From Candidatus Cloacimonetes bacterium HGW-Cloacimonetes-1 (lineage in GTDB: Bacteria; Cloacimonadota; Cloacimonadia; Cloacimonadales; Cloacimonadaceae): DNA of 41,870 nucleotides. Each line of letters starts with the position of its first letter. The stretch's first letter is position 1. The notes below the pieces were generated by a model. The model was not told the DNA's origin. It did not search any database and saw nothing but the letters and a program-made list of their open reading frames with translations. Both the position numbers and the translations under genes were made by a program. Positions 1 through 41,870 of this stretch are shown here, piece after piece. The stretch is taken from the NCBI GenBank assembly GCA_002841975.1, contig PHBQ01000019.1, positions 1 to 41,870 of the forward strand, written 5' to 3'.

Positions 1-777
1 GGCTTTATCAAAACCCATTAGACCCGTATAGCTGGATTTGGAACTGGGAACATAATCCTGAGTAAAGTCAAAATCTTCCCCACTCCTGTTATAATCCTCT
101 TCAATATCCTCAATCATCTTATAGGATATAGCTAAGTTTAGAGCATAGGTATTCATGGCCTGGCGTACTTCATCATCGACATTGGCAAGTAAGCATGCAA
201 TATCTGCGGAAGCTTGAACTAAAGCACCTACTTTTTTTAAATCGATGTATTTTAAGGTATTGATCTTCATTACCTTGCGCTTGTTCAAAAGATCAACTGC
301 CTGCCCCCCAATCAGCCCGTAAGTCTTTGTGTAGCCGGCTAATATTCGAGTGGCATGCAAACCCATTTTTTTGTCCGGAATGTCAGCTAAAGCCTCGAAT
401 GCTAATGTATATAGAGCATCACCTGCCAATATAGCGGTTGTGTTATCATAAAATTTGTGAACAGATTGTTTGGTCCGACGTTCTTTCACATTCATTAAAC
501 AAGGTAAATCATCATGAACTATTGAAGCGTTGTGCATGATCTCTACCGCACAAGCTGCAGGTATGATCGAGCTCAGCTGCTTATTCTTCTGGTAACCTTG
601 GAGCATTTCATAGATCGAGATCAACAGAAGAGGACGCCACCGCTTACCACTCGAGAAGACGGCATAGCTCATCGCCTCCTTGAGTTCCTCAGCATACTTT
701 TTGTCGAATGTTAAGTAATGCTTCAACCCGGCTTCAACGAGTTCAAGACGAGTCTCAAAATACTTCTGTATTAACAA
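1..777 (-). CDS. Polyprenyl synthetase family protein, divergent (partial, C-terminus off the window)
   Basis: An open frame of 259 codons runs from a TTG at 777 off the left edge. A Shine-Dalgarno-like GGGAG lies about 8 nt upstream, which decides the start. The translation shows the isoprenyl diphosphate synthase pattern: GKRWRP at residues 44-49, VHDDLP at 87-92, an AILAGDAL stretch about 25 residues later, and a GLIGGQAVDL stretch. The family condenses IPP with allylic diphosphates using two Mg-binding Asp-rich motifs. Both are altered here: the first reads DDLPCLM, so the third Asp is lost, and the second reads EDIEE (223-227) instead of DDxxD. The usual HKTG-type motif is also degraded (KKVG). 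Membership of the family is clear. Normal prenyltransferase activity is not; it may be a changed-function or regulatory paralogue. It has its own promoter at 826-854. Confidence 0.85.
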   Translation of the reverse strand, partial: MLIQKYFETRLELVEAGLKHYLTFDKKYAEELKEAMSYAVFSSGKRWRPLLLISIYEMLQGYQKNKQLSSIIPAACAVEIMHNASIVHDDLPCLMNVKERRTKQSVHKFYDNTTAILAGDALYTLAFEALADIPDKKMGLHATRILAGYTKTYGLIGGQAVDLLNKRKVMKINTLKYIDLKKVGALVQASADIACLLANVDDEVRQAMNTYALNLAISYKMIEDIEEDYNRSGEDFDFTQDYVPSSKSSYTGLMGFDKA

Positions 778-825
778 TGGTCTCTCCCTTTGAGAATTTA
801 TTGTTGGATTCAAAAAATCAGTATT

Positions 826-854
826 AATATAACAGAGCGGGTATTAACTGTCAA
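826..854 (-). promoter_or_regulatory. Sigma70-type promoter for the polyprenyl synthetase gene
   Basis: On the minus strand a perfect -35 TTGACA (854-849) is followed by a 17-nt spacer and a -10 TATATT (831-826). The predicted transcript would start near 819, about 40 nt before the TTG start at 777. The -35 lies directly after the stop codon of the upstream lipoprotein gene. Confidence 0.8.
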
Positions 855-855
855 G

Positions 856-1443
856 TCATTTGTTCATATTGGGCCTGGCGAAATAGATCATCGAACCGAA
901 TACGTAAAACTGGAGTCTATTCGCTTTTTGCAAATTGGGATTAAAGAATACGTATCCAATCTTGGTTGTCCCTGGTAGAATATCTCCAAAGGAGTAGTAT
1001 CCATTGATAAGATCAGAGACCACTTGCTGCTGATTTCCCCGGATGTCTGGTGTTGATTCCTGGCTAAACAGATCGTCGTATTGATTCAACAACATATCCT
1101 TTTGAACAGTCGATAGTATGTGTTGGAGCGGAATAGGATCAAATTGCATCCCCTCTGATATAGCCTTGATGTGTTTCGAGTCCAATGTTAATGATCTGTT
1201 TGAGGTATTTTTGATCCTGAGGTAAACGCTGAAAAACTTTGGCCGATAGCTCGATTGCGAGCCATACATAACTTGGGGACGGATAGCAATCAATAAGCTA
1301 TCCGTCCTCATCACAGCATATCCATCCTCGATTGTAGAGCCATTACCGGCTATAGGAATCAAGGAATTATTAGCGCAAGCAGTTAATACAATAAAAACTA
1401 CTGCTAATACAAATCTAATCTTCTTGAATTTCCTCTGTCTCAT
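856..1443 (-). CDS. Putative lipoprotein of unknown function
   Basis: A 195-residue protein with a lipoprotein signal: a basic N-terminus ([10 protein letters not shown]), a hydrophobic stretch, and a lipobox LTAC with Cys23. The frame can be extended upstream to 1494, but the start at 1443 places a normal signal peptide at the N-terminus and is preferred. No strong ribosome binding site is visible, so translation may be coupled to gyrA, whose last 29 bases it overlaps. After the Cys, the chain looks like a beta-rich domain (alternating hydrophobics, a [12 protein letters not shown] stretch typical of Ig-like extracellular folds such as DUF4352). I do not recognise the family with certainty. 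It is probably anchored in the inner or outer membrane facing the periplasm. Confidence 0.7.
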
Positions 1444-4036
1444 CCAATTCTTCATCTTCATCAATGATATCATTGTCCAATACATCGGCGTCATACTTAT
1501 CTACATCGTCGGATACTGGATGGACGGGAGCTTGCGCATCTTTGGTGAGCTCTTCCACTTCTTTATCGATTTCACTATCATCCGGCTCGGCAGGAACGTA
1601 TGTGATATCGTAAACCTTGTCTTTGCTAACAAGATTGATCAGACGTACACCTTGAGTGTTACGACTAATCACCGAGATATCTATAACTTTCTTACGGATT
1701 ATCATTCCGGCTTTTGTAATGATCATCAAGTCATCATTATCTTCCACCATCATCAATGAAGCCAAATGACCGTTACGAGCATTTGTTTTCAAAGTAATAA
1801 CACCCTTACTACCGCGACGTGTAGCTGTATATGAAGAGATAGGAGTACGTTTCCCAAAACCATTTTCACTCACGGCAAGAATTGTTTTCGTCTTCAAGAC
1901 ATCGGTTTCATTAAAATCTTCTTGCTTGATCACAGTCATGGAGATCACATAATCTTCATCACGTAGATTTATGCCGCGAACGCCCTGAGTAAAGCGTCCT
2001 GTTTCTCGAACGTCAGCTTCACTAAAGCGATTACAATAGCCATTATGTGTCGCCAGCAGGATATCATCTGTGCCGTCTGATACTCTTGCATCAATCAGCT
2101 CATCTCCATCTACCAATTTAATAGCCAAAATGCCACCATTGCGAGGACGAGAAAACGCAGGGACTGGACTCTTTTTGATCAATCCATTTCTTGTGCACAT
2201 GATGATATTTTGAGAATCGATAAACTTTTTGATAGTTACAAAGGCTTTAATCTTCTCATTTTCCTGGAATTGGACCAGGTTAACAATAGCCTTGCCTCTT
2301 GCAGTTCTTCCGACTTCAGGTACTTCATACACTTTCAGCCAGTAGCATCTTCCCAAATCGGTAAACAATAGAATATAGGAATGCGTTGATGCCACGAAGA
2401 CATATTGGGCAAAGTCTTCAGCCTTCAGGTTGGAACCGGATAGACCCCTACCGCCACGACCTTGTACCTTGTATGTGTCTACTGGTGTGCGCTTTACATA
2501 ACCATCTTTGGTAATGCTCACGACTACCAATTCATCGGCAACGAGATCTTCCATGTTAAAGTTTGAGCCAAAGGACTCAATGATCGAAGTCTTTCTGGGT
2601 CCTGCAAATTTATTGCGGATCTCTATGGTTTCATCTTTGATGATCTGCATCCGCAATTCACGCTTTTCCACAATCTCTCTGAGTCTGTTGATTGTAAGCA
2701 GCAGTTCACGGTATTCAGCTTCTATCTTCTCGCGTTCAAGTCCGGTCAATCTCTGCAGTCTCATTTCCAAAATGGCTTTGGCTTGAATTTCTGAGAGGCC
2801 AAATTTACTCTGTAACTGCTCACTTGCTTCCGGAGTGGTCTGTGAAGCCCGAATTGTGGCAATCACTTCATCCAGATTGTCCAGAGCTATACGATAACCT
2901 TCTAAGATATGCAGGCGGTCCTCGGCATTTCTCAGTTCAAACAAGGTGCGACGCAAGATCACATCGTGACGGAACTGGATAAAGTGCATTAACAGGGATT
3001 TGACATTTACTACCTGTGGGATTCCATCAATCAGACACAGATTGATCACACCAAAAGTGGATTGCAATTGTGAATATTTGTACAAGAGATTACGGACTAC
3101 TTGGGCATCATGATTCCGTTTCACTTGAATGATCAATCTCATTCCATCACGGCCGGATTCATCGCGTATATCGCTAATACCTTCGATTTTCTTATCTTTT
3201 ACAAGCTCCACAATTCTGTCTATGAGGAGTGTCTTGGTCAATTGATATGGGATCTCGCGGATGATGATTGTCTCTTGTTCATTATGATTCAATTCGATAT
3301 CGGCTTTTCCGCGTACGATTAAACGTCCCCTACCGGTTTCAAAATAGTCTCTCACTCCATCTGTTCCCAAGAGGAATCCACCTGTTGGAAAATCCGGTCC
3401 TTTGATATAGTTGAGCATATCAAGCGGTTCCAGATCTGGATTATCTATCAAAGCTATCATAGCATCACAGATTTCTCCGATATTGTGAGGAGGCATATTG
3501 GTTGCCATACCAACAGCGATACCGGAAGAACCGTTTATCATGAGGTTGGGGATGCGGCTGGGGAATACTTCAGGTTCTTTTCTGGTCTCATCATAGTTGG
3601 ATTTATAGTTGACTGTATCCTTATCCAATTCATCAAGCATTTCAATAGTGATTTTATGCAGTCGTGCTTCCGTATAACGCATTGCTGCAGGCGGATCACC
3701 ATCGATGGAGCCAAAGTTACCCTGACCATCAATAAGAGGATAACGCATATTCCACGGCTGCGCTAAGCGCACCAACGTAGGGTAAACCACCTGTTCGCCA
3801 TGTGGATGGTAGTTACCGGATGTATCACCGGCGATTTTTGCACATTTACGAAAATGGCCACCGGGATTCAAATTTAGTTCGTGCATTGCAAAAATAATAC
3901 GGCGTTGAGAAGGCTTCAGACCATCCCGGATATCGGGTAGAGCTCTCGCCACAATCACGCTCATGGAGTAATCCAAATAAGCCTGTTTGAGTTGATCTTC
4001 TATTTGAACATGGATTATTTTAGTGTTGTCGGACAT
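1415..4036 (-). CDS. gyrA: DNA gyrase subunit A
   Basis: 873 residues, the normal length for GyrA. It breaks and reseals DNA during negative supercoiling as an A2B2 complex with GyrB. The catalytic Tyr is Y121 in AAMRYTEAR, with R120 before it. The C-terminal beta-pinwheel carries a GyrA box (QGRGGRG), which separates it from ParC. The tail is strongly acidic (many Asp/Glu in the last 40 residues), as in GyrA proteins where it tunes supercoiling. In the quinolone-resistance region the sequence is [10 protein letters not shown], so the residues equivalent to E. coli Ser83 and Asp87 are Gln82 and Pro86. A strong ribosome binding site (GAGGAG) precedes the ATG, 18 nt after the gyrB stop, so the two are co-transcribed. 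Confidence 0.97.
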
Positions 4037-4054
4037 CTATCTTCTTCTCCTCTT

Positions 4055-5956
<1,902 letters not shown>

Positions 5957-6046
5957 CTATTATCTCCTAGTCATTTATGATACTATTTAAGCCGATCTGT
6001 TCTAGAACTGCACAATGCGCAGATCTAATTTTCTTTATCTGGTTGC

Positions 6047-6075
6047 AAAATAAAATGATAGCGGTTTTTTGTCAA
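6047..6075 (-). promoter_or_regulatory. Sigma70-type promoter for gyrB-gyrA
   Basis: On the minus strand a -35 TTGACA (6075-6070), a 17-nt spacer and a -10 TATTTT (6052-6047). Transcription would start near 6040, leaving a leader of about 87 nt before gyrB. Confidence 0.7.
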
Positions 6076-6227
6076 GAATTTTAGTCACTTATTTCACGTT
6101 TATAATCACCATATTTTGCAGTGGGTTACAGCATGCTATAATCATGATGTTTTTTCTGTTTTTACATATTGGATTGAGGTACATCATTGCTTTGATAATT
6201 GAGTTGTGGATTCGGGATGCTTCTCAC

Positions 6228-6306
6228 GTGCTTCCGGGCTCACACGAGGGCTTCACGAGGGGATCACGAGAGTATCACCCGGGACAGAAGTAAGTAACAT
6301 AATAGC
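6228..6306 (+). repeat. Intergenic 11-bp-period repeat element, copy A
   Basis: Three consecutive 11-bp units: GGGCTTCACGA (6248-6258), GGGGATCACGA (6259-6269) and GAGTATCACCC (6270-6280), then GGG. A looser unit precedes them (6236-6247). CCGGG before and CCCGG after the units could pair. It shares units and flanks (TGCTTCC before, AGTAAG after) with copies near 21600 and 38910. It lies upstream of gyrB. Confidence 0.75.
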
Positions 6307-6449
6307 TGCATCCAAAGCGTCATTTCAGGGATTACAGAGCATTGCCAATTAGTGGAGGGTGAGGGATTGATATTAATTATGCTCGTTTAACCCGGCGTAA
6401 AAAAGCCATATTCCATCACTTTTTTATGCATGTAACAGTCTTAGGTAAT

Positions 6450-6481
6450 AAAAAAAAGGCTCGATGCGCAAACATCGAGCC
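6450..6481 (-). terminator. Rho-independent terminator after the porE-like gene
   Basis: On the minus strand, GGCTCGATG and CATCGAGCC form a perfect 9-bp stem with a 6-nt loop, followed by eight T residues (A-run at 6450-6457 on the plus strand). It lies about 20 nt past the stop codon at 6502 and would end the giant-protein/PorV/PorE transcript. Confidence 0.93.
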
Positions 6482-6501
6482 ATATCTAGATTACTGATTT
6501 G

Positions 6502-8328
6502 TTATTCTACTACTTTGACCTCGACTCTGCGATTCAAAATCCTGCCCTCAGGAGTACCATTATCTGCTATAGGAGCTGTAAGCCCCATTCCTTTGAATGT
6601 CAGTCTTTCAGGTTCTACATCCTTAGATAGCAAGTATTCAACGACGGACTTTGCCCGACGCTCGGAGAGCTTGAGATTGTACTTAGCTGTTCCGATATTA
6701 CAGGTGTGCCCTGATACTTCGATTTTGATTTCCGGATTGTTGATCATTGATAATACAATATCATTTAATACTGGATAGGAACTCTCTAATATGACAGCAC
6801 TATCAAATTCATATTGAACATTATTGAAGACAAAGACCTTCTTCACGACCATTTTTTGCAGTTCGAAATTGATCTCAACTGTGGTAGAATCATCAGTGGG
6901 ATAAAACTCTTTTGAACTGATGAAATAACCATCTTTATTCACGGTTACCACATATTTATCTGCGTATGGCAATGTGATGTCGAATCTACCATTATTGTCT
7001 GTACCTGTTACATCACGATAGCTGTTTTCATCAATGTCATAATTGAAAATAACATCTGCCATTATAGGATTTCTGTCCTCATCAGTGATTCTTCCGGTGA
7101 ATCGAATGGGAGACTTGGTAGGTTTCTTCTGTGCAATAACATCTGTTTCATCAAATACTGTCTTCTTGTCACCGGTTGTCTTATCAACGATCAAATATTC
7201 CCGGGGAGCGTATACAAGATTCAGTGCAAATAGATTTTCGAAACCTTCCGCTTGACGGTCTGTGCTAAAAATTGCTTCGTTAGTGTTCTTGATGTGATAG
7301 TAGTAACGATCATTTTTGATGGAATTAATCGGTAAACCCAAGTTTTCGGGAATAGACCAATCCGTCCAGTTATCACCGATTTTAACGGCCTTAAAGATGT
7401 CGTAGCCGCCAAATCCAACATGGTTGTCGGATGCAAAGAACAGAGTTTTGCCATCCCAATCCAAAAATGGGGTTTGTTCGTTTCCAACTGTATTGATCAT
7501 GGGACCCAGATTGATCGGTTCTTGCCATTCGCCATCCAGCTTTGAGCTGACATAAATATCGGTTCCACCAATACCGTCAGGACGGGAAGAAACAAAAAAC
7601 AACAACTGATCTTCATAGCACATCGGTTGTAATTCGACCTGAGTAGTGTTTAATCTCTGAATTGGTTTGGGGTTATCCCATTTACCGGAGTAAGTGCTCG
7701 TGTACAAGTCACCATCAATCTTGCCCCGTTCATAATTACCAAAGACATAGGCAGTATTTCCATCTGGAGTGATTGAGCCTATGGTTTCGTTTTTGTCGGT
7801 ACTGAGTTCTGTAACCAACTGTGGTTTGCTCCAAGTATTGTTTAGTTTCTCGGAACGATAGATGTTTTCCTTATCGTATCTGGAAGGACGCAGGGATGTA
7901 AAGTACATATACTTTTTATCCGGACTGACGATTGCGCCATAATCAGAATTACGGCTGTTGAGGTACGATGGCATTTCTCGCATAGTGATCTTCTCGAATA
8001 TCAAGTACTGTCTATCCATAATCTCCAGATAGTTTTTGACTTCATGAGAATACTTCGAGTCTTTCGAACCAACGTATTTATTTAGCCATATCCTGGCGTT
8101 GACTGTATCAGCAACGGCAATATTCAAACGTCCCAGCCAGTAGAAATATTCAGGAACGGAGCCATTGGCTGCCTTGTCTGCACTTTTAAAAGAATGGATT
8201 GCATCAGTGTAATCACCACGTTGATAAAACTCTATGCCATCCAGAGCATAACGCTCTCCTTGGAGTCCTATCCCGGCAAGGCTTGCTACCGTCAGTAGCA
8301 AGCCCAGAACGATTAATACATACTTCAT
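6502..8328 (-). CDS. PorE-like OmpA-family protein (TPR, PD40 propeller, carboxypeptidase-regulatory-like domain, OmpA C-terminal)
   Basis: 608 residues, ATG preceded by AAGGAGA. Domains in order: an N-terminal hydrophobic signal, a TPR-like helical part (about 25-110), a propeller with PD40-type repeats (for example FVSSRPDGIGGTDIY and FASDNHVGFGGYDIF; about 120-375), a carboxypeptidase-regulatory-like beta domain (about 405-490), and an OmpA-type peptidoglycan-binding domain (about 500-608, ending NRRVEVKVVE). This order matches PorE of the Bacteroidota type IX secretion system, which sits in the periplasm or outer membrane and binds peptidoglycan. The last gene of the giant-protein operon, 27 nt after the PorV-like gene, it is followed by a terminator. 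The peptidoglycan motif reads GHTCNIG, with Cys543 where GHTDNIG-type motifs have Asp. Other proteins with PD40 and OmpA domains exist, so the T9SS role is an inference. Confidence 0.85.
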   Translation of the reverse strand: MKYVLIVLGLLLTVASLAGIGLQGERYALDGIEFYQRGDYTDAIHSFKSADKAANGSVPEYFYWLGRLNIAVADTVNARIWLNKYVGSKDSKYSHEVKNYLEIMDRQYLIFEKITMREMPSYLNSRNSDYGAIVSPDKKYMYFTSLRPSRYDKENIYRSEKLNNTWSKPQLVTELSTDKNETIGSITPDGNTAYVFGNYERGKIDGDLYTSTYSGKWDNPKPIQRLNTTQVELQPMCYEDQLLFFVSSRPDGIGGTDIYVSSKLDGEWQEPINLGPMINTVGNEQTPFLDWDGKTLFFASDNHVGFGGYDIFKAVKIGDNWTDWSIPENLGLPINSIKNDRYYYHIKNTNEAIFSTDRQAEGFENLFALNLVYAPREYLIVDKTTGDKKTVFDETDVIAQKKPTKSPIRFTGRITDEDRNPIMADVIFNYDIDENSYRDVTGTDNNGRFDITLPYADKYVVTVNKDGYFISSKEFYPTDDSTTVEINFELQKMVVKKVFVFNNVQYEFDSAVILESSYPVLNDIVLSMINNPEIKIEVSGHTCNIGTAKYNLKLSERRAKSVVEYLLSKDVEPERLTFKGMGLTAPIADNGTPEGRILNRRVEVKVVE

Positions 8329-8355
8329 ATCAATATCTCCTTTGATTCCACTTCA

Positions 8356-9330
8356 TTAGAAGCGGAGAATCATCGAGACGATATGATCGTCGTTAAAGAT
8401 ATCGTGGTTATTAATTCTATAGGCATAATCCAATTGCAGGTTACGAAGCTTCAAACCAGTACCAACAGAGAAACGTCCATCATTAAATCCCAGGCGGACA
8501 CCAGTCTGAGCGTTGGAAAGAACATCCTGCCACGTGTTACGTTCTTTAACGGAAACTACTGAAAGCTTTGAATTTGCTTCCGTATCCTTACCGATGGAAG
8601 TCCAATACTCTGCGCCAATCGCAAAAACCGGATCTTCAGATTTTTCCATCTTCACATCACCGGCCAGTGTAATTCCCAAAAATGGGTAAGCTGCAACCCC
8701 TAATGAGAGCTGGTATGGAATGGCATCTCCATCTATAGAGCCATACGCATCGCGAATCATGAGACCAGCGACTAAGTACTGATTGATATCATACTTGGCT
8801 CCCAGATCAAGGCCAAACCCGGATTTTGTCTCACCATCCATCATGGACAGATAGACTTTGGGAGTGATCCCATACTGGATATTCCACATCTGATTTGCAT
8901 AGCTAAGGCCAATGTTGTGTTCATTGTGATTGAAGAAACCTGTCGGCTGGTCCTGATCTGTAAATCCTTCGATATCATCAACAGTGGCATTAACCCAGTT
9001 GAGGGCTAAAGAACCAAAGCTGTATCTTCTCCCGAAGGCTGCATATTTGAAGCTGCGATCGTATCCCATTTTCAGATTATACATTGATGCAAATTCAATA
9101 TCTTTGATGTTGTAAAGTCCGGCCGGATTCCAATATGCGGCAGTGATATCACCGGTAGTAGCTGTACCGGCATCTCCCATTGCCATTATTCTGGCGCCTA
9201 TACCCATACGGATATAGGCGGCACCTGAATTGTTATCTTGGGCATAGATAGCTGTAACAGCTATCAACAATAATGCTATGATCAATATCTTTCTCATGCT
9301 AACACCGTTTTTTCTGTTTATCTTCTTCAT
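8356..9330 (-). CDS. PorV/PorQ-family outer-membrane beta-barrel protein
   Basis: 324 residues. After a signal peptide (cleavage likely after ...AIYAQ) comes the PorV-family N-terminal pattern (AAYIRMGIGARIMAMGDAG, then AAYWNPAGL). The rest alternates like a beta barrel and ends in Phe, as expected for insertion by the BAM machinery. In T9SS bacteria PorV carries cargo from the translocon to the attachment complex, and PorQ binds PorZ. The start at 9330 is favoured over the internal ATG at 9297, because GGGGAGG lies 5 nt before 9330 and overlaps the stop of the giant gene; the internal ATG has no binding site. The coupling with the giant gene suggests it serves that protein. PorV and PorQ cannot be told apart here. 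Confidence 0.8.
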   Translation of the reverse strand: MKKINRKNGVSMRKILIIALLLIAVTAIYAQDNNSGAAYIRMGIGARIMAMGDAGTATTGDITAAYWNPAGLYNIKDIEFASMYNLKMGYDRSFKYAAFGRRYSFGSLALNWVNATVDDIEGFTDQDQPTGFFNHNEHNIGLSYANQMWNIQYGITPKVYLSMMDGETKSGFGLDLGAKYDINQYLVAGLMIRDAYGSIDGDAIPYQLSLGVAAYPFLGITLAGDVKMEKSEDPVFAIGAEYWTSIGKDTEANSKLSVVSVKERNTWQDVLSNAQTGVRLGFNDGRFSVGTGLKLRNLQLDYAYRINNHDIFNDDHIVSMILRF

Positions 9331-9341
9331 TTTATCCTCCC

Positions 9342-12300
9342 CTACTTCACAGCAATCTTGATTACTTTTTCGGAACGGTTAATACCATCATTGGCCACAA
9401 TTCTGGCAAAATAGGTTCCCCGTGCCACCTTTACCCCACCTGAGGTTTTGAGGTCCCACGGAATTTCAATTAAGTTTGCACTGGTCGTTGGGACAGTGAG
9501 TGTCTGTACTTTCTTACCTGCAAAATCATAGATCGAAACACTGATTTGCACGTTGTCGTTCCTAGAAAGTACTAACTTGATTTTACATGAAGTAATCGCA
9601 GGATTTGGATAAACGTGAGACACATCACTAATCGTCAAATCTTGGGATTGATACTCAATCGTTGTTGTCATACTGGGGTTACTCTCTATTCCATTATAGA
9701 TAGCTGTAACATAGTATTGGTATGATTGATTGTTCAGAATTGCATAATCATCATAATAATACAGCGAATCCTGAGTTGCAACAATCGGAGAGGTGTTCAT
9801 TTTTACAAATTGAGTTTCGCCAATTCTTCTACGATATACATTGAAGCTGTCTAATGTTCTGGTGGCTATAGGTGAGTTCCATATCACGCGAATATATCCG
9901 GAATATGTAAAGGCACGAACATTGATGGGCAAGAGTAGCACCGAATAAGTGCCGGTAACTATACCACTTGAAACCCAGTCCTGTTTGAATGCTTTGGCTT
10001 TTACAGTATAGTCGTAGATCAATTCCGGGATCTCAATTCCTTCAGTATAGATCGGAGATGTTTCGAGAGGATCACTTCCATCCAAGGTGTAACGTATCGT
10101 CGCACCGAGAGTGGTAGTTTGGATCAACAGCTCGAATGATTCCGAATAGATACCATCTGCATGAGATAGCGTCGGATCTGCGACAGTTCCGGTGATAGTG
10201 TAGACGGCGGTTTGAACGTCACTTGCTACCCAGTTCTCGGCAAAACCTTTGATCTTCAGAGTTGTAATAGTATCTAAGGCAAAGACCAAAGGATCGGTAT
10301 AGGACAGCGATTGAACGGTGGGATCCGTTCCGTCTATAGTGTATCGAATGACGGCATTAGTCGGCAGTGTAGCCGGAGCAATTTGCACTGTTTGAGCCGT
10401 GGTATAAATACCGGGCAGTACGTTGAATGGATTTATTTGCAATGTCACTTGTCCTGTCACACTGTAGGTGGCAGAAATCGTTTCACTGGGAATCCAATTT
10501 GCACTAAATGCTTTGGCTTTGATGACCATGCTCGCAGTGTTCAATGGGATCTCAATTGGAGCAGTGTAGATTGCAGAAGTCTCATCGGGCTCACTGCCAT
10601 CAGTTGTATAGTGGACTGTGGATGCGGATGGGAACGGAGCAGCAGAGATCGCCACACTTTGTGCAACAGTATAAATACCGGCAGCAGGTGTGAATTGATT
10701 TCCTGTCCAGGAGACCTGGCCCGTAATCGTATAATCTGCGGTGTAGACTGGGCTTGGTATCCAGTCTGTTTTAAACGCTCTCACCTTGATAGAGGTTTGA
10801 GTATTGATCGCGAGTTCTATTGCTGATGTATATAGCGCAGAGCTTGCAGTTGGATCCGTTCCGTCTGTGGTATAGCGCAGTTGTGAGCCAGCAGGCTGGG
10901 TTGTAGTATTAAGTGTCACAAACTGAGCAGCTTGATACAAGCCGGCAGCAGGTGTGAATACTGGATCGGCAATACTGACTTGGCCTGTTACAGTATAGGC
11001 TGCAGTATGGATTGTACTAGGCAACCAATTATTCAGATATGCTCGTGCCCGAATCACTACAGATGTATTCACTCCGATACTAATAGGAGTGGTATAAATC
11101 GGTGAAGTGTTATTGGGGTCAGAGCCATCCATAGTGTAGTGTATTACAGCACCCGTAGGTACCGTTGTTGAATTTATAGACACAGTTTGTGCTGATGTAT
11201 AGAGTCCAGCAGCAGGTGAGAAATATGGTGCGGACATCTGTACTGTTCCGGTTGTTGTATATATCCCGGTATAGGTCAAGCTCGGTGTCCAGTCGGTTTT
11301 GAAGGCTTTGACTTTGACAGTCATGTTAGTATTCAAAGCTAAGCTGATCGGACCGGTATAGAGCTGAGACGTTGTGGTTGGTTCCGTACCATCTAAGGTA
11401 TAGCGTACATTTGCATCCTGAGGAGTCGGGAACGCTATTGTAATATTCTGAGCCGTAGTGTATACGCCAGGAGTAGGAGAGAATACCGTTGCAGGGAATT
11501 CTACTGTTCCGGTGACATTGTAGGTTTGTTGAGTAATGCCACTGGTGACCCATCCGGCTTTATAAGCTATGGCCTTGATAGTCATTGAAGTATTGAGCGG
11601 AACTATGATAGCCGATGAATACGCTGGGGAAGCATCGGTTGGATTGCTGCCATCAGTTGTGTATCGGATCGTGGTTCCAGCAGTGGTAGTTGAGAGATTT
11701 ACGCTCTGAACATTTTGGAATGTTCCACCCAGAGGGTTAAACACTACATCAGCAACGACTCCAGTAATCTCGTAAGATTCCATTATAATCGCACTGCTAA
11801 GCCATCCTGTTTTATAAGCAATAGCTTTTACAGTTTGCGACGAGTTGATTGTTATCGGAGCCGTGTACAATGTTCCGTCAGTAGGAGATGGATTTGTTCC
11901 ATTTGTAGTATAACGAATCTGAGCTCCGGGAGTACTGACGTTCAATGTCAGTGACTGCCCGCTGGTATAAATCCCTGATACTATAGAGAACATAGGATTC
12001 AACACTTGCAAATTATAAACAGCTGTTGCTACTTCAGAATTTATCCAATCGGTCTTGAAAGCTATTGCCTTCAATGTGGTATTAGCAGTAATCGCCACAG
12101 GTACAGTATAAAGTGTTCCTGTGGTTGGAGTGGGATCGGTTCCATTTGTAGTATACCGAATCGATGCGTCCCCCGGGAATGATGTAATACCAACCAATTG
12201 ATCAGTGTTATATGTTCCTGCAATGGGATTGAAGATCGGATTGGCGACAGCACCATTAATCGCATATACAGAGCTAACAACAGGGGATGAGTTCCATCCT

Positions 12301-15300
12301 GTCATGTAAGCAATCGCCTTAACGATAGTGCTTTGACTAACTGTAAATGGTGCAGTATAGAGCATACCAAATACATCCGTGGGGTCACTGCCGTCCAATG
12401 TGTAGCGGATGCTGGCACCATTTGTAGGAGTAGTGAGTGTAATAGTCTGCGCATCGGGGTAGGATCCTGATAGAGGGGTAAAGGATGGTGCACTTACGTC
12501 GAATTGATAAGTTGCCATCGCTATTGAGGAAGATACCCAATTTGCTTTGTAGGCTATAGCTTTGATGGTCTGTCCGACACTAACTGTTAGAGGAGCACTA
12601 TAGATCGTGCCGACTGTTTCAGAGGGGTCGCTGCTATCAGTGGTATATCTCACGGTTGCATCTGCAGGAATTGGGCTTGAGATACTTACCGTTTGGGTCG
12701 AGCTATAGTTTCCGCTTGCAGGTGTGAACACCGGCGAAGTAAAGCTTACTTGACCTGTAATAGTGTAAATACCAGAGACGATGTCACTGGCAGTCCAATC
12801 TGCCTTGAAAGCTTTAACCTTGATTGTTGTAACGCTATTCAAAGCAAGAACTATAGGACTGAAGTAAGAGGCAGAGTTCTCATCAGGGTCGGAACCATTC
12901 AAGGTATAGCGCAGGGTTGCTCCAGCGGGAATGGTTGCAGTGTTCAAAGTGACAGTTTGGGATGTTGTATATACTCCCGGAGTCGGAGTGAACATTGCAG
13001 CTGAAAGAGTTATCTGTCCTGTTACCACATAATCTGCTGTATATATATCACTGGGTAACCAACCGGCTCTAAAGGCTCTCACCTTGATCTGTCTTACGGT
13101 ATTCAAGGGAATAGTGAGAGCGGCCGAATATATCGTCGAAGTCTCTGTGGGAACTGAGCCATCAGTAGTATATCGAATGACTGCATCACTGGGGCTTGGA
13201 ACGGATAAGACTTCTACAGTTTGCGCTGTTTGATATGTTCCGGATGCCACGCTGAATACTGGCATACTGAGTGTTACCTGGCCTGTGATATTGTAGGTTT
13301 GTTGTGAAATCGTACTCTCTGTCCATCCTGATCTATAAGCCTTAGCTTTGATAGTCATGGATGTATTTACGGGTACGTTTATTGCCGTTGTGTATAGAGA
13401 CGAAGCTTGACTGGGGTTGCTGCCATCGACAGTATAGTAAATACTGGAGTATGGCGTAGGAGTAGTCAATACTACATTCTGTGCATTTTGATAAGTGCCA
13501 CCAATGGGATTAAATACCACAGGATTTACAACACCGGTAACATTGTAGAGACCGGTATATACTTCACTGGCTATCCAATCTGTGAAGAAGGCTCTTGCCT
13601 TGATCAATACCTGAGTATCACCGGGGATGCTGATAGGTCCGGCATATTGAGGTGATGTTGATGTAGGATTATCCCCATTTGTGGTATAACGGATCACCGC
13701 ATTTGAAGGTATCGTAGTTGCCACTATACTTACCAATTGAGGAGTAGAGTAGTAACCTGGAGCAGGATCAAACACTGGTTGTATCACAGCTACCTGACCG
13801 GTCATGTTGTAAACGCCGGTCACGATTGCACTGCTTGCCCAGGTGTTTTTGAAGGCTCTTACCTTAATTGTAGTCACTTGTGCCATCGGTAAACTGATAG
13901 CCGTTGTGTATACAGGTGAAGCCGCTGTCGGATCTGTTCCATCAAGTGTGTAACGAATCACAGCGTCACTAGGGGTAGCACCGTTGATAGTGATATTCTG
14001 GTGAGTACTATACGTCCCCGGAGCAGGGCTCAACAATGGAGCAGCCAATGTCACAGCACCTGTAATATTGTATGATGCACTCATCATATCACTTGCTATC
14101 CAGTTATCCAGGAAAGCAATAACATTAATGGTTGCCGCACTATTAAGGAGAACCGCAATCGGATTACTGGGACTGTACGCCTGTGAAGCCAATGTTGGGA
14201 TGCTACCGTCAAGAGTATAGTAAAGGGTAGCACCTGCAGGTGTAGTAACCTGATTCAAGGTAACAAACTGCTGAGTCTGGTATGTCCCGGAGACGGGACT
14301 AAACATTGGAGTACTCATCGCAACTTGTCCGGTTATCTGATAGAAAGCGGATATAGTATTGCTAGGTAACCAATCTGTTTTGAAGGCTTTTACTTTAATC
14401 ATCGTAGAACTATTCAGTCCCAAGCTGATTGGTGCAGAGTAAACTGCCGATGTTTCTGTTGGATCTGTGCCATCCGTTGTGTAACGCACTATGGCATCGG
14501 TGGGCAGAACCGTGGGAGTTATCACAATATTGCGCGCAGTTTGGTAAATACCGGGTGCCCAATTAAATGTAGCACTCAGGCTGACTGCGCCATTGATATT
14601 ATATACATGGGTGACTGTATTACTGGGAGTCCAGCCGAACTTAAAGGCTTTCGCTTTGATGGTCGTAGTAGTCATAGCGGGAACATCAATCGGAGTGTAA
14701 TATCTTGTCGATGTTGCTGTAGGTTCGGTTCCATCCAATGTATAGCGAATAATTGCATCTACTGTAGTTGTAGAAAGTGCCACGCTCTGTGCTCCGGAAT
14801 AAGTTCCTCCCGGAATACTGAACGCTACATCTGCCACCACACCTGTCATATTGTACGTAGCGACGGCAACAGGGCTTTCAAAATATCCGGTTTTATATGC
14901 TTTAGCCCGGAAATTATAAATCTGGTTCAGCTGCAAAGCTACAGGTGCAGTATAGAGAGTGGATGCTGTCGTGGGATCTGTTCCATCCAACGTGTAGTAA
15001 ATGGTAGAGCTGGGAATAGCTACACTAATCGAGATGTTTTGAACTGTGCTGTATGTTCCTGCAGCAGGAGTAAACACCGGTGTAGGCAGGATGTTTGCAT
15101 TATAGGCTGCGACCACCACATTGCTAGGTGAGTAGTTCACTGCAAAAGCTCGGGCTTTGATAATAGTGGCAATGCCAACTGGAATCAATATCGGAGCGGA
15201 ATAAACAGCAGACGCCTCAGTGGGTGTGCTGCCATCTAATGTGTAGTAAATTATCGCATTTGCAGGCAGGGTAGTTCCGATGGACACCGAAACTGCATCC

Positions 15301-18300
15301 ATACCGGAAGCAGGGGTGAAGATTGGATCTACAAACACAACCTGAGGACTGATAGTGTACACAGCAGTTTCAATAGCACTGGGTATCCAATCTTGCTTAA
15401 ATCCTCGTACTTTTACGGTGGTGATAACTCCCGCGGGAATGATAAGAGGACTTACATACTCCGGGGATGCATTCGTAGGGTCTGTTCCATCCATAGTGTA
15501 GCGCAGAGTTGCACCCACTGGCGTGGTTACCTGATTCAAGCTAACAGCCTGTGCTGTCTGATAGGTGCCACCAATTGGTGTAAATATATTATTCGAGATT
15601 ACTACTTGTCCGGTAATGTTGTAAACACCGGTGATAGTAGTGCTCGGAGCCCAGCCAGTGCGGAACACTTTGATTTTGATTGTGGATAATACACCGTCAG
15701 GTAAGTTTAAAATACCCGGGAATATGAGGGAGTTGGCATCCGGTTCAGATCCATCCAGAGTAAAGCGAATAACATCACCTGGCAGTGTATCGAATGAACC
15801 ACTGATACTTACATTCTGTGCAACAGTATAAACACCGGGAGCAGGTGTAAAGGCATTGCTACCATTGACACCGCCGGTTACCAATACAGGACCTGTAATT
15901 GAATAGGCTCCAAGAGCTTCGTTGCTGGTAACCCAGTCTGTCTTAAAAGCCTTGGCTTTGATTAATACGGAAGTATGTTCAAGCACTGTGATAGGTGCTG
16001 AATACAAGGGCGAAGTTGCTGTAGGAACTGTTACTCCATCCGTAGTGTAGCGGATCTCTGCACCTAAAGTAGCAGATTCGATCTGAACATACTGAGTAGA
16101 TGTATAAGCTCCTGATACAGGTGTAAAGAAAGGAGTTCCGACTTGGAAAGAGTAGGTGGAAGTAGTCGTTTCTGAAGGATTCCAACCCACTAAGAATGAC
16201 TTCGCTTTTACAACTGTGTAAGAATTAATGGATACAATAGGAGTATAGAGTAGTGATGTCGAGGTCGGCTCTGATCCATCCAGTGTATAGCGAATCTCTG
16301 CGCCGGCAATCGTAGCCATTGTGAGATTGATCGCATTGGGGTAAGTTCCGGTTACAGAACTAAATGTCGGTGCAGGTAACTGGAAGGTATAGGTAGCAGT
16401 CGTGATATCTGAATCAATCCAATTGTTCTTCACGGCTATTGCTTTTACTATTGTACCTGTATTGATTACAAAAGCCCCTGTATATTCAATACTGGCAGCT
16501 GTAGGATCAGGTCCATTTAGTGTGTAGTAAATGTGATCATAATCCGTGTTTGTAAACTGTACAGTTTGAGCCTGACTATAAACACCCGATACAGGAGAAA
16601 ACACCGGAGCGGTGACTTTCATAGTATAGCCGGCTTCGGAAATCAAAGACACATCCCATGCTATGCTAGCATCACGATAGGCTATAGCTTTGATATTGGT
16701 ATTTCCATTTATTGAGAATGGTCCTTCATAGAGAGTTCCGGTGGTACGTGAAGGAGGGGTAATACCATCTGTTGTATAGCGAATATAGGTCTGATTTATC
16801 GGTGAAGTCGAGAGACTGATAGTTTTATGATCTGCTAAACTCTCGATTAAGGTAAATATTGGAGCGACCGGTCTGAACTTATAGCTCGCAGTAGCGACCG
16901 AAGAAGTAATCCAGAATTCTTTGTACGCTATAGCTTGCACTACTGAATTTTCCGGCACGCTAAATGGTCCGCTGTAAATGGTGCCGTATGTGGCGGTAGG
17001 AACGCTGCCGTCTGTAGTGTAGCGAACAGTCGCATCGGCGGGTAAAGCACTGATTCCCAGAGTAATAGGAGCGTTGTATGTGCCACCCTGAATACTGAAC
17101 ACAGGCATTGAAACTGCACCATTAATGGTAAAGGTAGCAGCTATTTCAGGTGAGTTTGTCCAGTTATTCCTGGCGCCATAAGCTCTCAAGACCGTGGTCT
17201 GTAATATAGTAATAGGTGCTGTGTACTGGATTCTGGTCGCACTCGTGGTGGGATCACTGCCATCAAGTGTATAATACACTTCAGAGCCTGTGGTATTGGG
17301 AGTTAGGACCAAATTAAATCCCTGTGCGTAAACTCCGGTTGAATGTGATAAGGAAGGAGTTCTGACAAAGAAATTATACTGACCTGTTTTAACTACAGGA
17401 GTCGGCCACTCGTTATGATAAGCAATTGCCTTCACCGTCGTCGTCTGAGTGATCTGCGGAGGATTTTGATTGTCATAAACCAATGATGTTTGGTTTGGGA
17501 CACTGCCATCTAAGGTATAATTAACAGTGGCATCGGATGGATAGGAAATAATCCTGAGCTCCAGTTCTTCATAATGAGAGCCCGGAAGAGGGCTGAATAC
17601 CAAAGATATCGGGGTAGAATTGATAATGTATGAAGCTACTCCGATTCCGCTATTCGCCCAACCATTCAAGATAGCGATGGCTTTGAATGTAGTACTCTGA
17701 GTTACTGTGATTTGTCCGGTGTATACATTGCTGCCGGCATTGGGAACAGTACCATCCGTGGTGTAATAGATCGTCGCACCCGGAGTAGTGCTGCTAATGG
17801 TAATATATTGAGTTCCGGCATATGCACCTGAGTTTAAGCTAAAAACAGGAGTTTCTACGGTGCCGGTTATCACATAATTCCCTATGGCCATTGCAGAACT
17901 ATTACCTCCAACCACGTATGCAATAGCATTGATAGTCAAAGAAGCACTGACAGGAACAGGGCTGCTGATATCAAAGGTCGTGCCATGGGTGGCAGTAGGT
18001 ACACTGCCGTCCGTAGTATATCGAATAATTGCACCAGGTGTTGCGCTATACATCCATACGTCGATTGCATTTGTATATGGTGCAGTGGGAGGTGTATTGG
18101 GAGATGTAGTAGGAGGAGGTGTAAAGGCGGGCATAGCCACTGTCCCACTGATGTTGTACACACCAGTAAGGATATCAGATGTTGCCCAATCGGCTTTCAC
18201 AGCTATAGCTCTGATTGTCCTGGTAACATTTACAAAGAAAGGTCCGGTATATTGTGTGCTATTGATCGAGGGTGCGCTTCCATCCGTGGTGTAATAAATT

Positions 18301-21245
18301 GTAATGTCAGAAGTAGCGCAGGATAAACCCACTTGAGTGGGATTCAGATACGTATTGGGGAGATTGACAGTAAATGTTGGCGTTGCCACTTGATCTGTAA
18401 CTGTATAGGTTCTGGTGGCAATAGCGCTTTGATTCCATCCGTCGCGGATGGCTCTGGCTTTAATAGTTCTTATTGTTTGTACAGGAACCGTAATAGGTCC
18501 CACGTAGAGGATTCCGTTTGTGATATTTTCGCCAATAGCCATGGGATCACTCCCATCCGTAGTATAACAAATCCGGTTTAAGGGGTCGGTTTGCAGTACT
18601 ACATTTACAGGTGATGTATAAATCACTGCATTATCTGTAACAAAGCTGGGCGGTGCTAAAATGTTTACATAGTAAACACCTCTGCTGATACCACTGGGAG
18701 CCCAGTTGTTCTTATAGGCTCTGGCCTTGATAATCGTGGTACCTTCCGGCGCAGTGATAGCGCCTGTATAGAGAGTTCCGACCCCTGTATTGTTGGGATC
18801 AGCGGGCTCTACCGTGACATCATTGGAATAAGTATAATATATCTGGGTGTTTGTTGCAACAGTGCTCAACAGTACATGTTGGGTAGTTTCGTAAGCCCCG
18901 GGAGCTGGAACAAACATAGGGTTATCCACGGGTCCGCTGACGGTATAACCAGCTCTGTAAACAGGGCTGGGGAGAACATCATCATGATAGGCACGAGCCT
19001 TGATGATGGCAGTCTCGAAACTGTCTACTAGGATTTGGTTATTACTAATGTACGGAATTGAATTTTCGTTTGGATCCGGAGGTTCTGTGCCATCGTAACT
19101 AATGGTAAAATAAACTCTACCATTTGACGGGATCGTACTATTGATCGACACATTAATCGGAGCCGTATAAGTTTGTCCTGGTGCCGGTGAAAACACAGGA
19201 GCTTGAATAATCACACGGTTGTTAATTATGTAAATACCTTCGGCATATACACTGGGAGCCCAGTCAGTTCTAAATGCCCTAATTCTGATAAACGAGGGTT
19301 CATCAATAGCAATTGGCTGACCCGTGTAGATTGGCGAGTTTGCAGTTGGTGTGCCATTAATGGCATAACGCAAGACTGTATTTGCATCATTAGGATAAAG
19401 CTGGATTCCTGTTACAGTCACCATAAAGACAGAATCAACTGGAACGATATATGTCCCCGGAGGGGGTACAAACGTGTAGAGGTCAATTCTGGTAGTTCCA
19501 GTCACACGGAACATGTTCTCTGCATAGGCACTATTGTTCCAGAGGTTCTTTTTGGCAATTGCACGAACTTTTAATCTGGTATCTTCACCTATGTGAATCG
19601 GAGCAGTGTATAGCGTACCACTCGTGGCCGGATCCGCAGGAGGATTGCCATCAGTGGTATATGTGTAATAAATCTCAGCACCCGGTGTCGAGGAACTGAT
19701 AGTCAAATCTTGCTCGGTTGTATATATGTAGGTGTTCAGCCCGGCATCATAAGGCGTGAGGTTAAACACCGGAGTTCCTACATCGCCAGTAATGTGGTAA
19801 GTCTGGCTAAGAACTGTAGAGGGGCCATAAACGTCATCGATAAACATAGCGGTGATAGTTACTATGTTATCAGTATTCATCATGCCTATGACGATCGGAT
19901 TTGCGGGATCATACACCGGTGAATTTGCATCTGGTGTAGAGCCGTCTAGGGTATAATAGATCGGCGCATTCGGATAGGGTGCGGGCGTGGATAATGATAC
20001 CTCCACACCGTGAGTATAAACTCCACCCAGTAATGAGAATATTACACCATTGGGTAAAACCTCGACTGTCCAAACCAATGGATCAAGAGTAACTATTCCA
20101 TCCGAAACAACCACAGATACTTCAAAAGTGCCTGGATAGTCGAATGTGTAATTTGCAGATGATGTTGTAGATATCTGCTGACTGATTTGAGTTCCATAGT
20201 TGCTGCCGGTTACCGTCCATGTATATGTCATGGTAGTTCCCGTAGTACTATAGGGATCATCTGCATCAGTGGCATTGACAGAGAAATTCTGTGTATCCCC
20301 TTGGGTCAATTCCAAATTTAAAGAAGCAGGCAGATAGCTGTTTATCACAGGAGCATCATTAATATTTGCCACTCTGATCACAAAAGTGTTACGGCAAGTA
20401 TTAAACACAGGATTATCTGTAAGATAGTTGTTGACGTTATTATCTAGATTTGTAACAACAAACCTGTAGTCTCCATAGTAATTCGGTATAGGAGTAAATG
20501 TAACTGTTTTGCCAGTATAAAGTGGCGTTTGGAAGAAATTTATCAGATATGGAGGGGGTAAAATAGGAGTGATAAAAAACTGAAAATCATTAGGATTTGT
20601 GAGATTATCCACGCTCTGAATCAAACGTACACCATTGTAGTCTGTAAAATTGACGGTCAATACTTCGTCTTCGTTCATGGGAATCACGTAAACTGTGGTA
20701 CCATCAGGGTCAATCTCTTGAAATTCCACTGGGCATGTGAGGATAATCGGATCATCTACTGGATCAACTGTAATAGTGACAACAGCAGTTGCCAATACAC
20801 GATTGGGATCTCTATTAACCTGCGCTACACCAATAATCAGTGTTTCTGTTCCATACCAATGCATAGCCGATGCTTTGGGAGTGAATATTAACTCGAGACG
20901 GTTTAAGGGATTTACAGAGATATCAAAATGCTGAGTGGGCGTGCTATAATACAGATATAACGAGTCTGTTCCCGTGTACACTACGTGCGGCCTAAAGTTC
21001 TTTCTCCAAGGCTGATCTTCCAAAAACCTGGAATCACCCGCCAGCGGCAATTGCACCGGTATCGCAGTGGAACCAAAATCCCAAGTGGGATCTACACGGT
21101 CCACGCGTGAATTGTTAACTTTTATTTGGTTAATAACGTCGGTTGTAATCTCTGATTCTTTGAGGTTAAAAAAATCAGTTGGGACAGCATACAATGCCCC
21201 CATAAATAATAAAGCTATACAGATAAATGTAATTAGCCTTCTCAT
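9342..21245 (-). CDS. Giant secreted protein: about 39 CHB_HEX_C-like repeats, FN3 and T9SS-type C-terminal sorting domain
   Basis: 3967 residues in one uninterrupted frame. ATG with AGGAG 6 nt upstream. Layout: signal peptide (1 to about 20), cadherin/PKD-like Ig domains (about 120-395, with NDAPV-type motifs), about 39 tandem modules of 78-95 residues (about 400-3768), one FN3-like domain (about 3770-3865), and a C-terminal domain with YPNPA, SIYDFAGKKVQ, GTYFARI and KVIKIAVK motifs. The last resembles the T9SS type A sorting domain and the FlgD Ig-like fold. Each module follows the pattern F-P-GxY ... IRYTxDGxxP ... Y-x-PI ... IKAxAFKxxWxxS ... YxITG, as in the non-catalytic C-terminal domain of chitobiase/hexosaminidase (PF13290/13287 type). 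No glycosidase domain is present, so a structural, adhesive or carbohydrate-binding surface role is inferred. It heads an operon with the PorV- and PorE-like genes. Confidence 0.92.
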   Translation of the reverse strand: MRRLITFICIALLFMGALYAVPTDFFNLKESEITTDVINQIKVNNSRVDRVDPTWDFGSTAIPVQLPLAGDSRFLEDQPWRKNFRPHVVYTGTDSLYLYYSTPTQHFDISVNPLNRLELIFTPKASAMHWYGTETLIIGVAQVNRDPNRVLATAVVTITVDPVDDPIILTCPVEFQEIDPDGTTVYVIPMNEDEVLTVNFTDYNGVRLIQSVDNLTNPNDFQFFITPILPPPYLINFFQTPLYTGKTVTFTPIPNYYGDYRFVVTNLDNNVNNYLTDNPVFNTCRNTFVIRVANINDAPVINSYLPASLNLELTQGDTQNFSVNATDADDPYSTTGTTMTYTWTVTGSNYGTQISQQISTTSSANYTFDYPGTFEVSVVVSDGIVTLDPLVWTVEVLPNGVIFSLLGGVYTHGVEVSLSTPAPYPNAPIYYTLDGSTPDANSPVYDPANPIVIGMMNTDNIVTITAMFIDDVYGPSTVLSQTYHITGDVGTPVFNLTPYDAGLNTYIYTTEQDLTISSSTPGAEIYYTYTTDGNPPADPATSGTLYTAPIHIGEDTRLKVRAIAKKNLWNNSAYAENMFRVTGTTRIDLYTFVPPPGTYIVPVDSVFMVTVTGIQLYPNDANTVLRYAINGTPTANSPIYTGQPIAIDEPSFIRIRAFRTDWAPSVYAEGIYIINNRVIIQAPVFSPAPGQTYTAPINVSINSTIPSNGRVYFTISYDGTEPPDPNENSIPYISNNQILVDSFETAIIKARAYHDDVLPSPVYRAGYTVSGPVDNPMFVPAPGAYETTQHVLLSTVATNTQIYYTYSNDVTVEPADPNNTGVGTLYTGAITAPEGTTIIKARAYKNNWAPSGISRGVYYVNILAPPSFVTDNAVIYTSPVNVVLQTDPLNRICYTTDGSDPMAIGENITNGILYVGPITVPVQTIRTIKARAIRDGWNQSAIATRTYTVTDQVATPTFTVNLPNTYLNPTQVGLSCATSDITIYYTTDGSAPSINSTQYTGPFFVNVTRTIRAIAVKADWATSDILTGVYNISGTVAMPAFTPPPTTSPNTPPTAPYTNAIDVWMYSATPGAIIRYTTDGSVPTATHGTTFDISSPVPVSASLTINAIAYVVGGNSSAMAIGNYVITGTVETPVFSLNSGAYAGTQYITISSTTPGATIYYTTDGTVPNAGSNVYTGQITVTQSTTFKAIAILNGWANSGIGVASYIINSTPISLVFSPLPGSHYEELELRIISYPSDATVNYTLDGSVPNQTSLVYDNQNPPQITQTTTVKAIAYHNEWPTPVVKTGQYNFFVRTPSLSHSTGVYAQGFNLVLTPNTTGSEVYYTLDGSDPTTSATRIQYTAPITILQTTVLRAYGARNNWTNSPEIAATFTINGAVSMPVFSIQGGTYNAPITLGISALPADATVRYTTDGSVPTATYGTIYSGPFSVPENSVVQAIAYKEFWITSSVATASYKFRPVAPIFTLIESLADHKTISLSTSPINQTYIRYTTDGITPPSRTTGTLYEGPFSINGNTNIKAIAYRDASIAWDVSLISEAGYTMKVTAPVFSPVSGVYSQAQTVQFTNTDYDHIYYTLNGPDPTAASIEYTGAFVINTGTIVKAIAVKNNWIDSDITTATYTFQLPAPTFSSVTGTYPNAINLTMATIAGAEIRYTLDGSEPTSTSLLYTPIVSINSYTVVKAKSFLVGWNPSETTTSTYSFQVGTPFFTPVSGAYTSTQYVQIESATLGAEIRYTTDGVTVPTATSPLYSAPITVLEHTSVLIKAKAFKTDWVTSNEALGAYSITGPVLVTGGVNGSNAFTPAPGVYTVAQNVSISGSFDTLPGDVIRFTLDGSEPDANSLIFPGILNLPDGVLSTIKIKVFRTGWAPSTTITGVYNITGQVVISNNIFTPIGGTYQTAQAVSLNQVTTPVGATLRYTMDGTDPTNASPEYVSPLIIPAGVITTVKVRGFKQDWIPSAIETAVYTISPQVVFVDPIFTPASGMDAVSVSIGTTLPANAIIYYTLDGSTPTEASAVYSAPILIPVGIATIIKARAFAVNYSPSNVVVAAYNANILPTPVFTPAAGTYSTVQNISISVAIPSSTIYYTLDGTDPTTASTLYTAPVALQLNQIYNFRAKAYKTGYFESPVAVATYNMTGVVADVAFSIPGGTYSGAQSVALSTTTVDAIIRYTLDGTEPTATSTRYYTPIDVPAMTTTTIKAKAFKFGWTPSNTVTHVYNINGAVSLSATFNWAPGIYQTARNIVITPTVLPTDAIVRYTTDGTDPTETSAVYSAPISLGLNSSTMIKVKAFKTDWLPSNTISAFYQITGQVAMSTPMFSPVSGTYQTQQFVTLNQVTTPAGATLYYTLDGSIPTLASQAYSPSNPIAVLLNSAATINVIAFLDNWIASDMMSASYNITGAVTLAAPLLSPAPGTYSTHQNITINGATPSDAVIRYTLDGTDPTAASPVYTTAISLPMAQVTTIKVRAFKNTWASSAIVTGVYNMTGQVAVIQPVFDPAPGYYSTPQLVSIVATTIPSNAVIRYTTNGDNPTSTSPQYAGPISIPGDTQVLIKARAFFTDWIASEVYTGLYNVTGVVNPVVFNPIGGTYQNAQNVVLTTPTPYSSIYYTVDGSNPSQASSLYTTAINVPVNTSMTIKAKAYRSGWTESTISQQTYNITGQVTLSMPVFSVASGTYQTAQTVEVLSVPSPSDAVIRYTTDGSVPTETSTIYSAALTIPLNTVRQIKVRAFRAGWLPSDIYTADYVVTGQITLSAAMFTPTPGVYTTSQTVTLNTATIPAGATLRYTLNGSDPDENSASYFSPIVLALNSVTTIKVKAFKADWTASDIVSGIYTITGQVSFTSPVFTPASGNYSSTQTVSISSPIPADATVRYTTDSSDPSETVGTIYSAPLTVSVGQTIKAIAYKANWVSSSIAMATYQFDVSAPSFTPLSGSYPDAQTITLTTPTNGASIRYTLDGSDPTDVFGMLYTAPFTVSQSTIVKAIAYMTGWNSSPVVSSVYAINGAVANPIFNPIAGTYNTDQLVGITSFPGDASIRYTTNGTDPTPTTGTLYTVPVAITANTTLKAIAFKTDWINSEVATAVYNLQVLNPMFSIVSGIYTSGQSLTLNVSTPGAQIRYTTNGTNPSPTDGTLYTAPITINSSQTVKAIAYKTGWLSSAIIMESYEITGVVADVVFNPLGGTFQNVQSVNLSTTTAGTTIRYTTDGSNPTDASPAYSSAIIVPLNTSMTIKAIAYKAGWVTSGITQQTYNVTGTVEFPATVFSPTPGVYTTAQNITIAFPTPQDANVRYTLDGTEPTTTSQLYTGPISLALNTNMTVKVKAFKTDWTPSLTYTGIYTTTGTVQMSAPYFSPAAGLYTSAQTVSINSTTVPTGAVIHYTMDGSDPNNTSPIYTTPISIGVNTSVVIRARAYLNNWLPSTIHTAAYTVTGQVSIADPVFTPAAGLYQAAQFVTLNTTTQPAGSQLRYTTDGTDPTASSALYTSAIELAINTQTSIKVRAFKTDWIPSPVYTADYTITGQVSWTGNQFTPAAGIYTVAQSVAISAAPFPSASTVHYTTDGSEPDETSAIYTAPIEIPLNTASMVIKAKAFSANWIPSETISATYSVTGQVTLQINPFNVLPGIYTTAQTVQIAPATLPTNAVIRYTIDGTDPTVQSLSYTDPLVFALDTITTLKIKGFAENWVASDVQTAVYTITGTVADPTLSHADGIYSESFELLIQTTTLGATIRYTLDGSDPLETSPIYTEGIEIPELIYDYTVKAKAFKQDWVSSGIVTGTYSVLLLPINVRAFTYSGYIRVIWNSPIATRTLDSFNVYRRRIGETQFVKMNTSPIVATQDSLYYYDDYAILNNQSYQYYVTAIYNGIESNPSMTTTIEYQSQDLTISDVSHVYPNPAITSCKIKLVLSRNDNVQISVSIYDFAGKKVQTLTVPTTSANLIEIPWDLKTSGGVKVARGTYFARIVANDGINRSEKVIKIAVK
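9940..20047 (-). repeat. Coding tandem repeat array, about 39 modules
   Basis: I counted 39 modules by the recurring YTxDG core, each 78-95 codons. Modules are clearly diverged at DNA level. Sub-types are visible: a longer type with linker QV.L and TxPxGA before RYT, and a shorter type (about modules 7-16 and 29-33). Modules 26 and 33 share the run NTSMTIKA and the ending QQTYN, and modules 18 and 23 share LNQVTTP, which suggests duplication of blocks. Confidence 0.85.
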
Positions 21246-21339
21246 ACTAGTCTCCTACCTTACTTGTTATATATTCATTACATATTTAACGACAGCACTT
21301 TACGCCGTCTCTTAACAAAACATATTTTCACTTTAATAC

Positions 21340-21367
21340 ATTATAACTTACATTTAGCTTTCTGCAA
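21340..21367 (-). promoter_or_regulatory. Putative promoter of the giant gene operon
   Basis: On the minus strand a perfect -10 TATAAT (21345-21340) with a -35-like TTGCAG (21367-21362) and a 16-nt spacer. It would give a leader of about 90 nt. A TTGACA further upstream (about 21407-21412) lacks a well spaced -10. Confidence 0.6.
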
Positions 21368-21599
21368 GTGGAGAATATTAGTTTCGCACATTGTGTCAAG
21401 ATGTTTTTTGCATTAATATCCCCTGATATTACTCCCCCTCAATTTCCAATTAAAGAAGTATTATCATCCTATATACGGAGATTCGCCATAGCTCAGAGGG
21501 AGCAGTATTTAAAATGGAAGTGAAGTAATATGTTAACCGGCTTCAGATCCCACTGCTCTATCTTATGTCAGCTTCAATGCATCTCAGATATTTCACAGG

Positions 21600-21685
21600 C
21601 ACTTGCGTTGAGTTCCCCTTGCACTCACAAGGGCTTCACGAGGGAAGCACGAGGGGATCACCTCGGTTTTGATCAAGGCATGAGA
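21600..21685 (+). repeat. Intergenic 11-bp-period repeat element, copy B
   Basis: Units GGGCTTCACGA (21631-21641), GGGAAGCACGA (21642-21652) and GGGGATCACCT (21653-21663), then CGG. A looser unit ending TCACAA precedes them. CCCTT and AAGGG flank that unit and could form a small stem. CGAGG and CCTCG at the end form another. Same orientation relative to the downstream minus-strand gene as copies A and C. Confidence 0.75.
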
Positions 21686-21847
21686 AAGTGACCTTGTGTC
21701 GACCGTGAAGGGCTCTCTTGGGGAGTGGAACCATAACGAGGGTCTACGCATCGCTGGCGCAATGCTCCGAACCCGTCGCTATCGGATGTCGCCCTGCCGG
21801 GCTGACGCTTTGTCATTGGTATGTTAAGCGCGGGTGGTGGATCAGGG

Positions 21848-21930
21848 GTGGCAAATTCCGCTTTGCCACAGCGACCCTAGGTCGCTAAAGACATAGAACT
21901 GCATTCTATCTGCCGAAGCTGAATTCGGCA
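21848..21930. repeat. Cluster of four consecutive perfect hairpins
   Basis: Four perfect inverted repeats follow each other: GTGGCAAA/TTTGCCAC with a 6-nt loop (21848-21869); AGCGACC/GGTCGCT with a 3-nt loop (21870-21886); ATAGAA/TTCTAT with a 5-nt loop (21893-21909); TGCCGAA/TTCGGCA with a 6-nt loop (21911-21930). No T-run follows on either strand, so ordinary termination is unlikely. Confidence 0.8.
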
Positions 21931-22181
21931 TCACTGCAATAACCTGTACTTTTCAAAATTTTGTTGAATGCCTAGTATATAAAGAGCTGTCAATGGTAGA
22001 GAGGACTTTGTCAACAGCCTGAGTCCCCTCGGGACGGCATGTCTTGCAGTTCCGTAAATGCGTGTTTGTACATTGTCAACAAGCGGAAGCTCACTTTTCG
22101 TGAACAGTGGTTAACTGTATGATTTGTATGTGGTTAAAATTTATAAATTAATTGGAAAACGGCTGTGGAAAGAATGACTGC

Positions 22182-23975
22182 CTACTCAGGTGAAATGATG
22201 CCGTTTTGAATATCATCCAGTTCTGCCCAGCGGTCCAGGATATTCTCCAGCTTGTCCGTGAGTTCTTGGATTTCATGACTGATCCTGGAAAAATCTTCAT
22301 GGGATAGGGTTCTGGCTTCTTCAGTAATCTTGGCATCCAGTTCCGCCATGCGACCTTCCATATAGGATATTTCTGCCTCAAGCCTCTTCAGTTCTTGCTG
22401 TTCATTGTAGTTCAAGCCTTTCTTTGCCCGTTTGGGACGTTGGACGATTAACTTGTTTTGCAAATCTTCGATTTCAGCTTTTTCAAAGCGTTTGACTAGC
22501 AGATAATCGGAATAATTGCCGGCAAATTTCCGCATGATACCGTTCTCAAAGATGAATAGGTAATCCACAGTACGATCCAGGAAAAACCTATCGTGCGATA
22601 CGATCAGCAGGCATCCGTCAAAGGCATCCAGATAGTCTTCGAGGATTTCCAGAGTACGGATATCCAGATCATTGGTGGGTTCGTCCATAATAATAAAATT
22701 TGCACCAAACATCAAGGATTTGAGGAGATAGAGGCGTTTACGTTCTCCTCCGGACAAGGACTCCAGTTTCATCTGCTGCATCTTGCCATCAAACAAAAAT
22801 CGTTTCAGCATCTCGGTAGCAGTGAACTTGGTGCCGTCTTTGGTACGGATGACTTCTGCGTATTGTGCTATGTAGTCGTAAACTGACAACTTGGGATCAA
22901 AAGAATCCTCATCCTGGCGATAATAAGCAAAGTGAGTATTGACTCCGGCTTTGATATTGCCGATATCGGGATCCTCGTCTCCGGTGATTATGCGGAGGAG
23001 AGTAGTTTTTCCACAGCCGTTATCGCCGATCACGCCAATCCTTTCCCGAGGCTGAAAGTTGTGCTCCACATCACGGAAAAGTTCATTGCCATTATAGGAC
23101 TTTGCTATCTTGTGGAGCTCCAGTATAGTTTTCCCCAAACGATCAGTTTGGAACGAAATATTGAGCTCTGCATTTGAGATAAGATAAGACTTGGAAAGGA
23201 GTTCTTTGACCTTTTCGACATGATGTTTGGGTTTTGAAGTACGTGCCTGAGCACCACGGTTGAGCCACTCCAGTTCTTTTTTGAGCTGAGCTTTACGGCG
23301 GGTATCTTTGCGTTCGATATCGATTTCGCGCTGCATCTTGCCTTTCACAAAAGTGGAGTAGTTTCCACTGTACACGAAGAGGTTATTATTTTCTATCTCC
23401 AAAATCTTGTTACATACGCTATCGAGGAAGTAACGATCGTGCGTTACGAATATAATGGTCTTTTTGATTGAGAGGAGGTAGTCCTGAAGCCATTCTATAG
23501 TGTCCAAATCGAGATGGTTAGTTGGTTCATCGAGGATATACAAATCCGGTTCGGAAACCAAAACACGGGCAATATCTGCCTTACGTTTTTGACCACCGGA
23601 TAGATATATGAACTTTTTGTCAAACTCCGTGAGACCTAATTGGGTGAGTATAGACTTGTATTTGTAATCTTCTTCAATATGGTCAGGATGATCCGGAAGG
23701 ACATGTTGAAATACCGTTAGCTCAGGATTGACAATTGGGTTTTGGGGCAAATATCCTAGCTTTGTGTTGTTGCGAAATGTAATGGTACCACCACTGGGGT
23801 CTGTGAGTCCGGCTATCATAGTTAAGAGCGTGGTTTTCCCGGAGCCATTGACACCGATTAACCCAATCTTATCGTATTGGTGAATACCAAATGTGCTTTC
23901 GGATATGATGGTTTTATCGCCAATTTGTTTTGATATATTATCGATTGTGACTAATACGTCGTTTGCGAATATCAT
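22182..23975 (-). CDS. ABC-F family ATPase, Uup-like
   Basis: 597 residues with two ABC domains and no membrane segments, so it is a soluble ABC-F protein. First domain: Walker A GVNGSGKT (41-48), signature LSGGQKRK, Walker B LYILDEPTNHLDL. Second domain: GDNGCGKT, signature LSGGERKR, FIIMDEPTNDLDI. The C-terminus carries a Lys/Glu-rich coiled coil (about 510-590) as in Uup, which binds branched DNA or the ribosome. ABC-F proteins act at the ribosomal E site and rescue or regulate translation. The ATG at 23975 begins just 3 nt after the CCA end of the tRNA-Arg gene and has no free binding site, except an AGGGA inside the tRNA acceptor arm. No better start lies downstream. Substrate and exact subfamily are uncertain. 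Confidence 0.93.
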   Translation of the reverse strand: MIFANDVLVTIDNISKQIGDKTIISESTFGIHQYDKIGLIGVNGSGKTTLLTMIAGLTDPSGGTITFRNNTKLGYLPQNPIVNPELTVFQHVLPDHPDHIEEDYKYKSILTQLGLTEFDKKFIYLSGGQKRKADIARVLVSEPDLYILDEPTNHLDLDTIEWLQDYLLSIKKTIIFVTHDRYFLDSVCNKILEIENNNLFVYSGNYSTFVKGKMQREIDIERKDTRRKAQLKKELEWLNRGAQARTSKPKHHVEKVKELLSKSYLISNAELNISFQTDRLGKTILELHKIAKSYNGNELFRDVEHNFQPRERIGVIGDNGCGKTTLLRIITGDEDPDIGNIKAGVNTHFAYYRQDEDSFDPKLSVYDYIAQYAEVIRTKDGTKFTATEMLKRFLFDGKMQQMKLESLSGGERKRLYLLKSLMFGANFIIMDEPTNDLDIRTLEILEDYLDAFDGCLLIVSHDRFFLDRTVDYLFIFENGIMRKFAGNYSDYLLVKRFEKAEIEDLQNKLIVQRPKRAKKGLNYNEQQELKRLEAEISYMEGRMAELDAKITEEARTLSHEDFSRISHEIQELTDKLENILDRWAELDDIQNGIISPE

Positions 23976-23978
23976 AAT

Positions 23979-24055
23979 TGGCGTCCCTGAGGCGATTCGA
24001 ACGCCTGACCTTCACCTTCGGAGGGTGCCACTCTATCCAGCTGAGCTACAGGGAC
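23979..24055 (-). tRNA. tRNA-Arg(CCG), CCA encoded
   Basis: A full 77-nt cloverleaf on the minus strand: acceptor GTCCCTG paired with CAGGGAC, D-arm GCTC/GAGT, anticodon loop CTCCGAA with anticodon CCG, T-arm AGGCG/CGCCT with TTCGAAT loop, discriminator G and encoded CCA. The first anticodon-stem pair (G-A) appears mismatched. It is followed after 3 nt by the ABC-F start codon. Confidence 0.95.
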
Positions 24056-24067
24056 GCTTTGTGTTTG

Positions 24068-24096
24068 CATAAATTCAGATACCGTCATTTTGTCAA
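24068..24096 (-). promoter_or_regulatory. Putative promoter of tRNA-Arg (and the ABC-F gene)
   Basis: On the minus strand TTGACA (24096-24091) overlaps the thyX stop codon. A 17-nt spacer leads to a weak -10 TTTATG (24073-24068). Transcription would start only a few bases before the mature tRNA 5' end at 24055. Confidence 0.5.
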
Positions 24097-25484
24097 TTAC
24101 TTTGCTGAGATGGAACAAATTCACTCTTGCCCATGAGGTACTTTGCAGTGATCGGACAGAGAGTTTTGATGATCCGTGCAATCTCTTGGGACAAGACCCG
24201 AATCTCCCACTGGGCATGCTCGTCTGAACGCAGGCGTACGAAGTGATGTAGTTCCCGCAGATTCATGCGGACGAGCACAGTTACCTGATGTGAATTGGTG
24301 AGAGCATAAGCCCCAATACCGGGATGCTTGGATTCGATTAACTGCCCCAATTGGCAAGATTTTGCCAGCAGTATCTCCCACCGCTCACGGGAGTCGGCAG
24401 GAATATTGGGCGGAACGATTTGAAGGTCATCAAAGCTATGCTTTTGACGGATAATGGTGCATAAACGGTGTCTTTTGAACTGCGCCCAGCAGCTCTCGGA
24501 CATGTGTAATTCAAAAGTAAATTCTGCCATTTCAAATGCTCTGGGAAGCTTGTGCCAAACTTGCATATCTTGATAAAGCTGTTCACTAAGGCGCGCTATT
24601 TCCTCAGCATCCGCTTGGGACAAGTAATCCAGAATTTCCTGATAGCCGGTGTGAGCATTGGAATAAAGTAATGCTGCCAGGATTTGCAGATCGGCTTCAT
24701 CTGGGCTACTGAGCAATGTTACACTACTTCGAGGTTTTTGGGATGAACCGGGGAAAGTCATCTCAAAACACTTTTGGTAAAACGAGTCCGGCTCCGTATA
24801 ACGAATCAGAGAGGGGGTAAGGTCTTTTACTACACGATATAGCTGTTGAGATAGCTCCAGAGCTTCGCTAGTGTTAAGCCCATTGAGACGGCGCAGCAGA
24901 GCTTCGAGGCTTCGGGCATTAATCGTCATTCCCATTTGGGTTTTCGTGGCCAGGGGTAAGATGTATCTGGCATCTTCTTTAGCCATGCCCTCTTGTTCCC
25001 GTTTCTTGAGCAATGGATAATCTGCCATCACTTGGATCAGTAAAGAACCCAGCGTTTGTTGGTATTCCCGAAAGAGCTCTCCCATTAGAGCGACATACTG
25101 CACCTTGAGATCGTGATCAAGCTCCGAAGGAACTATAAAGTCGTTGTGAAAGGTAACATAGCGTTGTGACTTTTCTGTAAACGAAGCTAATCTGCTTCTT
25201 TGCAAAGTTTCGGTCAAGAGTCGAGATACACCGATAATGTCGATATTGAAAACAGCATGCTCCGCCACCGAGCTGTGCCCCATCTCAAATATAATATTCT
25301 CATTTGAGGTACGTGCTTTATTGATCTGGGAGAGTGCTTCCTGACGCAGTTCAGATATGGATTTGCTGCTGCGGCTGATCCTGGCATAGGCCGCGGATAT
25401 GACCTCCGGAGTAGTCTCTTGATTTTCGATGAATCTCTCAATCAGACTTTTGTCGATATTGTAACCTGCCAATACTATCTGCAT
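24093..25484 (-). CDS. thyX: FAD-dependent thymidylate synthase, duplicated-domain form
   Basis: 463 residues, about twice the usual ThyX length (about 220-250). ThyX methylates dUMP to dTMP with FAD, NADPH and methylene-tetrahydrofolate, and works as a tetramer. The first half has HSSVAEH (70-76) and the signature-like RSRLASFTEKSQRY (96-109; classic RHRxxSxNExSxRY). It also has a weaker NARSLE segment. The second half repeats the fold: FKRHRLCTIIRQKHSF is a decayed version of the signature, while RMNLRELHHF and HAQWEIR (406-429) keep the nucleotide-binding motif well. The halves therefore look complementary. AAGG lies 7 nt before the ATG; the deoC stop is 9 nt upstream. It is the last gene of the ricT-like/rlmN/deoC/thyX unit. 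Confidence 0.88.
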   Translation of the reverse strand: MQIVLAGYNIDKSLIERFIENQETTPEVISAAYARISRSSKSISELRQEALSQINKARTSNENIIFEMGHSSVAEHAVFNIDIIGVSRLLTETLQRSRLASFTEKSQRYVTFHNDFIVPSELDHDLKVQYVALMGELFREYQQTLGSLLIQVMADYPLLKKREQEGMAKEDARYILPLATKTQMGMTINARSLEALLRRLNGLNTSEALELSQQLYRVVKDLTPSLIRYTEPDSFYQKCFEMTFPGSSQKPRSSVTLLSSPDEADLQILAALLYSNAHTGYQEILDYLSQADAEEIARLSEQLYQDMQVWHKLPRAFEMAEFTFELHMSESCWAQFKRHRLCTIIRQKHSFDDLQIVPPNIPADSRERWEILLAKSCQLGQLIESKHPGIGAYALTNSHQVTVLVRMNLRELHHFVRLRSDEHAQWEIRVLSQEIARIIKTLCPITAKYLMGKSEFVPSQQSN

Positions 25485-25493
25485 TTAGTAACC

Positions 25494-26267
25494 TTAATTT
25501 TTCAATGCCGAAACGCTACTGGCTCCAATTCTACTGGCTCCTGCAGCGACCATTTGGTTGGCTTGTTCCTTGGTTTTAACTCCACCAGAAGCTTTGACTC
25601 CCAGCTTCGGACCTACTGTCGCACGCATCAGGGCGATGTTTGCCGCTGTGGCTCCGGCACTGCCAAAGCCCGTAGATGTTTTCACGAAATGCGCACCGGC
25701 TTTTTTGGCATATAAACAGGATATCACGATCTGCTCTTCGGTCAAAAAACAGGTCTCCAAAATCACTTTGAGCAACACATCGTGCGCATTACAGAGCTTA
25801 CCGACTTCGAGGATAGTCCGGTATGCAGAATCCCAATCACCGGATCGTGCTGCAGCGATGTTTTGCACCATATCGAGCTCATTGATACCCAGATCAATGA
25901 CTGCCAAAGCTTCGGCAGCTACTGCAGAGATGTCTCCTGCACCAAGAGGAAAATTGATAACTGTACATGATTTGATCTTGTCCTGGAGGATGCCCTTGAT
26001 TTGAGCGATAAAATGAGAATTGATACATACAGATGCACACTCGTATTCCAATGCCATGGTGCAGATTTCCGCTACATCCGGGCTGGTGGCATCGGCGCGT
26101 AGGATAGTGGCATCCACAATATGTGCAATCCCTTGATCTTCATAGAGCATATCACTACTATCCGCTCTGCAAACTAAACAGTCCAAACAGACCTTATGGT
26201 CTCCCCCACATTTGCAGGGCTGTCCTGAACCAAACAAATCTCTGGCGATATTTTCGATGTTGATCAT
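25494..26267 (-). CDS. deoC: Deoxyribose-phosphate aldolase with a Cys-rich N-terminal extension
   Basis: 257 residues. DeoC cleaves 2-deoxyribose-5-phosphate to acetaldehyde and glyceraldehyde-3-phosphate in nucleoside salvage. The aldolase core is clear: ASVCIN (78-83), ELDMVQNI with Asp132, ETCFL (171-175), the Schiff-base Lys196 in FVKTSTGFGSAGAT, and VKASGG with Lys225. In front lies an extension of about 45 residues with five Cys (18, 20, 27, 30, 33) and His24, spaced like a metal-binding knuckle. The canonical DHT motif near the core start reads DAT here. The start overlaps the rlmN stop as ATGA, so the two are translationally coupled. Confidence 0.92.
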   Translation of the reverse strand: MINIENIARDLFGSGQPCKCGGDHKVCLDCLVCRADSSDMLYEDQGIAHIVDATILRADATSPDVAEICTMALEYECASVCINSHFIAQIKGILQDKIKSCTVINFPLGAGDISAVAAEALAVIDLGINELDMVQNIAAARSGDWDSAYRTILEVGKLCNAHDVLLKVILETCFLTEEQIVISCLYAKKAGAHFVKTSTGFGSAGATAANIALMRATVGPKLGVKASGGVKTKEQANQMVAAGASRIGASSVSALKN

Positions 26268-27304
26268 AAAGACTCCTTCTGTGATTGTGTAGCAGCTAAT
26301 TGACCACAGGCACCGAGTATGTCGCTGCCTCTGCTTTTACGCAGTGTAATGGTTTGATTTATTACTTGGGAATTGGTTAAAAACATATCGATATGGCTAT
26401 TTCGAGGAGCAGTCCATGCAATGCCGGAGACTGGATTCCAAGGGATCAGATTGATCTTGCAGGAGAGATCTGAAACGTATTTTTTGAGGGCATTGATATC
26501 CTCCCAAGCCATGTTTACTTCCGGGATCATGATATATTCGAAAGTGACTTTGAAGCTGGTCTTTTTGCGAAAGTAGATCAGTGCTTTTTTGAGTTCTTCA
26601 AGGGGGTAAGTCTCGTTGATTGGCATCAGTTCTGTGCGCTTGGTTTCTATAGCAGAATTCAATGATACTGCCAATTTTGTGCGGATCCCGCTATTTGCCA
26701 ATTTGATGATAGCGGGGACTATTCCACAGGTGGAAATAGTAGTCCTTCTGGGGCTAAAAGATATGCCATCCTCCGCTTGCAATATTTCCAGAGCGGAGAG
26801 GACATTATCAATGTTATCTAGGGGTTCACCCATTCCCATGAAGACGATATTGGTGATCCTGTTGGGTTTGACGAGTTTACCAGCCAACACTACTTGTCCT
26901 ACAATTTCGGATATCTCCAGATTGCGGATCAAGCCCATCTGGGCCGTCGCACAAAAGCTACAGTTGCGGGCACATCCTACTTGCGAGGAGATGCAGAGAG
27001 TGTTCTTTTTGGCAGCAGGGATAATCACCATCTCCACAAAGTTTCCATCTGCCAGCTTTAACTTGTATTTGGAAGAACGATCCACCGATGTACGAGTTTC
27101 GGCTATTTCCGGTAAAGAAAAGCTGTAGAGCTGTACGAGTTCATCCCGCATTTTCTTAGACAGGTCTGTCATAGCATCGGGATTACTTTCAAAGTGAATG
27201 TACAGCCACTTTAGGAGTTGCTTAGCCTTGTACTTTGGGATTCCTAGAGCTTCGATATCTGAAACTACTTTGGTAGGATTTTCGGAGAATATGTTCGTTA
27301 GCAT
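26264..27304 (-). CDS. rlmN: Dual-specificity RNA methyltransferase RlmN (23S rRNA A2503 and tRNA A37)
   Basis: 346 residues, a radical SAM enzyme. The iron-sulfur cluster Cys are C111, C115 and C118 (CARNCSFC). The methyl-carrying Cys is C333 in ILGACGQLA and its partner is C104 (LCISSQVG), at the spacing known from E. coli RlmN. It methylates C2 of adenosine 2503 in 23S rRNA and A37 in certain tRNAs. The gene overlaps ricT (7 nt) at its start and deoC (4 nt) at its end. No Cfr-specific feature is obvious, and RlmN is the standard call for this length and context. Confidence 0.95.
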   Translation of the reverse strand: MLTNIFSENPTKVVSDIEALGIPKYKAKQLLKWLYIHFESNPDAMTDLSKKMRDELVQLYSFSLPEIAETRTSVDRSSKYKLKLADGNFVEMVIIPAAKKNTLCISSQVGCARNCSFCATAQMGLIRNLEISEIVGQVVLAGKLVKPNRITNIVFMGMGEPLDNIDNVLSALEILQAEDGISFSPRRTTISTCGIVPAIIKLANSGIRTKLAVSLNSAIETKRTELMPINETYPLEELKKALIYFRKKTSFKVTFEYIMIPEVNMAWEDINALKKYVSDLSCKINLIPWNPVSGIAWTAPRNSHIDMFLTNSQVINQTITLRKSRGSDILGACGQLAATQSQKESL

Positions 27305-28137
27305 TTTTCAATAATCGGGATATCAAGAACTTTGAGCTTGTTAAAATCTGCTATATCGAGACTGATCATCTCTTGTAAATCGTTGGTCAAAAACACCTTG
27401 TGAGACATCACATCTATTTTGAAGACCACCATGCGTTTTCCTTCCACTTCTACACACATGCCTATGATGGGAAAGCCTTTTGCTTCTTCGATATAAAAGT
27501 CCTCTTCGTAATTGAGACAGCAGAGGAGTCTGCCGCAGGGTCCGGATATTTTGGAAAGGTTACCTGCTAGGTTTTGATCTTTAGCCATTTTGATCGTGAC
27601 TTGGTTAAATTTTTTGAGGTAAGTGCTGCAACAGTACTGATTGCCACACATGCCAAATCCACCCAAACGCTTGGCTTCGTCTCTGCCCGTGGTTTGATGG
27701 AGTTCTATCCGGGTTTTGAATACTGTGGCCAGTTCCCGCACAAACAGTCTGAAATCTATACGGCCATCGGCGGTAAAAAAGAAGGTTAATTTGTTGCCAT
27801 CATACTGATATACAGCCTCGATGAGCTTCATCTCGAAGGGATAGCGTGTAACCGTTTCGACAAATATCTTGGACGCTTTTTCTTCTTCGAGAACGATGTT
27901 GTTGAGGCGTTCAAGCTCTGCATCTCCGACAATCCGTATAATGTTCAGGATTTTACTGTCTCCGGATTGTGCTTCGACTTCGGCAACATCTACACACATG
28001 TGAACGACCTGGGCTAAATCCTCTCCGCGTTCAACTTCTACGATCACCATATCTTCAGGTTGCACAGGCAATTCTCTGGAGTTTTGATAATATCCCATCC
28101 GACCGGAACGAAATTCGACTTCTATATAATCTAACAT
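27298..28137 (-). CDS. ricT: PSP1 domain protein, RicT/YaaT-like
   Basis: 279 residues from the ATG at 28137, chosen because AGGAG lies 5 nt upstream; an in-frame start at 28170 lacks one. The PSP1 C-terminal domain contains two Cys clusters, MCGNQYCC (Cys164, 169, 170) and PCGRLLCC (Cys201, 206, 207), as in RicT of the Bacillus Ric (YlbF-YmcA-YaaT) complex, where they bind an iron-sulfur cluster and support RNase Y-dependent mRNA processing. The MAKDQNL and KISGPCGR stretches are family hallmarks. Partners RicA and RicF are not in the window, so a role with them is unproven. First gene of the four-gene unit ending in thyX. Confidence 0.88.
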   Translation of the reverse strand: MLDYIEVEFRSGRMGYYQNSRELPVQPEDMVIVEVERGEDLAQVVHMCVDVAEVEAQSGDSKILNIIRIVGDAELERLNNIVLEEEKASKIFVETVTRYPFEMKLIEAVYQYDGNKLTFFFTADGRIDFRLFVRELATVFKTRIELHQTTGRDEAKRLGGFGMCGNQYCCSTYLKKFNQVTIKMAKDQNLAGNLSKISGPCGRLLCCLNYEEDFYIEEAKGFPIIGMCVEVEGKRMVVFKIDVMSHKVFLTNDLQEMISLDIADFNKLKVLDIPIIEKC

Positions 28138-28176
28138 TTGATCTCCTAAATGTTCATGTGACAATGCCAAGAGGCG

Positions 28177-28201
28177 CTGATTTTCAATATTTGAGAATCA
28201 G
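28177..28201. other. Hairpin between the GlmU-like and ricT-like genes
   Basis: Near-perfect stem of 11 bp with a 3-nt loop (CTGATT...AATCAG outer arms, one G-T pair). No T-run follows on the minus strand, so it may stabilise or attenuate the transcript rather than terminate it. Confidence 0.5.
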
Positions 28202-28220
28202 AAAACTATATCCAGACTTT

Positions 28221-29432
28221 TTAGCTGCCTTGGCTTGTCAAGCCTATAAAGAGAGAACGTTCTGCAGAACTGAGCTGCAAACCCCTCCTGGCTTTTACTG
28301 CCTCGGCTGTTTGCATAAATGCTTCAATCCGATATTTGCTTAATTGCTGTGCCATACCCCAAGAGAAATCTGGGATAAAATCTGAAATCAGATCGCTACC
28401 ATATATATTGGAACCTGTTCCAATGACGCAACCTGTGTTGATCGAACAATTGATCCCGATCTTGACATGATCAGCGATCACAGCACCAAGAAATTGAGTT
28501 CCGGAATCGACCTTTTGGGCCTCTGCATAGCTATGATAAAACACGTTTTTATAGTTATTCTTAAGGTCGCTGTTATTGGTATCAGCTCCTATATTTACCC
28601 ATTCTCCCAGATATGAATGTCCCAAAAAGCCATCGTGCTGTTTGTTACTATAGGCCTGAATGATACTGCCTTCTACCTCTCCACCCACTTTGCATACCGG
28701 ACCAATCGATGTTCCGTGATAGATTTTGGCACCGACTTTGATGATCGACTTTTTTCCGATATACACAGGGCCGAGAATTACAGAATTGTGCATTACCTGT
28801 GCTTCACAATCGATTACGATGGGACCATCAGAAGCATCTAGTACTACTCCCGGCTTAAGCACTACACCCTCACCCAGCCAAATGTTGTAGGGATGAAGTA
28901 AGGTTACACCCGGCTCAGTTTCCAGGTAGTTTTCCTGGTCATAAAAATGTTCCTCGAAATCAGCCAAGATTCTTTGGGGATTTGCATGAATAATTTCGGA
29001 TAGACTGCGGTAAAACGTAGCTGCGACAGTAATAGGAACAACCTTGTCTGTGGCAAGGGTGGCTTGAATCTCAGAGAAGCTGGAGACGGGTTTTGACGAG
29101 CGCAAAGCAACGATTGTGTCCTCACAAACTAAGCAGCTCTCCTGTTTCATGGATTTGATCTGATCCACCAACATAGTATTCAGTATCAGTCTGGAATTAA
29201 CATGCGTAACATCTTGCTTGACGGCAAGATTGACATTCCAGTCCGGATGCCTCTCTCTATAGATATCTGCAAGAGCAGGTTCTACAAACACGGATGTAGC
29301 ATCAGCATCAAAAGCATGCTCCAAGCTTTGTCTCAATTTCAGGATCCCGCAACGGAGATCGCCAATCGAGCGCGTGTGGCAGATCGGATAAAAGTGGCTA
29401 GTATTATTGTCGTCAAACACGTTCAGGAACAT
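28221..29432 (-). CDS. GlmU-like putative sugar nucleotidyltransferase/acetyltransferase (alternative bacterial GlmU family)
   Basis: 403 residues from the ATG at 29432, preceded by AGAGG 5 nt upstream; an in-frame start at 29474 is less likely. The N-terminal part has TRSIGDLRCGILKLRQS, the pattern (TRPxxDLRxGILTIxEK) of the Bacteroidota-type GlmU substitute. The C-terminal half is a left-handed beta helix of hexapeptide repeats (about 175-350), as in acyltransferases such as GlmU. It could make UDP-N-acetylglucosamine for peptidoglycan. Its position downstream of PBP1A and a glycosyltransferase fits a wall role. Which of the two reactions it performs cannot be read from the sequence. It overlaps the preceding gene by 20 nt. 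Confidence 0.8.
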   Translation of the reverse strand: MFLNVFDDNNTSHFYPICHTRSIGDLRCGILKLRQSLEHAFDADATSVFVEPALADIYRERHPDWNVNLAVKQDVTHVNSRLILNTMLVDQIKSMKQESCLVCEDTIVALRSSKPVSSFSEIQATLATDKVVPITVAATFYRSLSEIIHANPQRILADFEEHFYDQENYLETEPGVTLLHPYNIWLGEGVVLKPGVVLDASDGPIVIDCEAQVMHNSVILGPVYIGKKSIIKVGAKIYHGTSIGPVCKVGGEVEGSIIQAYSNKQHDGFLGHSYLGEWVNIGADTNNSDLKNNYKNVFYHSYAEAQKVDSGTQFLGAVIADHVKIGINCSINTGCVIGTGSNIYGSDLISDFIPDFSWGMAQQLSKYRIEAFMQTAEAVKARRGLQLSSAERSLFIGLTSQGS

Positions 29433-30600
29433 TGGAACCTCTTTTTTGATATGGTCTTTTTCCATACCATTCAAATAAATTAAACTGCCCTAAGACCATG
29501 GTAAATACCAGAAAAAACGTCTGGATCACGATCCAGATGGGATAAAACATAGCCATCTTGCGGGTAACTCCGAACCTTGATCTGGTGTTCCCGAAAAAGA
29601 CGTTCTCAAAGATGACGCGTAAGATCAAGATAGCCAACGCAATCTTCCAGCTGAAAAACAGTACTATCAAACTGCCCCAGTACATAAATGACATAGACAA
29701 CAGAATAAAAAAGAACTCGGAATTGAATTTGAGCTGATACTTCATATTGGATGCCCAACGGGAACGCTGATTTACCAGCTGTTTCCAAGACTTGACAGGG
29801 TAGGTATAAACAAAGCTCTTGGGATCAAAATTAAAAATAATCTTCATGCCTCTACGGCGCATTAGCTGCATCAAGTTTACATCATCGCCGGAGATAAGGT
29901 GCCGGATCGAATCAAATCCACCTACTTCGAAAAATGCAGCTCTCCGGTATGCAAGATTTTGCCCGATACAAGCCCAACTTTTTCCCAGAGTATATCCTCC
30001 GGACATCACCATGTAGGTGGCTGCAAAGTCAAAATGCTCGTATTTATGAAGTATGCTTGCTTTGTCCCAATCCTGGATCAGAGTCCGGGAATACCCGGCA
30101 ACCATCGTTACCTCGTCTGTAAACATGGCAATCATGGATTCAATCCACGTGATGGGAACAATACAATCTGCATCGGTGGTTAGGATTATCTCTCCGGAAG
30201 TGGCGTTTATTGCTTTTTCCAAGGCATTTTTCTTCGGTGATACTACTTCATCGCGTCCCTTGACTTTCAGATGAGTAATCTTCACTCCTTTATCTGCAAA
30301 GGACTCGATGATTGAGGATGTTCCATCGGTGGAATCATCATCTGCAATAATGATCTCGTACATTTCCTTGGGATAGCTTTGATTAATCAATGAAGTCAGC
30401 AGTTTACCTAAGTTAGGAGCTTCATTCCGGCAAGCCATTACGATCGAAACTGTTCTCTTCTTGTAGCTGTAAACGGGCTTATAGTTTTTAAAGCCACGAT
30501 AAAAGCGTATGCTAAACAGGATGTACGTAACGAATCCCGTCGAGATTAGTACCAGTATTGTGGCAAATATGAGGTTATGTATAGATATTCCCATAATCAT
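29413..30600 (-). CDS. Membrane-associated family 2 glycosyltransferase
   Basis: 395 residues. An N-terminal membrane helix (about 9-30) leads to a GT-A domain with ADDDSTDG (86-93), TDADC (142-146), SGDDVNLM (238-245) and QRSRW (278-282). These are the D, DxD, (E/D)D and QxxRW motifs of processive GT2 enzymes. Three hydrophobic stretches follow (about 293-375). The enzyme would transfer sugar from a nucleotide-sugar donor at the inner membrane, for example to a lipid or polysaccharide. The acceptor is unknown. The binding site before the ATG is weak, and the gene starts 5 nt after the PBP1A stop, so it is likely co-translated. Confidence 0.88.
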   Translation of the reverse strand: MIMGISIHNLIFATILVLISTGFVTYILFSIRFYRGFKNYKPVYSYKKRTVSIVMACRNEAPNLGKLLTSLINQSYPKEMYEIIIADDDSTDGTSSIIESFADKGVKITHLKVKGRDEVVSPKKNALEKAINATSGEIILTTDADCIVPITWIESMIAMFTDEVTMVAGYSRTLIQDWDKASILHKYEHFDFAATYMVMSGGYTLGKSWACIGQNLAYRRAAFFEVGGFDSIRHLISGDDVNLMQLMRRRGMKIIFNFDPKSFVYTYPVKSWKQLVNQRSRWASNMKYQLKFNSEFFFILLSMSFMYWGSLIVLFFSWKIALAILILRVIFENVFFGNTRSRFGVTRKMAMFYPIWIVIQTFFLVFTMVLGQFNLFEWYGKRPYQKRGSNVPERV

Positions 30601-30605
30601 GCTTT

Positions 30606-32690
30606 CTACTCTAACTCTGCTTCATCGTTGTAGCCCCAGCGGGAAGGAATGAAATTAAACTTTAATGTATCGCTAACGGTGGGTGGAACAGTACCTTCAA
30701 TAAAGACCTCTTCTATACCACCGGAGTTTACTCGGAATCCATTGTAAGGACTGATGTTAGCTGTGACTATCCGGTCCAGTCTGGTAAACAAATAACGTGA
30801 ATCGTCCTGACGGGGAAGTCTGCCCTTATTTTGCAGAACCATAGCTTTACGCATGATTCTACCCCAAATTGGAGCACAAACAGTACCTCCGGCCATGTTT
30901 GAGCCCAGAGTTCTGCCATCGTCAAAACCAGCCCAAATACCCAAAGTCATACTTTTGTTATAACCAATAAACCAAGTATCTTTGTAACTATCTGTTGTAC
31001 CTGTTTTACCTGCAGATTGCCAATTATAATTCTGACGGGATGCAGTAGCGGTACCGGACGTCACGACAGATTGCAGCATGCTAGTGATGATGTAGGCTAC
31101 TTCCGCATCGCATACTCGTTGCTGATGAGTTTGAGCTCTCTCCAATATATGTCCTTTGGTATCTTCCACTTTCCGGATATAAAGAGGCTCTACTCTGACG
31201 CCTTCATTGGCAAAGGCAGTATATGCTGAAATCAGATCACCGGGTATCACTTCATAGGTACCCAAAGCTGCAGAATAGTCTGTGACTTTTAGCCCCAAAC
31301 CAAATCGTTTATAGATATCAGATGCAGATTGAAGGCCGATATCGATCAGCGTTTTCACCGCCCAGAGATTGTATGAGAATTGGATAGCCGTTCTCATCCT
31401 GGTGAAGCCATAGAATTTCATAGAGTAGTTTTGGGGAGTCCACCGCTTTCCATCGCCACCGGACATCGAGAGCGGTCCATCTTTGATGATTGTTGCGGGT
31501 GTATATCCTTTTTCTACAGCCATGGTATAAAAGATTGGCTTGATAGCCGAACCGGGCTGGCGACGCGCCTGTGTCATCCTGTTAAACTTACTGTGAATAA
31601 AGCTTCTTCCCCCGATCATAGCACGCACGTATCCGGTTTTGTTTTCCATCAACATCAATCCACCTTGCAGGTATTGAGTTTTGATATCATAGGCATTGGA
31701 AGTAATGTCGCTTAGTTTCTGTTTGTACCCGCGTGATTTCTCTATGCTTGCTAAGTGATTATTCATCACGGAATCCGCATACATGGTCAGATCTTGATCA
31801 ATTGTTGTATAAATTCTCAGTCCACCTTCAAATAGACGGTCTGTGCCGTATTTACGTTCTAAATAAACTCGGATATGCTCGATAAAATAGTCCGAAGCAT
31901 ATTGCCGGAGAGAATTCTTGCCGGAGACCAGAGGTGTTGCAATAGCAGTTTCATATTGTTCTTCGGTAATTTTATGTGCTTTATACATCCCCTTCAGAAC
32001 TCTGTTTCTACGTGCGGTGCATCTTTCATTGTGCTTCACCGGATCATAGTAATTTGGCCTCTGAATCATCCCTATCAGAGTAGCAGATTCTGCGATTGTG
32101 AGATCTTTTGCGTGTTTTCCAAAGTAATGAAGTGCGGCGGTTTCGACCCCGTGAATTTGACCACCCCAGAAGATCTTGTTAAAATAGATCTCCAATATCT
32201 CGTCTTTGGAAAAGCTACCCTCAATCTTGACTGCCAAGATGATCTCTTTCATCTTGCGGGATATTTTTTTATCCAAAGTCAAAAACATGTTTCGGGCCAT
32301 CTGCTGAGTGATGGTACTGGCTCCCTGTGAAAAATCAAAGCGGATCACATCCACCAACAGCGCACGGATATTGCCAAAGATATCGACCCCAAAATGATGG
32401 TAGAAGTTTTTATCTTCCGTGACGACCAAGGCATCTATCAAGTAAGGAGGTAGTTCTTTGAGAGAAACCAGTTTTCTTTTTTCAAAAGCAAACAAGTAGA
32501 TCATTTTCCCGTTACAATCATATACTTCAGAACCGGATCGCAAGGTGTAATTCTTGAGTTCTGCTGTGGGCGGAAGGTCATCCCTATAGAACCAAAATGC
32601 ACCGAGAAATAAACCTATAAATACACATGCAGCTATGCCTATGTACTTTAATGTTCGCTTTGCTTTGTCTTTATATATTGTCTTTTTCAT
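30606..32690 (-). CDS. Penicillin-binding protein 1A-type (transglycosylase-transpeptidase)
   Basis: 694 residues with a single N-terminal membrane anchor (about 15-35). The GT51 glycosyltransferase domain shows TEDKNFYHHFG (catalytic Glu92) and GASTITQQMARN (123-134). The transpeptidase domain has the active-site Ser381 in SAIK, SYN (439-441) and KTGT (562-565). It polymerises glycan strands and cross-links peptides on the periplasmic face. An AGGATCGGG stretch precedes the ATG, which overlaps the Gx transporter gene by 20 nt. Shorter than E. coli PBP1A (about 850), with no large insert. Confidence 0.95.
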   Translation of the reverse strand: MKKTIYKDKAKRTLKYIGIAACVFIGLFLGAFWFYRDDLPPTAELKNYTLRSGSEVYDCNGKMIYLFAFEKRKLVSLKELPPYLIDALVVTEDKNFYHHFGVDIFGNIRALLVDVIRFDFSQGASTITQQMARNMFLTLDKKISRKMKEIILAVKIEGSFSKDEILEIYFNKIFWGGQIHGVETAALHYFGKHAKDLTIAESATLIGMIQRPNYYDPVKHNERCTARRNRVLKGMYKAHKITEEQYETAIATPLVSGKNSLRQYASDYFIEHIRVYLERKYGTDRLFEGGLRIYTTIDQDLTMYADSVMNNHLASIEKSRGYKQKLSDITSNAYDIKTQYLQGGLMLMENKTGYVRAMIGGRSFIHSKFNRMTQARRQPGSAIKPIFYTMAVEKGYTPATIIKDGPLSMSGGDGKRWTPQNYSMKFYGFTRMRTAIQFSYNLWAVKTLIDIGLQSASDIYKRFGLGLKVTDYSAALGTYEVIPGDLISAYTAFANEGVRVEPLYIRKVEDTKGHILERAQTHQQRVCDAEVAYIITSMLQSVVTSGTATASRQNYNWQSAGKTGTTDSYKDTWFIGYNKSMTLGIWAGFDDGRTLGSNMAGGTVCAPIWGRIMRKAMVLQNKGRLPRQDDSRYLFTRLDRIVTANISPYNGFRVNSGGIEEVFIEGTVPPTVSDTLKFNFIPSRWGYNDEAELE

Positions 32691-33210
32691 ATCCCGATCC
32701 TGATCTCAGAACTTTATGTCTTACCTGCTCGTCCAATTTCAACGTAATCAGAGCTATTATCATTCCGGTGCACAATCCCATTGCAACCATCAGAGGTAAG
32801 AGCTTATATACACCACCATTGGGTATCACAAAATATCTAACTAAAACGAGCTGTACCACATTGTGGATAACTGCTCCGGCAACACTTACGCCAATGATAC
32901 TAAACCCAATACGAGATCGAATCAATAATATCATGAGAACAGTAGCCGCTATTCCACCACAAATTGACAGCATGGTCAATGGTGTCAACAACGAAAATGT
33001 AAACACCCCTCCCACCACTGATTTGAGTACGTTGATTATGAGTGCATTTATGTATTGTGCGTGCATTACCAAATAGAGAATCACAATGTTTGACAAGCCC
33101 AAGCGCAGAAAAGGTATCGGTAGCATCCTCATCAGCATGTTCTCAACGATATAAATCGTGCAAGCCGTAGCCGTCAAATAGGCAAATAACAGAGCTTTGG
33201 ATCTATCCAC
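32671..33210 (-). CDS. Gx transporter family protein (heptaprenyl diphosphate synthase component I-like)
   Basis: 179 residues, almost entirely hydrophobic with about five or six membrane helices, GTG start 3 nt after the MlaF-like stop. The LRLGLSNIVILYL segment and overall pattern fit pfam07456, which resembles the S component of energy-coupling transporters. The name component I comes from an association with prenyl synthases and the transported substrate is unknown. It stands next to an ABC ATPase and PBP1A. A polyprenyl synthetase occurs in the window, but far away at the left edge. Confidence 0.8.
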   Translation of the reverse strand: MDRSKALLFAYLTATACTIYIVENMLMRMLPIPFLRLGLSNIVILYLVMHAQYINALIINVLKSVVGGVFTFSLLTPLTMLSICGGIAATVLMILLIRSRIGFSIIGVSVAGAVIHNVVQLVLVRYFVIPNGGVYKLLPLMVAMGLCTGMIIALITLKLDEQVRHKVLRSGSGYEKDNI

Positions 33211-33213
33211 AGC

Positions 33214-33930
33214 TTACCTGATAAACTCTTTGACAGCCGGATCGCTGGAGTTCGAAAAGCGCTCTATACTATCATAATAGGTAGATCTTCCGTCATTGAT
33301 AAACAAGATTGTATCACCTATCTGTTTGAGGTTTTGAAGATCATGCGTAATCGTGATTGTAGTGATCTCTTGCGTACGTATTATCTCGGACATATAGAAC
33401 AATATTTCATCAGCAGTCACCGGGTCAAGCCCGGATATTGGCTCGTCAAATATGATATACTTCGGCTCATAAATCAAGGCTCTGGCAATCCCCACTCTTT
33501 TGCGCATCCCTCCGCTGAGCTCAGAAGGATAGAGCTCCAGGACATTCAATAAACCTACCAATTCCAGACATTTTACTACCCGTTCATGAATCTCTGCGTC
33601 GGTATGTTGTTCTCGCTCATACAGCGGTAATGCCACGTTTTGGAAGACAGTGAATGAATCAATCAAGGCAGCATTTTGAAATACCATAGAAATCTTCTGC
33701 ATCACTCCATTGACTGCTGATTTATCACCGGTGGATGTATTGATCCCATCAATCCGGATTTGCCCTTTGTCCGGCGTAAACAACCCGATCATTGTCTTGA
33801 TCAACACGGTTTTACCGCTACCACTTTTCCCCAATATTATCAGGTTTTTCCCGTCATCAATATTAAAACTGATGTCTTGGAGGATTTCTTTGTCTCTCAG
33901 TCTCACAGAAACATTCTGTAAGGATATCAC
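33214..33930 (-). CDS. ABC transporter ATP-binding protein, MlaF-like
   Basis: 238 residues, a single ABC domain: Walker A GKSGSGKT, the VLIKTMIGL stretch typical of MlaF/MkL ATPases, signature LSGGMRKR and Walker B IIFDEPISGLDP. MlaF energises phospholipid transport between the membranes with MlaE and MlaD. Those partners are not adjacent, so the transporter it powers is unclear. The GTG start overlaps the VanZ-like stop (GTGA), with GGGAG 8 nt upstream. Confidence 0.9.
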   Translation of the reverse strand: MISLQNVSVRLRDKEILQDISFNIDDGKNLIILGKSGSGKTVLIKTMIGLFTPDKGQIRIDGINTSTGDKSAVNGVMQKISMVFQNAALIDSFTVFQNVALPLYEREQHTDAEIHERVVKCLELVGLLNVLELYPSELSGGMRKRVGIARALIYEPKYIIFDEPISGLDPVTADEILFYMSEIIRTQEITTITITHDLQNLKQIGDTILFINDGRSTYYDSIERFSNSSDPAVKEFIR

Positions 33931-34304
33931 GATTGAACTCCCTTACCGGAGTGAAAAATGTAGCGCAACAATGCATACCCGATACACAGCCCCATAGCAT
34001 TCGCCAGAAAGTCGTAAATCGAGACAGATCTACCCTGGATAAACACCTGGTGCCACTCCTCCAAACCTGCAGAAACAAGCAGTCCCATGTATAATACACT
34101 GGCTTTTGCAGGACTAATACCGTTGCTACGTATGCACTGATTGACCAGCAGAGCCAAGACCAAATATACAGTTAAATGAGCAATTTTATCTAATCCCAGT
34201 TCACCCACGGGAGGCAAACTATCCGATGGCATTGAGGACAGCACCCAGATCAGGATGTACCACAACACTGCTAACATGATGTATATTCTGGACAATTTCA
34301 GCAT
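33927..34304 (-). CDS. VanZ-like membrane protein
   Basis: 125 residues from the ATG at 34304, which overlaps the upstream stop as TAATG. An in-frame TTG at 34331 would add nine residues, without a clear binding site. About four membrane helices are visible. The motifs DKIAHLTVY and EEWHQVFIQGRSVSIYDFLANAMG match the VanZ/phosphotransbutyrylase-related family. VanZ is linked to teicoplanin resistance in enterococci, but relatives are common and mostly of unknown function, so resistance is not implied. Confidence 0.85.
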   Translation of the reverse strand: MLKLSRIYIMLAVLWYILIWVLSSMPSDSLPPVGELGLDKIAHLTVYLVLALLVNQCIRSNGISPAKASVLYMGLLVSAGLEEWHQVFIQGRSVSIYDFLANAMGLCIGYALLRYIFHSGKGVQS

Positions 34305-35020
34305 TAATCCGAGTATCCGATCATATCCCAAATCATCGAAACGGTTTTCTTTCGCATAGAAGCCTTGACTGCAATGTGATTTGTGCTAATCCATAGGTTC
34401 AATGTAGTGTCCTCGTTCAACAAATTATGAGTGATCATGTCTATGTATGGCATTTTGTTAGCTGTCATATTTTGAAAGCTGATATTATACTTCCTGGCTG
34501 TAAATTTCCCGATATCGGTATGGATCGTCTCAATTTTTTCCAAGTCTACACTTGCCATCCAGGGGCATCCATTTCCGTCTATAACATACTTTCCGGTAGG
34601 TAAGTCCTCCAATGTCAGCATCGTGAAAAAGGAAAAATAGTCCCGAATTTCGCTCGATATTTTGTATTTTCCCTGTATTTTGCTTTGCGTACTATTGGCA
34701 GAAGCAGTTTTGTTATCTCGATTGTAATAAACCATCACTGAGTCTCGTAAGTCATTTTGGTGGATTTTCCGATAGTATTTCACCGGATAATAACCAGAGA
34801 CATAATTCACCTGATATCTATTATCCACAGGTGGAAAGATTCTATTTGAGTAGACAGATTTGACACTGACATTGATGAGCTGTGCGCCAGTGTTATTCTC
34901 AATTCTGACCGTAGCTAATTTCAAGCCCATAGCTTTGACCTCGTAATCCGCAACGTATCCCGGTAAAGCTTGCATGATAAATGACAAGAGGATAATCAGA
35001 AGTATATGATTAGCCTTCAT
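34304..35020 (-). CDS. DUF3108-like periplasmic protein
   Basis: 238 residues with a signal peptide (MKANHILLIILLSFIMQALP). The body is beta-rich and begins ADYEVKAMGLKLATVRIE, the usual beginning of DUF3108 proteins, which resemble the LolA/LppX lipoprotein-carrier fold. A role in envelope lipid or lipoprotein handling is possible. It overlaps the CorC-like gene by 11 nt and the VanZ-like gene by one base. No strong ribosome binding site is seen, which suggests coupling. Confidence 0.7.
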   Translation of the reverse strand: MKANHILLIILLSFIMQALPGYVADYEVKAMGLKLATVRIENNTGAQLINVSVKSVYSNRIFPPVDNRYQVNYVSGYYPVKYYRKIHQNDLRDSVMVYYNRDNKTASANSTQSKIQGKYKISSEIRDYFSFFTMLTLEDLPTGKYVIDGNGCPWMASVDLEKIETIHTDIGKFTARKYNISFQNMTANKMPYIDMITHNLLNEDTTLNLWISTNHIAVKASMRKKTVSMIWDMIGYSD

Positions 35021-36284
35021 GTACGCCCGAATTCAGTATATCGACACGTATCTGCTTGATACTCTTTTCGTCACTATCCAGTATCGTTAGTCTCAGCTTA
35101 TCTTCGATCACCAAACTCTCATTGATCGCAGGGACATGATTCAGACTTTCCAATAGAAACTCTGCGACGTTATCAAATACATCCGGATCTATGTCTGTTT
35201 CAAATTCATGATTAAACTGTCTGATGTTGTAGATTCCGCTCACAATATACGTTAGCTCGTCCTTCTGGATTAGTTCCGGAATTTCATCATGATCATATTC
35301 ATCGCGGATTTCACCCACGATCTCTTCCAGGATATCTTCCAAAGTGATGATCCCTGCTGTTCCGCCATACTCATCTACCACCACGGCTACTTGCAATTTC
35401 TTGCTCTTGAACTGATTCAGTAGAGTTTCTATCTTCATATTTTGCGTCACAAACCAAACCGGCCGGAGAAACTCTTCGATCGTGGTTTTTTCTGGATACA
35501 GGAGGAGATCCTTGACATAGATAATGCCGATAATATCGTCAACTGTCTCTTTGAACACAGGAATACGAGAGTAACCACTGGCCACAATCAGTTCCTTCAG
35601 CTCATCCAGAGATTGCGTCTCTTCCACAGCCGTAATTTTGACACGGGGTACAAATATCTCGCTTACTTCCGCATCTTTGAAACGGAACAAACCGACCAGC
35701 ATCCTTTTTTCGTGTTCTTCCAAGGTGTGCCCGGAGCTATCAGAGTGGATCAGGCTTTGAAACTCGTCAGTAGTAAAATCCGCTCCTAAGTGCCGATCTA
35801 CAGCCTGCTTCTTTGAAATCAGATCTCCAAACTTTTCAAACACTATGACAAATGGATACAGAACATACTGCAGTATCAAAAGAGGTAAACTGGCAAAGTG
35901 GGCAAAGGTTGTGGCTTTTGCTATTGCGAGCAGCTTTGGTATCACTTCCCCAAATATCAATAACAAAGATGTTGTAACAACAATCTGGATTATCATCAAT
36001 TGGGTCAGGCTCATACTCTTGTAGACTGCACTTGCTTCAATGGTCCAAAGCGCTGCCAGGGACGATATGGCAATATTGACAAAAGTATTTCCCAATAACA
36101 ACGTGATCAGTAACTGACGCGGCTTGCGTAAGAGCTTTAATATCCTCCGACTACTGCTATTCTTTGTATTCCCAATCTTCTTTAGATAGATTCTGGAAAG
36201 TGAAAAAAATGCCGTTTCTGATCCCGAAAAAAATGCTGATAACACGAATAGAACGATAATAGTAAACGTTTTACTGTCGTCCAC
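35010..36284 (-). CDS. CorC/HlyC-family membrane protein with DUF21 and CBS domains
   Basis: 424 residues. An N-terminal DUF21 (CNNM) membrane part with about four helices (1 to about 170) is followed by a pair of CBS domains (about 205-320; MVPR-like FVPRVKI and SRIPVF) and a C-terminal CorC_HlyC domain (about 335-415). Such proteins are linked to Mg/Co export, and in Bacteroidota a relative is GldE, a gliding accessory protein. The GTG start directly abuts the ybeY stop with GAGG about 9 nt upstream. Neither hemolysin activity nor gliding can be claimed. Confidence 0.9.
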   Translation of the reverse strand: MDDSKTFTIIVLFVLSAFFSGSETAFFSLSRIYLKKIGNTKNSSSRRILKLLRKPRQLLITLLLGNTFVNIAISSLAALWTIEASAVYKSMSLTQLMIIQIVVTTSLLLIFGEVIPKLLAIAKATTFAHFASLPLLILQYVLYPFVIVFEKFGDLISKKQAVDRHLGADFTTDEFQSLIHSDSSGHTLEEHEKRMLVGLFRFKDAEVSEIFVPRVKITAVEETQSLDELKELIVASGYSRIPVFKETVDDIIGIIYVKDLLLYPEKTTIEEFLRPVWFVTQNMKIETLLNQFKSKKLQVAVVVDEYGGTAGIITLEDILEEIVGEIRDEYDHDEIPELIQKDELTYIVSGIYNIRQFNHEFETDIDPDVFDNVAEFLLESLNHVPAINESLVIEDKLRLTILDSDEKSIKQIRVDILNSGVHEG

Positions 36285-36737
36285 CTAATCTACACCTCGA
36301 AGCTGATTATGATAGTAAACTTCTTTTTCTTCCATTTTTATTTTTTCTGTCTCTCTTATGTGGTCATACCCCATTAAATGAAGTATGCCGTGAATGAATA
36401 CAATTTTCAGTTCTTGTTCAAAACTGTTCGTACCCTTTTGCTTATTGACTTGGTTTGTGTCAATGATTATGTCACAAAATAGCACATTTTTCATCTCAGC
36501 ACCGGTATATTGATCCAGATTCTCAGCGGTAAAGCTCAGTATATCCGTAGCTTTATCCTGCCCCCGATACTGTCTGTTGTAAAATTGCATCTTATCACTT
36601 TCACAAAATAAAACACTCAGCTGCAATACTTTATCCGGCTGTTCCTGCCCGCAGATAACCTCTGCAATGCGTTCCAGCTCTTGCTGATCCAAGCGCATTT
36701 CTGTTTCATTCTCGAAATCAATCTGGGATCTATTCAC
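36285..36737 (-). CDS. ybeY: Endoribonuclease YbeY
   Basis: 150 residues. Zinc-binding motif HGILHLMGYDH with His116, His120 and His126. YbeY is a single-strand endoribonuclease needed for 16S rRNA 3' maturation and ribosome quality control. The GTG start overlaps the PgpH-like stop by 8 nt, with GGAAG about 9 nt upstream. A pgpH-ybeY neighbourhood is common in bacteria, supporting both calls. Confidence 0.94.
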   Translation of the reverse strand: MNRSQIDFENETEMRLDQQELERIAEVICGQEQPDKVLQLSVLFCESDKMQFYNRQYRGQDKATDILSFTAENLDQYTGAEMKNVLFCDIIIDTNQVNKQKGTNSFEQELKIVFIHGILHLMGYDHIRETEKIKMEEKEVYYHNQLRGVD

Positions 36738-38820
36738 TGTCTTTGGCTTCCGGATAGTCCAGACGTTTACGATAGATACTCTCGAGAACTGGGATCATGG
36801 AGTATTTCACGATCGTCAGATCGTTGAAAGTAATCGGCGCATCATCCAACTGACCTTCCTTGATCAACCTCAGGATGGTATCATCGATGATTTTTACAAT
36901 GTCTTTTTCAGTAGCTATGGTTTTGGCTTTGGTAGTAGATTCGACGATGTCTGCCAGCATTACCAATACCGCTTCTTTGGTCTGGGGTTTGGGGCCGGGA
37001 TAGCGAAAATCGTAGGGATCAAATGATTCCTGTTTTTTTGCGGCCAGATCCAGAAAATAGCGGATATAGCTGGTTCCATGATGCTGCTTGATAATATCTA
37101 TCACCGGTTTGGGAATCTTGTACTTTTTGGAGAGCTCTATCCCCTCCAGGACGTGTCCTTTGATCAATTGTGCGCTTTCCTGGGGTGTTTTGAGATTGTG
37201 TATATCGGATGAATCTTCGTTGTTTTCCGTAAATGCTTCCGTATTCACAATCTTGCCAATGTCATGATAATAGCTGCCTACTCTGGCTAAGAGCGGATTT
37301 GCCCCGATTGCTTCGGCGGCTCTTTCGGACAGATTTCCCACAATCAGCGAGTGATGATAGGTGCCCACGGCGTCTGTTGCCAGTTTTTTCAGCAGGGGAT
37401 GATTAAAATCCAAAAGCTCGAGCAGGTTTTGCTTTGTCGCTCTGTGCCATTTGCGATCAAAATACGGTACCAGTAGCATAATACCCATCACTGAAATTGT
37501 GGATGAGATGGTTACAAAACCGATAGATTTAAAGATCAATAAGAGTGGATCATTTTTATATATCGAGATCGGTACGCTGACCACTATCGAGGTGATAGTC
37601 AGATAAAACCATATACTGAAGAACTCGTGATAGGCTTTATGCTTTTCTAACATGACCAAGGTCAGAACCGTAGATAACAAATAAACTACAGGCGTGTAAG
37701 TCTCCCAATTGATAAAGGGACTGACGATCAACACACTGCCGATACAGTAGAATATGCCAAACTCCAGACCGATCAATACAGCTGCAGTGATCGTAGTGAG
37801 GGCAAAGGGGATCAGAATATTATTGTAGCCCAGCATGAAATTGTTGACTATCGCCAAGCATACCAGCAGAATAAATCCCACATTCAAGGGTATTGAACCG
37901 GATTTGAATGAATCGTTTACTACCTGTAGGTAATAGTAGTAATTCACGGCTATTATAATGATTAAAAAGAAGATCAGTAAACCCAGCGTCAATAACAGCT
38001 GCTCAAAGGGAGATTTACGGATATTCTTGGTCTTATACGCCTCCTGCAATGAATGAAGTTTGATTATATCAGTATCGGTAAGCCTGGCATTTTTCCGGAC
38101 TATCACTTCATTTTGCAATACTTGCCCTTCTGTAACGGGGAGAGTATTGATCACCTGATCCGATAGCTCCTTCATTTTCTCGTTATTCACTTGAATATTC
38201 GGCTTTATCAACACTTCCATCAGTTGCATTGCAAATTCCCGGTAGGGAATATCTTCAAAGGCCTTAGTATAGTTCTCTTTGGCAGATTCAATACTTTCAA
38301 AAACATCAATATTGACCTTATTGAGGGAATTGTCCTGGTACAGCATCAGGCTATCGGCTGAAATAGATTCATAAACACCGTGTTTGTATATGTCGGTAAT
38401 GACTTTCGAGAATTTGGTATAAGCTTTATCACGAACCGATTCGGAGAGCAGGGGAGTGATCATCGATACTGACACATTCACTGCTTTCGTCTTCAACGCA
38501 GTTTCAATCTCGGTGGCACTATTGTACTTGTTCAAAATCAAGAAGACATCATCGATTACTCGACTGGACTCAAACAGCACTTCATCAGAAGCTGTGTAGG
38601 GTTTACTGAGATTGGAGACGGATTTCTCCTGCTCCTTGATGATCTGCGCTTCCGGCTTCAATATCTGAAAGTCGAACGGAGCGATCACTTCAAAATCTGC
38701 CACTTGTCCGGATTTGAGCCGGAATTCAGGATAACTGAACCGCCCTACCTCAAAGATGTGATACAAGCTCACGATGATGATGGCTGTTATAATACTGTAG
38801 ATTACATTTTTAGAATTCAT
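36730..38820 (-). CDS. PgpH-like 7TMR-HD phosphohydrolase (probable c-di-AMP phosphodiesterase)
   Basis: 696 residues from the ATG at 38820; a TTG nine bases upstream is possible, and neither has a good binding site. Layout: N-terminal membrane helix (about 10-30), a periplasmic 7TMR-HDED domain (about 40-285), seven membrane helices (about 290-470), and a cytoplasmic HD domain with YYHDIGK and HHGT motifs. PgpH hydrolyses c-di-AMP in Firmicutes. Its presence implies, but does not prove, c-di-AMP signalling here. First gene of a ten-gene unit running to 28221. Confidence 0.93.
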   Translation of the reverse strand: MNSKNVIYSIITAIIIVSLYHIFEVGRFSYPEFRLKSGQVADFEVIAPFDFQILKPEAQIIKEQEKSVSNLSKPYTASDEVLFESSRVIDDVFLILNKYNSATEIETALKTKAVNVSVSMITPLLSESVRDKAYTKFSKVITDIYKHGVYESISADSLMLYQDNSLNKVNIDVFESIESAKENYTKAFEDIPYREFAMQLMEVLIKPNIQVNNEKMKELSDQVINTLPVTEGQVLQNEVIVRKNARLTDTDIIKLHSLQEAYKTKNIRKSPFEQLLLTLGLLIFFLIIIIAVNYYYYLQVVNDSFKSGSIPLNVGFILLVCLAIVNNFMLGYNNILIPFALTTITAAVLIGLEFGIFYCIGSVLIVSPFINWETYTPVVYLLSTVLTLVMLEKHKAYHEFFSIWFYLTITSIVVSVPISIYKNDPLLLIFKSIGFVTISSTISVMGIMLLVPYFDRKWHRATKQNLLELLDFNHPLLKKLATDAVGTYHHSLIVGNLSERAAEAIGANPLLARVGSYYHDIGKIVNTEAFTENNEDSSDIHNLKTPQESAQLIKGHVLEGIELSKKYKIPKPVIDIIKQHHGTSYIRYFLDLAAKKQESFDPYDFRYPGPKPQTKEAVLVMLADIVESTTKAKTIATEKDIVKIIDDTILRLIKEGQLDDAPITFNDLTIVKYSMIPVLESIYRKRLDYPEAKDSE

Positions 38821-38849
38821 AAAATGCAAACTGTACCGGCTACTGGAAT

Positions 38850-38855
38850 TGTCAA
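38850..38855 (-). promoter_or_regulatory. Possible -35 element for the pgpH-like operon
   Basis: TTGACA on the minus strand, 30 nt before the ATG at 38820. At 17 nt spacing the -10 would be AGTTTG, which is poor. A TATATA (38863-38868) further upstream is an alternative -10. Confidence 0.35.
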
Positions 38856-38908
38856 GAGTCTTTATATATTTTTGTTACACCGGTGTTTTGAACTCCACAT
38901 AATACGGA

Positions 38909-39000
38909 AGTGCTTCCCTGGAGAATCTCTGGTCGCGACCAGGGCTTCACCCGGGGTTCACGAGGGGATCACCTCGGATTCCAGTAAGGAACAATAATGC
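38909..39000 (+). repeat. Intergenic 11-bp-period repeat element, copy C
   Basis: Units GGGCTTCACCC (38942-38952), GGGGTTCACGA (38953-38963) and GGGGATCACCT (38964-38974), then CGG. Directly before lies a perfect 14-bp palindrome CTGGTCGCGACCAG (38929-38942). CCCTGG and CCAGGG also flank this part. It shares TGCTTCC at the start and AGTAAG at the end with copy A. Confidence 0.75.
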
Positions 39001-39086
39001 AAAATAACAGCGACAAGAACCAATGCTTGAACCGAGACATTAAATTCAATTATTCAAGCCTCTGCTTAATTATTTGAAGGTTTTAC

Positions 39087-39115
39087 TTGACAGTTTATCA
39101 GATTCTTTGATTTTC
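39087..39115 (+). promoter_or_regulatory. Putative promoter of the DUF2089-DUF4097 pair
   Basis: TTGACA at 39087-39092 with a poor -10 (ATTTTC) at 17 nt spacing. It sits about 50 nt before the ATG at 39141. Confidence 0.4.
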
Positions 39116-39140
39116 GGTTTAAGATTAATAAGGAGTCACC

Positions 39141-39500
39141 ATGAACATCTCGTCCTGCCCTATATGCAAACAAAACCTCGTGATCAAAGAGTATTATTGT
39201 GGCACTTGTAAAGTCTCATTTTGTGGAGAATTTACCAATTCCGGTTTGGAAGAACTCACCACAGAGCAGATGGATTTTGTAAAACTGTTCCTCATAGCAC
39301 AAGGTAACATCAAAGAAATGGAAAAACGCTTGGGTATTTCCTACCCCACCGTCAAGAATAGGCTGGGAGAGATTATTCGTAAAATCTCCAAACAAGAATC
39401 ATCACCAACAGATTATGCAGACATTTTCAACGACCTTGAGGAAGGGTTTATCAACGTTGAGGAAGCACTCGGCATGATCGACACAAGGAGAAAAAAATGA
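39141..39500 (+). CDS. DUF2089 family protein (zinc ribbon plus helix-turn-helix)
   Basis: 119 residues. A zinc ribbon with CPIC (6-9) and CGTC (20-23) leads into a helix-turn-helix-like segment (about 37-78; MEKRLGISYPTVKNRLGEIIRKI), which looks like a DNA-binding unit. The C-terminus (DLEEGFINVEEALGMI) resembles a SHOCT-like helical hairpin. A transcription regulator role is likely. AAGGAG lies 6 nt before the ATG. The last codons overlap the next start (ATGA), so both proteins are made together. Confidence 0.85.
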   Translation: MNISSCPICKQNLVIKEYYCGTCKVSFCGEFTNSGLEELTTEQMDFVKLFLIAQGNIKEMEKRLGISYPTVKNRLGEIIRKISKQESSPTDYADIFNDLEEGFINVEEALGMIDTRRKK

Positions 39501-40963
39501 AAACACAAAAGTTTAATCGTACCCTGAAATTTGAAGAACTCAGCGAAATAGTGATCGATAATCAAATGGCTCCCCTCTTAATCGGGACATCAGATTCAGA
39601 CGAGATTTCGATATCGATCGAGCTGAATGTACGAGATTTGGATGAAGAAATCAACCTTGACGATTTCGTCAAAACAGATTTTGCCACTGGCAAGCTCAGC
39701 ATCGAACTGAGTGAAATCGATGAATTGGAAGACAGATCAAACGTCAGCATCAAAGCCAGCATCTTGCTGCCGCAAGCCCAGAATTTGACCGTCGAAACAG
39801 ACAATTTCCCTCTGGCAGTGAGTGGCTTGAACGCTGCACTGACCTTGCACAATGAAAATGGCCCGATCGCCATTACAGATTGCGAAGGACGTTTTACCAT
39901 CGAAAATGAAAACGGGCCGATCGCCATCAACAATTGCCATGGTGTCCAGAAGATCACCAATGAAAATGGACCCATCCGGATCCATAATACTACCGGAGAT
40001 TTTATACTGAGTATGGAAAATGGTCCTCTCTCCGCCGAAGCAATCTCCGGAGACAATATCAAGATCGAATCCGAGAATGGCCCGATCAAAATCCGCAGTG
40101 CCTGCTTTACCAACGTAACCGTAAACAACGAAAATGGCACCCTGTATTATGAGACCCTTCCCGTGGAAAACGGTCACTTTGTATTTGAAAACGAAAACGC
40201 TCACATTCACCTGGTGTTACCGATCAACTTTGATTATACACTGGTCGCGAATACCGAATTTGGTGCCATCAAATCCAAGCTGAGTGCTGAAGTTGTAAAG
40301 GACGGAGATACCTATCGCATCGTCAATGGCGAAGGCGGCACTCAGATTGAGATTACTACGGAAAACGGTATGATCAAACTCAGCTCCGATGGTCACATGA
40401 ACCTGGATTTTATCCGCTTGAAAATGGAACAACTGAAGGAATCTATCAAAAACTCCAAAACCTTTGAAGACAAGGAAAAGGTTCAAAATCTGATGGAGAG
40501 TATCAGTGGTTACATCAACAAAGGGCTGGATTCAATCAACGAAGATAAAATCAAGACTGCCATCAATGACGCTCTTACCAATATGAAAGCCACCGTAGAA
40601 TCATTTGATGTTTCTGAAACCAAGGACAAGGTTCTCTCCAGTCTGGATACAATCCACAAAGACTTGTTTGACGGCTTCAAAGAATTTGTGCACAATTTCA
40701 AAGACAAGTTCGAAACAGAATTTAAGAGTGAAGATAAGCACAAAGGTTTTCATGGCAACTTCGCCAATTTCATCGATAAGGATCAGCTCAAAAAGATGCT
40801 GGAACCCCTCAAAAAGATGAAACACTTTTCCTTTGACCTGGATGAGAAAGAGAAAGATGCGGTGTCTGAACGCAGTCGCATGAAGATCTTGGAGATGCTC
40901 GAATCCGGGAAAATTACAGCAGAAGAAGCAGAGAGATTATTGAAGGCTATAAATAAAGAATAG
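39497..40963 (+). CDS. DUF4097-type beta-solenoid protein with SHOCT-like C-terminus
   Basis: 488 residues with no signal peptide. The N-terminal half contains about seven turns of 18-20 residues built around ENGPI (about 115-250), a repeat typical of DUF4097 beta-helix proteins. The middle (about 305-440) is highly charged and helical, possibly coiled coil. The end (MKILEMLESGKITAEEAERLLKAI) matches the SHOCT-like domain of YvlB-type proteins. DUF2089 and DUF4097 proteins occur together in other bacteria. The function is unknown; it may bind the DUF2089 regulator, perhaps in an envelope-stress response. Confidence 0.82.
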   Translation: MKTQKFNRTLKFEELSEIVIDNQMAPLLIGTSDSDEISISIELNVRDLDEEINLDDFVKTDFATGKLSIELSEIDELEDRSNVSIKASILLPQAQNLTVETDNFPLAVSGLNAALTLHNENGPIAITDCEGRFTIENENGPIAINNCHGVQKITNENGPIRIHNTTGDFILSMENGPLSAEAISGDNIKIESENGPIKIRSACFTNVTVNNENGTLYYETLPVENGHFVFENENAHIHLVLPINFDYTLVANTEFGAIKSKLSAEVVKDGDTYRIVNGEGGTQIEITTENGMIKLSSDGHMNLDFIRLKMEQLKESIKNSKTFEDKEKVQNLMESISGYINKGLDSINEDKIKTAINDALTNMKATVESFDVSETKDKVLSSLDTIHKDLFDGFKEFVHNFKDKFETEFKSEDKHKGFHGNFANFIDKDQLKKMLEPLKKMKHFSFDLDEKEKDAVSERSRMKILEMLESGKITAEEAERLLKAINKE

Positions 40964-40965
40964 TC

Positions 40966-40994
40966 TTGACAGATAGCCTATTATCCAAAGATTG
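40966..40994 (+). promoter_or_regulatory. Possible promoter of tRNA-Pro
   Basis: TTGACA at 40966-40971, 17-nt spacer, but a weak -10 (AGATTG, 40989-40994). A start near 41001 would suit a tRNA beginning at 41010. Confidence 0.4.
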
Positions 40995-41009
40995 GCAAAA
41001 AAAATAGGT

Positions 41010-41086
41010 CGGGATGTAGCGCAGCCCGGTAGCGCGCTCGGTTCGGGACCGAGAGGCCGGAGGTTCAAATCCTCTCATCCCGACCA
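41010..41086 (+). tRNA. tRNA-Pro(CGG), CCA encoded
   Basis: A 77-nt cloverleaf: acceptor CGGGATG/CATCCCG, D-arm GCGC/GCGC, anticodon stem CTCGG/CCGAG with loop TTCGGGA (anticodon CGG), T-loop TTCAAAT, discriminator A and encoded CCA. Eight T residues follow directly, which may help end the transcript, though the next gene starts only 22 nt downstream. Confidence 0.96.
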
Positions 41087-41108
41087 TTTTTTTTGCTTAA
41101 GGAATAGC

Positions 41109-41870
41109 ATGACGGATAAGAAAAATAACTGGATTTTCTATCTCAAGCTTCTCTATCCCTATGTAAAGAAGGATAATGGCTTGTTTGTATTTGGCTTGTT
41201 CGCAATGCTCGTCACTTCCGCACTGCGCCTCTTGGATCCATTGATTCTGGCACATATCATCGACAAGAGTATCCCCAATCAAGACCTCTCGGATATGTTT
41301 CGGTATGGTATCTACTTTGTCTGTGTAGTCATAGTCTCGGGCTTCCTCTCCTATCTGCAAATCATCCTTTTATCCAGGCTCGGGATCAAGATCATTACCC
41401 AGTTCAAAGCCAACGTTTTTAGTCATTTACTCAAGCTTCCTGTAGAATGGTTCAACAAACAACCCGTGGGTGAACTGATTGCTCGGGTGGAAAGTGACAG
41501 TGAACGGGTCAAAGCCCTCTTCTCCGAACTGTCAATCATGCTGATCGGCAATTTCCTGTTCTTCATTGGCATCTTTATTGTGCTCTTTATCCGTGAAAGC
41601 GGGATCACGATCTTCATCCTGCCCTCCATGATCGTGGCTATCATAGCCTATTCCTACTTGGTAAAATACCTCTCCAAGCTCTACAAAAAGATCCGGGAAC
41701 GCTATGCTGAGATTACTGCCAAAATCACGGATTATGTGCAAGGCATGCAGGTAATCCAGCTACTAAACCAGCAAGGACGCATCATCAAAGAGTTGGCAGA
41801 GGCTTCAGCCAATAAAAAGAAGCTCGAGACCCGTACTTCATTTATCGAGTATGGCTCGCAGGGGGTATTC
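41109..41870 (+). CDS. ABC exporter, MsbA/MdlB-like (partial, C-terminus off the window)
   Basis: 254 codons are visible, starting ATG with AAGGA 6 nt upstream. The sequence is the membrane domain of a type I ABC exporter: about four hydrophobic helices, and the pattern LPVEWFNKQPVGELIARVESDSERVKALF (first intracellular loop, in parts) typical of MsbA-, MdlA/B- and multidrug-type proteins. The ATPase domain lies outside the window. Its substrate cannot be inferred. Members often occur as two adjacent half-transporters. Confidence 0.9.
   Translation, partial: MTDKKNNWIFYLKLLYPYVKKDNGLFVFGLFAMLVTSALRLLDPLILAHIIDKSIPNQDLSDMFRYGIYFVCVVIVSGFLSYLQIILLSRLGIKIITQFKANVFSHLLKLPVEWFNKQPVGELIARVESDSERVKALFSELSIMLIGNFLFFIGIFIVLFIRESGITIFILPSMIVAIIAYSYLVKYLSKLYKKIRERYAEITAKITDYVQGMQVIQLLNQQGRIIKELAEASANKKKLETRTSFIEYGSQGVF

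Follow-up and report, generated by a model that had tools for sequence, protein, structure and literature searches.

A conserved three-gene unit of Cloacimonadota encodes a giant T9SS-type cargo, a PorV-family barrel and a PorE-like protein

Analysis of a 41,870-nucleotide stretch of the genome of Candidatus Cloacimonetes bacterium HGW-Cloacimonetes-1 (hereafter the window) strongly supports the proposal of an initial annotation that a giant cargo gene and the two genes following it constitute a cargo-specific T9SS-type unit. Three lines of evidence carry this finding: the genome encodes SprA and PorU, the order of the three genes is conserved, and the C-terminal tail of the cargo occurs once per genome and only together with the barrel and putative anchor genes. 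The best reading is that the unit is a PorV-family, PorU-type counterpart of the known trio of type B cargo, PorP/SprF and PorE.

The unit consists of three open reading frames on one strand, which exactly fill the span 6502-21245 that had been assigned to them. The stop codon of the cargo gene and the start of the barrel gene are 11 nt apart, with a GGGGAGG Shine-Dalgarno sequence immediately after the stop. The start of the barrel gene had been described as coupled, which holds in the sense of very close rather than overlapping genes. The spacing between the barrel gene and the PorE-like gene is 27 nt, as reported before, and the operon is indeed closed by a terminator-like hairpin with a 10-bp stem followed by 8 T, the strongest such site in the region. 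The unit is flanked by gyrB and gyrA downstream and by an ABC-F gene upstream. We claim no promoter for it because a scan of its surroundings (45 vs 40.6 in shuffles) did not exceed the shuffled sequences.

Table 1 Features of the unit in the window.
Feature	Position	Strand	Basis
Giant cargo, 3967 aa: signal peptide, variable N-terminal region, repeat stalk, T9SS-type C-terminal domain	9342..21245	-	ORF
Repeat stalk, ~38 CHB_HEX_C_1/Fn3_assoc units	9906..20048 (approximate boundaries)	-	Pfam, landmark spacing
C-terminal sorting domain, unit-specific subclass (IYDFAGKKV...RGTYFARI...EKVIKIAVK)	9345..9632	-	TIGR04183, A3 profile, predicted structure
PorV-family outer-membrane barrel, 324 aa, proposed dedicated carrier	8356..9330	-	NF033709, fold model, clade
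PorE/CHU_0125-like periplasmic protein, 608 aa, proposed anchor	6502..8328	-	ORF, Pfam, NCBIfam
OmpA domain of the PorE-like protein (aa 506-600)	6529..6813	-	Pfam OmpA, 70 bits
Intrinsic terminator-like hairpin, unit end	6458..6481	-	10 pairs, 6 G-C, then TTTTTTTT

Two further features of the window were recorded. The 14-mer CCCTCGTGAAGCCC is present in both intergenic regions flanking the unit (6248-6261 and 21631-21644), and two near copies lie near 38950 (38942-38966); with four matches against 0.18 expected, it looks like an intergenic repeat family. On the minus strand at 24093-25484, a ThyX-type protein of 463 aa has two matched stretches and, at about double the family model's length, may represent a duplication or fusion of thymidylate synthase.

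The cargo opens with a Sec-type signal peptide, identified by inspection (aa 1-20, MRRLITFICIALLFMGALYA), and a variable region (about aa 21-400). Its stalk is built of chitobiase C-terminal, Ig-like repeats, with 38 Pfam matches to CHB_HEX_C_1 and 38 to Fn3_assoc, and the repeat units are mostly 80-90 aa apart. Full-length homologues range from 2879 to 4329 aa (L035, L037, L038, L040, L042, L044 and L045), and open frames reach 7763 aa, with the tail, barrel and anchor kept there. The bodies of these proteins vary wholly between genomes, being made of chitobiase or other Ig-like repeats, whereas the tail is constant. Cargoes of a sister group within the family, and of further families in the order, have Ig-like repeats and no chitobiase repeats.

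The tail was said to be of the T9SS sorting type, a view that would have failed had it been a plain FlgD-like domain. It passes TIGR04183, the T9SS type A model (37.1 bits, cut-off 23), falls under the cut-off of Pfam Por_Secre_tail PF18962 (22.7 bits, cut-off 27) and lies just over that of FlgD_ig (27.7 bits, cut-off 27). The type B tail models TIGR04131 and CHU_C gave no cargo match at E 0.01 in searches of Pfam and NCBIfam. The AlphaFold model of the tail is a seven-strand beta-sandwich (pLDDT 94) whose best PDB match is PorU (6ZA2), with PorZ and FlgD among the lower matches. A profile of the unit tails compared with solved structures likewise favors PorU (6ZA2, E 7e-12) over FlgD (E 5e-4). 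Since both profile and fold fit PorU better, a plain FlgD-like domain is ruled out, and the assignment as a T9SS-type tail is upheld.

Within the T9SS-type tails, that of the cargo stands apart. The motifs DFxG[KR] and RGxYFA[RK] are present in all 25 unit tails and in none of 31 other tails drawn from two genomes having the unit; the latter mostly read YNxxGQ. A profile built from the unit tails (A3) was searched over 61 genomes and returned just one strong match (98-155 bits) in each of 25. In the genome of the window, the unit tail scores 153.9 bits and the next tail, on PorU itself, 63.7 bits. Across 125 Cloacimonadota genomes, the unit tail is found exactly once in 38 and never more than once. 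The 25 unit tails form one clade (support 96), and in the tail tree, which covers only 100 columns and has weak inner branches, they lie closest to the PorU and PorU2 tails (joint clade 99) and not to general cargo tails. Thus, the cargo tail is its own CTD subclass of the type A/PorU kind, with PorU CTDs as its nearest relatives by sequence, tree and fold.

The second gene had been called a homologue of a T9SS shuttle protein, and the fold matches agree. Its product scores 86.0 bits against NF033709, the PorV/PorQ family model (cut-off 90), and several orthologues exceed that cut-off (e.g., 100 bits in G003). Against NF033710, PorV sensu stricto, it reaches 34.8 bits, under the equivalog cut-off of 250. 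The structural model is a FadL-type barrel of 14 strands (pLDDT 75), with its best fold matches to PorV from SprA-PorV structures (6H3I_F and 8GL6_F), and PorV was the only match in a sequence search of the PDB. A tree places 16 unit barrels in a single clade (99), separate from 17 PorV-family proteins outside the unit that were taken from three genomes. The barrel contains zero cysteines.

The third protein has the PD40 propeller, CarboxypepD_reg and OmpA domains of Pfam in the order seen in PorE, together with a TPR-like N-terminus that was seen by inspection only and has no Pfam match. Its scores against the NCBIfam models of PorE (NF052230, 206.9 bits, cut-off 600) and CHU_0125 (223 bits, cut-off 620) lie far under the cut-offs. 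A signal peptide is present, and a lipobox is absent from this protein and from all relatives scanned. PorE binds DAP via Asp576, Asn584 and Arg591 (PMC7192894). The corresponding triad in the window is Cys543-Asn551-Arg558, with the Cys543 codon at 6700-6702 on the minus strand. Of 19 Cloacimonadota homologues scored, 14 have cysteine at the position of the DAP-binding Asp, as against none of 33 from Bacteroidota and elsewhere; the Asp is retained in the L052-L056 group. The initial annotation had named this gene a homologue of the PorE peptidoglycan anchor. A PorE-like character is consistent with the domains and scores, but we treat peptidoglycan anchoring as a hypothesis only, because the protein is a distant relative of PorE, lacks a lipobox and has Cys in place of Asp576. 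The OmpA domain may bind peptidoglycan through the remaining Asn and Arg, bind another ligand or make use of the thiol.

Other arrangements of related domains were also seen. At two loci (L043, 13264-17629, in G009; L059, G031:C168), a protein of 665-674 aa with no family match is followed by a PorE-like protein, which in the L043 pair has PD40 and OmpA domains and a GHTC motif as in the unit. At a third locus (L057, 514-4971, G014:C34), FG-GAP repeats, a CBM, PD40 and OmpA are joined in one chain of 1485 aa.

Comparison with relatives, which had been suggested as a check, showed that the three-gene order is kept across Cloacimonadota. Close relatives of the PorE-like protein occur in about half of 60 related genomes, and nearly every such locus with enough flanking sequence has a tailed cargo gene, a PorV-like gene and the PorE-like gene. 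Gaps are mostly 0-20 nt in about 25 Cloacimonadota genomes that share this order and come from the family itself and from further families of its order; counting all loci read, more than 30 other genomes keep the arrangement. Because the order is kept in other genomes, the arrangement is not due to chance. Among 61 genomes, 27 have both the unit tail and the PorE-like gene (two of these with a partial tail), none has the tail only, 33 have neither, and in one a contig end removes the upstream part. When 13 of the 38 tail-bearing loci were instead fetched by the tail alone, all 13 had a PorV-like gene and a PorE-like gene, or a fusion of the two, beside the tail; eight of these loci had also been found via the PorE-like protein, leaving five as new tests. 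At L079 and L224, the barrel gene was checked by hand and is present, with an antisense ORF opposite. In two genomes, the barrel and OmpA domains belong to one polypeptide (L058 of G054 and L229 of G098), and such fusions point to a joint action of both parts. The lasting proximity and joint inheritance of these genes show that they are functionally linked, but would fit a barrel that serves generally as well as one that reads the unit tail in particular.

A cargo unit of this kind presupposes a T9SS, and the absence of core T9SS genes had been named as an outcome that would count against it. The genome of the window (2.78 Mb, 99% complete) encodes the SprA/Sov translocon (469 bits, cut-off 200, G000:C50) and the PorU sortase (540 bits, cut-off 420, G000:C22), and the T9SS tail model has 113 matches there, the PorV family 11. 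The search for core genes elsewhere in the genome was thus successful for sprA and porU but not for porL and porM. The PorL (TIGR03513) and PorM (TIGR03517) models gave no match in Cloacimonadota and were positive in Bacteroidota controls; they are derived from Bacteroidota, and a diverged motor could escape them. For PorK/GldK, only weak matches were obtained, up to 82 bits (cut-off 350) and to the general fold. PorP/SprF (TIGR03519) was found 0 times in six Cloacimonadota genomes versus 5-25 times in each of three Bacteroidota controls. T9SS export in Cloacimonadota may use a very diverged or different motor. A literature search for T9SS studies of Cloacimonadota found none.

The other PorV-family genes of this genome also tend to lie next to tails. 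Five of the seven loci examined adjoin the gene of a tail-bearing protein (L162, G000:C113; L074, G000:C106; L159, C7; L160, C33; L164, C59), for which we estimate a chance probability of ~1e-4, given 113 tails and a gene number that we put at roughly 2400. Some of these tails form small groups of their own in the tree. At L074, a PorU2-like protein is directly followed by a PorV2-like protein. At L162, the PorQ-like gene is flanked by a subtilase (1390 aa) and a second tailed protein. Because five of seven loci adjoin tails and some of the tails group together, this phylum would seem to have several carrier-tail pairs.

We consider it probable that SprA hands the giant adhesin over to the dedicated barrel, which retains the CTD uncleaved and fastens the adhesin to the cell by way of the PorE-like protein. 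The steps would be as follows: (i) The giant cargo, given its signal peptide, would enter the periplasm via Sec. (ii) At SprA, its CTD would be received by the unit barrel and not by the other PorV-like barrels of the genome, as the exclusive co-occurrence and the cognate clades suggest. (iii) The barrel would leave SprA together with the cargo and retain the uncleaved CTD. This step is suggested by the PorU-like CTD, and the model for such retention is that PorV holds PorU, PorQ holds PorZ, and PorP/SprF holds type B cargo. In Porphyromonas, the CTD of PorU remains uncleaved on PorV, and cognate PorV-like barrels have been proposed to protect CTDs (PMC10202324). (iv) The PorE-like protein would bind the barrel from the periplasm and fix the complex to the envelope, consistent with the barrel-OmpA fusions. 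(v) The outcome would be a very long, repeat-built adhesin standing statically on the cell. A broader and more tentative idea, which we hold somewhat less probable than its negation, is a "one tail, one carrier" code within the type A/PorU branch. PorV-family barrels would have diversified, several of them paired by gene order with their own CTD subclass (counting this unit, PorU2-PorV2 and, in G000, C113, C7, C33 and C59); the carrier of this unit would shield a PorU-like CTD from cleavage, and the giant adhesin would be coupled to the envelope by a PorE-like protein whose ligand site has been rebuilt with Cys.

Several other explanations have to be weighed. The giant protein could be an ordinary type A cargo that is exported by the general PorV, cut by PorU and either attached to LPS or released, the barrel and the PorE-like protein then being general parts of the T9SS that only happen to lie in its operon. 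That its tail passes the general model TIGR04183 fits this account, as does the presence in the genome of PorU and of further PorV-family proteins; of these, the C7 protein comes nearest to canonical PorV (124 bits). However, many genomes lacking the unit tail and the PorE-like gene keep SprA, PorU, other PorV-family genes and tails, the unit subclass of tail is present only once per genome, and unit barrels and unit tails form clades separate from the general ones; we therefore judge an ordinary type A cargo improbable. A variant that leaves the unit as proposed, but in which the PorE-like protein holds the barrel to another envelope partner or via Cys543 instead of peptidoglycan, is rather unlikely. 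The Cys at the DAP-binding position, in the window and in most Cloacimonadota homologues but in none of the Bacteroidota ones, and the missing lipobox speak for it, whereas the retention of Asn and Arg of the triad, the Asp of the L052-L056 group and the good overall OmpA match fit peptidoglycan binding.

The sprB-sprF genes likewise encode a giant adhesin-like cargo with its own carrier barrel, so the product might be a moving gliding adhesin of that kind. PorL/GldL, PorM/GldM and PorP/SprF were not found in the genome with controls positive, though, and GldK matches were weak. SprF needs Cys-X-Cys to join the track (PMC12635249), and since the unit barrel has no cysteine, a disulfide link of the SprF type to a moving track seems unlikely. 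In addition, mobile type B cargoes are without a PorE partner (PMC12618676), and we regard a gliding role as very improbable. A type B cargo/SprF system was considered as well and is ruled out, as the cargo tail matches no type B model and the search of the genome for PorP/SprF was negative. Equally far-fetched is the notion that there is no secretion unit at all, with the barrel a FadL-type importer, the third gene an ordinary OmpA protein and the giant protein exported otherwise. The FadL fold is indeed common to PorV and importers, and the barrel and anchor scores lie under curated cut-offs, but PorV is the best fold match and only PDB sequence match of the barrel, the cargo tail is a T9SS-type CTD, and the strict linkage of tail, barrel and anchor would be left without explanation.

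In Bacteroidota, a single PorV is said to serve every type A CTD (PMC12618676), and private carriers have been described for type B cargoes alone. If the unit's PorV-family carrier is indeed private and comes with a CTD subclass and an anchor of its own, then carrier-tail pairing arose in both branches. The unit would also offer a natural test of the proposal that PorV-like barrels shield their cognate CTDs from cleavage (PMC10202324), and would be the first concrete surface-display system for Cloacimonadota.

The initial annotation regarded T9SS parts as usually scattered from cargo genes and a cargo-specific set as unusual. This is not so for type B cargoes. In F. johnsoniae, each of five operons encodes a type B substrate together with an SprF-like shuttle and a PorE homologue, thought to serve static display (PMC12618676), and in P. 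gingivalis PorP and PorE are found in a complex with the type B cargo PG1035 (PMC9143113). We also found type B-PorP-PorE trios in Bacteroidota, few among the matches to the N-terminus of the PorE-like protein; most of those matches are other CHU_0125/PorE paralogues with unrelated neighbors. Because such operons are known, cargo-specific sets have precedent, and the new element of the unit is its PorV-family shuttle with a tail of the type A/PorU kind.

The type B operons (Fjoh_3952-3951-3950; PG1035-PorP-PorE) resemble the unit in having a cargo, a carrier barrel and a PorE-like propeller/CRD/OmpA protein in the same order, and they follow the logic proposed here of one carrier per cargo. 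They differ in using a PorP/SprF carrier and a type B CTD, where the unit has a PorV/PorQ-family carrier and a type A/PorU-like CTD, and the unit belongs to another phylum and has a PorE-like protein with no lipobox and an altered DAP site. SprB-SprF of Flavobacterium johnsoniae also pairs a giant adhesin with an adjoining carrier barrel gene of its own, but SprF is a PorP-family protein with Cys-X-Cys for the moving track, whereas the unit has a cysteine-free barrel and a PorE-like partner, and no motor genes were recognised in the genome. Canonical type A cargo shares with the unit a PorV-family carrier and a type A-like CTD; there PorV is shared, whereas here one tail subclass is accompanied by a PorV clade of its own. 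In PorU-PorV, PorZ-PorQ (attachment complex) and PorU2-PorV2, a surface protein keeps its CTD on a PorV-family barrel, as proposed for the unit. The unit tail is nearest to the PorU/PorU2 CTDs, and the genes of the PorU2-PorV2 pair are adjacent in the same genome (L074). PorU and PorZ are a sortase and an LPS-binding protein, respectively, whereas the protein held in the unit would be a giant repeat adhesin, accompanied by a PorE-like gene.
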